NCBI RefSeq assembly: GCF_004341885.1
Contig: NZ_SLVX01000002.1
Location: forward strand, 62,001 to 126,000
Length of the DNA: 64,000 bases
DNA from: Shinella granuli
Lineage (GTDB): Bacteria; Pseudomonadota; Alphaproteobacteria; Rhizobiales; Rhizobiaceae
Direction of reading: 5' to 3'
The notes beneath the pieces are model-generated. The model searched no databases. It had not been told where the DNA came from and saw only the letters and a list, made by a program, of their open reading frames with translations. Below, piece by piece: positions 1 through 64,000 of the stretch; positions within the stretch are counted from its first letter, which is position 1; each line of letters opens with the position of its first letter. The translations under genes and the position numbers were made by a program.

Positions 1-286
1 GGATGAGGTCGCCGCGGTTGACGATGATCTCGATGTCCTGCCGGGCGGCATGGAATACCTTCAGCACCGCCGGGTTCGCCATCAGGGCGAAGAAGGGGGC
101 AAGGTCGAGGCCCTTGGCGAGCGGATCGACGATCACCTCGGTCTCGGGGCCTGCGAGCTGGATCAGGCAGAGTTCCGGCCAGAAGGTGGTTTCCCGCAGG
201 AACTCCGTGTCGATGGTCAGATACTCGGAACGGGCGAGTGTCTCACAGGCTTCGGCAAGGGCTGCGGTGGTCTCGATGATCTGCAT
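1..286 (-). CDS. rnd: Ribonuclease D, N-terminal fragment (runs off the left edge)
   Basis: Translating the minus strand from the ATG at 286 gives an uninterrupted 95-residue N-terminus that leaves the window at base 1. Residues 26-45 hold the DEDD exonuclease motif I (Asp-Thr-Glu followed by [15 protein letters not shown]), and the later FHAARQDIE matches motif II of the 3'-5' exonuclease domain of RNase D. In the family this enzyme trims tRNA and other structured RNA 3' ends in the cytoplasm using two metal ions held by these acidic residues. The HRDC part lies outside the window. The gene is divergent from nothing nearby; a 335-bp repeat-bearing gap separates it from the multicopper oxidase gene. 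Confidence 0.9.
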
Positions 287-405
287 GATGGCTCGGGCGG
301 ACTTTCTGGTTTTTTGATCGGGCAGCTTTAGACGGTCCACGGTTTTGCCACAATCGAAAACTTGAGCGGGAGGGATATGGCAAAGGCAGGGCACGCACTC
401 TCCTC

Positions 406-486
406 CGTCATGCTCGGGCTTGACCCGAGCATCCACGCCCCACCCGCGGCTTGGATCCTCGGGTCAAGCCCGAGGATGACGGGGGA
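406..486. repeat. Intergenic palindromic repeat, two inverted units
   Basis: Two related palindromes (GCTCGGGCTTGACCCGAGC and CCTCGGGTCAAGCCCGAGG) sit head to head, bounded by CGTCA and TGACG, in the gap between rnd and the oxidase gene. The same unit recurs at 561-592, 24964-25043 and, degenerate, near 40978-41012. It behaves like a REP/BIME-type dispersed element of rhizobial chromosomes. Function in transcription termination or mRNA stability is possible but not shown here. The rest of the 287-621 gap holds nothing else I recognise. Confidence 0.8.
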
Positions 487-560
487 GGCAAAGTTTTCTA
501 GCCCGTCAAACGGCACGGCATGCTGCACCGTTCCTTATGTTCGTCCTGTGTCTCTTCTTG

Positions 561-592
561 CGTCATCCTCGGGCTTGACCCGAGGATCCACG
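561..592. repeat. Single unit of the CTCGGGCTTGACCCGAG palindrome
   Basis: A lone copy of the unit described at 406-486 (CGTCATCCTCGGGCTTGACCCGAGGATCCA core), lying 30 bp downstream of the stop codon of the multicopper oxidase gene and oriented so that it could fold at the 3' end of that transcript. Confidence 0.7.
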
Positions 593-621
593 AGCCGCAC
601 GGCAAGACCGCGCGGCCGCCT

Positions 622-2007
622 CTAGACGACCCGCACATAGCTCGTCATGCCGGTCTTCTGGTGCTCGATGATGTGGCAATGGAACACCCAGTCGCCCGGA
701 TTGTCGGCGACGAGGGCGAGTTGTACCTTTTCGTCCGGCAGGATGAGGTAGGTGTCGGAGAAATGCGGGCGGATCGCCTGCTTGTTGGAGTTCATCGGCC
801 GGAAGACGAGGCCGTGCAGGTGGAGGGGGTGGACCTGCGGCGTCGGGTTCTCGACGTTGAAGATGTAGGTTTTGCCCGCCTTCATTTCGGCGAGCGGGGC
901 GGTCGGGTCGCCCGTGTCGTCTGCCCACGGCACCTTGTTGATGGCCCAGAAATTGTAGCCGAGCGAGCCGCAGATGCCGTCCTTCGGCCGCTCCTCCGCC
1001 GAGGCGCTGAGGATGAAGGGGATTTCTGTGGCGGCGGCAAGGTCCGGCTCGGGCAGGGGATTTCGCGCAAGCGGCGGCAGGTCGCGCGCATCGCGCTTCA
1101 GCGAGGCGCCGGTAGCGCGGAAGGTGGCGAGCGTCGCCGGCTTCGTGCCGCGCAGGTCCTTCAGCGCCGCGACGGCGCCCTCCGTGTCGGGCATGCGCAG
1201 CACGAGGTCGAGCCGCTGGCCGGGGCCGATCATCAGGTGGTCGAGCGCAAAGCGCGTCGCCGCCGGGTTGCCGTCGAGGGCGATGACCGTGGCTTCGGCG
1301 CCCTCCATCTGGAGGGCGAGGATGCGGGTGACGTCGGTTGCGGCAAGGCGCAGGCGCACGAGGCCGCCGGCCGGCGCGTCATATTGCGGCGATTGCCGCC
1401 AGTTGGCGGTGCGCACCGTGCCGAAGGTGCCGGCGCGGGCGGCGTCGCGCGGCTTGAACTGGGCGATGAACTGGCCGTCGCCGCCGAGCCGCCAGTCGCG
1501 CAGGTTGAGCACGATCTCGGCGTCGAAGACGGGATCCGCCGGGTCCTCCACGACGACGAGGCCGGCGAGGCCGCGGCCGATCTGGGTGAGCGTGTTGCAA
1601 TGGGGGTGATACCAGAAGGTGCCAGCATCGGGCGGGGTGAAGGCATAGTCGAACCCGTCGCCGCCATAGACATAGGGCTGCGTCAGGAAGGGCACGCCGT
1701 CCATCCTGTTGTCGATGCGAAGCCCGTGCCAGTGGATCGTCGTCGGCTCGTCGAGCCTGTTGTCGAGGCGCAGCGCAAAAGCCTCGCCGCGCCGCATGCG
1801 CAGCACCGGCGGGATCTCGGCGTCGCCATAGGTCATGACGCCCTTTGTCGGGCCCTTGTCGGTGATCATCGCCTCGCCGGGGCGGGCTACGAGCGTTGCC
1901 GCCGCTTCGGCCTTCGCCAGCCCGCCAAAGCGCCCCGCAAGGCCGACGCCGCCGGCATAGGCCCCGGCGACGAGTGCGCCCTTCATCAGCGTGCGGCGTG
2001 TCAGCAT
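622..2007 (-). CDS. Tat-exported multicopper oxidase (laccase-like)
   Basis: The product is 461 aa from the ATG at 2007, which follows GGAGGGACCGCC. A more upstream in-frame start would add 15 residues ahead of a textbook Tat signal (LTRRTLMKG plus a hydrophobic stretch ending near Ala35). All four copper ligand clusters are visible: HWHG near residues 92-95, WYHPH near 132-136, HPLHLHG and a final HCHIIEHQKTGM. These residues supply one type 1 and the trinuclear copper site, with Met as likely axial ligand. The family oxidises phenolics, metal ions or other electron donors in the periplasm while reducing O2 to water. Substrate cannot be told from sequence; copper tolerance (CueO-like) or general laccase roles are both possible. 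It is single in its transcription unit. Confidence 0.88.
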   Translation of the reverse strand: MLTRRTLMKGALVAGAYAGGVGLAGRFGGLAKAEAAATLVARPGEAMITDKGPTKGVMTYGDAEIPPVLRMRRGEAFALRLDNRLDEPTTIHWHGLRIDNRMDGVPFLTQPYVYGGDGFDYAFTPPDAGTFWYHPHCNTLTQIGRGLAGLVVVEDPADPVFDAEIVLNLRDWRLGGDGQFIAQFKPRDAARAGTFGTVRTANWRQSPQYDAPAGGLVRLRLAATDVTRILALQMEGAEATVIALDGNPAATRFALDHLMIGPGQRLDLVLRMPDTEGAVAALKDLRGTKPATLATFRATGASLKRDARDLPPLARNPLPEPDLAAATEIPFILSASAEERPKDGICGSLGYNFWAINKVPWADDTGDPTAPLAEMKAGKTYIFNVENPTPQVHPLHLHGLVFRPMNSNKQAIRPHFSDTYLILPDEKVQLALVADNPGDWVFHCHIIEHQKTGMTSYVRVV

Positions 2008-2092
2008 GGCGGTCCCTCCGGTGCGTCCCCTTGCTTCTAAACCTGAGCACATGGCTCAGCAATAAGCCCCGCCCGACCAGATTGCCGCAGGC

Positions 2093-3328
2093 TCACGGAT
2101 CGCCGTTGCGGTCCTTGTCGGCGAGCTTGTTGAAGAAGAAGGAGGTGCGCAGGAGGTTGCGGAAGCGGCTGCGCCGTTTCCCGGCGGGCACGGCGGGACG
2201 GGCGCTCATGCGCAGCGCCGTATAGGCCATGAAGGCGACGAGGATGACGGCGGTGTAGAGGAAAAGCGCCTGCGGGCCGAAGAACTGCAGCAGCACCGAG
2301 GCGAAGAGCGGGCCGATGATCGCCCCGCAGGACCAGAAGAACAGCATGCCGGCGGAGACCAGCGCATGTTCGCCTTCGCCCGCATGGTCGTTGGCATGGG
2401 CCGAGCAGAGCGAATAGAGCGGCATGGCGAAGGCGCCGAAGACGAAGATGCCGACGAGGTTCCTCACCTCGTCGCCGCCGGCGAAGAAGGCGAGGTAGAG
2501 CGCGGCGAGCGCCGAGCCGAGCGTGGCCACGAGGATGATCAGCCGCCGGTCGAGCCGGTCGGAATAGAGGCCGAGCGGATATTGCAGCACCACGCCGCCG
2601 ACGATGCCGGCGCTCATGAAGCTGGCGATCGCCGTTACCGAGAGGCCGATGTCATGGGCATAGATCGGCCCGAGATTGCGGAAGGCGGCATTGGTGAGGC
2701 CGACGACGATGCAGCCGACGGTCGCCAGCGGCGAGATGTTCCAGAGCTTCTTCACGTCGAAGCGGATCGCCTCCGGCACCGTCGGGCTGGAGCGGTCGGC
2801 GAGCGAGATCGGCACCAGCGACAGCGACAGCGCCATGGCGACGATGGCGAAGAGCTCGAAGCCGCCGATGCCGATGCCGGGGATGAGATACTGCGCCGCC
2901 GTGACCGAGCCGAGGTCGACGACGCGGTAGACGGAGAGGGTGCGCGCCCGGTTGGCATTGGTGACGGCGGCGTTCAGCCAGCTCTCGACGGTGGCGAACA
3001 GGCTGGCGAAGCAGATGCCGGCGACGAGCCGCATGGCGAACCAGAAGATCGGGTCGATGATCAGCACCATGGCGATCGCCGAGGCCGAGGCGATGGCCGC
3101 CATGGCGGAGAAGGTGCGGATATGCCCGATGGCGCGCAGGACCCGCGTCACATAGATGCAGCCGATGGCAAAGCCGATGGAATAGCCCGCGCCGACGAAG
3201 CCGATCACCGCGGTGGAGAACCCCTCCTGCGAGGCGCGCAGCGCGATGAACGTGCCCTGCAGCCCGTTTCCTCCGATCAGGATGCCAGCGGTGACGAGGA
3301 GGGGAATCAGGGGGCGAATCGTGGACAT
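2093..3328 (-). CDS. MFS transporter, YcaD-like
   Basis: A 411-aa, 12-helix major facilitator protein. I start it at the ATG at 3328 (MSTIRPLIPLL), because the open frame upstream is only a translation of the palindromic element at 3432-3701. The first half holds the GYSIGFAIGCIYVTRVLRAIG loop expected between helices 2 and 3, and FATVESWLNAA is typical of the YcaD/CynX-like subgroup of putative efflux or uptake carriers. The substrate is unknown. A second, clearly related MFS gene lies at 13283-14437 in this window, with the same ESWLNAA/EAWLNAA region, so the two look like paralogues. It ends about 85 bp before the oxidase gene, on the same strand; co-transcription is possible but unproven. 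Confidence 0.85.
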   Translation of the reverse strand: MSTIRPLIPLLVTAGILIGGNGLQGTFIALRASQEGFSTAVIGFVGAGYSIGFAIGCIYVTRVLRAIGHIRTFSAMAAIASASAIAMVLIIDPIFWFAMRLVAGICFASLFATVESWLNAAVTNANRARTLSVYRVVDLGSVTAAQYLIPGIGIGGFELFAIVAMALSLSLVPISLADRSSPTVPEAIRFDVKKLWNISPLATVGCIVVGLTNAAFRNLGPIYAHDIGLSVTAIASFMSAGIVGGVVLQYPLGLYSDRLDRRLIILVATLGSALAALYLAFFAGGDEVRNLVGIFVFGAFAMPLYSLCSAHANDHAGEGEHALVSAGMLFFWSCGAIIGPLFASVLLQFFGPQALFLYTAVILVAFMAYTALRMSARPAVPAGKRRSRFRNLLRTSFFFNKLADKDRNGDP

Positions 3329-3431
3329 GCGGCCACTATGGCGAAGGATTTTCCGAAAGGGAGGGGGAAAGCGGGAGGGGGGGCTAAATTGTAGGGGAGT
3401 GTGGTGGTTGCGGCGCTTCCTCCGCGGCTCT

Positions 3432-3701
3432 CCTCTGGCCTGCGCGGCGCTCCCCCACAGGGGACAGGGCCATCGCATATGGGGTTCAACGGTCCCGTTC
3501 TTCCCTTCTCCCCCGCGGGGAGAAGGTGGCCCGAAGGGTCGGATGAGGGGGTGGCTCGGATAGAGCCTTTGCGCCTTCGCCATCCCCCTCATCCGCCTGC
3601 CGGCACCTTCTCCCCGCGGGGGAGAAGGGGATGGGGGCAACGGTTTCATTCCATACGCGATGGCCCTGTCCCCTGTGGGGGAGCGCCGCGCAGGCCAGAG
3701 G
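3432..3701. repeat. 270-bp composite palindromic element with 51-bp inverted arms
   Basis: Bases 3432-3482 and 3651-3701 are reverse complements over 51 bp with one mismatch (CCTCTGGCCTGCG... outward, ...CGCATATGG inward). Between them lie two RIME-like units (CTTCTCCCCCGCGGGGAGAAGG and its partner with CCTCATCCGCCTGCCGGCACC). The element fills the gap between the receiver gene and the MFS gene. Shorter relatives with the same CGCATATGG edge occur at 8780-8868 and 13192-13252. Confidence 0.85.
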
Positions 3702-3732
3702 GGGCGCCGGATGCCATCACCGCGCCTCACGA

Positions 3733-4110
3733 CTATTCGTCGAGCAGTTCCGCCATGATGCGCAGGTGATCGGCCTGCAGGGGTTTTTCGAAATAGCTCT
3801 TCACGAAGCTGTACTGCATCGCCCGCTCGCGGTCCTTGCCGAGATGGGAGCTGGTCAGCATGGCGACGACGGGGGCGTGCACCTCGAACTCCTCGGCATA
3901 GCGGTCGAGGAACTCGAAGCCGTTCATCACGGGCATGTTGATGTCGAGGATGATGGCGTCGGGCGTCTCGCGGTGCAGGATGTCGAGCGCCTCCGAACCG
4001 TCGAACGCCTTCAGGATGCGGATCGACGGATCGTATTTGCGGATGGTGTATTCACAGATGAACTGGTCGTTCTCGTCGTCGTCGACGACCAGGATCGATT
4101 GGATATTCAT
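3733..4110 (-). CDS. Single-domain response regulator (CheY-like receiver)
   Basis: This 125-aa protein is only a receiver domain. VVDDDENDQ gives the acidic pocket, LDINMP carries the phosphoryl-accepting Asp near residue 55, and the MLTSS Thr/Ser and the FEKP Lys are in place. No output domain follows, so it should work by protein-protein contact as in Rcp1- or DivK-type regulators. The extended VDDDENDQFICEYTIRK start resembles receivers paired with phytochrome- or PAS-type kinases. Its ATG overlaps the stop of the histidine kinase gene by four bases (ATGA), so the two are translationally coupled and very probably partners. Confidence 0.88.
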   Translation of the reverse strand: MNIQSILVVDDDENDQFICEYTIRKYDPSIRILKAFDGSEALDILHRETPDAIILDINMPVMNGFEFLDRYAEEFEVHAPVVAMLTSSHLGKDRERAMQYSFVKSYFEKPLQADHLRIMAELLDE

Positions 4111-6032
4111 GCTCGGTCCCCGTCGGGCAGTTCTATGATGAACCGGCTGCCCTTATCTCTAGCTTCATAGAGCGCCGTGCCGCCGAGGGCTTCCGCGCTC
4201 TTTCTCAATATGTAGAGGCCGAGCCCGCTGCCGAAGGACCGGTTCGGGTGCAGCCGTTTGAACATCTTGAACAACAAATGGCGGCTTGCGGGCGGAACGC
4301 CCAGGCCGTTGTCTTCCACCGACAGCCGCAGCTTGCCGGCATAGCGGAAGGCGCGGATGTCGATCGCCGGCTCGGCTTCCTTCGGGTCGTGATATTTGAC
4401 CGCGTTGGAGAGCATGTTGCCGACGATGACCTGGAATTTCGACGGCTTGCTGACGATTGTCAATTCCGCCGGCACATGATTTTCGATGCGGATCCGCTTG
4501 GAATCCTCCAGATGCGACAGCGCGTCGATCGCTTCGGAAACGAGCGTCCGCAGCGCGATCGGCCGCTCCTCCTCCTCCATCAGCCGGTTGCGGGTGATGG
4601 TGATGATGTTCTGGATGAGGTGGTCGAGCCGGCGGAAATTCTGCTCCATGCGCCCCAGCGTCTGGCCGAGCGCGGTAAGCTCGCCGTCCGCCAGCATGTC
4701 CTTGGAGATGGTGAGCAGGCCGAGCGAGGAGGCGATCGGCGAGCGCAGGTCGTGCGAGGTGCGGTAGGCGAATTCCTCCAGCTCGGCATTGGCCTCGATC
4801 AGCGCCTGTTCGCTCGCCTTGCGCTCGGAAATGTCGCGCACGACGCCGCTGTAGATGACCGTGCCGTCGAGCTCCAGCTTGGCGACGGCAAGGTCGAGCG
4901 GGAAGACGGTGCCGTCCTTGCGCCGGCCCTCCACCTCGCGGCCGATGCCGATGATCTTCGCCTCGCCGCTGTGGTTGTAGTTGGAAATGTAGCGGTCGTG
5001 CTCGCTGTGATAGGGCTCCGGCATCAGCATGTTGACGTTGCGCCCCGTCATCTCCTCCGGCGAAAAGCCGAAGATGCGCCTGCAGGCGGCATTGGCCGAC
5101 AGGATGATGCCGCGGTCGTCGATGGTGATGACGCCGTCCACGGCATTGTCGATGATGGCGGTGAGCCGGGCGCGGCTTTCGGCGAGATCCGCCGCCATGC
5201 GCCGCGCGCGGCGGGACGAGACGTAGAGATGGGCGACGAGGCCGCCATAGAGCGCGCCGGAGATCAGCACCAGCGAGGAGAGCGTCGAGCGGGCGTTCGC
5301 GCCGTCCCGCGAGAAGGTGATGCCGAACGAGGCTTCGTAGCGCCCCAGCTCGTAATAGCTCATCGCGAGCAGCAGGAGGTAGGTGGCAAGGCCGAGCATG
5401 CCGGCAAGCGTCACCCGTTGATAACCGGCCGTCTCCGTCCCGGCGAAGATGAGCGCGATGCTGACCGCGACGAAACAGCTTGCGCTCTGGAAGGACATGC
5501 GCGTGAAGCGGATCCAGTCATGGGCGAAATCCAGCGCGATCGCATAGCCGATCAGGGCGGCGGCGGCGATGATGAAGGCGATGAAGCCGAGCGCCACCTG
5601 CAGCATGCCGCTCCTGCCGCTGTGCGCGCGCAGCGCCAGCGCCAGGCTGACGAGCATCAGGCAGAGCGCCGTGTTGGGAGCGATCCGCCCCGGCAGGCTG
5701 GTGCCGATGTCGACGAAGGGCCTGTGCAGCAACGTGTCGATGCCGGCATCGATGCCGAAGAGATGCTGGGACAGCGCGAGCGCGCCGTAGAGGAAGACCG
5801 GCACCGTCATCAGCGCCGGCAGGCGCTTGTGGCCGCGCGCGGCAAGGCCGAGCGCCGTGCCGATGACGACGAAGGCGAGCGCCGCATTGAACTTCATGCC
5901 GAACAGCCAGGGATGGCGCGCCGCAAGGCCGGCGGGCTCGGCCAGCCAGAGCGCCATCATGGCGAGGCCCACGGCGATGCACCAGAGGCTCGCCGCGACG
6001 TTCGCCCTTTGCCAGGACCATGCAGAAACCAA
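4107..6032 (-). CDS. Membrane PAS-sensor histidine kinase
   Basis: A 641-aa protein read from a TTG at 6032 preceded by GAAGGGGGCATTC; no in-frame ATG lies near. The first ~270 residues are a hydrophobic sensor with about seven to eight membrane helices. A PAS domain follows (roughly 285-405; AIIDNAVDGVITID ... VRDISERK), then a dimerisation/phosphoacceptor helix with SHDLRSPI and a HATPase domain (N box NAVKYHD, VEDNGLGVP, GSGLGLYIL). The PAS core is of the FixL/DctS type, but I see no obvious haem-binding His, so a ligand cannot be named. It passes phosphate to the lone receiver encoded immediately downstream. The signal sensed is unknown. Confidence 0.87.
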   Translation of the reverse strand: MVSAWSWQRANVAASLWCIAVGLAMMALWLAEPAGLAARHPWLFGMKFNAALAFVVIGTALGLAARGHKRLPALMTVPVFLYGALALSQHLFGIDAGIDTLLHRPFVDIGTSLPGRIAPNTALCLMLVSLALALRAHSGRSGMLQVALGFIAFIIAAAALIGYAIALDFAHDWIRFTRMSFQSASCFVAVSIALIFAGTETAGYQRVTLAGMLGLATYLLLLAMSYYELGRYEASFGITFSRDGANARSTLSSLVLISGALYGGLVAHLYVSSRRARRMAADLAESRARLTAIIDNAVDGVITIDDRGIILSANAACRRIFGFSPEEMTGRNVNMLMPEPYHSEHDRYISNYNHSGEAKIIGIGREVEGRRKDGTVFPLDLAVAKLELDGTVIYSGVVRDISERKASEQALIEANAELEEFAYRTSHDLRSPIASSLGLLTISKDMLADGELTALGQTLGRMEQNFRRLDHLIQNIITITRNRLMEEEERPIALRTLVSEAIDALSHLEDSKRIRIENHVPAELTIVSKPSKFQVIVGNMLSNAVKYHDPKEAEPAIDIRAFRYAGKLRLSVEDNGLGVPPASRHLLFKMFKRLHPNRSFGSGLGLYILRKSAEALGGTALYEARDKGSRFIIELPDGDRA

Positions 6033-6131
6033 GAATGCCCCCTTCGCGGTTCGACCGCCGCGCGCACTCTAGCGCGAAGGTTGAATCGCGAACAGGTGCC
6101 GTAAGGGGAGGATACGGTAAAATCCACCTTT

Positions 6132-6623
6132 TCAGGTGTCGTCGTCCCGCGTCGTGCCGCTGTCGAGCCGTCCGGTGAGGGCCTGCAGATCGGCGGTCAG
6201 GGCCTGCAGGGTCTCGATCGAGCAGCCGGTCGCCTTGCCGATCTGCAGGCGGATGCCCACCGCCTCGCGCCTCATCGCATGGCCCTTGTCGGTGAGGGTG
6301 ACGAGGACCTGCCGTTCGTCGCTCCTGTCGCGGGCGCGGTGGATGTAGCCGGCCGCCTCCAGCCGCTTGAGGAGAGGGGAGAGCGTGCCGGAATCGAGGC
6401 CCAGCGTCGTGCCGAGCCCCTTCACCGTGCGCCCGTCCTCCTCCCACAGCGTCATCAGCACGATATATTGCGGATAGGTGAGGCCGTAGGGATCGAGCAG
6501 GGGCTTGTAGGTGCGGTTCAGCGCATGGGCGGCGGAATAGACGGCGAAACAGAGCTGCTGGTCCAGCGCCAGCATGCCCGCCGGAATGTCGTCCGTCTCA
6601 GCTTCGTCACGTTTGTCGGTCAT
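6132..6623 (-). CDS. ohrR: Organic hydroperoxide sensor repressor, MarR family
   Basis: The protein is 163 aa from the ATG at 6623 (MTDKRDEAE); a TTG 18 bp upstream is less likely. It has a MarR winged-helix fold with DQQLCFAVY carrying the peroxidatic Cys25 and a second Cys near residue 130 (IGKATGCSIE). That is the two-cysteine OhrR layout in which organic peroxide forms a disulfide and releases DNA. SGTLSPLLKRLEAAGYI is the recognition helix region. It is divergent from ohr and shares with it a 114-bp intergenic region containing two 12-bp palindromes, so it should repress both genes. Called OhrR rather than generic MarR because of the Cys motif and the neighbour. Confidence 0.93.
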   Translation of the reverse strand: MTDKRDEAETDDIPAGMLALDQQLCFAVYSAAHALNRTYKPLLDPYGLTYPQYIVLMTLWEEDGRTVKGLGTTLGLDSGTLSPLLKRLEAAGYIHRARDRSDERQVLVTLTDKGHAMRREAVGIRLQIGKATGCSIETLQALTADLQALTGRLDSGTTRDDDT

Positions 6624-6648
6624 GCTGGCATTGTCGCACAAATGGCCG

Positions 6649-6682
6649 AAATTGCAATTTGCAAAATCATATTGCGCGCAAT
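6649..6682. promoter_or_regulatory. OhrR operator candidates between ohrR and ohr
   Basis: Two perfect 12-bp palindromes, AAATTGCAATTT (6649-6660) and ATTGCGCGCAAT (6671-6682), lie in an AT-rich stretch between the divergent genes. Spacing of 22 bp between equivalent positions puts them on about the same helix face. A pair of such sites in the ohr-ohrR gap is known for rhizobial OhrR, so these are the natural binding sites. Confidence 0.75.
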
Positions 6683-6737
6683 CTAATTTTGCGCTATCTA
6701 GGTTCCATCACCAACGAAACCAGGAAGGAGACAGTCC

Positions 6738-7160
6738 ATGCCCATTCTCTACAGAACCAAGGCATCCGCAACCGGCGGCCGCGCCGGCCATGGCGCAACC
6801 GAGGACGGCACCGTCGACGTCACGCTCACCGTGCCGAAGGAACTCGGCGGCGACGGCGCGGCCGGCGCCAACCCGGAAAAGCTGTTTGCCGTCGGCTATT
6901 CGGCCTGCTTCCTCGGCGCGCTGAAATTCGTCGCCGGCAAGGAGAAGGTGAAGATCCCCGATGACGCCAAGGTCACGGCGACCGTCGGCATCGGCCCGCG
7001 CGAGGATGGCGGCGGCTTCGGCCTCGAAGCCTCGCTCGAAGTCTCCGTGCCCGGCGTCGACAAGGCCGTGGTCGAGGACCTCGTCAAGAAGGCCCACGTC
7101 GTCTGCCCCTACAGCCACGCCACCCGCGGCAATCTCGACGTCAAGACCACCGTCGCCTGA
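6738..7160 (+). CDS. ohr: Organic hydroperoxide reductase Ohr
   Basis: A 140-aa OsmC/Ohr-fold protein starting 8 bp after AGGAAGGAG. The two catalytic cysteines are present: Cys57 in AVGYSACFLGAL and Cys123 in VVCPYSHATRGN, and NPEKLFA is the usual preceding motif. In the family Cys57 attacks the peroxide and the disulfide formed is reduced by dihydrolipoylated proteins. The enzyme removes organic and fatty-acid hydroperoxides in the cytoplasm. It is controlled by the divergent ohrR and followed by a strong intrinsic terminator, so it is monocistronic. Confidence 0.96.
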   Translation: MPILYRTKASATGGRAGHGATEDGTVDVTLTVPKELGGDGAAGANPEKLFAVGYSACFLGALKFVAGKEKVKIPDDAKVTATVGIGPREDGGGFGLEASLEVSVPGVDKAVVEDLVKKAHVVCPYSHATRGNLDVKTTVA

Positions 7161-7183
7161 CCGGTCCCCGCCGATCGAAAAAC

Positions 7184-7217
7184 AAGGCCGTCCGGAAAAA
7201 GCTCCGGGCGGCCTTTT
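7184..7217 (+). terminator. Rho-independent terminator of ohr
   Basis: AAGGCCGTCCGGA pairs with TCCGGGCGGCCTT around an AAAAGC loop and is followed by a short T run, about 25 bp after the ohr stop codon. Confidence 0.85.
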
Positions 7218-7315
7218 CCTGTTCCATCCGGAACAGCGCGGGGCGAGGGGATGTGAGACCTTCTGATCACCGGATGAGAGAGGCTCATCCCCAACAAGAG
7301 ATCAGGAGAGACCCC

Positions 7316-7483
7316 ATGCGCAAGATCATCGTTTCCGCCGCCATCGCCGCCGTCTCCTTTGCCGCCCCCTCGCAGGCCGGCTACTACAGCTACGGCTACA
7401 AGCCGCACTGCTTCATCAAGAAGGTCAAGGCCTACGACTACTACGGCAATGTGATCTTCAAGACGATCAAGGTCTGCAAGTAA
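7316..7483 (+). CDS. Small secreted Tyr/Lys-rich protein
   Basis: A 55-aa protein from the ATG at 7316, preceded by CAGGAGAGACCCC. Residues 1-21 (MRKIIVSAAIAAVSFAAPSQA) are a signal peptide with an AxA-type cleavage site, leaving a 34-residue basic, tyrosine-rich mature part with two cysteines (HCFIKK and the near-terminal VCK). The cysteines could pair in the periplasm. I do not recognise a family. It is followed by its own terminator at 7511, so it is a free-standing gene. The strong ribosome site, signal peptide and terminator together make it convincing despite its size. Confidence 0.7.
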   Translation: MRKIIVSAAIAAVSFAAPSQAGYYSYGYKPHCFIKKVKAYDYYGNVIFKTIKVCK

Positions 7484-7510
7484 GCGTCCCCGGCACAGAC
7501 CTTTGAGCGA

Positions 7511-7542
7511 AAGGCCCGGAGCCCCAGCCTCCGGGCCTTTTG
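7511..7542 (+). terminator. Rho-independent terminator after the small secreted protein
   Basis: AAGGCCCGGAG and CTCCGGGCCTTTT-type arms (7511-7540) form a GC-rich stem with a T tail 28 bp past the stop codon. Confidence 0.85.
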
Positions 7543-7611
7543 TCATGCGCGAGGACAGCCCGCCCCGGCTGCCCGCCAACCTCGGCCGTCCCGGCCCGAG
7601 ATGATCACCCC

Positions 7612-7639
7612 TTGTCTTAAGAAAAAGATTTGCTATATT
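7612..7639 (+). promoter_or_regulatory. Promoter of the xre-res toxin-antitoxin operon
   Basis: TTGTCT (7612-7617) and TATATT (7634-7639) separated by 16 bp form a sigma-70-like promoter 25 bp ahead of the antitoxin start. The region is unusually AT-rich for this window. The antitoxin is expected to bind here for autoregulation; I see no long palindrome. Confidence 0.55.
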
Positions 7640-7664
7640 CTTTCTCCTGAAAGGAGATCGTGCC

Positions 7665-8042
7665 ATGCAGCGCAAGCCCGTCATCAATGCCAATGCCGAA
7701 GGCGCCGTGCTCACCAAGGCGGCCGTCACGGCGGCGGAGCGGCTGGGGCTGACGGCGCGCATCCTCTCGGCGGTCATCGGGGTCTCGGAGGCGACCGTGT
7801 CGCGGCTGAAGCGGCAGGACGTGCTCCTGGAGCGCGGCACCAAGCCGTTCGAGCTGGCGGTGCTGCTCGTGCGCCTCTTCCGCTCGCTCGATGCCATCAC
7901 CGGCGGCGACGAGGGTGTCGCCCGCGCCTGGATGACGGCGGACAACAGCGTGCTCGGCGCGCGCCCCGTCGATCGCATCGTCTCCATTTCCGGCCTTGTC
8001 GATGTCCTTGCCTATCTGGACGCCCGCCGCGCTCTCGTCTGA
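7665..8042 (+). CDS. Xre/MbcA/ParS-type antitoxin of a RES toxin
   Basis: 125 aa, started at the ATG 8 bp after AAAGGAG. The N-terminal two-thirds is a helix-turn-helix of the Xre type (LGLTARILSAVIGVSEATVSRLKRQ), and the C-terminal half is the DUF2384 toxin-binding domain (AWMTADNSVLGARPVDRIVSISGLVDVLAYLDARR). Such proteins neutralise RES-domain toxins by inserting their C-terminus into the active site and repress their own operon. The RES gene begins 41 bp before this gene ends, in another frame, which is the usual coupled order. Confidence 0.92.
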   Translation: MQRKPVINANAEGAVLTKAAVTAAERLGLTARILSAVIGVSEATVSRLKRQDVLLERGTKPFELAVLLVRLFRSLDAITGGDEGVARAWMTADNSVLGARPVDRIVSISGLVDVLAYLDARRALV

Positions 8043-8751
8043 GGCGCGGTCCTTTTCGGGGCCCGTCTGGCGTTTCGTCGAGGCGCAGCACCGCGTCTCG
8101 ACGCTGAAGCTCGTCGATACGCTGGACGAGCAGGCGCTGCTGGAGGAGCTTCTGGAGGAGAGCAAGCCGGTGCTGCCGCCGGAATGCGCCGGCCTCGACT
8201 ATCTGCTCGCCACCCCCTTCCGCTACGGTGCGGTCTATCCGCACGGCTCGCGCTTCCGCCGCGCCGGGCGCACGCTCGGCGTCTACTATGCCGGGCTTTC
8301 CGTCGAGACGGCGCTTTGCGAAATGGCCTTCTACCGGCTGCTGTTCTTCGCCGAATCGCCCGCAACGCCGCTCCCGGCCAATGCCGCCGACTACACCGCC
8401 TTTTCCGCCCTCATCGACACCGGCGCGGCGATCGACCTCACCGTCCCGCCGCTCGACCGGGACGCCGCCCTCTGGACGCACCCGACCGACTACGCCGCCT
8501 GCCAATCGCTGGCCGACGGCGCGCGGGCGGCCGGCCTTGCCGCCATAATCTACCGCTCGGTGCGCGATCCGGCCGGCGGCGCCAACATGGCGCTCCTCAC
8601 CGCCTCCGCCTTTGCCGCGCCAAGGCCGGTGGAGCGTCAGACCTGGCGCATCCGCCTCTCGCCGCTCGGCGTGCAGGCGCTGTGCGATCACCCGGCGCGC
8701 CGGATCGGCTTTTCCCGCGAGGATTTTCGCGGCGACCCGCGCATCGGCTGA
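8002..8751 (+). CDS. RES-domain toxin (NAD+-depleting)
   Basis: 249 aa from the ATG at 8002 (MSLPIWTPAAL); a TTG two codons upstream is also open. RES features are seen in order: the Arg of VWRFVEAQH, RFRRAGRTLGVYYAG with its conserved Arg/Tyr, LSVETALCEMAFYR with the conserved Glu, and SVRDPAGGANMALLT, which contains the C-terminal Ser/Arg region. Characterised RES toxins degrade cellular NAD+ and stop growth. The long overlap with the antitoxin gene couples translation. Both genes match local GC content, so transfer, if any, is old. Confidence 0.9.
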   Translation: MSLPIWTPAALSSEARSFSGPVWRFVEAQHRVSTLKLVDTLDEQALLEELLEESKPVLPPECAGLDYLLATPFRYGAVYPHGSRFRRAGRTLGVYYAGLSVETALCEMAFYRLLFFAESPATPLPANAADYTAFSALIDTGAAIDLTVPPLDRDAALWTHPTDYAACQSLADGARAAGLAAIIYRSVRDPAGGANMALLTASAFAAPRPVERQTWRIRLSPLGVQALCDHPARRIGFSREDFRGDPRIG

Positions 8752-8779
8752 CGGCCGCCATTTCCGGGCGAGGCGGGCG

Positions 8780-8868
8780 ATCGCATATGGAGTTCGCCGG
8801 TGCCGTTCTCCCCTTCTCCCCGCGGGGGAGAAGGGGAGGAGGCGACGGGTTCCTTTCACAAGCGATAG
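8780..8868. repeat. RIME-like palindromic element
   Basis: Core CCCCTTCTCCCCGCGGGGGAGAAGGGG flanked by GATCGCATATGG on the left and TTTCACAAGCGATAG on the right. The flanks match the arm ends of the 3432-3701 element and the copy at 13192-13252. It lies between the convergent res toxin and ABC-F genes and fills that gap. Confidence 0.8.
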
Positions 8869-8907
8869 TCTTGTTCTCAAGGGGATGCCCGGCAGTCAGC
8901 GGACGGC

Positions 8908-10434
<1,527 letters not shown>

Positions 10435-10500
10435 GGAACGATCTCTGGTCTTCGGAGCCCCGCGGCGCGGCATCGGCCGTCGATCACGCGAAATGACTCA

Positions 10501-10600
10501 GGAAAGATGGATGCGGCTGAAGCCGCACCCGCCGGTAAGGCGGACCAGAAGAAGAGTGTGTTCGTTCCGATCAGCCCTGCAAACGCATCTGCAGGGCAAG
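10501..10600 (-). promoter_or_regulatory. Structured 5' leader of the ABC-F gene (candidate attenuator)
   Basis: Reading the minus strand there are three successive hairpins: GCCCTGCA/TGCAGGGC (10597-10574, inside the end of the short ORF), CCGCC/GGCGG (10542-10528) and TGCGGCT/AGCCGCA (10527-10512), the last followed by TCCATCTTTCC. The third could be a weak terminator. A TTGCCA...TATCCC promoter-like pair lies upstream, around 10709-10680. The arrangement suggests ribosome-dependent control of the ABC-F gene. Confidence 0.5.
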
Positions 10601-10642
10601 ATCAGGACCATGCGTGCGGTTCGGCAGGAAGTCGGTCTTCAC
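10571..10642 (-). CDS. Short upstream ORF (23 codons) in the ABC-F leader
   Basis: GTG at 10642, preceded by AGAGGG at 6 bp, opens a 23-codon frame ending in TGA at 10571. The peptide begins VKTDFLPNRTHG and ends LALQMRLQG. It uses codons rare in this genome (GGT, CCT, GAT, CTT, TTG, CGT). The last seven codons form one arm and the loop of a perfect hairpin. It may be a leader peptide on which ribosomes stall in the presence of a translation inhibitor. No peptide function is claimed. Confidence 0.45.
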   Translation of the reverse strand: MKTDFLPNRTHGPDLALQMRLQG

Positions 10643-10717
10643 GCGCAGCCCTCTGTTACGTGTTGCGAACGGGGAAGGGATACCATCGGCTTGCGGGGTT
10701 TGGCAAGCGGGGCGAAT

Positions 10718-10879
10718 GGCCCCTCATCCGGCTGCCGCCACCTTCTCCCCGCAAGCGGGGAGAAGGGGATGCCGATCCGGTTTCCTGCAAGAGGGACCGG
10801 CGGAAACAAGACGGGACCTTGCCACAAATCCCTTCTCCCCGCTTGCGGGGAGAAGGTGGCGGCAGCCGGATGAGGGGCC
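10718..10879. repeat. RIME-like element, two inverted copies
   Basis: GGCCCCTCATCCGGCTGCCGCCACCTTCTCCCCGC is followed by AAGCGGGGAGAAGG, and the same sequence returns as its reverse complement at 10835-10879. The two units face each other across 60 bp between the ABC-F leader and the DUF853 gene. Confidence 0.88.
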
Positions 10880-10898
10880 GCCCCGCCCGCAACGCCCT

Positions 10899-12470
<1,572 letters not shown>

Positions 12471-12666
12471 GTTGAAACTCCCTGGCGCCGTTCTGACCCG
12501 ATCGCTGCCGGCGGGCGGATCGCCGCGCCGGGCAGGTTTTCATTGAATCGTCTCAGGCAGGTTATAAGGATAGTCCGGCACGGGAACAACACGCTTTCAA
12601 GGGGCGGCCAACCGGCCATGAAAGCCTCGCGCGGCCGGCTTGAGTTTGCCGGAGATTTCATTTACC

Positions 12667-12682
12667 TTGACGTTAACGTCAA
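12667..12682. promoter_or_regulatory. 16-bp perfect palindrome TTGACGTTAACGTCAA upstream of the DUF2267-like gene
   Basis: A perfect palindrome ends 20 bp before the start codon and just ahead of the ribosome site. It resembles operators of MerR-family regulators of the LiuR type (ACGTTAACGT core) described for branched-chain amino acid catabolism. No such regulator lies in the window. Confidence 0.5.
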
Positions 12683-12702
12683 TTCCTTTCGGAGGGTTTT
12701 CC

Positions 12703-13092
12703 ATGAACGAACTCGTCACCCGCGTTGCCGATGCCGTCGGTATCGATGCCGCCCTGGCGGAAAAGGCCATCGGCATGATGCTCGGCTTCCTGCAGCGCGA
12801 GGCCGCCGACGGCCCGGTCGCCCGCATGATCGAGGCCATTCCGGGCGCCTCCGAACTGGTCGCCAAGTATAATGGCGAAGGCGCGGGCGAAGGCCTGCTC
12901 GGCGGGCTGATGAGCGCGATCGGCGGCGGCGGCGTCATGGGCCTCGGCCAGCAGCTGATGAGCCAGGGTCTCGGCATGGGCGAGATCACCGGCCTTGCCA
13001 GGGAAACCATGGCGGTCGCCCGCGAGCATGCCGGTGCCGAGGTGGTCGACGAAGTCGTCGCCTCCGTACCGGGTCTCAGCCAGTTCGTCTGA
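12703..13092 (+). CDS. DUF2267-like small helical protein
   Basis: 129 aa from the ATG at 12703, 8 bp after CGGAGGG. It opens with MNELVTRVADAVGIDAALAEKA and has a Gly-rich centre (GLLGGLMSAIGGGGVMGLG) between two related helical halves, the second ending EVVDEVVASVPGLSQFV. The doubled helical layout with an IPG turn is what DUF2267/DUF2780 proteins show, but the exact family is uncertain. No signal peptide or membrane segment is evident; the Gly-rich centre might contact membranes. Function unknown. The palindrome at 12667 suggests specific transcriptional control. Confidence 0.7.
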   Translation: MNELVTRVADAVGIDAALAEKAIGMMLGFLQREAADGPVARMIEAIPGASELVAKYNGEGAGEGLLGGLMSAIGGGGVMGLGQQLMSQGLGMGEITGLARETMAVAREHAGAEVVDEVVASVPGLSQFV

Positions 13093-13191
13093 TCGGGCGG
13101 CGCGGCCGTCGCCTATGCGGTGAAGCCTCCTCCACACAAGGGCCTTGCCGTGCAGCACTCCCGGCCGGAAAATTTGCCTTGGGAGCAAGCC

Positions 13192-13252
13192 TCTCTCCTT
13201 CTCCCCCGCGGGGAGAAGGGAATGGGGCGACGGTTTCCTTCCACAGGCGATA
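13192..13252. repeat. RIME-like palindromic element, short form
   Basis: Core CCTTCTCCCCCGCGGGGAGAAGG with the right flank GACGGTTTCCTTCCACAGGCGATA, the same flank seen in the elements at 3432-3701 and 8780-8868. It sits between the convergent DUF2267-like and MFS genes. Confidence 0.78.
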
Positions 13253-13282
13253 AGCACAGACAAAGCGGCCCTGCAGGCCACC

Positions 13283-14437
13283 CTACCGCCGCCGCGCGAT
13301 CATCAGCGCCGCGGTGAAGACCGTCAGCCCGATGCCGACGGAGAGCGGCCCGGCCTTCGGCCCGCCGGCCTCCATGATCGCGCCCGTCAGGGCCGAGCCC
13401 GCGCCGCTGCCGGCCGCATAGGCGAGCGCGAAGGCGGCCGAACCGGCCACCAGCATGGCGCTGCTGTAGCGCTCGCCGAGCATGGTCAGCGCGCAGGTAT
13501 AGAGCGAGAAGGTGGCCGTGCCCATCAGCGCGAAGACCGAGAGGATGGCGATTTCCGACTGCATCGACGGCAGGGCGAGATAGCTCGCCGCCGCGGTGCT
13601 GACGGCCGCAAGGGCGACGCGCTCGCGCGGCAGCTTGTCGAGCAGGAGGCCGATGAAGGGCTGGGCGATCGCCGTCGGCAGGGCCAGCACGGTCACGCTG
13701 ATCGCCGCGAAGGCCTCCGTATGCCCCATCTTCACGAAATAGACCGGCATGGCCGAGATGGCCGCGATATCGGCGAAACCGAAGACGAAGACCATGCCGA
13801 CGAGCAGCGGCGCGGCCTTGAAGAAGCGGAAGACGTCGCCCGTGGAGGAGGGCTCCGGCACCGTCCTGGTCGAGAACATCAGCATGGCGGTCGCAAAGGC
13901 GACGATGGCGAGGTAGACGGCGGTCAGTGCGAAACCGAGCCCGCCCTCGCTGCCGAGGAGCGGAATGGCGAGCGGCCCGGCGGCAAAGCCGGCGCACATG
14001 CCGGCGCCGTAGATGCCGGAGACCCGGCCGCGCAGCCGGTCCGGGCAGGCGGCGTTGAGCCAGGCCTCGCCCAGCATGAAGATGAGGCTGGCGAAGAAGC
14101 CGAGCAGGAAGCGGGCGACGAACCAGACGGCGAAGGAGGACGACGCCGCGAAGGTGGCAAGGCACAGCGAGCAGCCGACGAGGCTGGCGATGATCAGCCG
14201 GTCGGCCCGCCAGCGCGCCGTCAGGCTGCCGAGGAGCAGCGTCGAGGCGGCAAGGCCGGCGGCGAAGGCGAGCGCGTTGACGCCGATCAGCGCCGGGGAG
14301 AAGCCGCGCGCCTCCAGCGTCAGCGAGATCAGCGGATAGGTGAGCCCCTGCGCCACGGAAAAGGCGGTGACGCCGAGAATGACGGCGGCAATGGCCGGCC
14401 AGTCCGGCGAGAAGACGGTTGAGGATGAGGACTGCAT
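13283..14437 (-). CDS. MFS transporter, YcaD-like (second paralogue)
   Basis: 384 aa from the ATG at 14437 (MQSSSSTVFSPDW) with GGGAG upstream; the long in-frame extension upstream is Pro/Arg-rich and not protein-like. Twelve hydrophobic segments, GVNALAFAAGLAAST and FASLIFMLGEAWLNAA place it in the same subgroup as the product of 2093-3328, with about 30 fewer residues. Substrate unknown. The upstream region to 14634 holds no gene I can support; the gene faces the orphan gene at 14635-15318 tail to head on the same strand. Confidence 0.85.
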   Translation of the reverse strand: MQSSSSTVFSPDWPAIAAVILGVTAFSVAQGLTYPLISLTLEARGFSPALIGVNALAFAAGLAASTLLLGSLTARWRADRLIIASLVGCSLCLATFAASSSFAVWFVARFLLGFFASLIFMLGEAWLNAACPDRLRGRVSGIYGAGMCAGFAAGPLAIPLLGSEGGLGFALTAVYLAIVAFATAMLMFSTRTVPEPSSTGDVFRFFKAAPLLVGMVFVFGFADIAAISAMPVYFVKMGHTEAFAAISVTVLALPTAIAQPFIGLLLDKLPRERVALAAVSTAAASYLALPSMQSEIAILSVFALMGTATFSLYTCALTMLGERYSSAMLVAGSAAFALAYAAGSGAGSALTGAIMEAGGPKAGPLSVGIGLTVFTAALMIARRR

Positions 14438-14634
14438 GAAGGGCTCCCGGCGCCGCACCGGGCGCGCACCCTCCATATCGGATCGGGACCCTGTTTGGGA
14501 AGGGGCGGGCGAACCGGGTGCATGATGAGGCGCGGGCAGGCAAGCCGCGCCCGGGCGGTTGCCGAGCGGGCGCATTCGCACTCGCTCGGCTCTGGCCGTC
14601 CCGGGCGTCTATCGCAGCAGGCTTGCGTAAGGAT

Positions 14635-15318
14635 CTAGTGTTTGCAGCCGCATGCGGCTTCCGGAAGCGACGCGGCCTGGCTCGCGACCAAGGGGATGTG
14701 GACGCAGGCATCCCAGCACTTCTCGATCCCCCATTTGCCCACGCAAAGCCGCACGCAAAGCTCGGACGGCGCGCGGAAACAGGCTTCGATTTTCGCAATT
14801 TCTATCGACCAGATCGGATAGCACCCCTGCAGGGGGATGCAGAGCGGAACCCGCTCGTTAAAACCCACTTTCGCGCCAAATATCTCGATCTTCGCCCAGG
14901 CATGGATCGTCGCGCAAAGCCTTCCGTTCTCGAAACGCGGATTTTCGATATTCAATCCCCCGTCGACGCCCCTGGTGCTGATTTCATCGAGGATCTCGGA
15001 TGCTTTGCCCTCTTCAATCGAAAGGGCCGTGATGCTGTCGTCCGGCGACAGGCTCCAGACCTTCTCGTTTTCAAGCCTGTTCGCGCAATCGTCGTCCTTG
15101 GAGACGATCTTGCCGGGGCCCACAAGCAGGAGAGGCATCGGGATCGTCAGCCTCCGGCAAAATTGCCCCATGGAAAAGGAATACACCATCGCGAGTACGG
15201 GGGCTTTCACCGTCTCCACGCCCAGTGCCTTTACAACTGCGTCTCCGTCCGAAATTTCGAGCCCGTATACCTTTATGGCGAAACGGCTCTTCATTGCCTC
15301 ATTCAAGGTAATCGACAT
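14635..15318 (-). CDS. Orphan hypothetical protein with a Cys-rich C-terminus
   Basis: 227 aa. The start is the ATG at 15318 (MSITLNEAMK), because GGAGGAAAAA directly precedes it; an ATG 12 bp upstream would include that ribosome site in the coding sequence. I recognise no family. Residues 1-150 look like a soluble mixed fold (MVYSFSMGQFCRR, LLVGPGKIVSK). From about residue 160 there are ten cysteines, including LCVRLCVGKWGIEKCWDAC and a terminal CGCKH, which could hold metal or disulfides. Codon use and GC content (near 52-55%) are clearly lower than the neighbours, and the upstream 15320-15430 is AT-rich, which suggests acquisition from elsewhere. No signal peptide is obvious. Confidence 0.7.
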   Translation of the reverse strand: MSITLNEAMKSRFAIKVYGLEISDGDAVVKALGVETVKAPVLAMVYSFSMGQFCRRLTIPMPLLLVGPGKIVSKDDDCANRLENEKVWSLSPDDSITALSIEEGKASEILDEISTRGVDGGLNIENPRFENGRLCATIHAWAKIEIFGAKVGFNERVPLCIPLQGCYPIWSIEIAKIEACFRAPSELCVRLCVGKWGIEKCWDACVHIPLVASQAASLPEAACGCKH

Positions 15319-15493
15319 TTTTTCCTCCATCCCGCGCCTTGGTGGCAGCGTTCGGAGCGTAATGTTTCCTGAAGAAATTGCAAGTATAAGTTACATTTGT
15401 GCAACTTGATGAAATTTTAGATTGTACTCGAGATGGCCGCATACGGTCTGCAACACGGATCGGTCGGATCATCGCTGCATCAGGTTGTTCCTG

Positions 15494-15517
15494 CCTCCCG
15501 CGGTTGCCCGCGGGAGG
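15494..15517 (-). terminator. Hairpin downstream of the aldo/keto reductase gene
   Basis: CCTCCCGCGG and CCGCGGGAGG form a perfect 10-bp stem with a 4-base loop 14 bp after the stop of the minus-strand reductase gene. There is no clear T run, so it may stop transcription poorly or protect the 3' end. Confidence 0.55.
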
Positions 15518-15530
15518 GGCCTGGACAATG

Positions 15531-16364
15531 TCAGGCGGCGCGGTCCCAGGCCGGGGCGAGGCCGTCGGGGCTGACGATGCGGCCGTCCGGGCGGGCGAGC
15601 CGGTGGATGCGCATCATCTCGTCCGGTGACAGCACGAAGTCGAACACGGCGAGGTTCTCGGCAATCCGGCTTTCGGTCGCCGTCTTGGTGAGCGCCACGA
15701 CGTCGGGCTGCTGGATCAGCCAGCGCAGCACGACCTGCGCCGCCGATTTCCCATGCGCCGCGCCGATCTCCTTCAGCACCGGATCGTTCGGCACCTTGCC
15801 GTCGGCCATCGCGTAATAGGCGGTGAGCGCCATGCCGTAGGTCTCGGCCGCTTCCAGCACCTTCATCTGGTCGAGATAGGGATGGTATTCGACCTGGTTG
15901 GTGGCGAGCGGCGCCGTGCTGAGGCGCACGGCCTCGGCCATCAGGGCACTGTTGAAGTTGCTGACGCCGATATTCCTGGCAAGGCCGCGCTCGCGCACGG
16001 CGTTGAGTTCGCCGATCTGCGCCTCCAGCGGCACCGCCTCGTTCGGCCAGTGCAGGAGCAGGAGGTCGACATGGTCGGTCCCCAGTTTCTTCAGGCTCTC
16101 CTCCACCGAGGCGGCGAACCTGTCCCGGCCGTAATTGTCGACCCAGACCTTGGTGGTGAGGAAGAGGCTGTCGCGCGCGATGCCGGATTTCTCGATGGCC
16201 GCGCCGACGGCGGCCTCGTTGTCGTAGATCTGGGCGGTATCGACATGGGTGAAGCCCTCGGCGAGTGCCTTCGGCAGGATGGCGAGGACTTCGGGTTCCG
16301 GCATGCGGAAGGTGCCGAAGCCGAGCTCAGGGATGTGGGCGCCATTGGCGTTGACGGTTTTCAT
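15531..16364 (-). CDS. Aldo/keto reductase, 2,5-diketo-gluconate reductase type
   Basis: 277 aa starting at an ATG behind AAAGGAG. It has the AKR (beta/alpha)8 motifs: GFGTFRM, HVDTAQIYDNEAAVG with catalytic Asp and Tyr, FLTTKVWVDN with Lys, LLLLHWPN with His, IGVSNF, and a cofactor-binding C-terminal stretch (LTKTATESRIAENL) selecting NADPH. Enzymes of this AKR5-like group reduce small carbonyls such as methylglyoxal or diketo-gluconate in the cytoplasm. The physiological substrate is not clear. It lies downstream of an MFS gene on the same strand (123-bp gap), possibly one unit. Confidence 0.9.
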   Translation of the reverse strand: MKTVNANGAHIPELGFGTFRMPEPEVLAILPKALAEGFTHVDTAQIYDNEAAVGAAIEKSGIARDSLFLTTKVWVDNYGRDRFAASVEESLKKLGTDHVDLLLLHWPNEAVPLEAQIGELNAVRERGLARNIGVSNFNSALMAEAVRLSTAPLATNQVEYHPYLDQMKVLEAAETYGMALTAYYAMADGKVPNDPVLKEIGAAHGKSAAQVVLRWLIQQPDVVALTKTATESRIAENLAVFDFVLSPDEMMRIHRLARPDGRIVSPDGLAPAWDRAA

Positions 16365-16487
16365 TGGAATTCTCCTTTCAGGTTGATGGCCCGCCGGAGC
16401 GCAGGCAATTCCAGCAAATCTGCGTGGCGGTTTTGCGTTCGGAACTGCCGGGAATGGGTTGGTAACGCCCCGGCGGGGGCAAGGGTT

Positions 16488-17681
16488 TCAGGCCGGCTGG
16501 CAGGCGGCGCCCGGCCGGGCGCGCTCGCGCCGGTCGAGGGCGCCGCTGAGAAGCGTCAGGCCGAGCGCGGCGGCGACGAGGACGGCGCCGACTGCGGGCG
16601 TCGCGCCGAGGCCGAGCGGCGAGGCGACGACCAGCCCGCCGATCCAGGCGCCGGCCGCGATGCCGAGGTTGAAGGCGGCGATGTTGAGCGCCGAGGCGAC
16701 GTCCACGCCGGCCGGGCGATGGCGCCGCGCCATGTCGACGACATAGAGCTGGAGGCCGGGCACGTTGGCGAAGGACAGGAAGCCGAGCGCGGCGAGGGTG
16801 ACGAGCGCGAAGGCCGGGGCGGGCGCCGTGAAGGTGAAGAGCACCAGCACGGCGGCCTGTAGCGCGAAGAGCACGACGAGCGCCTTCACCGGATCGCGGT
16901 CCGCCACCTTGCCGCCGACGATGTTGCCGAGGGCGATGGCCGCGCCATAGAGCACGAGCACGAGGCTGACCGTGCCCGCCGAAAGGCCGGTGACCTCCTG
17001 CAGCAGCGGCGAGAGGAAGGTGAAGGTCACGAAGGTGCCGCCATAGCCGAGCGCCGTCATGGCGAAGACGATGATGAGGCGGCCGGAGCCGAGCACGCGC
17101 ACCTGCTCCACAAGGCCCGCCGGCTTTTCCCGCCGCAGGTTCGACGGCAGCAGGACGGCGATGGCGGCGAAGGCGACAAGGCCGAGCCCGGCGACGGCCC
17201 AGAAGGTGGCGCGCCAGCCGAAACTCTGGCCGATGACGGTGCCGAGCGGCACGCCGGTGACGATGGCGACAGTGAGGCCCATGAACATCATGGCGATGGC
17301 CGAGGCGCGCCGGTCGGGCGAAACGAGGTCGGCCGCGATGGTGGCGCCGACGGAAAAGAAGACGCCGTGCGCGAAGGCCGAGAGCACGCGGCCGGCCAGA
17401 AGCACGCCGTAGCCCGGCGCCAGTGCCGCCAGCGCATTGCCGGCAACGAAGAGCGCCATCAGGCAAAGGAGCAGCGGCTTGCGGCCGAGCCGGCCGGTGA
17501 GGGCGGTGAGCACGGGCGCGCCGAAGGTGACGCCGAGCGCGTAGACGGAAACGATGAGGCCGGCGAGCGGCAGGGTGATGGCAAGATCTGTCGCGACGGT
17601 CGGCAGCAGGCCGACGATCACGAATTCGGTGGTGCCGATCGCATAGGCGGCGACCGTCAGGGCGAAGAGGGCAAGTGGCAT
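16488..17681 (-). CDS. MFS efflux transporter, AraJ/DHA1 type
   Basis: 397 aa with twelve membrane helices. YAIGTTEFVIVGLLPTVATDL at the start, the helix 2-3 motif GAPVLTALTGRLGRKPLLL and FSVGATIAADLVSPDRRASAIAMMF are typical of the DHA1 drug/sugar efflux group that includes AraJ and YdhP. The ATG at 17681 is followed directly by the first helix. It is divergent from a LysR regulator, with 141 bp between the starts, and that regulator is the likely controller. Substrate is unknown. Confidence 0.87.
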   Translation of the reverse strand: MPLALFALTVAAYAIGTTEFVIVGLLPTVATDLAITLPLAGLIVSVYALGVTFGAPVLTALTGRLGRKPLLLCLMALFVAGNALAALAPGYGVLLAGRVLSAFAHGVFFSVGATIAADLVSPDRRASAIAMMFMGLTVAIVTGVPLGTVIGQSFGWRATFWAVAGLGLVAFAAIAVLLPSNLRREKPAGLVEQVRVLGSGRLIIVFAMTALGYGGTFVTFTFLSPLLQEVTGLSAGTVSLVLVLYGAAIALGNIVGGKVADRDPVKALVVLFALQAAVLVLFTFTAPAPAFALVTLAALGFLSFANVPGLQLYVVDMARRHRPAGVDVASALNIAAFNLGIAAGAWIGGLVVASPLGLGATPAVGAVLVAAALGLTLLSGALDRRERARPGAACQPA

Positions 17682-17760
17682 GGCATATCCCCGCGTCCGG
17701 CTTGAGGCGGACGGCTTGGCTGGGTTGCGTTTCTGGTTCGCCGCGGAATATGGCGCCGGG

Positions 17761-17788
17761 CCACTTGCGTGTTAATCCGGTCAAGTGG
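17761..17788. promoter_or_regulatory. LysR-type operator candidate between MFS and lysR genes
   Basis: CCACTTG (17761-17767) and CAAGTGG (17782-17788) form a perfect 7-bp inverted repeat with a 14-bp spacer, 34 bp upstream of the lysR start. The spacing and location fit a LysR-type recognition site. GAATTGAATTC at 17801-17811 is a second small palindrome. Confidence 0.5.
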
Positions 17789-17822
17789 ATAAGAATATGT
17801 GAATTGAATTCAAAGGTGGCGC

Positions 17823-18716
17823 ATGGACAACCGGGCCGGCGAAATGGATGTCTTCGTGCTGGCGGCGGAGCTGAAGAGCTTTTCGGCCGCCGGCCGCAAG
17901 CTCGGCCTGTCGCCCTCGGCGGTCAGCAAGCTCGTCACCCGCATCGAGGACCGGCTGGGCGCGCGCCTTCTCGTGCGCACCACGCGCCGGCTGGAGCTGA
18001 CGCCGGAAGGGGAGGTCTATCTCGGCCGGGCGCGGCGCATCCTGGCCGAGATTGCCGAGACGGAGCGCATCGTGGCGGCGGGCGCGCGCGTCGTGCCGCG
18101 CGGGCCGCTGAGGGTCAATGCCTCCGTCGGCTTTGGCGAGCGCTACATCCTGCCGCTGGCGCCGGCCTTCCTGTCGCTCTATCCGGAAATCGAGCTGGAC
18201 CTGACGCTGACCGACGGCGTGATCGACGTGATCGGCGAGCGCGCCGACGTCGCCATCCGCTCCGGCCCCTTGCGCGATTCGTCGCTGAAGGCGCGCAAGC
18301 TGCTGGAAAGCCGCGAGGTCGTCGTCGCAGCGCCCGCCTATCTCGACCGCGCCGGCACGCCGCGGCACCCGGACGAGCTTGTCGCCCACAATTGCCTGCG
18401 CTTCAACTTCCGCCGCAGCATGGAGGGTTGGCCGTTCCTGTCCGGCGACGGCAAGGCGGTCGCGGTGCGCGAGGTCTCCGGCAACATGCTGGTCTCCAGC
18501 GGCGCCATCCTGCGCCAGCTCTGCCTCGACGGCCTCGGCATCGGCCGCATCGGCCGCTTCCATGTCGAGGAGGACATTGCGGCCGGAACGCTGGTGCCGC
18601 TGCTGGAGGACTACAATCCCGGCGAGGTCGAGGTCGTGCATGCCGTCTTTGCCGGCCACGAGCACCTGGCGGCCCGCATCCGGGCCTTCATCGATTTCCT
18701 TGCCGGGAATATCTGA
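17823..18716 (+). CDS. LysR-family transcriptional regulator
   Basis: 297 aa from the ATG at 17823. Residues ~8-66 are the winged helix-turn-helix (FVLAAELKSFSAAGRKLGLSPSAVSKLVTRIEDRLGARLLVRTTRRLELT), and residues ~95-295 are the periplasmic-binding-protein-like effector domain (GPLRVNASVGFGERYILPLAPAFL). The DUF24-like NCLRFNFRR...GWPF segment places it in the CrgA/DmlR-like subgroup. It is divergent from the MFS pump gene and probably regulates it and itself; the inducer is unknown. It ends 7 bp before the convergent gene at 18724. Confidence 0.9.
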   Translation: MDNRAGEMDVFVLAAELKSFSAAGRKLGLSPSAVSKLVTRIEDRLGARLLVRTTRRLELTPEGEVYLGRARRILAEIAETERIVAAGARVVPRGPLRVNASVGFGERYILPLAPAFLSLYPEIELDLTLTDGVIDVIGERADVAIRSGPLRDSSLKARKLLESREVVVAAPAYLDRAGTPRHPDELVAHNCLRFNFRRSMEGWPFLSGDGKAVAVREVSGNMLVSSGAILRQLCLDGLGIGRIGRFHVEEDIAAGTLVPLLEDYNPGEVEVVHAVFAGHEHLAARIRAFIDFLAGNI

Positions 18717-18723
18717 CGGCGGA

Positions 18724-19116
18724 CTATTCCTGCCCGGCCTCGTCCACCGTCTTGTTGTCGCCCGTCTTGGCCCGTTCCGCCGCCGCCGCCTCGCGCTCGC
18801 TTTCGCGCACCACATGCAGGAATTCGGCCGCAATGGGCGGGGAGACCTCCACCGTCTTCTTCTGCTTGTCGTAGACGCAGAGATAGGTGATCTGGCTCTT
18901 CGATTCCGGTGAAAGCCCCTCGATCGCGGCAAGGCCGAAGGACTGCGTGCCCGTCGGCTCGACGAAGACGTTCGGCGTGCCGAGCGCTTCCGGCAGGCTC
19001 GCCAGGCAACTCTTCTCCACATCGGCGCGGAATTCCTCCCAGGCATCGGGCGAGGAGGCATGGGCGAGCGGGGCGGCAAGCAGGAGCGGAAGGGCGCAAA
19101 GCAGGCGAAGACGCAT
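18724..19116 (-). CDS. Periplasmic hypothetical protein
   Basis: 130 aa from the ATG at 19116. Residues 1-20 (MRLRLLCALPLLLAAPLAHA) form a signal peptide. The mature part has two cysteines (KSCLASLPEAL and YLCVYDKQKKTVEV) that could form a disulfide, and a highly charged C-terminal helix (ESEREAAAAERAKTGDNKTVDEAGQE). I do not recognise a named domain; such small secreted proteins are common in Rhizobiaceae. It is convergent with the LysR gene and divergent from sodB. Confidence 0.7.
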   Translation of the reverse strand: MRLRLLCALPLLLAAPLAHASSPDAWEEFRADVEKSCLASLPEALGTPNVFVEPTGTQSFGLAAIEGLSPESKSQITYLCVYDKQKKTVEVSPPIAAEFLHVVRESEREAAAAERAKTGDNKTVDEAGQE

Positions 19117-19324
19117 GGACAGGCTCCGTGTCGGGGGTGTCGGACAAAATGTTTCAGATCGAATCCGGTTCCATTTGTCATTGATCCGACATGGAAAACG
19201 GGAAGGATTTTGTCGCATGTCAGGAAAAATTGGAACCCGGGCGGTTGCCTCTTCCGGTTGCCGCTCCTATGTTCCGCTCACGGATTTCATTGAAAAAATT
19301 CCGTCGCCAAGAGGAGACACCACG

Positions 19325-19927
19325 ATGGCTTTCGAACTTCCGCCGCTTCCCTACGATTACGATGCGCTCGCGCCCTTCATGTCGCGCGAAACGCTCGAAT
19401 ATCACCATGACAAGCACCACAAGGCCTATGTCGACAACGGCAACAAGCTGGCCGAGGAAGCGGGCCTTCAGGACCTCTCGCTGGAAGAGATCGTCAAGAA
19501 GTCCTACGGCACCAACCAGGGCCTCTTCAACAATGCCGGCCAGCACTACAACCACGTGCACTTCTGGAAGTGGATGAAGAAGGGCGGCGGCGGCAAGAGC
19601 CTGCCGGGCGCCCTGCAAAAGGCGATCGACAGCGATCTCGGCGGCTATGACAAGTTCAAGGCCGATTTCGTCGCCGCCGGTACCACGCAGTTCGGCTCCG
19701 GCTGGGCCTGGCTCTCCGTCAAGGACGGCAAGCTCGCCATCTCCAAGACCCCGAACGGCGAGAACCCGCTGGTGCACGGCGCAAGCCCGATCCTCGGCGT
19801 CGACGTCTGGGAGCACTCCTACTACATCGACTACCGCAACGCCCGCCCGAAATACCTCGAGGCCTTCGTCGACAGCCTGATCAACTGGGACTACGTCCTG
19901 GAGCGCTACGAAGCCGCCACGAAGTAA
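19325..19927 (+). CDS. sodB: Superoxide dismutase, Fe/Mn type
   Basis: 200 aa starting at the ATG behind AGAGGAGACACCACG. Metal ligands are all present: His27 in LEYHHDKHHKAYVDN, a second His in NNAGQHYNHVHFWKWM near residue 79, and the Asp and His of DVWEHSYYIDYRN near 160-164. Family members convert superoxide to oxygen and peroxide in the cytoplasm; rhizobial enzymes of this type may be cambialistic, so iron versus manganese is not decided here. It is monocistronic with a terminator 30 bp downstream. Confidence 0.96.
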   Translation: MAFELPPLPYDYDALAPFMSRETLEYHHDKHHKAYVDNGNKLAEEAGLQDLSLEEIVKKSYGTNQGLFNNAGQHYNHVHFWKWMKKGGGGKSLPGALQKAIDSDLGGYDKFKADFVAAGTTQFGSGWAWLSVKDGKLAISKTPNGENPLVHGASPILGVDVWEHSYYIDYRNARPKYLEAFVDSLINWDYVLERYEAATK

Positions 19928-19952
19928 GGCGTTTTTCCCGTTCGAGTTCAGG

Positions 19953-19986
19953 AAACCCCGGCTGGAAACGGCCGGGTTTTTTCTTT
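19953..19986 (+). terminator. Rho-independent terminator of sodB
   Basis: AAACCCCGGC and GGCCGGGTTT arms with a short loop are followed by TTTTTTCTTTC, 26 bp past the sodB stop. Confidence 0.85.
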
Positions 19987-20024
19987 CGTCGACAAAAAGA
20001 CATGATGATGGCATAAATGCCAAC

Positions 20025-20306
20025 ATGGATGCCGTGCTTCTCGAGCGGTCGAAAACGGTTCTGCCGGATGGCGCGATCATCGAGATCGTGCTCTGGCGGG
20101 TTCCCGAACCCGTTGCGGGAAGCAGCCATCTTTACAAATACCGCCTGTTCTATGGGCGGAACGGCCGGCGTGTCGTCGGCTTCGACAATGAGCGCGGCAA
20201 GGGCGATCATTGCCATCTCGACGGGGAGGAGCGTCCCTATGCCTTCTCCACCATTGCCGCACTGCTCGAGGATTTTCGGGCGGAGATTGCAAAACGGAGG
20301 CCGTGA
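20025..20306 (+). CDS. TumE-family toxin (DUF6516)
   Basis: 93 aa from the ATG at 20025. The sequence (IIEIVLWRVPEPVAGSSHLYKYRLFYGRNGRRVVGFDNERGKGDHCHLDG) matches the TumE/DUF6516 toxin family, whose members have the conserved R-x-FDN-x-GKGDH-x-H segment; a nuclease-like role is suspected for the family. The gene ends directly before the antitoxin start with no gap, giving the toxin-first order known for tumE-tumA. No good ribosome site is seen ahead of it, which fits low toxin expression. Confidence 0.8.
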   Translation: MDAVLLERSKTVLPDGAIIEIVLWRVPEPVAGSSHLYKYRLFYGRNGRRVVGFDNERGKGDHCHLDGEERPYAFSTIAALLEDFRAEIAKRRP

Positions 20307-20675
20307 ATGAAGCGCGCCCGCATTCAGATCCGCAGCGATACCGACGCTGTCCTGTCCGAAAACCTCGCGCGTGCCGCCGAAGCAGCACGGACGGGGGTGC
20401 CGTCCGATCCGGTCGCGACCTTTACCTTCAGTTCGCCCGGGCAGCTTTTCTCCGTGATCAGCCCGAAGCGCTGGGCATTGATCGAGCATTTGCAGAAGAT
20501 CGGCCCGAGCAGCATCCGGGCGCTGGCGCGCGCGCTCGGCCGCGATGTGAAGCGGGTGCATGATGATGTGACGGCACTCGCCGAATGGGGCATCATCGAG
20601 CGCACCGCTGACGGAAAGGTCGAAGTGCCCTTCGACGTCATCCACGCCGATTTCGATTTGCGCGCGGTCGCATAG
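20307..20675 (+). CDS. TumA-family antitoxin (winged-helix DNA-binding protein)
   Basis: 122 aa starting immediately after the toxin stop, with CGGAGG 11 bp ahead. Residues ~50-105 are a winged helix (LIEHLQKIGPSSIRALARALGRDVKRVHDDVTALAEWGIIERT) of the HVO_A0114/MarR-like type found next to TumE proteins. The N-terminus (RIQIRSDTDAVLSENLARAAEAARTG) probably binds the toxin. The protein should repress its own operon and neutralise TumE. It is convergent with the WYL regulator gene, 8 bp away. Confidence 0.8.
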   Translation: MKRARIQIRSDTDAVLSENLARAAEAARTGVPSDPVATFTFSSPGQLFSVISPKRWALIEHLQKIGPSSIRALARALGRDVKRVHDDVTALAEWGIIERTADGKVEVPFDVIHADFDLRAVA

Positions 20676-20683
20676 GTTCCCGC

Positions 20684-21382
20684 TCACCCCGCATCCCGCC
20701 GGCTCTCCGCCCAGCCGGAAATCCAGAGCTGCCGCAGCCTGTCGCCCTCGCCGCGGAAATGCCTGCCGGTCGTTTCGCAGGCCTCCACCCGGTCGGCGCG
20801 GAAATTGCGGATGGCTTCGCGCAGCTCGCACCAGGCGACGATATTGGCGGTCTCGGAATAGTAGATGAGGGCGATGGGGCGGATGGTGCGCTCGCTGCCG
20901 CGGCCATATTCGTCGCGGTAGTCGATCATCAGCGTCTCCTCGTCGCGGATCGCTCGGCGCACCGTGGCAAGGTCGATGCCCTCGGGCTGGCGCGGCGTCG
21001 TGCCCCAGGCGTGCAGGGCGCGGGCGGAGAGCGTCTGGCGCAGCGGCGGCGGCACGGCGCCGGCGATCTTGTCGCCGACCCGCCGGGCGGCGGCCTTCAG
21101 CTCCGCGTCACCGGTTCGCTCCAGGAGCGCCAGCGCCAGCACCACGGCCTCGGTCTCCTCGATCGAGAACATCAGCGGCGGCAGGTCGAAGCCGGGGCGC
21201 AGGATATAGCCGATGCCCCGCTCGCCCTCCACCGGCACGCGCATCGCCTGCAGGGCGGCGATGTCGCGGTAGATCGAGCGCACCGTCACCTCCAGCCGCC
21301 CGGCGATCTCGGCCGCCGTTATCGGGTGGCGGGCGAGGCGCAGGATCTGGATGATCTCGAACAGCCGCGAAGCCTTGCGCAT
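20684..21382 (-). CDS. YafY-like HTH/WYL-domain transcriptional regulator
   Basis: 232 aa from the ATG at 21382 (MRKASRLFEI), with AGGGGAACGACC upstream; a GTG 24 bp further up is also open. Residues 1-60 are an HTH_11 winged helix (ITAAEIAGRLEVTVRSIYRDIAALQAMRVPVEGERGIGYIL) and residues ~130-225 a WYL effector domain (LMIDYRDEYGRGSERTIRPIALIYYSETANIVAWCELREAIRNFRADRV), with Tyr in place of Trp in the name-giving motif. It is divergent from the LysE-type exporter gene, and the intergenic region holds a large inverted repeat, so it very likely controls that exporter. Confidence 0.92.
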   Translation of the reverse strand: MRKASRLFEIIQILRLARHPITAAEIAGRLEVTVRSIYRDIAALQAMRVPVEGERGIGYILRPGFDLPPLMFSIEETEAVVLALALLERTGDAELKAAARRVGDKIAGAVPPPLRQTLSARALHAWGTTPRQPEGIDLATVRRAIRDEETLMIDYRDEYGRGSERTIRPIALIYYSETANIVAWCELREAIRNFRADRVEACETTGRHFRGEGDRLRQLWISGWAESRRDAG

Positions 21383-21396
21383 GGTCGTTCCCCTCA

Positions 21397-21504
21397 CAAC
21401 TGACACAACCCTGTCAGTTGGTCTCCATTATAGCACGCTTCAAGCGCTTGAAACACAAGGAGGCAGCGGGCTTCCGGGCGCATATCGGCAATGGACAACT
21501 GACA
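21397..21504. promoter_or_regulatory. WYL-regulator operator: inverted repeat plus a distant half-site
   Basis: CAACTGACA (21397-21405) and TGTCAGTTG (21412-21420) form a perfect 9-bp inverted repeat with a 6-bp spacer 15 bp upstream of the regulator start. The same half-site CAACTGACA returns at 21496-21504, overlapping the first base of the exporter ATG. Recurrence of an exact 9-mer at both gene starts supports an operator that acts on both. Confidence 0.75.
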
Positions 21505-22136
21505 TGACCTACAGCGAAAACCTCTGGCTCTTCTTCCTGCTCGTCTCCGGCATCATCATCGTGCCGGGCATGGACATGGTCTTCGTGCTGGCGAGTTCCC
21601 TCTCCGGCGGGCGCAGGGCGGGGCTCTCGGCGACCTTCGGCATCATGGCGGGCGGCCTCGTGCACACGCTCTATGCCGCGCTCGGCGTCGGCATGCTGCT
21701 GCATTTCGCGCCGGGCCTCTTCAACGGCCTGCTGCTCCTCGGCGCCGCCTATGTCGCCTTCATCGGCTGGCAGCTCTTCCGCTCCTCGATCGTCGTCGAT
21801 GCCGTCGGCAGCCTCGACCGGCGCGGCCTTGTGGCCCGCTTTCGCCAGGGCGCGCTGACGAGCCTGATGAACCCGAAGGCCTATCTCTTCATGCTCGCCG
21901 TCTTCCCGCAGTTCCTGCGCCCGGAATTCGGCCCGCTGTGGCGCCAGACGCTCGTCATGCTGGCCATGATCTGGGCGACGCAGCTTGCCGTCTATGGCGG
22001 CCTTGCGCTCGCCGCCGCCCGCAGCCGCGATGCGCTGACCGGCAGCCCTGCCGCCACGCGCCTCGTTGGCCGCGCCGCCGGCGTGCTGCTTGTGGCGATC
22101 GCGGTGGTTACGGTGTGGCGGGGTTGGGAGACGTGA
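21504..22136 (+). CDS. LysE/RhtB-family amino acid exporter
   Basis: 210 aa with six membrane helices. The family signature is GIIIVPGMDMVFVLASSLSGGRRAGLSATFGIMAGGLVHT near residues 17-56, and LTSLMNPKAYLFMLAVFPQF holds the NPK motif of the LysE/RhtB fold. Members export amino acids or related metabolites from the cytoplasm; which one cannot be said. No clear ribosome site precedes the ATG, and an operator half-site overlaps it, so expression is likely tightly held by the divergent WYL regulator. Its 3' end overlaps the convergent PAP2 gene by 29 bp. Confidence 0.9.
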   Translation: MTYSENLWLFFLLVSGIIIVPGMDMVFVLASSLSGGRRAGLSATFGIMAGGLVHTLYAALGVGMLLHFAPGLFNGLLLLGAAYVAFIGWQLFRSSIVVDAVGSLDRRGLVARFRQGALTSLMNPKAYLFMLAVFPQFLRPEFGPLWRQTLVMLAMIWATQLAVYGGLALAAARSRDALTGSPAATRLVGRAAGVLLVAIAVVTVWRGWET

Positions 22137-23169
22137 TCGCGGCGGCGGCGGGCATCGGCAGGCGGTTCGCAAAAAGCCGTTTCAAGCCGACATGCAGGAG
22201 CCCGACGACGACGATGGAGACGTAGCCATCGATGGCATAGTGCCAACCGAAGAGGACGGAGCTGAGGGCAACGATGCCCAGATAGATAAACCCGATGGTG
22301 CCGGCCTTGCGGTTGATGTCCCAGAGCAGGAACGCATTCATCGCCGCAACGCCCACATGGACGCTTGGAAAGGCCGAAATGCCGGTTCCGATCCCGATGG
22401 TTCCGTTCACGTAGCTTTGCCAGAGATAGGGCCGGTGTGTCGGTCCTATCCGCTCGAGCAGGACCTGCATCTGGCCGCCGAAGCGCGTGGCATCCCCGGT
22501 GACATCCGCATAGAAGACGGGCCCGGCCGAAAGGAACAGGCAGGCCAGCAGGCTGCCGAGCACCACCCATACGGAGGCGAAGGTCAGGAAGTAGCGCAGC
22601 CGGATGGCGCTCGCATCCTTGCGGGTAGCAATGAAGAAGGCCGGGATGAAGGCCAGGGCCATCCAGCCGACCATGTAATTCCACTGCAGGATGTTCAGGA
22701 GGAACGGATAGTCGAGAGCCTGCAGCAAGGCAGGCCCGGGATCCATGCCGCCATGAAGCCATGCATCGATATCGGCTTGCGCACGGTCATGGGGAAACCC
22801 GTCCATCAGAACCGGCATGAGGGTCTTGAACGTGGTGAACGATCCCATGAACAGGATCAGCATCGCCAGCGTCACCACGGCCGAGGCGATGTTGCCCGAC
22901 AGGGTGGGCAAGGCCGAAACCATCGTCCGCAGGCCGGGCCTGTCCGATCGCAGGCACCACAGGAGCACATGCGTGATGGTGGTGACCAGCGGCAGGCCGA
23001 TGAAGTAGAGGGGGCCGAAATTCGCCAGGTATTGCTGGTAGGATGCCGCAACGAGCGCCCCCTGCGATGCTGCGATAAGAAGCACCGCCGCGGTATAGGC
23101 GATGACGACACCATGGAACGGCGCCATGGCTTTGACATTGGCACAAAAGGCGGTTGTGAACGCACGCAT
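22108..23169 (-). CDS. PAP2-superfamily membrane phosphatase
   Basis: 353 aa from the ATG at 23169 (MRAFTTAF). About eight membrane helices are predicted by eye. The catalytic PAP2 motifs are near the C-terminus: SAFPSVHVG carries the conserved His and GWHYAIDGY the second His and Asp, spaced as in the AUR1/PAP2_3 group. The earlier basic motif is less clear. The group includes inositol-phosphoceramide synthase-like and lipid-phosphate phosphatases acting on the outer face of the inner membrane. The lipid substrate is unknown. It overlaps the exporter gene tail to tail by 29 bp. Confidence 0.8.
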   Translation of the reverse strand: MRAFTTAFCANVKAMAPFHGVVIAYTAAVLLIAASQGALVAASYQQYLANFGPLYFIGLPLVTTITHVLLWCLRSDRPGLRTMVSALPTLSGNIASAVVTLAMLILFMGSFTTFKTLMPVLMDGFPHDRAQADIDAWLHGGMDPGPALLQALDYPFLLNILQWNYMVGWMALAFIPAFFIATRKDASAIRLRYFLTFASVWVVLGSLLACLFLSAGPVFYADVTGDATRFGGQMQVLLERIGPTHRPYLWQSYVNGTIGIGTGISAFPSVHVGVAAMNAFLLWDINRKAGTIGFIYLGIVALSSVLFGWHYAIDGYVSIVVVGLLHVGLKRLFANRLPMPAAAAITSPNPATP

Positions 23170-23375
23170 TGCTGACCCGGCGCTGCCCAATCCTCGACGA
23201 TCCCTCTGGTCTGCACGCAAAGCGTCAAGGAAGAGTGAAGAACGGCCGGTATGCGGCTGTATGGCGGGCCATCAAAAAGATTTTACTGTCTGGAATCGTT
23301 CAAAATGCAAAGATGCCCGCGCATCGTAAACCGGCGGCGCGGAGGAAACCGCCCGCCAGCAACCGGGAGAACCCG

Positions 23376-23819
23376 ATGAAGTTCAGGACTTTGGCGGCCG
23401 CGGCCGCTCTTGCGGTCATCGGCGCAGGGGCCGTCGTGGCGGCGGACGAGCCGCAGGTCGTGCGCCAGGAGATAATGAAGAAGGTCGGCGGGGCCATGGG
23501 CGCGCTTGCCGGCATCGCAAAAGGCGAAAAGCCCTATGATGCGGACGTCGTCAAGGCGTCCCTGACCACCATGAGCGAAGCGGCGAAGGCCTTCCCGGAC
23601 CAGTTCCCGGCCGGTTCGGAGGCGGGCAGTGAGACCGAAGCCAGCCCGAAGATCTGGGAGGCGATGGACGACTTCAAGGCCAAGGCCGCCAAGCTCGGCG
23701 CGGATGCCGACACGGTGCTCGCCAGCCTGCCGGCGGACCAGGCGGCGGTCGGGGCTGCGCTCGGCACGATCGGGCCCAATTGCGCAGGCTGTCATGAGGT
23801 CTACCGCGTCAAGAAGTGA
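23376..23819 (+). CDS. Class II cytochrome c (c'/c556 type)
   Basis: 147 aa from the ATG at 23376, preceded by GGGAGAACCCG. A signal peptide (MKFRTLAAAAALAVIGAGAVVA) leads to a four-helix-bundle sequence with the single haem motif CAGCH only nine residues from the C-terminus, the mark of class II cytochromes. Met or solvent at the sixth site cannot be decided. It works in the periplasm as an electron carrier or small-gas binding protein. A diheme cytochrome gene follows 174 bp later, with a perfect hairpin in between. Confidence 0.9.
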   Translation: MKFRTLAAAAALAVIGAGAVVAADEPQVVRQEIMKKVGGAMGALAGIAKGEKPYDADVVKASLTTMSEAAKAFPDQFPAGSEAGSETEASPKIWEAMDDFKAKAAKLGADADTVLASLPADQAAVGAALGTIGPNCAGCHEVYRVKK

Positions 23820-23887
23820 CCGCGGTAGACCCTTCCAACCGAAACCGATGCAGATCGCCTCGGCGCACCGCCGTGGCCGCGATCCGT

Positions 23888-23929
23888 GGCATTCCCGGCC
23901 GGGGCGAAATCGCCTCGGCCGGGAATGCC
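23888..23929 (+). terminator. Perfect 42-nt hairpin between the two cytochrome genes
   Basis: GGCATTCCCGGCCG pairs with CGGCCGGGAATGCC, and the interior GGGCGA/TCGCCT continues the stem to a two-base loop, so the whole 42 nt folds on itself. No T run follows on the plus strand. It may stabilise the upstream mRNA or lower expression of the downstream gene; rated as terminator-like. Confidence 0.5.
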
Positions 23930-23993
23930 GAAGAACAGGGCTTTCCGGATGCCGCGATGACGGGGCTCGCGCGGCTGGCGAGAGGGAATTCTC

Positions 23994-24902
23994 ATGGCAC
24001 TCAAGAAGCTTCTCGGCGGGATCGTCGTGCTCGGCGCGATCGGCGCCGGCGCCTTCCTCTTCATCACCGCGCCGGAGCGGCTGCCGGCCGAGACCTGGGC
24101 CGCGGCGGGCGCGCCGGACCTGGCGAACGGCGAGCGCATCTTCCATGCCGGGGGCTGCACGAGCTGTCATGCCGCGCCGGGCGCGGCCGATGACCAGAAG
24201 CTGGTGCTGGCGGGCGGCCTTGCGCTGAAGAGCCCGTTCGGCACCTTCCACGCGCCGAACATCTCTCCCGACGAGACGGCCGGCATCGGCGCCTGGACGC
24301 TGGCGCAGTTCGGCGACGCGATGAAGCGCGGCACCGGCCGCGACGGCGAGCACCTCTACCCGTCCTTCCCTTACGCTTCCTATGCGCGCATGACGGTGCA
24401 GGACATCGCCGACCTCTACGGCTACCTGAAGACCCTGCCGAAGAGCGGCAATGTCGCGCCCGGCCATGATCTGCCGTTCCCGTTCAACATGCGCCTGGCG
24501 CTCGGCGGCTGGAAGTTCCTCTATCTCGACGAGGCACCGCGGGTGGCGCTTGCGAGCGCCGACGAGACCATCAGGCGCGGCCAGTATCTCGTGGAAGGGC
24601 CGGGCCATTGCGGCGAGTGCCACACGCCGCGCGACGTCCTCGGCGGGCTCAAGACGGACCTCTGGCTGGCCGGCGGGCCGAACCCGGAAGGCGAGGGGCG
24701 CGTGCCCAACATCACGCCGGCCGAGGGCGGCTTCGGCAGTTGGAGCGCGGGCGACATCGCCAGCTATCTCGAAACCGGCTTCACGCCGGAATTCGACAGC
24801 GTCGGCGGCGCCATGGTGCCGGTGCAGAAGAACATGGCGCTGCTGCCGAAGGAGGACCGCGAGGCGATCGCGGCCTATCTGAAGGCGATCCCGGCGCATT
24901 GA
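23994..24902 (+). CDS. Membrane-anchored diheme cytochrome c
   Basis: 302 aa. Residues 5-28 form an uncleaved-looking N-terminal membrane anchor. Two class I haem motifs follow, CTSCH near residue 54 and CGECH near residue 205, each in a cytochrome c domain with conserved downstream loops (NISPDETAGIGAWTLAQFGDAMKRG and NITPAEGGFGSWSAGDIASYLETG). These are the hallmarks of the cytochrome subunits of membrane-bound alcohol/aldehyde/gluconate dehydrogenases, although only two of the usual three haems are present. It should hand electrons from a periplasmic dehydrogenase to the respiratory chain; the partner is not adjacent. The PQQ glucose dehydrogenase at 27 kb normally uses quinone directly. 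Confidence 0.88.
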   Translation: MALKKLLGGIVVLGAIGAGAFLFITAPERLPAETWAAAGAPDLANGERIFHAGGCTSCHAAPGAADDQKLVLAGGLALKSPFGTFHAPNISPDETAGIGAWTLAQFGDAMKRGTGRDGEHLYPSFPYASYARMTVQDIADLYGYLKTLPKSGNVAPGHDLPFPFNMRLALGGWKFLYLDEAPRVALASADETIRRGQYLVEGPGHCGECHTPRDVLGGLKTDLWLAGGPNPEGEGRVPNITPAEGGFGSWSAGDIASYLETGFTPEFDSVGGAMVPVQKNMALLPKEDREAIAAYLKAIPAH

Positions 24903-24963
24903 GGCGGGGTGCGGGGGCAATGCCCAGTTCCGCAGTGTCAGCCCACCTTGCCCCACCCTCTGT

Positions 24964-25043
24964 CGTCATCCTCGGCCTTGAGCCGAGGATCCAGGCCTCA
25001 CCCGGAGCGTGGATGCGCGGCTCAAGGCGCCGCGCATGACGGA
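24964..25043. repeat. Intergenic palindromic repeat, two inverted units
   Basis: Same family as 406-486: CGTCATCCTCGGCCTTGAGCCGAGGATCCA on the left and a diverged inverse ending GCGCATGACGGAGG on the right. It lies between the convergent cytochrome and DJ-1 genes. Confidence 0.75.
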
Positions 25044-25053
25044 GGAGGGGCGA

Positions 25054-25647
25054 TCATGCCGTCACGCCCGGCGCCTTGCGGTGCTCGTCGCCATACAGCG
25101 CGAGATAGTCGAACAGGTCGGCGGAGCCGAGGCCGATGGCGTCGAGGATTTCCCGCGTGAAGGAGACGGGGGCCGTGCCCGAGGCGGTGATGACGGCGCG
25201 GTCGCTGACGGCCTGCGGCTGGTCGCGATAGAGCGCCGCCCCGCGATAGCCGGGCACGACCTGCGGCAACTGTCCGCGATAGTTGCCGGTATGCGCCCGG
25301 TCGTCGAGCAGGCCGAGGCGGCCGAGCGCCAGTGTCGCATCGCAGATCGCGGCGACCGGCTTGCCCGCCGAAACGAAGCGCGCGACCGGAGCCGAAAGGT
25401 CAGGCGCCTCGCCGGATTGCCAGATCGTGCCGCCGCACAGCACCAGCACGTCGAAATCGCCGGGCGCGGCGTCCTCCGCCCTGCCGGCGGATCGGATGGA
25501 GACGCCGCCAAGCGAGGTCACCTCCGCGCCGCCGGGCGTCAGGACCACGGTCTCGGCCCCGCAGTCGCCCCGCGCCGTCGCCATCAGCAGCCCGCATTCC
25601 CAGTCGGCGTAACCCTCGGTCAGCACGATGGCCAGTCGCTTTGCCAT
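25054..25647 (-). CDS. DJ-1/PfpI-family protein (class I glutamine amidotransferase fold)
   Basis: 197 aa from the ATG at 25647 (MAKRLAIVLTEGYADWE); a longer frame to 25692 lacks support. It has the DJ-1 flavodoxin-like core with the Glu of GYADWECGLL near residue 15 and the nucleophile-elbow Cys in PVAAICDATLALG near residue 102; the usual CHG is CDA here, as in some YoaZ/type 1 amidotransferases. The family includes glyoxalases, deglycases and chaperones; function here is undefined. It starts 25 bp after the GNAT gene and is likely co-transcribed with it under the attenuator at 26212-26347. Confidence 0.85.
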   Translation of the reverse strand: MAKRLAIVLTEGYADWECGLLMATARGDCGAETVVLTPGGAEVTSLGGVSIRSAGRAEDAAPGDFDVLVLCGGTIWQSGEAPDLSAPVARFVSAGKPVAAICDATLALGRLGLLDDRAHTGNYRGQLPQVVPGYRGAALYRDQPQAVSDRAVITASGTAPVSFTREILDAIGLGSADLFDYLALYGDEHRKAPGVTA

Positions 25648-25672
25648 GTCGATGTCCTCCCCCAGCGTATTG

Positions 25673-26173
25673 TCAGCCCAGGGACTGGACATAGCGCATC
25701 CCGGTGACCGGGCCAGCCCGGAAGTTCATCTGCTCGTAGAAGCGGTGGGCGCCGAAATTGCCGGTCGCCGCGCTCACCGAGAGGTAGCCGCAGCCGGCGA
25801 TGCGGGCGTGCTCGCGGGCGCGGGAGACGAGGTGGCGGCCGATGCCGTGGCCGCGATGGTCCTTGCGCACGAAGATCTGGTGCAGCTCCATGCCGCGCAG
25901 ACCTTCCAGCGCGCGGTACATCGGCACCAGCAGGGCGTAGCCGATCAGCCGGCCGCCGGCTTCGGCGACGAGCGCGGTGATCCAGGGATGGGTGCCGAAG
26001 AGGTCGCGGTCGAGGTCGGCGGCGGAAACCTTCGCCGTGTCGCCGTGGCATTCGGCATGCAGGGCGATCATGTCGAGGATCTGCTGCAGGTCGCCCCGGC
26101 GCGCGGCGCGGATGGTCAGCATCGGCGGGCGTTCGAGGGCGGCGGGGTCGAGTTTGATGACGGTATTCTGCAT
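25673..26173 (-). CDS. GNAT-family N-acetyltransferase under attenuator control
   Basis: 166 aa from the ATG at 26173 behind CCAGGAGCCCGAA. The GNAT fold is clear: LTIRAARRGDLQQILDMI at beta1-alpha1, ELHQIFVRKDHRGHGIGRHLVSRA as motif A with the acetyl-CoA loop R-x-x-G-x-G/A, and NFGAHRFYEQMNFRAGP as motif B. The length and FFGTHPW region resemble diamine/aromatic or antibiotic acetyltransferase-like members, but the substrate is unknown. What marks it out is the 5' leader: a leaderless 16-codon reading frame with a Tyr-Phe-Trp-Leu-Phe run, followed by mutually exclusive hairpins. If real, the enzyme is made when aromatic aminoacyl-tRNA is short. Confidence 0.88.
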   Translation of the reverse strand: MQNTVIKLDPAALERPPMLTIRAARRGDLQQILDMIALHAECHGDTAKVSAADLDRDLFGTHPWITALVAEAGGRLIGYALLVPMYRALEGLRGMELHQIFVRKDHRGHGIGRHLVSRAREHARIAGCGYLSVSAATGNFGAHRFYEQMNFRAGPVTGMRYVQSLG

Positions 26174-26211
26174 TTCGGGCTCCTGGGTTTTGTGCCATCA
26201 GGTGCCAGAAA

Positions 26212-26240
26212 CAACAAAGCCGCCTGATGGCGGCTTGTTG
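26212..26240 (-). terminator. Attenuator terminator hairpin ahead of the GNAT gene
   Basis: On the minus strand CAACAAGCCGCC pairs with GGCGGCTTTGTTG around ATCA, followed by TTTCT, 39 bp before the start codon. A competing pairing exists: GCGGCTGTT at 26257-26249 can pair with AAC-A-AGCCGC inside the 5' arm, and that segment can in turn pair with GCCGC in the leader ORF near 26290. Confidence 0.75.
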
Positions 26241-26261
26241 ACATGATCGAACAGCCGCTCC

Positions 26262-26312
26262 TTATCGGAACAGCCAAAAATACGTCGCGGCGATGGGTGC
26301 GTTCGTGATCAT
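26262..26312 (-). CDS. Leader peptide with a Tyr-Phe-Trp-Leu-Phe run
   Basis: ATG at 26312 opens 16 codons, MITNAPIAATYFWLFR, ending TAA at 26262. The -10 element AATATC lies only six bases upstream, so the predicted transcript begins at the A of ATG and the message is leaderless, as known for rhizobial trpL. Five consecutive large hydrophobic/aromatic residues, four of them aromatic, sit just before the stop, right where a stalled ribosome would cover segment 1 of the attenuator. It is too short to be a functional enzyme; its role is to measure Phe/Tyr/Trp-tRNA charging. Confidence 0.7.
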   Translation of the reverse strand: MITNAPIAATYFWLFR

Positions 26313-26318
26313 GGACGC

Positions 26319-26347
26319 GATATTCTCGAAATTCCGCCCGTTGTCAA
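26319..26347 (-). promoter_or_regulatory. Sigma-70-type promoter of the attenuated GNAT operon
   Basis: TTGACA (26347-26342) and AATATC (26324-26319) with an exact 17-bp spacer on the minus strand. The expected start point coincides with the first base of the leader-peptide ATG at 26312. Confidence 0.7.
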
Positions 26348-26387
26348 TCGGGCCTCGCAAGAAAAAGACGGACGAAAGCGGAGGTGG

Positions 26388-26849
26388 TCAGCCCTCCGCT
26401 TCCTCCCGGCCGGCGCCGGCGGCTTGCCCTTCCGCCCCGTCGGCGGTCTCGTCGACGCCGAGCTGTTCCTTGATGGCGCGGCGGATCTCCTCCTCGATCG
26501 CCGACCGCGTCTCCGGCGGAAGCTGCGCAAGGCTTTCCTCTGTGAGGCCCATCGTCTCCAGCAGTTCCTTGCGCAGCCGTTCCACGGCCGTCATCCTGGA
26601 AAGCTCCATGAACTCGGCGACGAGCCCGTCGCCTTCGACCTCCGTTCTGTCGAGTTTCGCCTGGGTCAGCCAGAGCGCGTTGGCAAAGCTGGAGGAGAGG
26701 GAGGTGGTGGGGGCGACGGTCGGCACGTTGCGGGCCGAGGCGTTGCCGCCCGCCCCGTTGCCGCCGGTCTCGTTATAGAGGCTGTCCTCGCTCGCCGCGC
26801 GTGGCTTGCTGAAGGCGTAGGCGGTGTAGAGGCTACCGTCGATCTTCAT
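26388..26849 (-). CDS. Hypothetical protein, charged helical C-terminus
   Basis: 153 aa from the ATG at 26849 (MKIDGSLYTAYAFSKPRAASED). The N-terminal ~60 residues are Gly/Asn/Ser-rich and look flexible. Residues ~75-130 form amphipathic helices rich in Glu/Arg/Leu (FMELSRMTAVERLRKELLETMGLTEESLAQLPPETRSAIEEEIRRAIKEQLG), a segment seen at the C-terminus of many rhizobial proteins of unknown role. No signal peptide or membrane helix. Monocistronic, ends 41 bp before the promoter of the GNAT operon on the same strand. Confidence 0.7.
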   Translation of the reverse strand: MKIDGSLYTAYAFSKPRAASEDSLYNETGGNGAGGNASARNVPTVAPTTSLSSSFANALWLTQAKLDRTEVEGDGLVAEFMELSRMTAVERLRKELLETMGLTEESLAQLPPETRSAIEEEIRRAIKEQLGVDETADGAEGQAAGAGREEAEG

Positions 26850-27001
26850 GAAGAGGGCTCCCTGAAACGATTTTCGGGAACCCTATCCGTCACAGCTTTT
26901 GCGAGACTTGCGCCCCCGGGACTCGCCTTTGGTGCGCTCCGCATGGAAGGGCAACCGCCTCCGAAAGCCCCCTCCGGCCCCTGTGCGGTTGCCCTGCTTC
27001 G

Positions 27002-29335
27002 CTACGGCAGCGTATAGGCGATGACGTAGTCGCCCGGCTTGGTGCCGACCGAGCCGTGGCCGCCGGCGACGATCAGCACGTACTGCTTGTCGCCAACGGT
27101 GTAGGTCATCGGCGTGGCCTGGCCGCCGGCGGGAAGGCGGGCTTCCCAGAGCTGGCGGCCGCTCGTCAGGTCGTAGGCGCGCAGATAATCGTCCACGGCG
27201 GCGCCGAGGAAGGCGATGCCGCCCTTGGTAATCATCGGGCCGCCGATGCCGGGCACGCCGACCTTGAAGGGCAGCGGCAGCGGCGTCATGTCCATGACCG
27301 TGCCGTTCTTGTGCTTGTAGGCGATCTCGCCGGTGGCAAGGTTCGCGCCGGCGACATAGCCCCATGGCGGCGCCTGGCAGGGAATGCCGAGCGGGCCGAG
27401 GAACGGGCCCATGAAGACGCCGTAGGGCGCGCCCTCGTTGCGGTTGAGACCCTGTTCGGAGCCCTTCTCGTCCTGGCCCTTCGGCGGGATCTGGTCACGC
27501 GGCACGAGGCGGGAGGTGAAGGCGAGGTAGGTCGGCATGCCGAACATCACCTGCCGCTCCGGATCGACCGCGACGGAGCCCCAGTTGAAGGTGCCGAAAT
27601 TGCCGGGATAGACGAGCGTGCCCTGCAGCGAGGGTGGCGTGTAGCGGCCCTCGTATTTCAACGACAGGAAATCGATGCGGCAGGCGAGCTGGTCGAACAT
27701 GCTGATGCCCCACATGTCCTTTTCCTGCAGCGGCGGCGGCATGAAGGTGAGGCCGGAGACCGGCTGGGTCGGCGCGGTGAAATCCTCCGGGATCGCGCCC
27801 GTCGGCGCCGCCACCTCCTCGAAGGGGATGATCGGCTCGCCGGTGCGCCGGTCGAGCACGTAGATGTCGCCCTGCTTGGTCGGGCCGACGAGGGCGGGAA
27901 CGGTCGCGCCGTCCTTCGTGATGTCGATCAGCGCCGGCTGGGCCGGCACGTCCATGTCCCACAGGTCGTGGTGCACCGTCTGGCGCACCCAGCGCACCGC
28001 GCCCGTCCCGATGTCGAGCGCGACGATGGAGGAGGCGTATTTCTCCACATGCTCGCTGCGGCCCATGCCGAGCTGGTCGGGCACGCGGTTGCCGAGCGGG
28101 ATATAGACGAGGCCGAGGGCGTCGTCATAGCTGAAGACGGACCAGGAATTCGGCGAGTTGACCGTATAGACCTGCCCCTCGGGCAGCGGCGTCGTGACGT
28201 CGGGATTGCCGGAATCCCAGTTCCAGACGAGGGCGCCGGTATTGACGTCGAAGGCGCGGATGACGCCCGACTGCGACTGGGTCGAGTAGTTGTCGTTCAC
28301 CGCGCCGCCGATGATGATCTTGCCGTCGGTGATGACGGGCGGCGAGGTGGAATAGTAGTAGCCGGCCGGGTTGTAGGGCATGCCCTGTTCGAGCTGCAGC
28401 ACGCCGTTCTCGGCAAAGCCGGTGCAGACGTCGCCGGTGGCCGCGTCGAGCGCGATCAGCCGGGCGTCCGAGGTCGGCAGGTAGACGCGGGTGGCGCAGG
28501 TCGTGCCGGCGGTCGCGGCCGGATCGGCATAGTAGGTCACGCCGCGGCAGGTCTGGTGCTGGCGGTCGGGGTTCATGCCGGAGTTGGAATCGTATTTCCA
28601 TTTCTCCTTGCCGGTCGCCGCGTCGAGCGCGATCGCCCAGTTGTGCGGCGTGCACATGTAGAGCGTGTCGCCGATCTTGAGCGGCGTCACCTGGTAGGTG
28701 GTCTCGCCGACATCGTCCGGCAGCTTCACGTCGCCGGTCTGGTATTGCCAGGCGACCTTGAGCGTGCCGACATTGTCCGTGTTGATCTGGTCGAGCGGCG
28801 AATAGCGCTGGCCGTATGGCGTGCGGCCGTACTGGTGCCATTCGCCGGCCGGCACGTTGCCGCCGAGGGCGGGGGTGGCGTTGACGACGTCGGTCGGCAG
28901 GTTGCCGGCCACGTCGTGCGGGTCCTGCGTCATCGCAAAGCCGGCAACGCCGATGGAGACGAGGACGGCAACGGCAAGTGGCAGGGCCGAGGCCGGGTAG
29001 GGCGTGCCGGTGGGGCTGGAAAAGCCGAGCGGACGGCGGATGGCCGGCAGCATCAGCCACAGGCCGATGAGCACGATGACGCCGCCGCGCGGGCCGAGCT
29101 GCCACCAGTCGAAACCGACCTCCCAGATCGCCCAGCCGAGCGAACCGAGGATGACGAGGGCGTAAAGCCAGAGCGCCGCGCCGGAGCGGCGCAGGAGCAG
29201 CACGGCCGTGACGAGGAAGGCGAGGCCGGTGACGAGATAATAGGGGCTGCCGCCGAGCGATAGCAGCCACCCGCCTCCGCCCGTCAGCACCAATCCGATG
29301 ATGGCGATGAGGGCGGCGGTCAGCGTGAGCAACAT
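27002..29335 (-). CDS. gcd: Membrane-bound PQQ-dependent glucose dehydrogenase
   Basis: 777 aa from the ATG at 29335, GGAG nearby. Residues 1-140 hold five membrane helices that anchor the protein and bind ubiquinone. The periplasmic remainder is an eight-bladed quinoprotein propeller with W-motif repeats such as ALDAATGKEKWKYD and YLPTSDARLIALDAATG, and active-site sequences HNWAIAL, WDMDVPAQP and VHHDLWD. It oxidises aldoses such as glucose to gluconolactone in the periplasm and passes electrons to the quinone pool. The length and layout match E. coli Gcd. No PQQ biosynthesis genes are in the window, so PQQ must come from elsewhere on the genome or outside. Confidence 0.95.
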   Translation of the reverse strand: MLLTLTAALIAIIGLVLTGGGGWLLSLGGSPYYLVTGLAFLVTAVLLLRRSGAALWLYALVILGSLGWAIWEVGFDWWQLGPRGGVIVLIGLWLMLPAIRRPLGFSSPTGTPYPASALPLAVAVLVSIGVAGFAMTQDPHDVAGNLPTDVVNATPALGGNVPAGEWHQYGRTPYGQRYSPLDQINTDNVGTLKVAWQYQTGDVKLPDDVGETTYQVTPLKIGDTLYMCTPHNWAIALDAATGKEKWKYDSNSGMNPDRQHQTCRGVTYYADPAATAGTTCATRVYLPTSDARLIALDAATGDVCTGFAENGVLQLEQGMPYNPAGYYYSTSPPVITDGKIIIGGAVNDNYSTQSQSGVIRAFDVNTGALVWNWDSGNPDVTTPLPEGQVYTVNSPNSWSVFSYDDALGLVYIPLGNRVPDQLGMGRSEHVEKYASSIVALDIGTGAVRWVRQTVHHDLWDMDVPAQPALIDITKDGATVPALVGPTKQGDIYVLDRRTGEPIIPFEEVAAPTGAIPEDFTAPTQPVSGLTFMPPPLQEKDMWGISMFDQLACRIDFLSLKYEGRYTPPSLQGTLVYPGNFGTFNWGSVAVDPERQVMFGMPTYLAFTSRLVPRDQIPPKGQDEKGSEQGLNRNEGAPYGVFMGPFLGPLGIPCQAPPWGYVAGANLATGEIAYKHKNGTVMDMTPLPLPFKVGVPGIGGPMITKGGIAFLGAAVDDYLRAYDLTSGRQLWEARLPAGGQATPMTYTVGDKQYVLIVAGGHGSVGTKPGDYVIAYTLP

Positions 29336-29512
29336 GGGGATCTCCGTTGGTGCTGCCGGCCGGGGAGGAGGCCGACAAGACGTCCGGCTCAAGGAGGGAC
29401 GCTGGAGAAATTAGGGCAGAACCGTGGCGCTTCAATGCCGGAAAAGGAGGAGAAGGAAATTATACTTTTCTACTCATGTTTTTTGGAGGCGAGGCCGCCT
29501 TGGAAGGCGCTT

Positions 29513-29654
29513 GCCCCTCATCCGGCCTGCCGGCCACCTTCTCCCCGCAAGCGGGGAGAAGGAGATATGCCGTACCGGCTTCCTCGATCATCACCGCTTC
29601 GTAGGGCAAGTCCCCTCTCCCCGCTTGCGGGGAGAGGGTTAGGGTGAGGGGCAC
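29513..29654. repeat. RIME-like element, two inverted units
   Basis: CCCCTCATCCGGCCTGCCGGCCACC with CTTCTCCCCGCAAGCGGGGAGAAGG, then 60 bp later CCTCTCCCCGCTTGCGGGGAGAGGG with a GGTGAGGGGC edge. It lies between gcd and selO on the same strand; the rest of the 29336-29721 gap holds nothing else visible. Confidence 0.85.
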
Positions 29655-29721
29655 GTTCCCCAGGTGGTGACCTTGCCTGCAAAGGAGGGAGAAGTCCGGA
29701 AAGGCTTTCCTCCTCCGCCCC

Positions 29722-31233
29722 TCACGTCCCGCAGAAGGTCGCGGTGATCTCCTCGCCGGGCTTCGGCGGCACGGCATAGGCGGCGAAGGCCGGCTGGTCC
29801 TCGTAGGGCCGCGCCAGCACGTCGGTCAGCGCCGAAAACAGCGAGAAATCGCCATGGTCGACCGCCGCCGTCAGCGCCTCCTCGACCTTGTGGTTGCGCG
29901 GGATGAAGGCGGGGTTGACGCGGCGCATCGCCGCTGCGCGCGCCTGCGGCGTCACGGCCTCCCGCGCCAGCCGGGCGCGCCAGAGGGCAAGCCAGGGCGT
30001 GAGCGCGCCGGGCGTTTCGAGGAGGTCTTGCAGCGCGTCGTCCGCCGCATCGCCTTCGGCCGCGTCGACAAGGCGCCGGAAGGCGAGCGTATAGTCGGCC
30101 TTCTGCTCGTAGAGCGTCACGAGCAGGTCGCGGATCAGGCCCTGGTCGTCGTCCTCCTCATCCGCGCCAAGGCCGATCTTCGCCCGGATCACCGCCTTCC
30201 AATGCGCCTGGAAGCGCTCCATGAAGCGGCCGACCGCCGCATTCGCCATCTCCACCGCCTTGTCCTGGTCGTCGCAAAGAAGGGCAAGCAGCGCCTCGGC
30301 GAGCCGCGCGATGTTCCACTGGCCGATCATCGGCTGGTTGCCGAAGGCATAGCGCCCGTTGCGGTCGATGGAGGAATAGACGGTGCGCGGATCGTAGCGG
30401 TCCATGAAGGCGCAGGGGCCGAAATCGATCGTCTCGCCCGAGATCGTCATGTTGTCGGTGTTCATCACGCCATGGATGAAGCCGACGCCGAGCCATCGGG
30501 CGATGAGCGAGGCCTGCCGGTCGGCGACGGCGTCCAGCAGCGCGAGATAGGGCTGCTCCGCGCCCTTCAGCGCCGGATAGTGCCGGTCGATGACGTGGTC
30601 GGCGAGCACGCGCACGTTCTCCGTGTCGCCGCGGGCGGCGAAGAACTGGAAGGTGCCGACGCGGACATGGCTGGCGGCGACGCGGGTGAAGACGGCGCCC
30701 GGCAGCACCCGGTCGCGATAGACCGGCTGGCCGGTGGCGACGGCCGCCAGCGCCCGCGTCGTCGGAATGCCGAGCGCATGCATGGCCTCGCTGACGATAT
30801 ATTCGCGCAGCACCGGCCCGAGCGCCGCCCGCCCGTCGCCGCGGCGCGAATAGGGCGTCTGGCCGGCGCCCTTCAGCTGGATGTCGCGCCGCCGGCCGTT
30901 GCGGTCTATCACCTCGCCGAGAAGGATCGCCCGCCCGTCGCCGAGCTGCGGCACGAACTGGCCGAACTGGTGGCCGGCATAGGCCATGGCGAGCGGCAGC
31001 GAACCGGGCAGCGGCACGTTGCCGGAGAAGTAACCCGCGCCGTGCCGCTCCAGCGCATCCGCATCGAGGCCGAGCTCCCCGGCAAGCGCCCGGTTGAACG
31101 CGATGAGCCGCGGCGCCTCCACCGGGCTCGGATCGACCGGGGCGAAGAAGACGTCCGGCAGGCGCGCATAGCTGTTGTCGAAGGCAACGGGCCTGCCGTC
31201 GTCGCCGTGCTGCGGGTTGGTGGCGTTGCTCAT
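29722..31233 (-). CDS. selO: SelO-family protein adenylyltransferase (pseudokinase)
   Basis: 503 aa from the ATG at 31233, with AAGAGGATGCC ahead. Family motifs are intact: YARLPDVFF, GHQFGQFVPQLGDGRA, QLKGAGQTPYSRRGDGRA, LREYIVSEAMHALGIPTTRALA, GVMNTDNMTISGETIDFGPCAF and GNQPMIGQWNIARLAE. SelO uses an inverted ATP to transfer AMP to Ser/Thr/Tyr of other proteins, a redox-linked activity. Eukaryotic and some bacterial SelO end in a CxxU/CxxC redox pair; here the C-terminus is ATFCGT, keeping one Cys. Cytoplasmic. It is divergent from the gene at 31392. Confidence 0.93.
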   Translation of the reverse strand: MSNATNPQHGDDGRPVAFDNSYARLPDVFFAPVDPSPVEAPRLIAFNRALAGELGLDADALERHGAGYFSGNVPLPGSLPLAMAYAGHQFGQFVPQLGDGRAILLGEVIDRNGRRRDIQLKGAGQTPYSRRGDGRAALGPVLREYIVSEAMHALGIPTTRALAAVATGQPVYRDRVLPGAVFTRVAASHVRVGTFQFFAARGDTENVRVLADHVIDRHYPALKGAEQPYLALLDAVADRQASLIARWLGVGFIHGVMNTDNMTISGETIDFGPCAFMDRYDPRTVYSSIDRNGRYAFGNQPMIGQWNIARLAEALLALLCDDQDKAVEMANAAVGRFMERFQAHWKAVIRAKIGLGADEEDDDQGLIRDLLVTLYEQKADYTLAFRRLVDAAEGDAADDALQDLLETPGALTPWLALWRARLAREAVTPQARAAAMRRVNPAFIPRNHKVEEALTAAVDHGDFSLFSALTDVLARPYEDQPAFAAYAVPPKPGEEITATFCGT

Positions 31234-31391
31234 GGCATCCTCTTGCGGCGTTCTCGTCTCGTCTCCCTATAGGTAGCGACAAGCGGCCGGATTGAAAGGG
31301 CCGGCGGCGGGGCGCTCGCTTGCCGGGCCCGTGGTGCGGTGCTAGCGTCCGGCGAAAAGCCATGCCGGTTCAACAGTCGGGGTCCTGTCAG

Positions 31392-31871
31392 ATGCGTGCG
31401 CTCGCCGTCCTTTTGCTGTTGCCGTCCGTCGCCTTCGCGGAAACCTGCGGCGCCTGGAGCGCCGGCATTTCCGAGGAGGAGGAGGGGCCGGTCATGGTGG
31501 CCTCGGTCTGCGTGGGGGCCGGGGCGCGGGAAAGCAACCTCCTCCTGAAATGCGGCCCCGAAGGCCGGCTCAGCCTGCGGTTCCTCGCTGCCGCGGCGCT
31601 GGATTTCCCGCCGGGCGACGGCGGGGACTTCTCCAGCCCGCTGCGCCTTTCCATCGATGGCGAGGCCTTCGACCGGCCCGCGCATCACGAGGCGATGGAC
31701 GGCGCGATGGTCAGCGAATTCCCGATAACCGGCCCGCTGGCCGAGCGCCTCAAGGCCGGCAGGGCGCTGACGATCGCCTATCCGGCAACGGCATTCGAGC
31801 CGCTCGCCTTCCCCCTCACAGGGTCGAAGGCGGCGATCAGCACGCTGGCGGCGGCCTGCGCCGGCTCCTGA
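31392..31871 (+). CDS. Secreted hypothetical protein
   Basis: 159 aa from the ATG at 31392 (MRALAVLLLLPSVAFA signal peptide, mature end at ETCGAW); two further upstream in-frame starts would spoil the signal sequence. Three to four cysteines (ETCGAW, ASVCVG, LLKCGPEG, AACAGS) suggest disulfides in the periplasm. The pattern of short beta strands (LLLKCGPEGRLSLRFLA, PLRLSIDGEAFDRPA) recalls small rhizobial periplasmic proteins of unknown role. It precedes the caspase-fold gene by 138 bp on the same strand and may be functionally linked to it. Confidence 0.65.
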   Translation: MRALAVLLLLPSVAFAETCGAWSAGISEEEEGPVMVASVCVGAGARESNLLLKCGPEGRLSLRFLAAAALDFPPGDGGDFSSPLRLSIDGEAFDRPAHHEAMDGAMVSEFPITGPLAERLKAGRALTIAYPATAFEPLAFPLTGSKAAISTLAAACAGS

Positions 31872-32009
31872 CGCCCGTTGCCGGCCGGCATGGAATTTCA
31901 CGGCCTTCTGAATAAGCGGGCGGCGCCGTCCGTCCCCTTCTTCAGGCATGCATTGGGTGAGCGAATGTCCGGTTGCCGGCGAGCCGGGACCGTGTCTCGG
32001 GAGGGTATC

Positions 32010-34079
32010 GTGCAGCGGAATGTCCATCGGTGGATCGCGGCGCTTGCCGCCTGTCTTCTTCTCCTCGCCGCGCCGGCCGCCATCGCCGCCGAACGCTACG
32101 CGCTCCTCATCGGCAATGCCGAATACGAGGATGCCGAACCGCTGGAGAACCCGCTCAACGACATCGACCTCGTCGGCGAGGCGCTGGAGCGGGTGGAGTT
32201 CGACGTGACGCGCGTCACCGATGCCGACCATCTCGGCATGCTCTCCGCGCTCAACAATTTCACGCGGCTGGCGGAGAAGGCGGAGGACCCGGTGCTCTTC
32301 GTCTATTTCTCCGGCTATGCGGTGCAGATCAACGGCGACAATTTCCTGCTGCCGGTCGATGCCTCCGGCCGCACCGTGACGGGCCTGCGCAACCGCTCGC
32401 TGCCCGTCTCCGAGATCACGAAGACGCTGCGCGGGCTCGGCAAGGGCCTCAAGGTCGTGCTCTTCGACGCGGCGCATGAAAACCCGTTCCTCACGCTGCG
32501 CGACATCCCGGACGGGCTTGCCGAGCCGAAGGACGCCGAGGGCGTGCACTATGCCTATGCCGCCGCGCCCGGCACCGCCTACGACTACGAGGGAACGCCG
32601 ATCAGCCCCTTCGCCTCGGCCTTCGTCGATGCGATCAGCATTCCCGGCATCGTGCTGGAGGAGGCCTTCCGCAAGGTCGGCGAGATCGTCAAGGAGCGCA
32701 GCAAGGGCCGGCAGGAGACCTGGCAGAGCGATGCCGACTACGGCAAGTTCGCCCTGAGCCCGAAGGACGACAAGGTCGACGAGGCCGAGATCGCCTTCTA
32801 CGAATTCGCCGCGCTCGCCGACAACCGCGAGGCCTACGACCGCTATCTCGGCCGCTACCCCGAGGGCGTCTTCGCCTATGTCGCCAAGCGCAAGATCGAC
32901 CTTCTCGCCGGCCGCTTTTCCCGCGACCACGAGGATGGCGGCGAGATGCCCTATCTGACGGTCTCCAACGACCGGCGCGATCCCTGCGGGCGCATCACCT
33001 TCGGCGATTACGCGCAGGACCGCCGGCTCTCCGACGTCTACAAGGACGGCCAGCTTGTGCTGATCGACGTGCGCTTCTGGTATCCGCCGGAAGGCTGCGA
33101 CTATCTCTCCTACTTCACGACCGTCTATTCGCACGAGCGGCTGCGCAACGTCATCACCGCGGCGAGCATCCCCGAGCGGCGCATCTATGTCGCGAGCCGG
33201 GACGATCTCAGTCCCAGCGAGGAACGCGCGATCTACGACTATTTCGACGAGGATCGCCGCGGCTACGCGCAATCCCTGATGTTCCGCGCGATCAACGAGG
33301 AACGCCGCCACAGCCTCGGCATCGCGATCAAGACACCGGACGACAGGGCCCGCGAATATGTCGACGAGGTGGAATGCGGCGACGGGTGCCTGCGCGTGCG
33401 CGGCCTCGTGCGCCTGCGCGACAACAGCGTGCGCGCGCTGGAGGACTACGAGTTCGACTTCGTCGACGTGCGCCGCCTCGGCCTCTACGACAAGTACCGC
33501 GCCGCGCTGCGCGACTTCCCGGAGGACGAGCATGCGGGGAGCAGTGATGTCGCCCTGGGTGTGAAGGCGGACGACTATGCGGCGGCGGGCGGCGCCGTGA
33601 GCCACGAGACGAACGCCTATGGCGAAACCGCCGCCTCCGGCCATGACGACGGCTACGGCAAGGACGCCGACCCCTACCGCGCCGTGCGCACGGTCGGCGG
33701 CTGGGAGGTCGTCGCCGACTTCTCCGGCGACCGCTTCCTGAACTGCCGCGCCACGCGCCGCGGCGAGGGCGGGCGCCACGCCGCCTTCCGCTGGTACGAC
33801 GACGGCCACGTCACCTTCGGCTTCCAGGACACGGCCTACGACTACCGCGACGACTATACGAGCGATGCGCGATACTGGATCGACGACGGCGAGGGCTACG
33901 ACATCAAGGGCAAGGCCTACGGCCGCAGCGAGATCGCCTACGACCTCGGCCGCGATCGCTCGGTGATCGACGCGCTGAAGCGGGGCAACCACATCCGCAT
34001 CGGCGACGTGCGCACGAGCCTGAAAGGGTCCAGCGCCATGCTGAGCGATCTGCAGGCCTGCGTGGCGGCGTTCCGGTAG
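32010..34079 (+). CDS. Secreted caspase-fold protein lacking the catalytic dyad
   Basis: 689 aa from a GTG at 32010 behind GGGAGGGTATC; residues 1-26 are a signal peptide ending AAIAA. Residues ~27-250 are a peptidase C14 (caspase p20-like) domain: RYALLIGNAEYEDAEPLENPLNDIDLVGEAL is the standard start. The catalytic His site reads FVYFSGYAVQ (GYA instead of GHG) and the catalytic Cys site reads VVLFDAAHEN (DAAH instead of DACR). Both dyad residues are therefore gone, so peptidase activity is unlikely. The C-terminal ~430 residues are acidic, Tyr/Asp-rich and unrecognised, with tandem SH3-like/beta segments (DDYRDDYTSDARYWIDDGEGYDIKGKAYG). A scaffold or binding role in the periplasm is an inference. 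Confidence 0.85.
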   Translation: MQRNVHRWIAALAACLLLLAAPAAIAAERYALLIGNAEYEDAEPLENPLNDIDLVGEALERVEFDVTRVTDADHLGMLSALNNFTRLAEKAEDPVLFVYFSGYAVQINGDNFLLPVDASGRTVTGLRNRSLPVSEITKTLRGLGKGLKVVLFDAAHENPFLTLRDIPDGLAEPKDAEGVHYAYAAAPGTAYDYEGTPISPFASAFVDAISIPGIVLEEAFRKVGEIVKERSKGRQETWQSDADYGKFALSPKDDKVDEAEIAFYEFAALADNREAYDRYLGRYPEGVFAYVAKRKIDLLAGRFSRDHEDGGEMPYLTVSNDRRDPCGRITFGDYAQDRRLSDVYKDGQLVLIDVRFWYPPEGCDYLSYFTTVYSHERLRNVITAASIPERRIYVASRDDLSPSEERAIYDYFDEDRRGYAQSLMFRAINEERRHSLGIAIKTPDDRAREYVDEVECGDGCLRVRGLVRLRDNSVRALEDYEFDFVDVRRLGLYDKYRAALRDFPEDEHAGSSDVALGVKADDYAAAGGAVSHETNAYGETAASGHDDGYGKDADPYRAVRTVGGWEVVADFSGDRFLNCRATRRGEGGRHAAFRWYDDGHVTFGFQDTAYDYRDDYTSDARYWIDDGEGYDIKGKAYGRSEIAYDLGRDRSVIDALKRGNHIRIGDVRTSLKGSSAMLSDLQACVAAFR

Positions 34080-34095
34080 GGGCGAAGCTGCAACC

Positions 34096-34257
34096 GCCCC
34101 TCATCCGCCTGCCGGCACCTTCTGCCCGCAGGCGGGGAGAAGGGATTTGCTGCACTGGTTTCCCACCAGGAGGAGATGGTCGAATGCAGGAAAGCCTCAC
34201 GGCTTGCTTCCTTCTCCCCGCTTGCGGGGAGAAGGTCGCGGCAGCGGGATGAGGGGC
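34096..34257. repeat. RIME-like element, two inverted units
   Basis: CCCCTCATCCGCCTGCCGGCACC with a slightly degraded CTTCTGCCCGCAGGCGGGGAGAAGG, then the inverse CTTCTCCCCGCTTGCGGGGAGAAGG with GCGGCAGCGGGATGAGGGG. It fills the gap between the convergent caspase-fold and oligopeptidase genes. Confidence 0.85.
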
Positions 34258-34279
34258 TAAGCCCTTTCCCGGACCGCCA

Positions 34280-36373
34280 TCACATCTTCCCCGCCACCTT
34301 GATCGCGAAGGCATATTCGAAGGCGATTTCCTCCAGGCGCTGGAAGCGGCCCGAGGCGCCGCCGTGGCCGGCGCCCATGTTGGTCTTGAGGAGGATCGGT
34401 TCGGAGCCGGTCGTCTTTTCGCGCAGCCGGGCCACCCATTTGGTGGGCTCCCAGTAGGTGACGCGCGGGTCGGTGAGGCCGGAAAGCGCGAGGATGGCGG
34501 GATAGGGCTTCGCCTCCACATTGTCGTAGGGCGAGTAGCTTGCCATGAGCTGGTAGAAATCCCTGCTCTCGATCGGGTTGCCCCATTCCGGCCATTCCGG
34601 CGGGGTCAGCGGCAGCGTGTCGTCCAGCATGGTGTTGAGCACGTCGACGAAGGGCACGGCGGCGATGATGCCGCCGAACTTTTCCGGCGCCATGTTGGCG
34701 ACCGCACCCATCAGCATGCCGCCGGCCGAGCCGCCCTCGGCGACGATCTTCGCGTAGGACGTGAACTTCTCCTGATTCAGATAATCAGCGGCGGCGATGA
34801 AGTCCTTGAAGGTATTGGTCTTTCTGTCCATCTTGCCGTTTTCGTACCAGGCAAAGCCCTTGTCCTTGCCGCCGCGGATATGGGCGATGGCATAGACGAA
34901 GCCGCGGTCGACCAGCGACAGGCAATTGGTGTTGAAGGAGGCGGGGATGGTGATGCCGTAGGCGCCGTAGCCGTAGAGCAGGCACGGCGCGGAACCGTCG
35001 AGCGGCGTATCCTTCCGGTAGAGCAGGGTGACCGGCACGCTCTCGCCGTCCGGGGCCGGCGCGAAGACGCGGCGGGTGACGTAGTCGTCGATCGTGTGGC
35101 CGGAGGGCACTTCCTGCGTCTTCAGGAGCGTGCGCTCGCGCGTCGCCATGTCGTAGTCGAAGAGCTGCGAGGGCGTCGTCATCGAGGAGTAGGAGAAGCG
35201 GATGACGTCGGTGTCGTATTCCGCCGCGCCGGAAAGGCCGAGCGAATAGGCCTCCTCCGCAAAGGCGATGGCGTGTTCCTCGCCGCTTTCCCGCTCGCGC
35301 ACGACGATGCGCGGCAGGCCCTCGTGGCGCTCCAGCCAGACGAGGTGGCGGGCAAACGCCATGTGGTTGAGGATCAGCGTGCCCGGGCGGTGCGGCACGA
35401 CCTCCGTCCAGTTCTCCCGGCCCGGCGCCGTCACCGGCGTCTGCATGATCTTGAAGTCCTTGGCGCCGTCGGCATTGGTGAGGATGTAGAAGACGTCGCC
35501 GCCCTCGGTCATCGAATATTCGAGGCCGGTCTGGCGCGGCGCGACGACGACCGGGTTGGCGAGAAGGTCCTTGGTGGAGAGCAGGCGGTATTCGCTCGTC
35601 TCGTGGTCGTGGATGTCGATATAGATGAAGTCGTCGATCAGCGAGCCGCCGACCGACATGAAGAAGCCGGCATCCTTCTCCTCGTAGACGAGGCGGTCGT
35701 TCTCCTGACGCTCGCCGAGGATGTGATGGAAGATCTTCGACGGGCGGTGGTTCTCGTCAAGCGCGGTGTAGAAGAAGCTCTTGGCATCCGGCGCCCAGAC
35801 GCCGTCGCCGCCGGTATTGGCGAGCTCGTCGCTGCGGTCCTCGCCGGTCGCAAGGTCGCGCACCTTCAGCGTGAAATATTCCGAGCCCCTGTCGTCATAG
35901 CCCCAGATGCCGAGCGAATGGTCGGTGGAATGGTCGATGCCGGACAGACGGAAATAGTCCTTGCCCGCCGCCTCCTTGTCGCCGTCGAGCAGGATGGTCC
36001 GTTCGCCGCCCTCGCGCGGCTCGCGGAAATAGCGCGGCTGCTCGCCGCCGGTGACATAGGCGGTGCCGTAGGCGAAGGGACCGTCCTTCATGGGCACGGA
36101 GCTGTCGTCCTCCTTGATGCGGCCGCGCATCTCGGCAAACAGCGTCTTCTGCAGCGCCTCCGTATCGGCCATCGCGGCCGTCATGTAGGCGTTCTCCGCC
36201 TCCAGATGCGCGCGGATCTCCGGCTGCAGGATCGAGGGGTCCTTGAACATCGCCTGCCAGTTCTCGTCGCGGAACCAGGCATAGTCGTCGGTGCGGGTGA
36301 TGCCGTGGCGGGTATCGGAGACCGGCTTCTTGGCGGCGACGGGGGCGGCGGGCAGGTTTTTGAAGACGGGCAA
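34280..36373 (-). CDS. ptrB: Oligopeptidase B (S9A serine peptidase)
   Basis: 697 aa from a TTG at 36373 with GGAG seven bases upstream. N-terminal ~400 residues are the beta-propeller gate (RTDDYAWFRDENWQ near the start is typical); the C-terminal 270 are the alpha/beta hydrolase. The nucleophile Ser lies in VAEGGSAGGMLMG, and the charge-relay Asp and His are in the ALSGLTDPRV and MGAGHGGASGRF regions. The enzyme cleaves short peptides after Arg/Lys in the cytoplasm. Length and motifs match PtrB; prolyl oligopeptidase is less likely because of the YxYGAYG/GGSAGG context. Monocistronic. Confidence 0.92.
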   Translation of the reverse strand: MPVFKNLPAAPVAAKKPVSDTRHGITRTDDYAWFRDENWQAMFKDPSILQPEIRAHLEAENAYMTAAMADTEALQKTLFAEMRGRIKEDDSSVPMKDGPFAYGTAYVTGGEQPRYFREPREGGERTILLDGDKEAAGKDYFRLSGIDHSTDHSLGIWGYDDRGSEYFTLKVRDLATGEDRSDELANTGGDGVWAPDAKSFFYTALDENHRPSKIFHHILGERQENDRLVYEEKDAGFFMSVGGSLIDDFIYIDIHDHETSEYRLLSTKDLLANPVVVAPRQTGLEYSMTEGGDVFYILTNADGAKDFKIMQTPVTAPGRENWTEVVPHRPGTLILNHMAFARHLVWLERHEGLPRIVVRERESGEEHAIAFAEEAYSLGLSGAAEYDTDVIRFSYSSMTTPSQLFDYDMATRERTLLKTQEVPSGHTIDDYVTRRVFAPAPDGESVPVTLLYRKDTPLDGSAPCLLYGYGAYGITIPASFNTNCLSLVDRGFVYAIAHIRGGKDKGFAWYENGKMDRKTNTFKDFIAAADYLNQEKFTSYAKIVAEGGSAGGMLMGAVANMAPEKFGGIIAAVPFVDVLNTMLDDTLPLTPPEWPEWGNPIESRDFYQLMASYSPYDNVEAKPYPAILALSGLTDPRVTYWEPTKWVARLREKTTGSEPILLKTNMGAGHGGASGRFQRLEEIAFEYAFAIKVAGKM

Positions 36374-36441
36374 GGGATCACTCCGGCAAATCGGTAGGCG
36401 GGACCAGAGAGATAGAGAGCCCGGCGGCCCGCATCAAGCGC

Positions 36442-36876
36442 TCAGCCCGCGCGGCGGGCGAAAAGCCGGTCGTGCAGCACCATGCCCGCCACCATGCAGG
36501 TAACAAAGACGAGAGGTTCTGCCCGGCCGAGCGAAAGGGCGGCCAGCGCCGGGCCGGGGCAGAAGCCGCCAAGCCCCCAGCCGAGGCCGAACAGCGCCGA
36601 GCCGAGGATCAGTCTGCGGTCGACGGGGCGGGTGTCGGGCAGGTGGAAGCCCTCGGCGAAGGCCGGGCGGGCCAGGCGGCGGACAAGGACGAGGCCGAGC
36701 GCCATGACGGCGACGGCGCCGCCGAGCACGAAGGCAAGGCTTGGATCCCAGGCGCCGGCAAGGTCGAGGAAGCCCTGCACGCGTGCCGGGTCCAGCATGC
36801 CGGAAAGGGCAAGGCCGAGGCCGAAGAGCGCGCCGCAGGCGAGCGCCGACAGGATTTGCGGGAGAAAGCGGGTCAC
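36442..36876 (-). CDS. YeeE/YedE-like sulfur transport protein, C-terminal half (DUF6691)
   Basis: 144 aa from a GTG at 36876 that overlaps the preceding stop by four bases. About four membrane helices, with ALACGALFGLGLALSGMLDPARVQGFLDLAG as the characteristic start and LGWGLGGFCPGPALAALSLG holding the conserved Cys of YeeE-type channels. Together with the gene just upstream it makes the split form of a YeeE/YedE (SoxT/PmpAB-like) transporter thought to pass thiosulfate, sulfide or related sulfur. Third gene of the BigR-type operon. Confidence 0.87.
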   Translation of the reverse strand: MTRFLPQILSALACGALFGLGLALSGMLDPARVQGFLDLAGAWDPSLAFVLGGAVAVMALGLVLVRRLARPAFAEGFHLPDTRPVDRRLILGSALFGLGWGLGGFCPGPALAALSLGRAEPLVFVTCMVAGMVLHDRLFARRAG

Positions 36877-37283
36877 AGGCCGGAACTCCGCAGGAGCGCG
36901 ACGGCGAGCACGCCGGCAACGAGGAAGCTGGCGACGGCGGCGAAGGAGCGCGGCGAAAGCCGGGCAAGGCCGACGACGCCGTGGCCGCTGGTGCAGCCGG
37001 AACCCATGCGCGTGCCGAAGCCGACGAGGAGGCCGGCGGCGGCGATGAGCGGCAGCGGCGCGGTAATGGTGACGGCCGGCCAGCCGCCGGCAAGGCCGCG
37101 GTAGAGGACGGGGCCGAGAAGGAGGCCGGCGACGAAGGCGGCGTTGACGGCGACATTGCTGCCCTCCGCGAGCCGGCCGACAATACCGCTGATGCCGGCG
37201 ACGCGGCCGTTGAGGACGAGCAGCAGCGCGGCGGCAAGGCCGATCAGCATGCCGCCGAGAAGGGCGGGAAGATAGGCGGTCAT
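36873..37283 (-). CDS. YeeE/YedE-like sulfur transport protein, N-terminal half
   Basis: 136 aa, ATG at 37283 overlapping the regulator stop by four bases (ATGA). Four membrane helices; GMLIGLAAALLLVLNGRVAGISGIVGRL and VGFGTRMGSGCTSGHGVVGLARLSPRS carry the paired motif with conserved Cys typical of these proteins. It should pair with the product of 36442-36876 in the inner membrane. Translational coupling in three consecutive genes shows that the regulator and both transporter halves are made together. Confidence 0.87.
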   Translation of the reverse strand: MTAYLPALLGGMLIGLAAALLLVLNGRVAGISGIVGRLAEGSNVAVNAAFVAGLLLGPVLYRGLAGGWPAVTITAPLPLIAAAGLLVGFGTRMGSGCTSGHGVVGLARLSPRSFAAVASFLVAGVLAVALLRSSGL

Positions 37284-37624
37284 GGGCTGTCCCCGTCCGT
37301 GCAGAAGATCGTGTAGAGCGCGCCGACGAGCCTTGCGGCCTTTTCGGCGGTGAGGCGGTAGAAGATCTGCTTGCCCTCGCGGCGCGTCTCGACGATGCCG
37401 GCCTCGCGCAGCACGTTGAGCTGCTGGGAGAGCGTCGGCTGGTGGATGCCGAGCCGCCGTTCGAGGTCGCCGACGCAGAACTCGCCCTCGATGAGGGTGC
37501 AGACCAGCATCAGCCGGGCCGGATGGGCGAGCGTCTTCAGCAGGCCTGCGACCTCCGCCGCCCGCGCTTCCATGGCCTGCGGCGGCATGGTCCCGGCGCC
37601 GCCGGGCGGGTTGGTCGTACTCAC
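37280..37624 (-). CDS. bigR: BigR/SqrR-type sulfide-responsive repressor, ArsR family
   Basis: 114 aa from a GTG at 37624, chosen because AAGGA lies eight bases ahead; upstream in-frame ATGs would translate the operator itself. It is an ArsR winged helix (VAGLLKTLAHPARLMLVCTLIEGEFCVGDLERRLGIHQPTLSQQLNVLREAGIVETRREGKQIFYRL). The two cysteines of the redox switch are present: GEFCVGDLE and the near-terminal IFCTDGD. In BigR and SqrR these form a di- or tetrasulfide with reactive sulfur, releasing DNA. It heads the operon with the two YeeE/YedE genes and faces an AT-rich inverted repeat. Confidence 0.85.
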   Translation of the reverse strand: MSTTNPPGGAGTMPPQAMEARAAEVAGLLKTLAHPARLMLVCTLIEGEFCVGDLERRLGIHQPTLSQQLNVLREAGIVETRREGKQIFYRLTAEKAARLVGALYTIFCTDGDSP

Positions 37625-37654
37625 GCGGGGTATCCTTCCAGTCATCGCCAAAAC

Positions 37655-37681
37655 ATTATACATTTTCATATAATGTATAAT
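37655..37681. promoter_or_regulatory. BigR-type operator
   Basis: ATTATACATT (37655-37664) and AATGTATAAT (37672-37681) are a perfect 10-bp inverted repeat with a 7-bp spacer, 31 bp upstream of the chosen bigR start. AT-rich ATTATA...TATAAT palindromes of this kind are the known sites of BigR. It overlaps the likely promoter, consistent with autorepression. Confidence 0.82.
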
Positions 37682-37720
37682 GTTCATGCGCAAGCGGGCT
37701 GGCGAGGGGGCGGCGGTTTG

Positions 37721-38848
37721 TCAGCCGGGCAGGCTGCGGCGGGCCTTGCGCTTGGCGGGGCGCAGCTCGTCGGCGATGGTCATGCCGATGATGGAGAGGG
37801 GCAGGGCGAGCATGGCGCCGGCCGCGCCCCACATCCAGGTCCAGAAGATGATGGCGGTGAAGATGATGAAGGCGTTGACCTCCAGCCGCTTGCCCATCAC
37901 GGCCGGCATGACGAGGTTTTCCATGGCGAGGTGCACGAGGAAGAAGGCGAGCGCCGGCAGGAGGCCCATCATCAGCGTCTCGTGCGTGAGAAGGCCGGCG
38001 GTGCCGAGCGCGATGGTCATCAGCGTCACGCCGAGGAAGGGAACGAACGAGGAGAGGAAGGCGAACAGCCCCCACAGCACGGGCATGGCCAGCCCGCCGC
38101 CCCAGGTGATGAGGGCGGTGACGATGCCGAGCGCACCGTAGACCAGCGCCGCGGTGGCGAAATAATAGCCGAGCGCGCTGTCGATGGCGTTCATGACGCG
38201 GATGGCGGCGAGCCGCTGGCCGCGGCGCGGAAAGGCCATGATGAGCATCTGGCGCAGCTTCAGCCGCGCGGAGAGGAAGAGCACCAGCGCGGCGAAGAAG
38301 ATCATGGCCTGCAGCAGGGCGGGGGTAAGGCTGGCCGAGAGGATGCCGAGGATGCTGCCGGTGTTCTCCAGCACCTTCTCCATCGACATCTGGCCGCTCT
38401 CGAAGGTCTGCGGGCTGATGCTCAGCCAGCCGAAACGGGAGAAGAGCGGCGTGATGCGGTCATAGGCCCCGCGCACCAGGTCGGGCGCGTTGGCGGCGAG
38501 CTGGGTGACCGGCTCGGCAAGCAGGCCGGCGATGAAGAAGACGCCGGCCCCGAAGGCGCCGGCCAAAAGCAGTGCCGTCGGCAGCGGCGGAATGCCGAGT
38601 TCGGTGAGCTTTTCCGCCGCCACGCCGAAGATGAGGCCGGTGACGACCGCCAGCGACAGCGGAATGAGGATCGGCGCCATGAGATAGACGACGGCCATCG
38701 CCATGATGGCGAAGATGCCGATCGCCGCCCAGGCGGCGGCGATGTCGAGCGCGTAGCGGCGTGGCGCGTCTTCCGAAAGGTCCTTTTCGATGTCGATGCT
38801 GCCCCGCAAGAGCCGCCGTTCGGCCGGTTTTCCAGAGATGTCGTGCAT
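37721..38848 (-). CDS. AI-2E family transporter (PerM/YdiK-like)
   Basis: 375 aa from the ATG at 38848 (MHDISGKPAERR), GAGGGG ahead. About eight membrane helices with the family layout: two paired N-terminal helices, a periplasmic loop (LLAEPVTQLAANAPDLVRGAYDRITPL), and the C-terminal LWGLFAFLSSFVPFLGVTLMTIALG and GAAGAMLALPLSIIGMTI motifs. Family members include the E. coli AI-2 exporter TqsA and Na+/H+ antiporter-like proteins. The substrate here is open. Monocistronic; its 3' end lies 40 bp from the bigR operator. Confidence 0.87.
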   Translation of the reverse strand: MHDISGKPAERRLLRGSIDIEKDLSEDAPRRYALDIAAAWAAIGIFAIMAMAVVYLMAPILIPLSLAVVTGLIFGVAAEKLTELGIPPLPTALLLAGAFGAGVFFIAGLLAEPVTQLAANAPDLVRGAYDRITPLFSRFGWLSISPQTFESGQMSMEKVLENTGSILGILSASLTPALLQAMIFFAALVLFLSARLKLRQMLIMAFPRRGQRLAAIRVMNAIDSALGYYFATAALVYGALGIVTALITWGGGLAMPVLWGLFAFLSSFVPFLGVTLMTIALGTAGLLTHETLMMGLLPALAFFLVHLAMENLVMPAVMGKRLEVNAFIIFTAIIFWTWMWGAAGAMLALPLSIIGMTIADELRPAKRKARRSLPG

Positions 38849-39009
38849 GATGTAGCCCCTCTTTGGCGCCGGAAACGCGCGAGGCGTACGGAAGTTCCGC
38901 CCTGTGGGGTGAAACCTGCGGTGGGTTGCCACCGTCGCGAAATCGACATATTGCCCGTTAACCCCGAATTAAGGTGTCGGAAATGGCGCCACGAAGAGGA
39001 GGCCGACAG

Positions 39010-39420
39010 TTGAAACGACAGGCAGGCGGGCTTTCCATCGCCCTTTGCACCCTGGCGCTCGCGCCGCTCTGTTCATCGCCCGCGCTGGCGATCGATGCCC
39101 GCGTCCGCAGCCAGCTCCAGAAGCTGACGCCGGAAGAGCGGCTGGAACAGCGCTGCGACATCGAGGCGATGGACAAGATCAGCGGCGGCAAGGGCGGCTT
39201 CCGCCCGGACAAGGTGATCGCCTATGCCTTCGGCGATCCCAAGCTCGACGGCACGACGATCAGGACGAAGGGCGCCGTCTTCCGCAGCGGCGGCGAATGG
39301 TATCGCCTTTCCTACAAATGCGAGGCGAGCGCCGACCGGCTGGAGGTCAACGCCTTCAAGTACCGCATCGGCGACATGGTGCCGCGCGAGGACTGGGCCG
39401 AGCACTATCTCTACGATTGA
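39010..39420 (+). CDS. DUF930 family secreted protein
   Basis: 136 aa from a TTG at 39010, chosen because AGAGGAGG lies eight bases upstream; a GTG at 38974 and an ATG at 38983 are alternatives. The N-terminus (residues 2-32, ending SSPALA) is a signal peptide. The mature part, with EERLEQRCDIEAMDKI, FRPDKVIAYAF and WYRLSYKCEASADRLEVNAFKYRIGDMVPR, matches the DUF930 domain found in Rhizobiales, in which two Cys are conserved. Function unknown; periplasmic. Confidence 0.8.
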   Translation: MKRQAGGLSIALCTLALAPLCSSPALAIDARVRSQLQKLTPEERLEQRCDIEAMDKISGGKGGFRPDKVIAYAFGDPKLDGTTIRTKGAVFRSGGEWYRLSYKCEASADRLEVNAFKYRIGDMVPREDWAEHYLYD

Positions 39421-39462
39421 GGGTGCGGGGGTATTATCTCGCACCGCTTCTTGGCAAGGCCT

Positions 39463-40425
39463 TCAGGCCGAGAGCCTGAGGCCGATGCCCCAGGGATCGA
39501 CGAGCGAGACGGTGTCGCCGCTGCGCGTCGTGGGGATCGCCAATGCGTCCAGCTTGTCCAGTGCCGTTTCCAGCCTGGCCGGTTCGTTGAAGCGGATCGT
39601 GTAGTCGGCAAGGCCGGTCATGCCGGGCTGGCGCTTCGGCTGGCCGTGCGAGTTCCAGACATTGGCGGCGACATGGTGGTGGTATTTCCCCGTCGCGAAG
39701 AAGCTGGCGCCCGGATAGGTCGCCATGATGTCGAGGCCGAGCACGTCGCGGAAGAAGGCGTCCGCTTCCGCGATGTCGGAGACCTGGAGGTGGATGTGGC
39801 CGATGGCGGTGCCGTTTTCCTGGCCGGTCCAGCCGTCCTTCGGCGCCTCGTCGTAGAGCGCCTGCAGGTCGAGCCGGTGCGTCGCCATCTTCACCGTGCC
39901 ATCAGGCACATAGGTCCACTCGGAGCGGTCGCGGTCGCGATAGACCTCGATGCCGTTGCCCTCCGGGTCGTCGAGATAGATCGCCTCGCTGACGAGGTGG
40001 TCGGAGGCGCCGGTGAGCGGCACGTTGTTGTGCGCGACATGGGCGAGCCAGCGGCCGAGCTCCCTGCGATCCGGCACGAGGAAGGCGGTGTGGAACAGGC
40101 CCGGCGCATTGCGCGGCGCGCGGGCGGCATTGCTGCCCGTCGTCAGCGTCAGAAGCGGCCGGCCGGCAACGCCGAGCGTTTCGCCCGAGGCCGACTTTTC
40201 GAGCACCGAAAGGCCCATCACCTGCTGGTAGAAGGCCGAGAGCATCGGCAGGTCGATCACCGTCAGGTGCGAATGGTCGACGAAGGCCGGCATGTCGACG
40301 GCGTGGCTGGTCGTGGTGGTCGTATCGTTCATCGGGGCGGTCTCCGCGCGGCTGGGGCCGGCCCTGGTGGCGGCGATGCCCGCGGCGGCGGCGCCGAGGA
40401 ATGTCCGTCTGTCGAGGTCCGTCAT
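39463..40425 (-). CDS. Two-domain VOC (glyoxalase/catechol dioxygenase-like) protein with a Tat signal
   Basis: 320 aa from the ATG at 40425. The first ~30 residues (MTDLDRRTFLGAAAAGIAATRAGPSRA) are a twin-arginine signal. Two vicinal-oxygen-chelate modules follow: HLTVIDLPMLSAFYQQVMGL ... GIEVYRDRD, and IGHIHLQVSDIAEADAFFRDVLGLDIM ... GIGLRLS. Metal ligand candidates are the His of VDHSHLTV, the Glu of GIEVYRD and GHIHL, as in CatE-like extradiol dioxygenases. CatE proteins are normally cytosolic, so a Tat signal is unusual. Substrate unknown. The upstream 211-bp gap holds an FNR-type box shared with the divergent DksA-like gene. Confidence 0.85.
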   Translation of the reverse strand: MTDLDRRTFLGAAAAGIAATRAGPSRAETAPMNDTTTTTSHAVDMPAFVDHSHLTVIDLPMLSAFYQQVMGLSVLEKSASGETLGVAGRPLLTLTTGSNAARAPRNAPGLFHTAFLVPDRRELGRWLAHVAHNNVPLTGASDHLVSEAIYLDDPEGNGIEVYRDRDRSEWTYVPDGTVKMATHRLDLQALYDEAPKDGWTGQENGTAIGHIHLQVSDIAEADAFFRDVLGLDIMATYPGASFFATGKYHHHVAANVWNSHGQPKRQPGMTGLADYTIRFNEPARLETALDKLDALAIPTTRSGDTVSLVDPWGIGLRLSA

Positions 40426-40559
40426 GGTTTGATCCCTGTCTCGGTTTCCCCTGGAAACCGTTCTGTCGGAAGGGAATATGGCGGAGCGGCGGCGTTCACG
40501 AAAGGTGGGATTTCGGCGATTTACTGTCAATGCAGTGTTGACGATGCCGGCTCGGAAAC

Positions 40560-40573
40560 TTGATTCCGATCAA
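40560..40573. promoter_or_regulatory. Perfect FNR/FixK box TTGATTCCGATCAA
   Basis: Exact match to the TTGAT-N4-ATCAA anaerobox, centred 70 bp upstream of the DksA-like start codon and 141 bp from the divergent VOC start. A class II FixK/FnrN promoter would start near 40608, leaving a ~30-nt leader to the DksA-like gene, which is the better fit. Confidence 0.72.
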
Positions 40574-40636
40574 TGTCGTTTCTCGGGTACGATGCCATTT
40601 TCGGCGCATGATCGACAACGAAGGGAGACCGGTATC

Positions 40637-40960
40637 GTGACGGACCTGGCGCAGTACAAGGACATTCTGGAGACCCGCAAGCGCGAGCTCTACCGCCGCC
40701 TCAACAAGATCGAGAAGGATCTCGACACGCTGAAGAGCGGCGACAGCGCCGACCGCGCCATCGAGCGGGAGAACGACGAGGTGCTGGAGGAATTCGGCAC
40801 GACCGGCCTCAAGGAACTGGGCGCCATCGACGCCGCGCTCGACCGCATCGCCGCCGGCACGTTCGGGCTCTGCGCCAAGTGCGGCGCGCCGATCTCCGAG
40901 GCCCGGCTCGCCGCCGTGCCGCATGCCGCGCTCTGCGAGGAATGCATCGCGCAGCAATGA
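40637..40960 (+). CDS. DksA/TraR-family C4 zinc-finger protein
   Basis: 107 aa from a GTG at 40637 behind AAGGGAGACC; earlier in-frame starts exist but lack a ribosome site. Residues ~10-60 are the coiled-coil (YKDILETRKRELYRRLNKIEKDLDTLK ... DRAIERENDEVLEEFG) and the C-terminus carries the CxxC...CxxC zinc finger (FGLCAKCGAPI, ALCEECIAQQ). It lacks the DxxDxA coiled-coil tip of true DksA, so it is a shorter paralogue that may bind RNA polymerase's secondary channel. An anaerobox upstream suggests induction at low oxygen. Confidence 0.86.
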   Translation: MTDLAQYKDILETRKRELYRRLNKIEKDLDTLKSGDSADRAIERENDEVLEEFGTTGLKELGAIDAALDRIAAGTFGLCAKCGAPISEARLAAVPHAALCEECIAQQ

Positions 40961-40977
40961 AGCGCCGCCCGCCGTTG

Positions 40978-41012
40978 GTGGGATCCGCGGGCTCGACCCG
41001 AGGATCCGTCTC
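40978..41012. repeat. Degenerate copy of the CTCGGGCTTGACCCGAG palindrome
   Basis: GGATCCGCGGGCTCGACCCGAGGATCCG retains half of the unit described at 406-486; it lies 20 bp past the DksA-like stop codon. Confidence 0.5.
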
Positions 41013-41100
41013 ACACGGCAAACTTTTGTGATCCGGGCACACCCTTGCCCCCTGCCTCCAAACGCGCCACCATGGTCGAAAGGACAAGGCAGGATCGGTC

Positions 41101-41757
41101 GTGGAGATCAAGGGCGTCAAATGGAACTATGATCGGGTCGAGGTGATCGCCGACGGCATCGTGCATGGCGTCGGCGTGGTCTTCGCGCTGATCGGCGTGA
41201 CGGCGCTGATCTTCTATGCCACCGTCTGGGCGACGAGCGGACAACTGGCGGCCGCCTGGGTCTACGGCATCGGGCTCGTCGTCGCGCTCGCCACGTCCTT
41301 CGCCTACAATCTCTGGCCGGTCTCGAAGGTCAAGTGGCACCTGCGCCGCTTCGACCATGCGGCGATCTTCGTGCTGATCGCCGCCACCTACACGCCCTTC
41401 CTGCAGCGCGGCATCGACGATCCGCTGCTGGCCGGCATGCTCGTTGGCATCTGGCTGATGGCGGCGGGGGGCGTCGCGCTGAAGTTCCTCTTTCCCGGCC
41501 GCTACGACCGGCTGGCGATCCTCATCTATCTCGCCATGGGCTGGAGCGGTGCCCTTGCCGCCGGGCCGCTGACGACGCATCTTTCCGCCGCCACGCTGAC
41601 GCTGATCGTCGCCGGCGGCGTGCTCTATTCGGTCGGCGTCATCTTCCATGTCTGGGAGAAGCTGCGCTTCCAGAACGCCATCTGGCACGGCTTCGTCGTC
41701 GCCGCGGCCGCCGTGCATTATTCGGCGGTGCTGACCAGCGTCGTCTCGGGCGCCTGA
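41101..41757 (+). CDS. Hemolysin III / PAQR family membrane protein
   Basis: 218 aa from a GTG at 41101. Seven membrane helices with the PAQR motifs: ADGIVHGVGVVFALIGV at helix 1, HLRRFDHAAIFVLIAATYTPF in the middle (conserved RxDH and T-x-P) and FHVWEKLRFQNAIWHGFVVAAAAVHYSAV at the end, whose His and Asp residues bind zinc in family structures. Bacterial members (YqfA/Hly-III) may regulate membrane fluidity; haemolysis is not implied. Monocistronic. Confidence 0.9.
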   Translation: MEIKGVKWNYDRVEVIADGIVHGVGVVFALIGVTALIFYATVWATSGQLAAAWVYGIGLVVALATSFAYNLWPVSKVKWHLRRFDHAAIFVLIAATYTPFLQRGIDDPLLAGMLVGIWLMAAGGVALKFLFPGRYDRLAILIYLAMGWSGALAAGPLTTHLSAATLTLIVAGGVLYSVGVIFHVWEKLRFQNAIWHGFVVAAAAVHYSAVLTSVVSGA

Positions 41758-41796
41758 CGGCGTGTTCCGCTGCAAGACCGCACCGCCGGAATTGCT

Positions 41797-42297
41797 CTAT
41801 TGCGCCGGCGGGGCGGCGCCCTGCGCGCTCGTGCAGCCTTCGGCCGGCCGCAGCGATTTCACCAGTCGCCCGACGAGCGGCGACATCTGCGCCTTCATCG
41901 ACTGTGGATATTCCAGCACGAAGGAGGCGGCGGCGTCCTCGCACAGCGCGATGATCCGGTGATAGAGGATGGAATCGACGAGCGTGCCGGAAAGGCTCGC
42001 CCAACCGGCCGTCTGCCGGTCATAGCTGAGGTCCCAGCCCTCCTGCAGATAGGTCTCGCGCCGGCCGGCGACCTCCTCCTCGAACGGTCCGGTCGCCAGG
42101 TGGTTCGCCCAGACGGAGAGTTTCGCTTCGCCCTTGGCATAGGTCCGCCCGTCGCCATTGCCGGCTTCCTGCACGAGCGAGAACCCGGGCGGGATCTCCA
42201 TCGTGAAGCCGAAGCGGGCGTTGACATAGGGCTCCCAGCCCTGCGCGACGGCGGCGACGGGGAGGGCGAGGAAAAGGAGAAGGAGAAAGCGTTGCAC
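41797..42297 (-). CDS. Secreted hypothetical protein
   Basis: 166 aa from a GTG at 42297 with GAGGAGCCGATC ahead; a longer frame to 42396 lacks support. Residues 1-18 (QRFLLLLFLALPVAAVAQG) are a signal peptide. The mature part has the pattern YVNARFGFTMEIPPGFSLVQEAGNGDGRTYAKGEAKLSVWANHL, typical of small beta-sandwich proteins of unknown role in Rhizobiaceae (PsbP-like/DUF1795-like), and two Cys (RIIALCEDAA, PAEGCTSA). It is convergent with hemolysin III (39-bp gap). Confidence 0.75.
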   Translation of the reverse strand: MQRFLLLLFLALPVAAVAQGWEPYVNARFGFTMEIPPGFSLVQEAGNGDGRTYAKGEAKLSVWANHLATGPFEEEVAGRRETYLQEGWDLSYDRQTAGWASLSGTLVDSILYHRIIALCEDAAASFVLEYPQSMKAQMSPLVGRLVKSLRPAEGCTSAQGAAPPAQ

Positions 42298-42515
42298 GAT
42301 CGGCTCCTCGTTGATGGCGTCCCGGGGGAACGGACAAAGAGGGGTGTTTCTTCGCCCGGCAATCGCTGCCGAAATCGCGAAGCGATTCCGTTTCAAGGAA
42401 TTGAGCAGCGTTTTTTAAACTGTTGCAGCAACCTTTGCGCGTCAAGTTTGCCTAAAGCAGGCTGGACAGCTTTCCTGCTCCTCCTGTATGGCACGAGGCA
42501 AAACCGGGGGAAACC

Positions 42516-43019
42516 ATGGACATCACGATACGCGACGCCGTGGAGGCGGATCTTCCCGGCATCATGGAGATCTACAACGACGCCGTCGCCAACACGACGG
42601 CGATCTGGAACGAGGCGGTCGTCGACCTGGACAACCGCAGGGCCTGGTTCTCCGCCCGCCGCGAGCGCGGCTTCCCGGTGCTCGTCGCCGTGCGCGGCAA
42701 GCAGGTGATCGGTTACGCTTCCTATGGCGACTGGCGGGCCTTCGACGGCTACCGCCACACGGTCGAGCATTCCGTCTATGTGCGCGGCGATGCCCGCGGC
42801 AGCGGCACGGGCAAGCGCCTGCTCAAGGCGCTGATCGACCGGGCGAGCTTCAACGGCATCCATGTGATGATCGCCGGCATCGAGGCGGAGAACACCGCCT
42901 CGATCAAGCTGCACGAGAATCTCGGCTTCCGGGTGGTCGGCCGGTTCAGCGAGGTCGGCATCAAGTTCGGCCGCTGGCTGGACCTGACCTGCATGGAGCT
43001 CAAGGTCCCCAAGCGGTAG
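42516..43019 (+). CDS. PAT/bar-type GNAT N-acetyltransferase
   Basis: 167 aa. IRDAVEADLPGIMEIYNDAVANTTAIWNE and GYASYGDWRAFDGYRHTVEHSVYVRGDARGSGTGKRLLKALIDRA are the standard motifs of the phosphinothricin acetyltransferase subgroup (motif A RGSGTGKRL), and ENTASIKLHENLGFRVVGRFSEVGIKFGRWLDLTCMEL the C-terminal part. In the family the substrate is phosphinothricin, methionine sulfone/sulfoximine or other amino acid analogues; that MsrB (methionine sulfoxide) is encoded next to it is suggestive but not proof. Cytoplasmic. Confidence 0.9.
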   Translation: MDITIRDAVEADLPGIMEIYNDAVANTTAIWNEAVVDLDNRRAWFSARRERGFPVLVAVRGKQVIGYASYGDWRAFDGYRHTVEHSVYVRGDARGSGTGKRLLKALIDRASFNGIHVMIAGIEAENTASIKLHENLGFRVVGRFSEVGIKFGRWLDLTCMELKVPKR

Positions 43020-43053
43020 GACCGGTCGGCCCGAGACCGCCTTTCCGCGCGCC

Positions 43054-43461
43054 TCAATCCGGATCGAAGCTGAGCGCCACGCCGTTCATGCAGAAGCGCA
43101 GGCCCGTCGGCGGCGGGCCGTCCGGGAAGACGTGGCCGAGATGGGCGTCGCAGTCGGCGCAGCGGATCTCCGTGCGCGTCATGCCGTAGGAATAGTCGGT
43201 ATGGTCCGTCACCGCGCCGGCTTCGATCGGCTCGTAGAAGCTCGGCCAGCCGGTGCCGGAATTGAACTTCGCCTCCGACCGGTAGAGCGGCCTGTCGCAG
43301 CAGATGCAGTGATAGGTGCCCTTCTTGGAGAGATCGAAGTCGGGGCTGGAAAAGGCGCGTTCCGTGCCGTGCTCGCGTGTGATGCGGAACTGCTCCGGCG
43401 TCAGGATCTCCCGCCACTCGTCCTTCGTCTTGTTGACCTTCAATGTCTTCGTGTCGCTCAT
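43054..43461 (-). CDS. msrB: Peptide-methionine (R)-S-oxide reductase
   Basis: 135 aa from the ATG at 43461 behind ACAGGAGGACGCG. MsrB motifs are present: two zinc CxxC pairs (HCICCDRP and [13 protein letters not shown]), [10 protein letters not shown], and the catalytic Cys in [15 protein letters not shown]. It reduces the R-epimer of oxidised methionine in cytoplasmic proteins with thioredoxin. The C-terminus matches the zinc-containing form. It is convergent with the acetyltransferase gene. Confidence 0.96.
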
Positions 43462-43563
43462 CGCGTCCTCCTGTCGGTGCATAGATAGGGTGCCGGTGGC
43501 GGCAAGACAATCGTCGGCTGTGTTCCATTGCGGGATTGGCAATCGTGCGGTTTGTGGCGTAGA

Positions 43564-43591
43564 GTAATACCAGTTTTCAACAAGGTATTAC
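43564..43591. promoter_or_regulatory. VapB operator
   Basis: GTAATACC (43564-43571) and GGTATTAC (43584-43591) form a perfect 8-bp inverted repeat with a 12-bp spacer, ending 9 bp before the vapB start codon. AbrB-type antitoxins autorepress from such sites. Confidence 0.72.
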
Positions 43592-43600
43592 CGAGGTCTC

Positions 43601-43834
43601 ATGAGCACGACGGTGACGAGCAAGGGGCAGGTGACGATCCCCAAGGCCGTGCGGGATTTTCTCGGCATCGGCCCCGGCAGCAGGGTCGAGTTCCGCCGGG
43701 TCGGGGACGGCAGCATTGTCGTGGTGCCGCTGGACGACGCCCGGCCGGAAAGCCGGTTCGCCCGCCTGCGGGGCCAGGCCGGCAAAGGGATGACGACGGA
43801 CGAGATCATGGCGCTGACGCGCGGCGACGATTGA
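43601..43834 (+). CDS. VapB/AbrB-family antitoxin
   Basis: 77 aa. SpoVT-AbrB swapped-hairpin DNA-binding motif (TVTSKGQVTIPKAVRDFLGIGPGSRVEFRRVGDGSIVVVPL) followed by a C-terminal toxin-binding tail (GQAGKGMTTDEIMALTRGDD) that ends in the usual MTTDEIMALTRG sequence. The toxin gene begins 3 bp after its stop. It neutralises the PIN nuclease and binds the operator just upstream. Confidence 0.93.
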   Translation: MSTTVTSKGQVTIPKAVRDFLGIGPGSRVEFRRVGDGSIVVVPLDDARPESRFARLRGQAGKGMTTDEIMALTRGDD

Positions 43835-43836
43835 CC

Positions 43837-44253
43837 ATGTTTCTGGTCGATACGAACGTCCTGCTCGACCTCGTGACGGAAGACCCGGTCTGGGCCGCAT
43901 GGTCGCAGGCGGAGCTGGAAGCCGCCGCGCTGCTCGGTCCTCTCGGGATCAACGATGTCGTCTATGCCGAGCTTTCGGTACGCTACCGGGATATTGCCGA
44001 TCTCGATGCGATGATCGCGCTTGCGCAACTGGACCATCTGCCCATCCCGCGGCAGGCGCTTTTTCTTGCCGGAAAGGCCTTCCAGGCCTACCGCAGGACC
44101 GGCGGCAGCCGGACGGGCGTGCTTCCGGATTTCTTCATCGGCGCCCATGCCGCGGTCGCGGGCCTGACCCTGATCACGCGCGATGCCGCGCGATACCGTA
44201 CCTATTTCCCGAACCTTGCCGTACGCACGCCCGATGCGCGTGAAGGTGGGTAA
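43837..44253 (+). CDS. VapC-type PIN-domain toxin (RNase)
   Basis: 138 aa, ATG at 43837. PIN-domain acidic residues are in order: FLVDTNVLLDL (Asp5), YAELS (Glu45), LPDFFIGAHAAVAG (Asp near 103) and LITRDAARYR (Asp near 120). VapC toxins cut tRNA or rRNA in the cytoplasm using Mg2+. It has no ribosome site of its own, so translation is coupled to vapB. GC content is as in neighbours, indicating an established module. Confidence 0.93.
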   Translation: MFLVDTNVLLDLVTEDPVWAAWSQAELEAAALLGPLGINDVVYAELSVRYRDIADLDAMIALAQLDHLPIPRQALFLAGKAFQAYRRTGGSRTGVLPDFFIGAHAAVAGLTLITRDAARYRTYFPNLAVRTPDAREGG

Positions 44254-44365
44254 AACGTCGCAGGTTTGCCGTTCGAGGGTGGCGGTTTTCCTTCTGGCGA
44301 CGTAGAACCGGCGATCTGAAAAAAACACGGCACGACGGGCGAAGCCCGCGCACGAGGGAGAGGGG

Positions 44366-46702
44366 ATGATACCAGACACGATGGGCTTGACCTTCCTTGC
44401 CTTCTGTCTGCCGTTTCTCGGCGCGCTGGTCGCGCCCGCGCTCACGCGGCTCCTCGGTCACCATGCGGCCTGGCCGCTGGCGCTGGTGCCGGCCGCGATC
44501 TTCCTCCACTTCCTCGGCTTCAATGCGGAGGTCTCGCGCGGCGAGATCGTCACGGGCGGCTATGCCTGGGTGCCGTCCTACAATGTCAGCTTCTCCTGGC
44601 TGATCGACGGCCTGTCGCTCGCCTTCCTGCTCCTGATCTCCGGCATCGGCACGCTCATCGTGCTCTATGCCGGCGGCTACCTGAAGGGACATCCGCACCA
44701 GGGGCGGTTCTTCTCCTTCATCCTGATGTTCATGGGCGCGATGCTCGGCCTCGTCGCCTCCGACAGCTTCCTGATGCTCTTCGTCTTCTGGGAGCTGACC
44801 TCGATCACCTCCTTCCTGCTGATCGGCTTCGACCATGCGCGCGAGGCCGCGCGCCGCGCCGCGCTGCAGGCGCTGGTCGTCACCGGCGGCGGCGGGCTCT
44901 TCCTGCTGGCCGGCCTGCTGCTCCTGTGGAACGTCACCGACGTCACGCAACTGTCGCTCCTGATGTCCTTCGGCGCGGAGGTGCGGGCAAGCCCGTTCTA
45001 CCTGCCGCTGCTCTTCCTCATCCTCGGCGGCGCCTTCACCAAGTCGGCGCAGTTCCCGTTCCATTTCTGGCTGCCGAACGCGATGGAGGCGCCGACGCCC
45101 GTCTCGGCCTATCTCCATTCGGCCACCATGGTGAAGGCCGGCGTCTACCTCCTGATGCGGCTCAATCCCGTGATGGGCGACACGCCCGCCTGGGAGACGA
45201 TCCTGCCGGCCTTCGGCGGGCTGACGCTGCTCGTCGGCGCGGTGCTCGCCATCCGCCAGACGGACCTGAAGCTGATGCTCGCCTATACGACGGTCGCCTC
45301 GCTCGGCCTTCTCGTGATGCTGACCGGCTTCGGCTCGCAGCACGCGGTGGCCGCCGCCGCGCTCTATCTCGTCGCCCACTCGCTCTTCAAGGGCGCGCTC
45401 TTCATGGTCGCCGGCCTCATCGACCACGAGACGGGCACGCGCGACATCACCAGGCTCGGCGGGCTCAAGCGGGCGATGCCCGTCACCTTCCTTGCCGCGC
45501 TGCTTGCCGCGCTCTCCATGGCCGGCCTGCCGCCCTTCTTCGGCTTCCTCGCCAAGGAGGAGATCTATGCGGCGCTTGCCGGCGGCAGCCTGCGCGCCAT
45601 CGCCTTCACCGCCGCGGCCGTCATCGGCAACGGGCTGATGTTCGCCGTCGCCTTCGCGGTGGCGCTGAAACCGTTCCTCGGCGCGCCGGTCGAGACGCCG
45701 AAACATGCGCATGAGGGGCCGGCCCTCCTGTGGATCGGCCCCATGCTGCTCGCCGTCAAGGGGCTTGTCATCGGCCTCTTTTCCGCCGTCGCCCATGCCC
45801 TGCTGACGTCGCCGCTCGCCTCCGCCATCGCCGGCAAGCCGGAGACGGTCACCATTTCGGCCGTGCCGCATCTCGGCCTCGCGCTGGCGCTGTCCGTCGT
45901 CACCATTGTTTTCGGTGCCGCCGTCTTCCTCTTCATCGACAAGGCGCGCGCGACGGCGAACCGGCTGGTCGAGGATATTGGCTGGGGACCGGACCGCGGC
46001 TTCGACCAGGTGATGACGGGCCTCGTGCGCGCCGCCGCGGCGATCAACCGCCGCGTCCAGCCCGGCCGCATGGAAATCTACATGACGGCGACCTTCGCGG
46101 TGATCGCGCTGGCGCTGCTCGTGCCGCCCGCCGTCTATGGCGAATGGCCGCGCCTGCCGGTCTGGCCGGCCGACATGCCGTTCCACGAGCTGGCGGTCAT
46201 GGCGCTCGCCGTCCTCGGCATCGGCGCGGTGCTGACGGCGAGCAACCGCCTGACGGCCATCGTCGCGCTCGGCATCCAGGGCTTCTGCGTCGCCATGCTC
46301 TTCCTGCTGTTCGGCGCGCCGGACCTCGCCTTCACGCAGTTCATGATCGAGACGCTGTCGGTCGTCATCCTCGCCCTCGTCATGACGCGGCTGAAGCTGA
46401 CGCCGCGCGACCACCGTCCCTTGCGCGAGAAGGTCCCGGATGCGGTCATCGCCATCGCCTGCGGCCTCGGCTTCTCGCTCTATCTCCTGAAGGTCACGCA
46501 GGGCCGCTTCGACACGGCGCTCACCGATTTCTTCAATCTCTATTCCAAGACGATCGCGCATGGCGCCAATGTCGTGAACGTCATCATCGTCGATTTCCGC
46601 GGCACGGACACGCTGGGCGAGATCGCCGTCGTCATGGTGACGGGCCTGGCGATCCTCTCGATCATCCGCATCCGCAAGGGCAAGGCGGGAGGCAAGGCAT
46701 GA
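44366..46702 (+). CDS. mrpA: Mrp/Pha cation-proton antiporter subunit A
   Basis: 778 aa from the ATG just after AGGGAGAGGGG. About 20 membrane helices. The first ~500 residues are a NuoL-like proton channel (EVVS-like MLFVFWELTSITSFLLIGFDH, HFWLPNAMEAPTPVSAYLHSATMVKAG); the last ~250 carry the MbhD/MbhE-type extension (GFCVAMLFLLFGAPDLAFTQFMIETLSVVILALV). Mrp complexes exchange Na+ or K+ for H+ across the inner membrane; in rhizobia (pha) they matter for alkaline pH and potassium. It is the standard unfused A subunit, unlike the A/B fusion of one rhizobial pha type. It is separated from mrpB by a 310-bp repeat-filled gap. Confidence 0.93.
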   Translation: MIPDTMGLTFLAFCLPFLGALVAPALTRLLGHHAAWPLALVPAAIFLHFLGFNAEVSRGEIVTGGYAWVPSYNVSFSWLIDGLSLAFLLLISGIGTLIVLYAGGYLKGHPHQGRFFSFILMFMGAMLGLVASDSFLMLFVFWELTSITSFLLIGFDHAREAARRAALQALVVTGGGGLFLLAGLLLLWNVTDVTQLSLLMSFGAEVRASPFYLPLLFLILGGAFTKSAQFPFHFWLPNAMEAPTPVSAYLHSATMVKAGVYLLMRLNPVMGDTPAWETILPAFGGLTLLVGAVLAIRQTDLKLMLAYTTVASLGLLVMLTGFGSQHAVAAAALYLVAHSLFKGALFMVAGLIDHETGTRDITRLGGLKRAMPVTFLAALLAALSMAGLPPFFGFLAKEEIYAALAGGSLRAIAFTAAAVIGNGLMFAVAFAVALKPFLGAPVETPKHAHEGPALLWIGPMLLAVKGLVIGLFSAVAHALLTSPLASAIAGKPETVTISAVPHLGLALALSVVTIVFGAAVFLFIDKARATANRLVEDIGWGPDRGFDQVMTGLVRAAAAINRRVQPGRMEIYMTATFAVIALALLVPPAVYGEWPRLPVWPADMPFHELAVMALAVLGIGAVLTASNRLTAIVALGIQGFCVAMLFLLFGAPDLAFTQFMIETLSVVILALVMTRLKLTPRDHRPLREKVPDAVIAIACGLGFSLYLLKVTQGRFDTALTDFFNLYSKTIAHGANVVNVIIVDFRGTDTLGEIAVVMVTGLAILSIIRIRKGKAGGKA

Positions 46703-46726
46703 TGGTCTGGGCTTGCAGCCACCCCC

Positions 46727-46946
46727 CTTCGCCTTGCCGGCCATCGTCCCCTCAAGGGGGAAGATCGGCCAGTGGCACGGTGTCGCCGCATCCCCCTTCT
46801 CCCCGCCTGCGGGGAGAAGGTGCCGGCAGGCGGATGAGGGGCGGGCAGGGCGCTGGGACCCTTTTGACGCCGGGTTCGATTGGCCGGCATTGCCCCTCAT
46901 CCCGCTGCCGCGACCTTCTCCCCGCAGGCGGGGAGAAGGGGCAGGG
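46727..46946. repeat. Cluster of palindromic elements inside the mrp operon
   Basis: Three units in the mrpA-mrpB gap: a CCGGCCATCGTCCCCTCAAGGGGG type (46737-46768) related to that at 52976, then CCTTCTCCCCGCCTGCGGGGAGAAGG with GCCGGCAGGCGGATGAGGGG, then CCCCTCATCCCGCTGCCGCG with CTTCTCCCCGCAGGCGGGGAGAAGG ending at 46946. The latter two are inverted relative to each other. Rest of the gap is uncoded. Confidence 0.85.
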
Positions 46947-47012
46947 GGCATGCTTTTCCGTTCATGAGCAGCCGTTCTGTTGCTCAGCCGCCTTCGTTGA
47001 AGGGCTTCACCC

Positions 47013-47432
47013 ATGAACACGCTCATCTTCCGCACCGTCGCCCCGTTCCTCACCGCGCTCATGGTGCTGTTCTCGCTCTTCGTGCTGCTGCGCGGCCACA
47101 ACGAGCCGGGCGGCGGTTTCATCGGCGGGCTGATCGCCGTCTCGGCCTTCGCGATCTACGGCATCGCCAACGGCATTGCCGCCGTGCGCAAGGCGCTGTG
47201 GTTCCATCCGATGACGATCTCCGCCTTCGGCCTCTTCATCGCGGCGATTGCCGGCCTGATGTCGATCTTTTTCGCCGTGCCCTTCATGACGGGGCTCTGG
47301 GTCTATCCGGTCATCCTCGGCGTCGAGATCCCGCTTTCCAGCGTCATGCTGTTCGATACCGGCGTCTATCTCGTGGTGGTGGGCGCGATCACCTCGATCG
47401 CCCTGGCGCTGGAAGCGGAGGAGGACGCCTGA
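47013..47432 (+). CDS. mrpB: Mrp antiporter subunit B
   Basis: 139 aa with four membrane helices; [26 protein letters not shown] and [20 protein letters not shown] are the MnhB signature. Part of the membrane Mrp complex. The ATG of mrpC overlaps its stop. No ribosome site is obvious ahead of this gene, so translation after the repeat cluster may depend on a separate signal. Confidence 0.92.
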
Positions 47433-47809
47433 TGGAAGTGCCCTTCGTCCTCCTCATCGGCCTGTTCTTTTCCGCCGCCGTCTATCTGATGCTGTCGAAG
47501 TTCCTGGTGCGCGTTCTGCTCGGCGTCGTGCTGCTCGGCAATGCGGTGAACCTCCTCATCTTCACCAATGGCCGCATCTTGCGCGAGGTCCCGCCGATCA
47601 TTCCGGCCGGCCATGACGTGCCGCAGGCGCTCACCGCCAATCCGCTGCCGCAGGCGCTCATCCTGACGGCGATCGTCATTTCCTTCTCCTTCTTCGCCTT
47701 CCTGCTGGTGCTCGTCTACCGCGCCTACCAGGACCTCGGCACCGACAACGGCAACGAGATGCGCCTGGCGGAGCCGGAAAACGATCCCCTTCCGCCGACC
47801 GGCTACTGA
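47432..47809 (+). CDS. mrpC: Mrp antiporter subunit C (NuoK-like)
   Basis: 125 aa, ATG overlapping the mrpB stop by one base. Three membrane helices; LLGVVLLGNAVNLLIFTNGRI and PLPQALILTAIVISFSFFAFLLVL match MnhC/NuoK, including a helix-embedded acidic/Thr pattern. The C-terminal 25 residues are hydrophilic. Confidence 0.93.
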   Translation: MEVPFVLLIGLFFSAAVYLMLSKFLVRVLLGVVLLGNAVNLLIFTNGRILREVPPIIPAGHDVPQALTANPLPQALILTAIVISFSFFAFLLVLVYRAYQDLGTDNGNEMRLAEPENDPLPPTGY

Positions 47810-47826
47810 CAGGAACCGACCCGCCA

Positions 47827-49368
47827 ATGGCCGCCACGCCGACCGATCTTTCCGCAGCCCTCGTCATGACCCCGGTCGCCACCGCCGACTGGCTGGTCGT
47901 GCTGCCGCCCGCCTGGTGCATCCTGGCCGGCGCGGTGCTCCTGATGGCCCGCAAGTCGCTGCACCTGCAGGGCTTCCTCGCGGTTCCCGCGCTGGCCGTA
48001 CTGGTGCTGCTCGATGCGCTGCTGCTCGCCCATGTCGCGGCGAACGGCCCGGTCACCATGGTCATGGGCCGCTGGCTGCCGCCCTTCGGCATCGCGTTCA
48101 CGGCGGACCTGACGGGCGTGCTCTTCGCGCTTGCGGGCGCCGTCGTGGCGCTTGCCGGCGCCGTGCACGCGCTGACCGATATCGACGGCAGCGGCCGGCG
48201 CTACGGCTTCTATCCGTTCCTGCTGCTGCTGATGGCCGGCGTTTCCGGCGCCTTCCTGACGGGCGACATCTTCAACCTCTATGTCTGGTTCGAGGTGCTG
48301 CTGATCTCGTCCTTCGGCCTCATCACGCTCGGCTCGGAGCCGCGGCAGATCGACGGCGCGATCAAGTATGCCTTCCTCAACCTCATCGCCACGACGCTGT
48401 TCCTGATCACGACCGGCTATCTCTACGGCATCTTCGGCACGCTCAACATGGCCGACATCGCCGCGAAGGCGGCAGCGGGCCGCGCCGAGCTGCCGCTGAT
48501 GACGCTCGCCATGCTCTACCTCACCGCCTTCGGCATGAAGGCCGCGGCCTTTCCGGTGAATTTCTGGCTGCCGGCCTCCTACCATACGCCGCGCATCGTG
48601 GTGTCGGCGCTGTTCGCGGGCCTCCTCACCAAGGTCGGCATCTATGCGCTGCTGCGCACGCTGATCATGCTCTTTCCCGTCGAGCGGGAGGAACTGAGCT
48701 TCGTCATCGCGCTCACCGGTGCCGCCACCATGCTCCTCGGCGCGCTCGGCGCGCTCGGGCAGAACGACATCCGCCGGCTGCTCGGCTATCTCGTCATCTC
48801 GGGCATCGGCGTCATGCTGGCCGGCCTGTCGCTCGGCAGCCCGGGCGGCACCGGCGGGGCGATCTTCTATGCGCTGCATTCCATGGTCGTGATGACGGGG
48901 CTCTACATGGCCGCGGGGCTTGCCGGGCGGCTTTCCGGCACGTTCGACCTTTCCCGCCTCGGCGGGCTCTATGCGCGCTCGGCGCTGTTTTCCGCGCTGT
49001 CGCTGGTGCTGTTCTTCGCCGTCTCCGGCCTGCCGCCGTTCTCCGGCTTCTGGCCGAAGGTCATGGTGGCCAAGGCGGCCATGGACATCGGCGCCTGGTG
49101 GCTGGCGGCGGTGGTCTTCCTCAGCGGCTTCCTGACCACCATCGCGGTCGGCCGCGTCTTCCTGCTGGCCTACTGGCGGCCGGCGGGCGGCGCGCTTTCG
49201 GCCGAGACCATTCCGGCCAGCGCATTGCTGCCGCTCGTCGCACTCACGGCGCTGACGGCGGTCTTCGGCCTCTTCCCGGAGGCGCTGCTCTCGACCATCC
49301 AGCTCGCCGCGCAGGGGCTGGCCGATCCGCGGGCCTATATCGGTTCCGTCTTTCCGGGAGGCAACTGA
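47827..49368 (+). CDS. mrpD: Mrp antiporter subunit D (NuoN/M-like)
   Basis: 513 aa with about 14 membrane helices. LYVWFEVLLISSFGLITLGSE contains the conserved Glu, and AAAFPVNFWLPASYHTPRIVVSALFAGLLTKVGIYALLR the Lys-rich proton-channel motif common to NuoM/N and MrpD. With MrpA it forms the ion-translocating core. 17-bp gap from mrpC. Confidence 0.94.
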   Translation: MAATPTDLSAALVMTPVATADWLVVLPPAWCILAGAVLLMARKSLHLQGFLAVPALAVLVLLDALLLAHVAANGPVTMVMGRWLPPFGIAFTADLTGVLFALAGAVVALAGAVHALTDIDGSGRRYGFYPFLLLLMAGVSGAFLTGDIFNLYVWFEVLLISSFGLITLGSEPRQIDGAIKYAFLNLIATTLFLITTGYLYGIFGTLNMADIAAKAAAGRAELPLMTLAMLYLTAFGMKAAAFPVNFWLPASYHTPRIVVSALFAGLLTKVGIYALLRTLIMLFPVEREELSFVIALTGAATMLLGALGALGQNDIRRLLGYLVISGIGVMLAGLSLGSPGGTGGAIFYALHSMVVMTGLYMAAGLAGRLSGTFDLSRLGGLYARSALFSALSLVLFFAVSGLPPFSGFWPKVMVAKAAMDIGAWWLAAVVFLSGFLTTIAVGRVFLLAYWRPAGGALSAETIPASALLPLVALTALTAVFGLFPEALLSTIQLAAQGLADPRAYIGSVFPGGN

Positions 49369-49369
49369 C

Positions 49370-49843
49370 ATGCGGCCCGCCTTCACCGTCGCCCTCTTCG
49401 CGCTCGCCTGGCTCGCCGTCTCCGGCAGCTTCACCATCCCCAACCTGCTGCTCGGCCTTGTCGCCGGCGGACTGTCGCTCGCCCTCATCCGCGATCACAT
49501 CCGGCCGGACGGGCGGCGCGTCCGGCCCCTGAAGCTGCTGTCGCTCGTCCTGCTGTTCATCAAGGAACTGGCGCTCTCCGCCTGGAAGGTTGCGGTGCTG
49601 GTGGCGAGCCCGAAAATGGTGCTGAAACCCGGCATCTTCGCCTTTCCGCTGACGGTCGACCGGGATTTCGAGATCACGCTGCTCGCCAATCTCATCACGC
49701 TGACGCCGGGCACGCTCTCGGTCGACGTCTCCGTCGACCGCAAGGTGCTCTATGTGCACGCGCTCGACTGCTCCGATCCCGTCGGCGCGCGACGGGACAT
49801 CGCCGGTGGTTTCGAGAAGAAGATCCTGGAGGCCTTCCGCTGA
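49370..49843 (+). CDS. mrpE: Mrp antiporter subunit E
   Basis: 157 aa starting 1 bp after the mrpD stop. Two to three N-terminal helices followed by a soluble domain ([27 protein letters not shown]) that is diagnostic of MnhE. It stabilises the complex rather than carrying ions. Confidence 0.93.
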
Positions 49844-50208
49844 TGGGCGCCGAAACCGTCATCTCCGCCGCCGCCACGTTCGCGCTCTTCCTGATGTGCG
49901 CGGCCTTCTTCCTGACGGCCTACCGGGTCGTCAAGGGGCCGACGCTGCCGGACCGCATCGTCGCGCTCGACATGCTGGTGGCCATCGCCATCGGCTTCAT
50001 TGCCGTCCTCGCCATCAGGACCGGCTTCAACCTCTATATCGACATCGCCATCGCGCTCGGCCTCGTCGGCTTCCTCGCCACCGTCGCCTTCGCGCGCTTC
50101 GTGCTGCGCCAGGGCATGGAAGCGGACGAACCGGCAGCGGAAGGCGAAAATCCCGGCCGCAGGGGCGGGCGGCAGAGGAAAGCGGCCAAGGCAAGGAGGC
50201 GGCGCTGA
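49843..50208 (+). CDS. mrpF: Mrp antiporter subunit F
   Basis: 121 aa; ATG overlaps the mrpE stop (TGATG). Three membrane helices, with [59 protein letters not shown] as the MnhF core. The C-terminal ~25 residues are an Arg/Lys-rich cytoplasmic tail ([16 protein letters not shown]), longer than in typical MrpF. Confidence 0.92.
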
Positions 50209-50564
50209 TGCTGGATCTCGTTCTCGCGGTCATCGTCGCCGTCATGCTGGTCGCCGGCGGCGTCTTCACCTTCCTGGCGGCCCTCGGCATCGTGCGCCTG
50301 CCGGATGTCTATACGCGCATGCATGCCGCCTCGAAGGCCGGCACGGTCGGCTCAGGCCTCATGCTCTTTGCCGCCGGCATCCATTCGCTCGATGCGGCGA
50401 TCTTCACCCGGGCGCTCGCCGGCTTCGTCTTCTTCGTGCTGACGGCGCCGATCGCCGCCCATCTCATCGCCAGGGCGGCTCATGAGGCCGGTTATCGCCT
50501 TTCGCGTCATACCGTGCTCGACGAGATGCGCGACGCGCGCGAACGCAGCAACAAGAAGCGTTGA
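50208..50564 (+). CDS. mrpG: Mrp antiporter subunit G
   Basis: 118 aa, ATG overlapping the mrpF stop. Three helices; [41 protein letters not shown] is the MnhG signature and [23 protein letters not shown] its last helix. Final gene of the seven-cistron operon. Confidence 0.93.
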
Positions 50565-50784
50565 TAAAGGGTTGAGGTGCAAACCCCAAGAAATTATAGT
50601 ATCCACTAATTTTTATTGGTTTCTCTTTACCTCAAAGATTTCAGGGTTGTTTCTCTAAAATAATACTGGACAACGAATTGCGGAATGATATTCCAGACGA
50701 AGTAAAGCATTCGGGTTGATTTGGCTTGCGTGCGGCTTTCCTGTTTAAGTTGAGTTCGGACCGTATTTATGCCTAGAGGGGTAT
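50565..50784 (+). other. AT-rich intergenic region upstream of mucR
   Basis: Roughly 40% G+C against two-thirds for the window, with runs such as AATTATAGTATCC, AATTTTTATTGG and CTCTAAAATAATACTGG. MucR proteins are H-NS-like and bind AT-rich DNA with T-n-A steps in their own promoters, so this is the likely autoregulatory region. I see no terminator for mrpG. Confidence 0.55.
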
Positions 50785-50940
50785 ATGTCTCGGAAAGAGC
50801 TGCTGCATGACGCGATGGCCGCTGTAGTGGAAGTTATATTGACGGAAATGTCTGCATTTCGACCGGCGAGCATTATTCTGCCACAGGATCGCCCGACAAG
50901 GACGCTTTACGCCGAATTGATTGTCCAGGCCGGTGGATAG
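50785..50940 (+). CDS. Small hypothetical protein (51 aa) in the mucR leader
   Basis: ATG at 50785, four to five bases after AGAGGGGTAT, opens a 51-codon frame ending TAG at 50938. The peptide starts [21 protein letters not shown] and continues [15 protein letters not shown]. It is plausible as a small helical protein, but the codon use is less GC-rich than the neighbours and it may simply be the transcribed leader of mucR, 37 bp upstream of that gene. No family recognised. Confidence 0.4.
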
Positions 50941-50977
50941 GGCCATCGACCTTCGCGTTGTCCGACAGGAGAAAGAA

Positions 50978-51412
50978 ATGACCGAAACAACCCTTGGCGC
51001 CGGCTCCAATCTGCTTGTGGAACTGACTGCCGATATCGTCGCTGCCTATGTCGGCAACCATGTCGTTCCCGTCTCAGAGCTGCCGGGCCTGATCGCCGAC
51101 GTGCATGCCGCGCTCAACAACACGACGCAGCCCGCCGCCGCCGTGGAAGTGCCCGTCGTCGCCGAAAAGCCGAAGCCGCCGGTGCCGGTGAAGAAGTCCG
51201 TGCAGAACGACTACATCATCTGCCTGGAAGACGGCCAGAAGTTCAAGTCGCTGAAGCGCCACCTGATGACCCATTACGGCATGACCCCGGAAGAATACCG
51301 CGAGAAGTGGGACCTGCCGGCCGACTATCCGATGGTCGCGCCCGCCTATGCGGAAGCCCGTTCGCGCCTCGCCAAGGAAATGGGCCTCGGCCAGCGCCGC
51401 AAGGGCAAGTAA
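50978..51412 (+). CDS. mucR: MucR/Ros-family zinc-finger global regulator
   Basis: 144 aa from the ATG at 50978 behind ACAGGAGAAAGAA. N-terminal helices ([35 protein letters not shown]) serve for oligomerisation; a Pro/Ala-rich linker follows. The prokaryotic zinc finger reads [44 protein letters not shown], with Cys-x2-Asp in place of Cys-x2-Cys and the two His, exactly as in MucR rather than Ros. It silences many genes by binding AT-rich DNA and governs exopolysaccharide, motility and symbiosis or virulence in rhizobia, and represses itself. Confidence 0.95.
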
Positions 51413-51436
51413 ACCCCGCATCCGGAATGCGGAATG

Positions 51437-51466
51437 AAGGCCGGTCCCGCATGGGGCCGGCCTTTT
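51437..51466 (+). terminator. Rho-independent terminator of mucR
   Basis: AAGGCCGGTCCC and GGGGCCGGCCTTTT arms around GCAT, 25 bp past the stop codon. Confidence 0.85.
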
Positions 51467-51644
51467 GCGTTTGCCGGCCGGTCTGGGCGCATATCGGAGG
51501 AGATTGAGGAATAAATGCCTATGCGGGGAAGGTTGGCATAAATTTATAAAGAAATTCAATGCATGGTTGCGGGGTGATGCTTCATTCGTCCCCGTCGATC
51601 CTCTAGGGTGTATGAATAAATTCCTATCAACGGAGTGGCCAGTC

Positions 51645-52085
51645 ATGCACCAGTTCATCGTTCCCCACCGGCGGGCGTCCTTCAAGACCGCGTCCGGCTC
51701 CGCCCTCGCGCCGGAGACCAAGAGCGCCGTGCCGGGTGCGGCGCCGGCCCTGCCGGTGGTGCCGGCCGGCGTTGCCTGCCGCATCGTGCGCCAGCTCGTC
51801 CTGGAGATGACGGCGATGGCGGGCGACCGCTCGCTCTTCCGGCGCGACAGCCGGCGCTCCACCTGCCATGTGCGCCAGATCGCCATGTATGTCTGCCATG
51901 TCGTGCTGCAACTGTCGCTGTCCGATATCGGCGCGGCCTACGGGCGCGACCGCACCACGGTCGGCCATGCCTGCAATGTGGTGGAGGATCGCCGCGACGA
52001 TGCCGCCTTCGATGCCTTCGTCTCGGCGATCGAGCGTGTCGTGCTGTCGGTCTTCGGCCTGGCGGGGATCGGCAGCCATGCGTGA
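51645..52085 (+). CDS. Protein with a DnaA domain-IV-like helix-turn-helix
   Basis: 146 aa from the ATG at 51645 (GGAG nine bases ahead); an ATG at 51612 would add 11 residues. Residues ~75-125 (VRQIAMYVCHVVLQLSLSDIGAAYGRDRTTVGHACNVVEDRRDD) match the DNA-contacting signature of DnaA domain IV (AMYL... IG.. FG.RDHTTV.HA), including the Arg and Thr residues that read the DnaA box. There is no ATPase domain, so it can bind but not initiate. Such proteins occur in many Rhizobiales next to a DUF6456 gene, as here. They might compete for DnaA boxes; this is inference. Confidence 0.8.
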   Translation: MHQFIVPHRRASFKTASGSALAPETKSAVPGAAPALPVVPAGVACRIVRQLVLEMTAMAGDRSLFRRDSRRSTCHVRQIAMYVCHVVLQLSLSDIGAAYGRDRTTVGHACNVVEDRRDDAAFDAFVSAIERVVLSVFGLAGIGSHA

Positions 52086-52095
52086 GGGGGCGGTG

Positions 52096-52872
52096 ATGGA
52101 CGATGCCGCGCTTGCGAAGATCCTGCGCTTCCTGCTGGCGGTGGGCGAGGCGCGGCTGGCCGAAGACGCCGTCCTTGCCGCCGACGGGCGCCGGCAGCCG
52201 CTCGCCCCGGCGGTTCTCGCCGAGGCGCTGCGCCTCGGCCTCGTCGAGCGAAAGGGCGAGCGGCTTTTCGCGGCGGCGGAAGCGCGGGCCTATCTGAAGC
52301 GCCGGCTCTGCACGGCCGAGACGCCCTTTGCCCTGCAGCACCGCGACATGGCCGAGGTGACGGTGCTGCGCGACGGGGTGCGGGAAAGGGCGCTCGCCAA
52401 CCGGCTGGAATCGCCGCTGGCGAGCCTCACGCGGCTGAAGGAGAAGACGGGCGAGGCGTTCCTGCCGGACACCGCCCTTGCCGCCGGCGAGCGGCTGCAT
52501 GCGGATTTCACCCGCGGCGGCCTGCAGCCGCGTTTGACCATGTCCTGGGAGCCGCGCATCGCCGGCCGCCAGAAGGGCGAGGCGGGCGCGGCGCGCGAGC
52601 TCACCGACACCGCGCTTGCCGCGCGCCTGCGCGTCGCGCGCGCCATCGCGGCGGTCGGGCCGGAACTGTCGGGCGTCGCGCTCGATGTCTGCTGCTTCAT
52701 GAAGGGGCTGGAGACGGTGGAGCGCGAGCGGCAATGGCCCGCCCGCTCGGCCAAGCTGATGCTGCGCGCCGCCCTGATGGCGCTCGCCCGCCACTACGCC
52801 CCGCCGGCCCCGGCCGGGCGGCGGGCGCATGCCTGGGGCGCGGAGGGCTATCGGCCGGATCTGCCGGGGTGA
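52096..52872 (+). CDS. DUF6456 domain protein
   Basis: 258 aa from the ATG at 52096 (AGGGGG five bases ahead); an ATG 18 bp upstream would overlap the preceding stop. The C-terminal half (ESPLASLTRLKEKTGEAFLPDTALAAGERLHADFTRGGLQPRLTMSWEP ... LDVCCFMKGLETVERERQWPARSAKLMLRAALMALARHY) is the DUF6456 domain; the N-terminal part could hold a winged helix (LAEALRLGLVERKGERLF). Role unknown. Pairing with the DnaA-IV-like gene, 10 bp upstream, is conserved in relatives as far as I know and suggests a shared DNA-related job. Confidence 0.8.
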   Translation: MDDAALAKILRFLLAVGEARLAEDAVLAADGRRQPLAPAVLAEALRLGLVERKGERLFAAAEARAYLKRRLCTAETPFALQHRDMAEVTVLRDGVRERALANRLESPLASLTRLKEKTGEAFLPDTALAAGERLHADFTRGGLQPRLTMSWEPRIAGRQKGEAGAARELTDTALAARLRVARAIAAVGPELSGVALDVCCFMKGLETVERERQWPARSAKLMLRAALMALARHYAPPAPAGRRAHAWGAEGYRPDLPG

Positions 52873-52975
52873 GGGGGCCTCGCAGGCAGGTCGATGGCGG
52901 GAATGCGGCGTTAGGTTCGTTGTTCCGCAAAATGGGCACGGCAGCCGCATATGAGCAGGCGAAGCAGCATGTGGC

Positions 52976-53136
52976 ATCACCCCCCTCTGGCCTGCCGGCC
53001 ATCTCCCCCTCAAGGGGGGAGATCGGCAAGAGGCAAAAACCTTGCTCAATCAGCAGCTTTTGAGATTGGCGGGACGGTGCCCCATCCAATCTCCCCCCTT
53101 GAGGGGGAGATGGCCGGCAGGCCAGAGGGGGGTGAT
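52976..53136. repeat. 161-bp element with 51-bp inverted arms
   Basis: Bases 52976-53026 and 53086-53136 are reverse complements over 51 bp with one mismatch; the arm reads ATCACCCCCCTCTGGCCTGC then CGGCCATCTCCCCCTCAAGG. A single related arm is in the mrp gap (46737). It fills the gap between the DUF6456 gene and sufE and could fold as one long hairpin in either transcript. Confidence 0.85.
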
Positions 53137-53202
53137 GGCCCGGTCGACAAGGGAGATCGGGGGCAGCGATGCTGAGGCCGTTCAGGCGAAAATGCCGGCC
53201 GC

Positions 53203-53622
53203 CTACGCCGCCACCCGCATCGCCGCCTCTTCCCTTATGCGCCGCACCATCGAGCGCAGGCCGTTGGCGCGCTGGGAGGAGAGGTGCTCGACGAGGCCGA
53301 TGGCGTTGAAGGTGTCGATGGCGTCGAGGGCGGCGATCTCGGAGGCGCGCTTGCCGGAATAGATGGCGAGCACGATGGCGACGAGGCCGCGCACGATATG
53401 GGCGTCCGAATCGCCCGTGAAGGTCATGACCGGATCGGCGCCCGCGCCGACCTGGCTGACGAGCCAGACCTGGCTGGCGCAGCCCTGCACCTTGTTGGCG
53501 GCCGTGCGCTGCTCCTCCGGCAGGTCCGGCAGCGCCTTGCCGAGCTCGATGACATAGCGGTAGCGGTCCTCCCATTCGTCGAGGAAGGCGAAGTCGTCGA
53601 TGATCTCTTGCAGCGTGGCCAT
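53203..53622 (-). CDS. sufE: SufE-type cysteine desulfuration protein
   Basis: 139 aa from the ATG at 53622, GGAAGAACC ahead. SufE fold with the sulfur-accepting Cys in ANKVQGCASQVWL near residue 51, and LPEEQRTAANKVQGC and GLVAIVLAIYSGKRASEI as family sequences. It takes persulfide from the cysteine desulfurase SufS for Fe-S cluster assembly. The suf operon itself is not in the window; a free-standing sufE is normal in rhizobia. Confidence 0.94.
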   Translation of the reverse strand: MATLQEIIDDFAFLDEWEDRYRYVIELGKALPDLPEEQRTAANKVQGCASQVWLVSQVGAGADPVMTFTGDSDAHIVRGLVAIVLAIYSGKRASEIAALDAIDTFNAIGLVEHLSSQRANGLRSMVRRIREEAAMRVAA

Positions 53623-53691
53623 GGTTCTTCCGTGTGCGGGGACTGCCTTCATATAGGCGAGGCCGCCCGGAATTTGAACCGCAAACCGACG

Positions 53692-53732
53692 GGGCAAAAA
53701 GAAACGCCGCAGGGAACGGGTCCATGCGGCGG
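53692..53732 (-). terminator. Rho-independent terminator of the DUF5330 gene
   Basis: On the minus strand CGCCGCATGG pairs with CCCTGCGGCG (one mismatch) and is followed by TTTCTTTTTG, about 100 bp downstream of the DUF5330 stop. The rest of 53623-53830 holds nothing else visible. Confidence 0.7.
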
Positions 53733-53830
53733 TTGCAGGGCAACGAGTGAGGCAGGCAGAAAAACGGTCGGGCGACGTCCGGAGGGGAAAGAGGATCCGT
53801 TTCCGGACGGGCGGGAATTGGGGGGCGGTA

Positions 53831-54256
53831 TCAGCCCTTGTGGTCGGGGCGGCGGGTCGGGATGGCGACGGTGCCGGTGATGACCTCGTCGTCGGCGTCG
53901 ATGGTCGCCATGGCCGGGAGCGGCTGGTCGAGCGCTTCCCTGGCGGCCGGATCGGCCTTGGCGACGGCGGTGCCCTCTTCGGCGAACTGGGTGTCGAGGA
54001 ACTGGTAGGCGATGCGGGCGCCTTCGCGGGCCCGGTGGCCGAGGGCGACGAAGGTCTCGGCGCCCTTCTCGCAGACGTCGGGCTTTTCCAGGCACATGGC
54101 GGTGACGTAATGCAGCGCTTCACTGGCGGCGGTGAAGGTGCCGCCGATCTCGACCGTCGGGCCCTTCTCCAGCTTGGCGGAGGATTCCGCGTCCAGGAAG
54201 GGGAGCAGGACGAGAACCAGTGAGAACCAGAACGTTCCCTTGATCAGAAACCACAT
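53831..54256 (-). CDS. DUF5330 family protein
   Basis: 141 aa from the ATG at 54256. Residues 4-21 (LIKGTFWFSLVLVLLPFL) are an N-terminal membrane anchor. The region TFTAASEALHYVTAMCLEKPDVCEKGAETFVALGHRAREGARIAYQFL, with two conserved Cys, is the DUF5330 domain, confined to Rhizobiales. Faces the periplasm; function unknown. Its position next to divJ is conserved in relatives of which I am aware. Confidence 0.85.
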   Translation of the reverse strand: MWFLIKGTFWFSLVLVLLPFLDAESSAKLEKGPTVEIGGTFTAASEALHYVTAMCLEKPDVCEKGAETFVALGHRAREGARIAYQFLDTQFAEEGTAVAKADPAAREALDQPLPAMATIDADDEVITGTVAIPTRRPDHKG

Positions 54257-54738
54257 CGCTTGCCATCCTCGTTATCGCCTCGGCTCTTTGCGGCCTTCGG
54301 CTTGTCTGGTCCTTGGCGAACCGTTGATGCGAGAATAGGGGCGGGAAGGAAATTCCCCTTTGCAGGAATCATTCGGGTTTTGCCCAGTTTTGATTAAAAT
54401 GCGATCTATCTCGTTCCTGTCGGCACTTTAAACGCATTTGAGGCGGATTTTAGCGATTGCCGTTAAGGATCGTGGCGGGCCGCGCCGCGGCAAGGCGCCG
54501 GAATGCCGGGAGGGCGTCTTCCGGCCCTTTGCCCCAGAAGTTAATATGAACAGAAAAATGCCGCAAAATGAGGCGCTTACGCCCCGTTAACCACGCCGGA
54601 CGAATGGCCGTTGGATTGCCCCGAAATGGGACTTTTGGGCCTTTTTGACCCGCTTTCAGGCCCCGCCGTTTATCCTTTCCTTAAGTCGCCGATGCGATTT
54701 TGGGCGCACCAAAAGAACATAAACGGCAGGGTATCGCG
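54257..54738. other. Intergenic region between DUF5330 and divJ
   Basis: A 480-bp divergent promoter region, less GC-rich at 54340-54430 (AGTTTTGATTAAAATGCG). Several GTTAA/TTAA words occur (54464, 54549, 54585), as in CtrA-controlled promoters, but no exact TTAA-N7-TTAA box is present. I see no gene in it. Confidence 0.5.
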
Positions 54739-56295
54739 TTGCGCCAATTGACCACCATCGCTGACAGAATGGCAGCCCGCCTGGGCGCCGTTGCTGGCGT
54801 TGCTGGCGCGTCCGTTGCCGATCAGCGCCCGTCCGCGTCGCTGCGCGCCACCACGCTGGCGCTGCTGGCGGCCGTTCCCGGCCTGCCGCTCATCCTGTCC
54901 GCCGTCATGCCCGCCTCCGCCGCGCTGCCGGCCGGCGTCGCGCTGGCCGGCGCCGGCGCACTGCTGACGGCGGCGGCCGCGACCCTCAAGGAAAAGCCGG
55001 CGCCGCAGAAGAGCTTTGCCGAGGAGCTGGCCGCCGCCGCGCCGCCCGCCGCCTCTCCTTATGATCTCTTCGCCGGCCTCGTGACGCTGCACGATGCGCG
55101 CGGCTTCGTCACGGCGGTGCATGGCCGCGACCGCGCCGACATGCTCGCCTGGATGCGCGATCCCATGGGCCGCGGCTATCTCGACCAGATCCATGTGTCC
55201 GACCGGATCGGCTTCCTCGCCGCGATCGACCGCCTGCGCCAGGGCGGCACGCGCGAGACCGTCGAACTGCGCATCGACCGCCCGCGCATCGAGGCGGATG
55301 CCGAGCAGTTCACCCATATGCGCGTGGAAATGACGGCGCTTGCCGGCGCGGACGGCGCGCTGGCCGCCGTCGTCGCCCAGTCGCGCGACATGTCCGACGA
55401 GGCGCGGCTGCGCGGCGAGAGCGCGCGCAAGGCGGCCGAGGCCGAATCGGCCAACGACGCCAAGACGCGGTTCCTGGCCGCCGTCAGCCACGAGCTGCGC
55501 ACGCCGCTGAACGCCATCCTCGGCTTTTCCGACATCCTCGCCGGGGAGTATTTCGGCAAGCTGGAGAACGACCGGCAGCGCGAATATGTCACGCTGATCC
55601 ACCAGTCGGGCTCGCATCTCCTGTCGGTCGTCAACACCATGCTCGACGTCTCGAAGATCGAGGCGGGCCGTTACGAACTCATGAGCGAGCCCTTCCTCGT
55701 CGCCGACAGCGTGAAGGCCTGCGAGCAGATGCTCGGCCTCCAGGCGCGCGAGAAGGGCATCAAGCTGACGAGCCGCGTGCCGCGCGCCATCGGCGAGGCC
55801 GTCGCCGACCAGCGGGCGATCCAGCAGGTGCTCATCAACCTCGTCGGCAATGCGATCAAGTTCACCGACCGCGGCGGCATCGTCACCATCGATGCGACGC
55901 GCGAGGGCCGGGACCTCATCCTGACCGTCAGCGATACCGGCATCGGCATCCCCGCCGACAAGCTGGCGCTGATCGGCCAGCCCTTCATGCAGGTGCAGAA
56001 CGAATATACCCGCAAATACGAGGGCACCGGCCTCGGCCTGTCGCTGGTCAAGGGTCTCGTGGCGCTGCATGGCGGCAGCTTCCTCATCCAGAGCCGGCCG
56101 GGCGAGGGCACGGTCATCAGCGTGCGCGTGCCGGCCGACGGCTCCGGCATCGCGCAGGAAAACGACCTGCGGCCGGGACCTGCATCCACCGTCGAATTTC
56201 CGCCGCGCCTTGCGGCTGTGATCGAGACGGTTTACGAGCCGTCGCGAGATGGCAAGGACACGAACGATGAACGCGCACGTCAGAAGACAGCCTGA
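54739..56295 (+). CDS. divJ: DivJ-type sensor histidine kinase
   Basis: About 518 aa from a TTG at 54739 (AGGG seven bases ahead); TTG 54700 and ATG 54769 are alternatives, so the start is uncertain. Two membrane helices (residues ~35-85), a PAS-like region (LVTLHDARGFVTAVHGRDRADMLAWMRDPMGRGYLDQIHVSDRIGFLAAI), then the DHp domain with AVSHELRTPLNAILGFSDIL and a HATPase (NLVGNAIKFTDRG, SDTGIGIPADKL, GTGLGLSLVKGLV). DHp residues match the DivJ/PleC/PdhS group that acts on DivK and PleD and hence CtrA. Gene order (mucR ... sufE, DUF5330, kinase) and the short N-terminus favour DivJ. Its end overlaps the next gene by 29 bp. Confidence 0.78.
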   Translation: MRQLTTIADRMAARLGAVAGVAGASVADQRPSASLRATTLALLAAVPGLPLILSAVMPASAALPAGVALAGAGALLTAAAATLKEKPAPQKSFAEELAAAAPPAASPYDLFAGLVTLHDARGFVTAVHGRDRADMLAWMRDPMGRGYLDQIHVSDRIGFLAAIDRLRQGGTRETVELRIDRPRIEADAEQFTHMRVEMTALAGADGALAAVVAQSRDMSDEARLRGESARKAAEAESANDAKTRFLAAVSHELRTPLNAILGFSDILAGEYFGKLENDRQREYVTLIHQSGSHLLSVVNTMLDVSKIEAGRYELMSEPFLVADSVKACEQMLGLQAREKGIKLTSRVPRAIGEAVADQRAIQQVLINLVGNAIKFTDRGGIVTIDATREGRDLILTVSDTGIGIPADKLALIGQPFMQVQNEYTRKYEGTGLGLSLVKGLVALHGGSFLIQSRPGEGTVISVRVPADGSGIAQENDLRPGPASTVEFPPRLAAVIETVYEPSRDGKDTNDERARQKTA

Positions 56296-56980
56296 GCGGC
56301 GGCCCCAGGGCCAGACCCGCAAGGGCCGGTCCGGCACCCGCGTGGAGCCGCGCCGGCCGAATATCGTGATCGCCACGCTTGCGGCGCTCGGCGGCCTTGC
56401 CGCGCGCCACCCGACCGTGGTCGGCGGCACCTGCGCCTTCGTCGTGGTCTTCTCCTTCGTCGCCGCCAATGCGCTGTGGTACCAGCCGGGCGGCCATCCG
56501 GCGCCGTTCCTGAAGATGCGCTCGGCCGACAATTCCCTCGGCTTCACCGCCACGAAGCCCGAGCCGCACGATGTGACGACCTTCGTCATCGAGCGGGCCG
56601 AGGAGGGCGAGCCGCTGCCCGAGGTGACCGACGTGACGCCCGCCGAGCGGCCCTTCGACGAGGTGGCCAAGGTCATCGAAAGCAAGCCGGCCCAGACGCA
56701 GGCGGACGTCGAGGAAGACCCGGTGGCCGCGGCCATCCTGCAGGCCGAGGCCGATCCGGCCGTCACCTCCGCTGTCGCGCGGCCGGTGCCGAGCGAGCTG
56801 GTGATGAAGATCCAGAAGGGCCTCAGCAACATCGCCTATACGGATATCGCCGTGGACGGGCTGATCGGCGAGAAGACCCGCACGGCGATCCGCCATTTCG
56901 AAAAGCACTATCGCCTGCCGGTCACCGGCGAGCCGAACGAGAAGGTGCTCGCCAAGCTGAAGGACATCGGCGCGCTCTGA
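56267..56980 (+). CDS. Peptidoglycan-binding-domain protein with membrane anchor
   Basis: 237 aa from the ATG at 56267 (AAGGA eight to nine bases ahead), 29 bp before the kinase stop. A basic cytoplasmic N-terminus (RRQPERRPQGQTRKGRSGTRVEPRR), one membrane helix (~45-70), a disordered Glu/Pro-rich stretch, and a C-terminal PG_binding_1 domain (LVMKIQKGLSNIAYTDIAVDGLIGEKTRTAIRHFEKHYRLPVTGEPNEKVLAKL). It likely links the inner membrane to peptidoglycan. Its overlap with divJ suggests cell-cycle-linked synthesis. Confidence 0.85.
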   Translation: MNAHVRRQPERRPQGQTRKGRSGTRVEPRRPNIVIATLAALGGLAARHPTVVGGTCAFVVVFSFVAANALWYQPGGHPAPFLKMRSADNSLGFTATKPEPHDVTTFVIERAEEGEPLPEVTDVTPAERPFDEVAKVIESKPAQTQADVEEDPVAAAILQAEADPAVTSAVARPVPSELVMKIQKGLSNIAYTDIAVDGLIGEKTRTAIRHFEKHYRLPVTGEPNEKVLAKLKDIGAL

Positions 56981-57103
56981 CGAAGGCGGGCTCCATGCGA
57001 CCAAAGTCGCATGCCGCAATGGCACATCTGCCGATGGTTCTTAAAGGATGCGTTAACCATGCCTGCCGGATGATCCGATCATCATCGGGAGGATCGTCGA
57101 ACC

Positions 57104-58555
57104 ATGTCCAACGCTGCCTTGCGTGAGACTGCGCATACCCGAAACGAGGACGAAGGACAGGCGCCGGTCGATGGCGCTGCGCTGCGCCGGGTCGTCGGCT
57201 CGCTGGCCGTCGAGGCGTCGGATCTCGGCCTGCATCTCGTCGATATCGCCGGCTCCATCCAGGACACCGCCGCCCAGTCGCGCGAGCACGCTACGCTCTT
57301 CACCCGGCTGACCCAGTCGGCGACCGCGATCGCCAGCGCCAATGGCGACATCGCCCGCTCGCTCGGCGAGACGGACCAACTGGCCGCGAGCGCCCGTCAG
57401 GTGCTCGGCGAGCAGGCGGTGCAGCTCGACGGCTCGATTGCCGCCATCGACCACATGGTGACGGCCTCCAACGAGATCGGCACGGAAATCTCCGCCTTTT
57501 CCGGGGCGCTGGCCGATGTCGGCCGGCTTGCCGACGCCATCGGCACCATCGCCCGGCAGACCAACCTCCTGGCGCTGAACGCGGCCATCGAGGCGGCGCG
57601 CGCGGGCGAGGCGGGCAAGGGCTTTGCGGTCGTGGCGGCGGAGGTGCGGGCGCTGTCGCTCGAAACCTCAAGCACGACGGCCTCGATCCAGAAGACGCTG
57701 CAGGCGCTGCGCGCCCGCATCGACCGGCTGGAGGCGGCGGGCGAGGAGGCGCGCGTTTCCGCCGAGGGCGTCAAGGCGACGGCATCGCAGGTTCAGGGCT
57801 CGTTCGCCGGCGTCGAGGAGGTCATGTCGAAGATCCTCGACAGCGCCTCGGCGCTCGCCGCGACGACGGGCGCCGTGGACCGGGAGTGCAGCGACTTCGC
57901 ACGCTCGATCGGCGCGGCTTCGGCGGAGGTCATCCGGTCCAACGAGACGCTGCAGGGCGCTTCCGGCAAGGTCGGCGAGGTGGTGGCGATTTCCGAGCGC
58001 ATCATCCAGGCGACGGCGAGCGCCGGGATCGAGACGCCGGACAGTCCCTATATCCGCCTCGTGCAGCAACTGGCCGACAAGGTCTCGGCGCGCTTCTCGG
58101 CCGCCGTCGCCAGCGGCGAGATGGGCATGGAGGCGCTGTTCGACCGGCAGTACCGGCCGATCCCGGGCACCGATCCGGTGCAGATGACGACGCGTTTCAC
58201 CGATTTCACCGACCGCGTGCTGCCCGATATCCAGGAGCCGGCGGTGGCCGCGGACACGCGCATCGCCTTCTGCGCGGCGATCGACGACCGGGGCTACCTG
58301 CCGACGCACAACCGCAAGTTCTCCGAGCCGCAGCGGCCGGGCGATCCGGCCTGGAACACCGCCAACTGCCGCAACCGCCGGATCTTCGACGACCGGGTGG
58401 GGCTTGCCGCCGGGCGCAGCACGGAACCCTTCCTCGTGCAGACCTACCGCCGCGACATGGGCGGCGGCCAGTTCGTGCTGATGAAGGACATCTCCGCCCC
58501 CATCACCGTCAACGGCCGCCACTGGCGCGGGCTGCGGCTGGCGATCCGGGTGTGA
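57104..58555 (+). CDS. Soluble methyl-accepting chemotaxis protein with a C-terminal sensor region
   Basis: 483 aa with no membrane helix. The hairpin tip [41 protein letters not shown] (residues ~145-190) is the CheA/CheW-contacting signalling core. After it comes a second region (residues ~310-483) with [43 protein letters not shown] and [21 protein letters not shown], features usually seen in Cache-type periplasmic sensors but placed C-terminally and in the cytoplasm. The ligand is unknown. It should control motility or an alternative output of a che system. Monocistronic. Confidence 0.88.
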
Positions 58556-58590
58556 GGCGGGGCTTTTCCTGGCCGCGGTGATGGCGGCGC

Positions 58591-58648
58591 TGCCCCTCAT
58601 CCCGCTGCCGCGACCTTCTCCCCGCAAGCGGGGCGAAGGGGAGGATGC
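58591..58648. repeat. RIME-like element, single unit
   Basis: CCCCTCATCCCGCTGCCGCG then CTTCTCCCCGCAAGCGGGGCGAAGG with one base change in the hairpin arm. It lies between the chemoreceptor and DUF1491 genes. Confidence 0.8.
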
Positions 58649-58756
58649 AGCGTTTTCCCGGGTCCATCGCGGGCATTGTTTGGGGAATGGTAGCGGGATG
58701 AGGGCGCGCCAGGCTTCGCCATTGCCCGATCACGCCGCGCCGTGTATGCCGCCGCC

Positions 58757-59128
58757 ATGCGCCTTCGTTCCGATATCTTCGTGTCCGCCCTGATGCGCCG
58801 CGTCTTTGCCCGTGGCGATTTTGCGGCTGTCGAGGTGAAGGGCGCGGAGGAGGCGGGGGCGGTGTTCGTGCGGCAGGTGTTCCGCGACGGGGCGGAAAGC
58901 CTCCATGCGCCGGCGCCGCAGAGCTTCTTCGAGGCTGAGGAGAGCGGGCTCCGGCGCTTCGAGACGCGCCTGGAGCGGGTCGAGGCGCCTGCCGTCGCCG
59001 AGGCGCTCGCCCGGGAGCGGCGTTTCGACGGCGATCTCTGGGTGGTGTCGATCGAGACCGACGATCTCGGCGATCTCATCGACTTTGCCGCCGCCGAGCC
59101 GAAGGACGACGGGTTCTTCCGGCGCTGA
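58757..59128 (+). CDS. DUF1491 family protein
   Basis: 123 aa from the ATG at 58757 (MRLRSDIFVSALMRRVFARGDFAAVEVKGAEEAGAVFVRQV). The start and the end (ARERRFDGDLWVVSIETDD) are the conserved blocks of DUF1491, a small cytoplasmic family of alphaproteobacteria with no known role. A GTG at 58742 is possible but would add little. Confidence 0.85.
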   Translation: MRLRSDIFVSALMRRVFARGDFAAVEVKGAEEAGAVFVRQVFRDGAESLHAPAPQSFFEAEESGLRRFETRLERVEAPAVAEALARERRFDGDLWVVSIETDDLGDLIDFAAAEPKDDGFFRR

Positions 59129-59271
59129 CGATGCGCTGGCGCGCTCCAAGCGCGCGATAACGGCGGTTTCGTTCCGGGGGCCTGTTCCCGCGGGAACATC
59201 GCGGCGGCGCCGGGCATGGGAAAAGGGAGGCACACAGGCGCTGGCCTGTGTCGAACCCTCGGAGAAACGCC

Positions 59272-59403
59272 ATGTTCATCGTGCTGCCCGCTCTTGCACT
59301 GCTGATTTCGGGAATGTTCGTCGTGACCACGCTCGCCGCGCTCTCGGCCGAGCGCAACGAAGGCGCGACGATTCGCGTACCGGCCAGGCGCCGGATTTTC
59401 TAG
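59272..59403 (+). CDS. Small single-helix membrane protein (43 aa)
   Basis: ATG at 59272 with GGAG seven bases ahead; 43 codons ending TAG. Residues 2-25 (FIVLPALALLISGMFVVTTLAALS) are one membrane helix and the tail is basic (AERNEGATIRVPARRRIF). GC3 is high, as for real genes here. No family recognised. A CACAGGCG/CCTGTG hairpin lies upstream at 59231-59250. Its stop faces the DUF2336 stop 9 bp away. Confidence 0.6.
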   Translation: MFIVLPALALLISGMFVVTTLAALSAERNEGATIRVPARRRIF

Positions 59404-59412
59404 TAGAAACGA

Positions 59413-60327
59413 TCAGCCGGCGGCGCGGTGCCGCGTGGCTTCGGAGGACCTGTCGTGGTGATCCTGCCCATTCGACTGCGCGTCGTCGGCGTTTGCCGCC
59501 TTCGGCAGGCCGTTGCCATTCGTGTAGCTGTCCGCCCGCTGCCAGCTTTCGACCCGGTCGATCGCCTCGGCCGGGTCTAGCGCCGAAAGCAACGCCGCCG
59601 CGCCCCCTTCGGCGAGGTGCGGATAGATCTTCGTCAGCACGAACAGGCTGTCCGCGTCCGGCACGTCGAGCGCCAGGAGCGTCTCGGCGAGCTGGCGGCC
59701 GGACACGTCGAGAAGGATGCGCTCGGACAGCCACTGGCTGGAGCCGAGCGCGTCGGCGAGCGTGACGGCCAGCATGCCGGCCTCGCCCGCGCGCGCGAAC
59801 CGCACGAACAGCGCCTGGTGCGCCTCCGTTGCCGGCTCGAGCCCGAGAGGCGCTTCGACGGCGGGCGTTGCGGCACGCACCAGGGCGCGCAACTCCTCGC
59901 GGATCTGTTCTTCCCGCTCCAGCCTTGCCGCTTCCTTCAGCGACGCCTCGCGATCCTCGCCGACCCTGCGGCTGGCATGGTCCTGATGGCTTGCGACCAG
60001 CGCCTCGACCACGGCGGGGGAGAGGTCGTCCCGCCGGCCGATGGCGCGGGCATGCTCCGGGCCGGCGGCGCGCAGCACATGCATCAGCGTGCGATCGGCA
60101 ATGGCCTTCGAGCCCATGAGGAAGATGGCGGCGACGCCGATCGGCTGGGTGGCGATGAAGAGGGCGGTTTCGTCCGGCACCTGCGGGCAGCGCGAGAGCG
60201 CGGCGACGGCCTGCCGGCGGGCCTCCTCGGTGGAGGCGTTGTAGAGCGGCTCGAAGAGCTCACCGAACTGGCGCAGGTCCGAGCGCGAGGGAAAACGCAG
60301 GCTCTCGAAGCTGGAGACCGTGGCCAT
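59413..60327 (-). CDS. DUF2336 domain protein
   Basis: 304 aa from the ATG at 60327; earlier GTG codons at 60333 and 60390 are open. The helical-repeat region FGELFEPLYNASTEEARRQAVAALSRCPQVPDETALFIATQPIGVAAIFLMGSKAIADRTLMHVLRAAG is the DUF2336 domain, an all-helical, HEAT-like family typical of alphaproteobacteria. Characterised relatives in Caulobacter are linked to cell-cycle/starvation signalling. The C-terminal ~45 residues are Asp/Asn/Ser-rich and disordered. A CtrA-type box lies upstream at 60466. Confidence 0.85.
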   Translation of the reverse strand: MATVSSFESLRFPSRSDLRQFGELFEPLYNASTEEARRQAVAALSRCPQVPDETALFIATQPIGVAAIFLMGSKAIADRTLMHVLRAAGPEHARAIGRRDDLSPAVVEALVASHQDHASRRVGEDREASLKEAARLEREEQIREELRALVRAATPAVEAPLGLEPATEAHQALFVRFARAGEAGMLAVTLADALGSSQWLSERILLDVSGRQLAETLLALDVPDADSLFVLTKIYPHLAEGGAAALLSALDPAEAIDRVESWQRADSYTNGNGLPKAANADDAQSNGQDHHDRSSEATRHRAAG

Positions 60328-60465
60328 CAGCACGATGTCCTTCGGCCGCCCTGCCTGCGGTCTCTCCAGTTCGCGAAACCTGTCCGCCACAAAACACCTG
60401 TTCAGTCCCCGGAACGGCAGCCCCCCGCCGCTTCCCAATCGTTCATGAAAAGTAGAGGAAAAGCG

Positions 60466-60480
60466 TTAGCAAGGCGTTAA
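60466..60480. promoter_or_regulatory. CtrA box (TTAG-N7-TTAA) upstream of the DUF2336 gene
   Basis: TTAG CAAGGCG TTAA, one base off the TTAA-N7-TTAA consensus, followed by CC as in strong sites, about 140 bp upstream of the chosen start codon. Confidence 0.6.
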
Positions 60481-60642
60481 CCCTGCTCGCGCGGAAACCG
60501 CAATGTTTACAACGCAGTGCCGCAAGGGTTGCAGCGGGCGGGCCGGCGGATGCGGACCGTATCGGCACAGGCCCCGCCCGCCCGGCGGGCGCTCCGGCCT
60601 GTACCGCAGGGAACAGCGAACACGCGCACTTCACGCTAGTGT

Positions 60643-60657
60643 TAACAGCATGTTAAC
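60643..60657. promoter_or_regulatory. CtrA box (exact TTAA-N7-TTAA)
   Basis: TTAA CAGCATG TTAA with CC following is an exact match to the alphaproteobacterial CtrA full site. It lies in the 660-bp gap between the DUF2336 gene and the small gene at 60995; either could be the target. Confidence 0.68.
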
Positions 60658-60727
60658 CCGATAGTCGCTAGTTTTAGGGACAAGGATCGGCTCGTCTATT
60701 GCGATGGACGTGTTATGATTCGATCAT

Positions 60728-60931
60728 GTGAGCGGTGGATCCGTCGAAAGACGCCCGCCGTTCCGCGAGGGAAAGGTGCGATGTTCCGGATGCCGGACGG
60801 TCGCCAGACACATTCCCGTGAATGGGAAACTTCTGGTCCCGTATCGCCGTTTTCCACCCGTATGCGACTGGGAAGACATCGATCTCATGTCGCGTCCGGG
60901 GGTGACGGAACCGGATGCACCGGCCCGTTGA
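60728..60931 (+). CDS. Doubtful small reading frame with a CxxC motif
   Basis: 67 codons from a GTG at 60728 (MSGGSVERRPPFREGKVRCSGC...). KVRCSGCRTVARHIPVNGKLLVPYRRFPPVCDWEDID reads like a small zinc-ribbon protein, and TTATGATTC just upstream could be a -10. But there is no ribosome site and an overlapping frame is also open. I rate it as possible only; the remainder of 60328-60994 holds the CtrA boxes and nothing else I can name. Confidence 0.22.
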   Translation: MSGGSVERRPPFREGKVRCSGCRTVARHIPVNGKLLVPYRRFPPVCDWEDIDLMSRPGVTEPDAPAR

Positions 60932-60994
60932 AACGGGCAGGGTGAGATTTGTAGGAGTGCTTCATCCGTCTCGATTCTTCTTTTGGAGGCGAGA

Positions 60995-61183
60995 ATGGCA
61001 GACGTGGTACGATTGAAGGAATGGCTCGCGCGAACGCCGCGACGCGACACCATCCGCCGTGAGGCTCCGGCCCAGGTTCTTCTCTTCACCGGCGTGCGAT
61101 ACGAGCGCCTGACGCCCGCCATGCTGGCGGCCCGCGGCAAGGCGGCAAAGCAGGGCGCGCCGGACACCGCCCGCCGGCCCTGA
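60995..61183 (+). CDS. Small basic hypothetical protein (62 aa)
   Basis: ATG at 60995 after a strong TGGAGG site. MADVVRLKEWLARTPRRDTIRREAPAQVLLFTGVRYERL, then a basic tail ending GAPDTARRP. The conserved-looking VRLKEWLAR and VLLFTGVRYERL blocks and the ribosome site support a real gene. Similar very short proteins are common in Rhizobiaceae. No function suggested; cytoplasmic. Confidence 0.62.
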   Translation: MADVVRLKEWLARTPRRDTIRREAPAQVLLFTGVRYERLTPAMLAARGKAAKQGAPDTARRP

Positions 61184-61315
61184 ACCTCTTCCGATCGCTG
61201 CCCGGTGCAGCGCTCGGAGCATGCGCGTGCGGCCGCCGCGCATTGCCTGAACGGGCCTGAACGGCCTTCGCGGGCCATGTCCCGCTTCACCATGCTCCTT
61301 TCGGAGCGATCCTTC

Positions 61316-61867
61316 CTATTGTTCCGCCGTGAAGGGCTCGCAGCTTGCCTCTGCCAGGAAGGCGATCGCCGCCTCCTCGCGGCTTTGCGTCGGCACGAAG
61401 GTGCGCAGCACGGCATAGCCTTCCTCACCGCGCATTTCGACGAGGATCGACTGTTCCAGCTCCGCCGGCACGGCCTTGCGGATGGCGATGAGCTGGATGG
61501 GCGTGGCGATCAGCGTGTCGAGCGCGCTGCTGACCGACGTGCGGTCGTTCATGCTGAACACCTCGTTGGAGGCGCTGTCATAGACGGCGAGCGACCAGAA
61601 CGGCACCTCGCCCTCGGCAAACAGCCGGATCGGGCCGCTTTCCACGGAAAAGGCGCAGACCGCCGTCTTCATCGACGGGTCGTCGTTGATCGGGGCGAGG
61701 GAATCGCTGTTGCCCGCCAGCGGGAAGAAGCGGTTCGTCTCGCCGAAGGCCTGCACGCGGGTATAGGCGTCGCGGCCGGTGAAACTCGGCAGCGACAGGA
61801 TGATGACGATGTGCAGCAGCGCCGCGCCGACGAGGCCGACGGCGATGGCATAGAGGAGGCTACGCAT
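61316..61867 (-). CDS. DUF1254 domain membrane protein
   Basis: 183 aa from the ATG at 61867, overlapping the upstream gene by 8 bp. One N-terminal membrane helix (SLLYAIAVGLVGAALLHIVIILSL), then a DUF1254-type domain (RVQAFGETNRFFPLAG ... VPFWSLAVYDSASNEVFSMND ... IATPIQLIAIRKAVPAELEQSILVEM). DUF1254 and DUF1214 are two parts of one larger bacterial protein and here are split on adjacent overlapping genes. Periplasmic; role unknown. Confidence 0.85.
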   Translation of the reverse strand: MRSLLYAIAVGLVGAALLHIVIILSLPSFTGRDAYTRVQAFGETNRFFPLAGNSDSLAPINDDPSMKTAVCAFSVESGPIRLFAEGEVPFWSLAVYDSASNEVFSMNDRTSVSSALDTLIATPIQLIAIRKAVPAELEQSILVEMRGEEGYAVLRTFVPTQSREEAAIAFLAEASCEPFTAEQ

Positions 61868-62453
61868 CGGCACAGTCCAGCCGCGTTATGCCGGGCATGG
61901 CAAGGTCGATGACGCCGGAACTGCCGGCGGTCGGCGTGTCGAGCAGCGTCATGACCAGGAGGAACGGCGCCCTGCCTTCCGGCACGGCCAGCCAGTTGCC
62001 GGGCGTTGCCGAGGAGGCGATGCGGATGGAGAAGGTGCTGTCGGCGCCGCGCAGCACCGACCAGGCGTTGAGGCCCGTCGGCAGGCCGGGGCGGGCATCC
62101 TCCAGCGGATTGCCGTTGCGGTCCGCCGCGTGTAGTGTCCAGAGGCGGGCGGGCGGCGTGATGCCGCGGATCTCGTAGCGGCAGTTTTCCACCAGCGTGC
62201 GGTTCGCGCTGTCCGTCGCGGCGGTGAAGGTGAGGCCCTCGGCACTGCCGAGCAGCAGCTTGCCGTCGCGGGCGCGATGGGCTTTCGCGTAAGGGTCGGC
62301 ATCGACCGTCTGGGCGGTCGGGAAGGCGGTCCAGGGGCCGAGCGCGATGGCGCCGAAGCCGACCGTCGCGCGCAACGCATAGATCGAGCTCAATATGCCG
62401 AGGCCGAAGGCGACGGCGAGCGCTGTGGCGATGACGAGGGGCGTACGGAACAA
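61860..62453 (-). CDS. DUF1214 domain membrane protein
   Basis: 197 aa from a TTG at 62453; no ATG is close and no clear ribosome site is seen. One membrane helix (residues 5-28), then the DUF1214 blocks CRYEIRGITPPARLWTLH, NAWSVLRGADSTFSIRIAS and PGNWLAVPEGRAPFLLVMTL. It is 29 bp downstream of the PBP gene and overlaps the DUF1254 gene, so the three are probably one operon; a link to envelope assembly is inference. Confidence 0.85.
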   Translation of the reverse strand: MFRTPLVIATALAVAFGLGILSSIYALRATVGFGAIALGPWTAFPTAQTVDADPYAKAHRARDGKLLLGSAEGLTFTAATDSANRTLVENCRYEIRGITPPARLWTLHAADRNGNPLEDARPGLPTGLNAWSVLRGADSTFSIRIASSATPGNWLAVPEGRAPFLLVMTLLDTPTAGSSGVIDLAMPGITRLDCADA

Positions 62454-62482
62454 GGCGATCGACCGTTGGAATCAGGTTGCCG

Positions 62483-64000
62483 TCACTCTGTCCGGTTCGC
62501 CGGAGCAAGGTCAAGCGCTCCGTCGAGTGCGGCGACCCGGCCGTCGGCCTTCAGCGCCGGCGCCGCGCCGAGATCACGGGCGACGTCCTTCAGGAGCTTC
62601 GTCACGTCGGCCGAGAGCGAGCGCGGGCGCACGAGCGCGGGCAGCGCGTTCTCGTCGCTCGCGGCCGCAGCCACCTCCTTCGCCTTCTTGCCGTCGGGCA
62701 GGGGGTTCTCGATGCCGGGGATGGGGCGCAGCTCGATGCCCTGGTGGGCATAGTCCATCAGCCGCTTGAAGGTCATGGCGGGCAGCGAGCCGCCGGTCAT
62801 GTTGTTGGTGGACGTGTAGTCGTCGTTGCCGAACCAGACGGCGGTCGTGTAGTTGCCGGTGAAGCCGACATACCAGGCGTCGCGATAGGCCTGGGTCGTG
62901 CCCGTCTTGCCGCCCGAGACGATGCCGCGGTCGAGCGCGCCGCGCCGTGCCGTGCCGCTCACCGGGATGGTGACGAGGATGCGGTTCATCGACGACATGG
63001 CCGCTTCCGACAACACCTGGCTGGCCGGCGGCTCGTCGCGGCCGAAATCGTAGAGGATGTCGCCGTCGTAGTTGAGGATCTGGCTGATGCCGTGGCGGCG
63101 CGCCGAGACGCCGCCGGCGGGAAAGACGCCATAGGCGGCGGCCTGGTCGAGCACGGTGACCTCGGAGGTGCCGAGCGGCATGGTCTTGTCGGTGCGGATC
63201 GGCGTCTCGACGCCCATGGCCTTGGCCATCTCGGCGATGCGCTTCGTGCCGAGCTTGTCCTTGGCAAGGCGCACCGGCACGGTGTTGATGGACTTGGCGA
63301 GCGCCGTCATCAGCGTCATGCGGCCGGCATAGCTGCGGCCGTAGTTCTGCGGCGACCAGCCGCCCCAGCTGATCGGCGCGTCGACGATGGTCGTCTCCGG
63401 CGTCATGCCGGATTCCATCGCGGCCGAATAGGTGTAGACCTTGAAGGAGGAGCCCGGCTGGCGCAGCGCGCGCGTGGCGCGGTTGAACTGGCTTTCGCCA
63501 TAATCGCGCCCGCCGACCATGGCGCGCACGGCGCCGCCGTTTTCCATCATCACCAGCGCGCCCTGCTTGACGCGGTAGCTCTCGCCATACTGGCGAAGGC
63601 CGCTTTCCACCGCCTCCTCGGCGGCGGCCTGCAGGCCCATGTCGATCGTCGTGCGCACGACGAGGGAGTGCTGGGCGAAGGGCTTTGCGATGCGCTGCAC
63701 CTCCTCGAAGGCCCAGTCGAGGAAGAAGTCGGGCGCCGTCTTCTCGTTGCGGTCGATGACGGTGGCGGGGTTGCGCCGCGCGGCGATCACCTGGCCCTCG
63801 GTCATCAGCCCGCCCTGCACGAGGTTGGTCAGCACCTCGTTGGCGCGGGCGCGGGCGGCGGGCAGGTTGACGTGCGGGGCATAGCGGGCGGGGGCCTTGA
63901 AGAGGCCGGCGAGCATGGCGGATTCAGCGAGGTTCACGTCGGTGACGTTCTTGCCGAAGTAGAATTGCGCCGCCGCGGCCGCGCCGAACGTACCGCCGCC
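62483..64000 (-). CDS. Class A penicillin-binding protein, C-terminal 505 residues (cut by the window edge)
   Basis: The frame is open to the right edge: upstream of a GTG at 63937 it continues with GTFGAAAAAQFYFGKNVTD, part of the glycosyltransferase (GT51) domain (GKNVTDVNLAESAMLAGLFKAPARYAPHVN). The transpeptidase domain has all three active-site motifs: SSFK (catalytic Ser) in RQPGSSFKVYTY, SIN in ALAKSINTVP and KTG in SGGKTGTTQAYRD. It makes and cross-links peptidoglycan from the outer face of the inner membrane. It is a PBP1A/1B-type enzyme of about 700+ residues when complete. The C-terminal ~90 residues are Ala/Asp-rich and probably disordered. Confidence 0.93.
   Translation of the reverse strand, partial: GGGTFGAAAAAQFYFGKNVTDVNLAESAMLAGLFKAPARYAPHVNLPAARARANEVLTNLVQGGLMTEGQVIAARRNPATVIDRNEKTAPDFFLDWAFEEVQRIAKPFAQHSLVVRTTIDMGLQAAAEEAVESGLRQYGESYRVKQGALVMMENGGAVRAMVGGRDYGESQFNRATRALRQPGSSFKVYTYSAAMESGMTPETTIVDAPISWGGWSPQNYGRSYAGRMTLMTALAKSINTVPVRLAKDKLGTKRIAEMAKAMGVETPIRTDKTMPLGTSEVTVLDQAAAYGVFPAGGVSARRHGISQILNYDGDILYDFGRDEPPASQVLSEAAMSSMNRILVTIPVSGTARRGALDRGIVSGGKTGTTQAYRDAWYVGFTGNYTTAVWFGNDDYTSTNNMTGGSLPAMTFKRLMDYAHQGIELRPIPGIENPLPDGKKAKEVAAAASDENALPALVRPRSLSADVTKLLKDVARDLGAAPALKADGRVAALDGALDLAPANRTE

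Follow-up and report, generated by a model that had tools for sequence, protein, structure and literature searches.

We find that a GNAT N-acetyltransferase gene in Shinella granuli is preceded by a short open reading frame (ORF) with adjoining Tyr, Phe and Trp codons, by mutually exclusive RNA helices and by a terminator. Sequence comparison and folding models indicate that this leader is most likely a trpL-type, ribosome-dependent transcription attenuator that controls the GNAT gene, and a DJ-1/PfpI gene where one is present. The leader very probably switches GNAT on under shortage of Tyr, Phe and Trp in rhizobia and their relatives.

The leader lies on the minus strand of the window, the 64,000-nucleotide (nt) stretch of DNA analysed here; all features below are on this strand and are given in window coordinates. 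Reading of the sequence and a recheck of the coordinates give the order TTGACA, 17-nt spacer, AATATC, ATG-initiated ORF, terminator, GNAT and DJ-1, so that the promoter sequences, the ATG, the ORF and the terminator lie where a first-pass annotation had put them. The −35 element TTGACA (26342..26347) retains TTGAC in all 85 leaders compared, and the distance from TTGAC to the ATG is 34–36 nt in 82 of the 85. That annotation's reading of a leaderless aromatic attenuator is supported. The −10-like element AATATC (26319..26324), separated from the −35 element by 17 nt, was read from the sequence and missed by a consensus scan; transcription is predicted to start on the A of the ATG, at 26312. The predicted leaderless ORF (26262..26312) spans 16 codons, encodes MITNAPIAATYFWLFR and ends in TYFWLFR before its stop codon, with Tyr TAT, Phe TTT and Trp TGG as codons 11–13. 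Immediately 3′ of the stop codon is segment 2 (GGAGCGGCT, 26253..26261). Segment 3 (AGCCGC, 26230..26235) can pair either with 26258–26253, forming the antiterminator, or with segment 4, forming the terminator hairpin (3:4; 26212..26240), which reads CAACAAGCCGCC ATCA GGCGGCTTTGTTG and is followed by TTTCT, an interrupted T tract. The proposed regulated gene is GNAT (25673..26173; 166 amino acids; PF00583), and the DJ-1/PfpI gene (25054..25692; PF01965) is an optional second one.

A consensus scan of 3 kb returned no promoter, the −10 element being poor, and one terminator where 1.6 were expected in shuffled sequences. With no promoter and a terminator count at chance level, the window alone is weak evidence, and it is conservation that carries the case. 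No Rfam family exceeded its gathering cut-off in the window, the best match at 26100–26400 reaching 11.7 bits against a cut-off of 39.

To describe the distribution of the leader, we searched 297 genomes of the window's family with a covariance model (R1) built from 32 non-redundant members of the 85 leaders, and a family sample of equal size and composition with a GNAT profile, taking orthologs at E at most 1e-28. All 68 GNAT orthologs in this 297-genome sample have an R1 match less than 300 nt upstream. Conversely, 72 R1 matches have E below 1e-4 in the 297 genomes, and only four of these lie away from GNAT, either before tyrS (L168, L169 and a fragment in L167) or orphaned (L170). Weaker matches (E 1e-4 to 0.01, 23 places) were left out of these counts; among seven of them that were inspected, six were without such a leader and one was an aroG leader. 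The ORF itself is present in all 25 GNAT orthologs of more than 50% identity, the window's own counted, and an ORF of 16 or 17 codons with Tyr-Phe and Trp is found at all 80 named loci, the best 80 of 373 relatives, among which is Sinorhizobium meliloti. The three locus sets (25 orthologs, 80 named loci and 68 family-sample orthologs) overlap and are not independent. Identity between the GNAT of the window and those at 12 named Shinella loci is 83–97%. Five more distant GNAT paralogs have no such leader within 380 nt upstream. In other families of the class (11 GNAT homologues, E at most 1e-20), nine homologues have no candidate leader and two have candidates of reduced content, with Tyr-Phe only in L193 (VYFTSAI) and Tyr only in L188 (ARY). 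Reading the genes around two GNAT homologues from outside the order yielded no hint of function.

This distribution also bears on a competing account, in which the upstream gene simply ends in its own terminator and the ORF is accidental. That account fits the single terminator-like site of the 3-kb scan, which is within chance, and we give it almost no weight: the element is found at 68 of 68 sampled orthologs with constraints on codons, spacing and structure, and the two genes that lie upstream in the window neighbour just 28 and 37 of the 80 named loci. A 153-amino-acid protein encoded upstream of the leader (26388–26849), near 28 of the 80 named loci, has no Pfam or NCBIfam match.

Within the ORF, the Tyr, Phe and Trp codon content is kept, in support of the earlier proposal that several aromatic residues are sensed. 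The Phe codon is TTT in all 85 leaders, a codon that is rare in the host (TTT 12 to TTC 126 in nine window ORFs taken as likely host genes). Tyr is encoded by TAT in 82 of the 85, and the second codon of the ORF is ATC in 83. Trp follows Tyr-Phe (+2 from Tyr) in 70 leaders and precedes it (−1) in the other 15, which may reflect a single evolutionary event. Each aromatic codon is present once or twice per leader, not as a run, which, like the interrupted T tract, speaks against an attenuator. At the margins, the leader of L171 (RYFTLFR) is without Trp and that of L172 has WFYY, its GNAT being 40% identical.

Such content might instead belong to a nascent-chain arrest peptide, with a drug or metabolite in the ribosome causing a stall at a YFW-type sequence and so inducing a resistance acetyltransferase. 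The regulated enzyme does have the GNAT fold, as many resistance enzymes do, and YFW is found in 70 of the 85 leaders. However, 15 of the 85 leaders have the order WYF, RYFTLFR is without W, GNAT homologues carry the WFYY, VYFTSAI and ARY forms, similar leaders stand before biosynthesis and tRNA-synthetase genes, and the TTT used for Phe in 85 of 85 leaders is not required by a signal at the peptide level. As residue content is kept and order is not, tRNA sensing fits better than an arrest peptide, and we judge the latter to be very unlikely.

Folds and swap tests agree on the presence of mutually exclusive 1:2, 2:3 and 3:4 helices. The competition between a 2:3 antiterminator and a 3:4 terminator, as first proposed, is seen in the folds, and the terminator GCCGCC-loop-GGCGGC is found in 85 of 85 leaders. 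The 2:3 helix is nearly invariant, with 97.4% of cells paired and one covarying pair; 1,617 of 5,000 permutations do as well in the swap test, and this near-invariance leaves covariation little to say. For the 1:2 helix, segment 1 corresponds to the Trp-Leu-Phe codons (26267..26275), which pair with segment 2 in the minimum free energy (MFE) fold and for which none of 5,000 permutations is as good; on the MAFFT alignment, covariation of this helix is not above that of shuffles. The comparison of orthologous 5′ regions, which the first-pass annotation had put forward as a check, came out largely in its favour, with codons kept and 1:2 covarying by the swap test, and with a near-invariant 2:3 that has barely anything to add.

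The first-pass annotation had placed segment 1 in the Ala-Ala codons. Only 35 of the 85 leaders contain the GCCGC that would pair there, and the leaders' own pairs with segment 2 are worse than permuted ones (4,987 of 5,000 permutations at least as good), so that the swap test rules this candidate out. A further helix seen in the fold, H0, pairs GATCAT (26243..26248) with the complementary start ATGATC (26312–26307). Its covariation is weak (121 of 5,000 permutations as good). Since GATCAT lies after the stop codon, this pairing may shut off the start codon when the whole leader has been made.

The effect of ribosome position was modelled by masked folding of 75 distinct leaders, with an assumed footprint and with the RNA ending before segment 4. 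In the absence of a ribosome, the 2:3 helix has a mean probability of 0.61 and exceeds 0.5 in 48 of the 75 leaders; with a ribosome at codon 3, the mean is 0.72 (above 0.5 in 61 of 75). The mean rises to 0.97 when the A site is on the Tyr codon, to 0.90 on the Phe codon and to 0.88 on the next codon, and falls to 0.00 with the ribosome on the stop codon (above 0.5 in 0 of 75). The folding model thus separates a stalled from a terminating ribosome sharply, and a stalled ribosome from an untranslated leader moderately. Some leaders (L024, L060) favour the antiterminator at part of the stall sites only. The proposal that a stalled ribosome blocks segment 1 holds in this model, with its site moved from the Ala-Ala to the Trp-Leu-Phe codons; a segment 1 in these codons means that the ribosome is placed correctly. 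When the full leader is folded at equilibrium, the terminator wins in every ribosome state, and the switch must consequently be kinetic.

From this geometry we infer the following course of events. Transcription would start on the ATG, and a ribosome would trail RNA polymerase along the ORF of 16–17 codons. If charged Tyr, Phe or Trp tRNA is short, the ribosome would wait on codons 11–13 and cover segment 1, whereupon the 2:3 helix would form, the terminator would be blocked and GNAT would be transcribed. In good supply, the ribosome would reach the stop codon and cover segment 2, and transcription would end after approximately 100 nt.

The first-pass annotation missed two pairings downstream of the leader, as well as the leaders before aroG, tyrS and prephenate-dehydrogenase-like genes. 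In the first pairing, H4, the inner stem and loop of the terminator (GCCATCAGG, 26223..26231) pair with CCTGATGGC (26194..26202). In H4, 94.8% of cells are paired and four pairs are changed on both sides, a number reached by 8 of 500 shuffles; its covariation score is reached by 0 of 500, and none of 5,000 permutations is as good in the swap test. The second pairing, H5, joins an anti-Shine-Dalgarno sequence (GGCACC, 26201..26206) to the GNAT Shine-Dalgarno sequence (GGAGCC, 26178..26183), again with 0 of 5,000 permutations as good. H5 is weaker in the MAFFT alignment, where 63% of its cells are paired; because MAFFT misplaces the Shine-Dalgarno sequence, the alignment-free swap test was used for this helix. 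H4 and H5 share two bases, the CC of GGCACC, and H4 also competes with the terminator. The covariation of the terminator loop with downstream RNA and the Shine-Dalgarno hairpin are new here, and suggest a second, translational tier of control.

Taken further, these pairings could mean that control is mainly translational, with H5 hiding the Shine-Dalgarno sequence, the state of the leader setting the opening of H4, and termination being minor, a reading compatible with the attenuator. H4 and H5 beat permuted pairings, H4 does so on the alignment too, and in 48 of 48 distinct sequences H4 is favoured while the Shine-Dalgarno sequence has yet to be transcribed. The GNAT Shine-Dalgarno sequence is also mostly paired in equilibrium folding, as it is in the fold of L193, the GNAT homologue from another family. 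However, at equilibrium it is hidden equally in the two states (unpaired probability 0.25 versus 0.26), and its unpaired probability after antitermination is higher in 8 of 77 leaders and lower in 7. In the shortened RNA, H4 forms even with the terminator free to compete (mean 0.96); as it forms in both cases, this calculation does not separate the states. We consider mainly translational control to be unlikely. Since the Shine-Dalgarno sequence is hidden alike and the states are not separated, the second tier itself is a proposal. Its fullest version is a two-tier attenuator in which the terminator loop would pull downstream RNA off the Shine-Dalgarno sequence, so that only antiterminated RNA would be both transcribed and translated. 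The controlled acetyltransferase would then be induced by shortage of all three aromatics and detoxify an inhibitor of aromatic supply or tRNA charging, such as a plant Tyr analogue or an inhibitor of a tRNA synthetase or of the shikimate pathway. As a whole, this version has a low probability in our estimate.

The same helices bear on whether the leader acts on the gene next to it. It could be a translated small mRNA, or a source of a trans-acting small RNA or peptide, with GNAT read-through being secondary; its predicted leaderless start and its terminator end resemble those of rnTrpL of S. meliloti, as described in two published accounts (PMC7298713, PMC10117765). The strict link to GNAT (68 of 68 sampled orthologs) argues instead for control in cis, as do the helices that reach the GNAT ribosome-binding site. 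A primary role in trans is thus rather improbable, whereas an added trans action would be compatible with cis attenuation of GNAT.

As for the target of this attenuator, the first-pass annotation named GNAT and DJ-1 together. GNAT stands, being linked to the leader at all 68 sampled orthologs, but DJ-1 is not a constant partner: it is downstream at 41 of the 80 named loci only, which leaves GNAT alone as the constant target. A convergent cytochrome c gene (window 23994–24902) is near GNAT at 76 of the 80 named loci, with no evident functional link. The enzyme belongs to the GNAT superfamily (PF00583, 67.3 bits versus a cut-off of 20.7, E 1.8e-18), and none of its 16 NCBIfam matches reaches its own cut-off, the best having 37.7 bits against 250. 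Its predicted structure (mean pLDDT 85.6) has an SSAT-like fold. The nearest solved sequences and folds are SSAT and thialysine acetyltransferases (2bei, 3bj7) and the probable acetyltransferase 2fe7, at about 27–31% identity, so that their substrate cannot be carried over. No protein named as a glyphosate acetyltransferase is among the best 50 solved sequences or the best 50 of 1,201 fold matches, and we retain that activity as no more than one example. It is possible, though we hold this tentatively, that the enzyme is SSAT-like and acetylates a small amine or an amino acid, thereby lifting a block on the supply of aromatics or on the charging of their tRNAs.

The same covariance model finds, in other genomes, short aromatic-codon ORFs with terminators before tyrS, prephenate-dehydrogenase-like genes and aroG. 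YY leaders precede tyrS (TIGR00234) in L142 and L143, which are from other families, and in L168, and a YFYY leader of the tyrS group is found in L147. The tyrS leaders in L168, L169, L167 (fragment), L142 and L143 share the ending YYAT(S/L/F)P. YY leaders also precede prephenate-dehydrogenase-like genes in L144, L145 and L146, genes that score below curated cut-offs. Leaders of aroG-type DAHP synthase are found in L151, L153, L155 (the same as L181), L156, L159, L160 and L164, where the identity of aroG comes from NCBIfam for L151 and L155 and from reading for the other loci. Their runs are (S/N)YFW(Y/N)F, SNFWYF or SFWYFY, that is, of YFWYF or FWYFYY type. Together, the aroG, tyrS and prephenate-dehydrogenase-like leaders are suggestive of a regulon of aromatic attenuators within this order.

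Several loci stand beside these groups. An orphan tyrS-type leader with a terminator is found at L170:1918-2027, with tyrS not found in the following 4 kb. At L152:1501-1602, and also in L149 and L157, a terminator comes after a short ORF encoding MEPNLV(V/I)E(Y/F)YSR; the gene 44 nt after this ORF in L152 looks like that of a PP-loop ATPase by its SGGKDS motif. In the window's own genome, the search for a class I aroG gave only one PF00793 match, a 310-amino-acid frame that we take to be KdsA, and the region upstream of the class II DAHP synthase gene showed no short ORF with many aromatic codons.

In the literature searched, with supplements and the survey of Vitreschak et al. (2004) outside its scope, no earlier description of the GNAT, aroG, tyrS or prephenate-dehydrogenase leaders was found, and four leader-peptide core strings were absent from the full texts searched. 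The leader gives this GNAT family a strong physiological clue, a tie to aromatic amino-acid supply that holds throughout the family genomes sampled, the laboratory model S. meliloti among them. Should H4 and H5 work in the way suggested above, a single RNA strand would couple transcription attenuation to control of the ribosome-binding site.

The enterobacterial pheL and trpL attenuators follow the same logic of 1:2, 2:3 and 3:4 helices, with regulatory codons before or in segment 1, as here; unlike the GNAT leader, theirs combine a ribosome-binding site with runs of a single amino acid. The trpL (rnTrpL) attenuator of trpE(G) in S. meliloti is ribosome-dependent and has a leaderless ORF at the 5′ end of the transcript, according to published accounts (PMC7298713, PMC10117765). 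Likened by features, the two leaders have in common that they are rhizobial, that the ORF starts at the transcript 5′ end (a prediction here) and that they form an attenuator. S. meliloti trpL has consecutive Trp codons and a biosynthetic gene, whereas the leader described here sets Tyr, Phe and Trp side by side before an acetyltransferase; where the trpL family is defined by a run of Trp codons and a trp gene downstream, we find one Trp codon and GNAT. The aroG, tyrS and prephenate-dehydrogenase-like leaders (L151, L155, L142, L143, L168 and L144–L146) precede genes whose enzymes make aromatic compounds or charge tRNAs, and it is in this respect that the GNAT leader differs from them.
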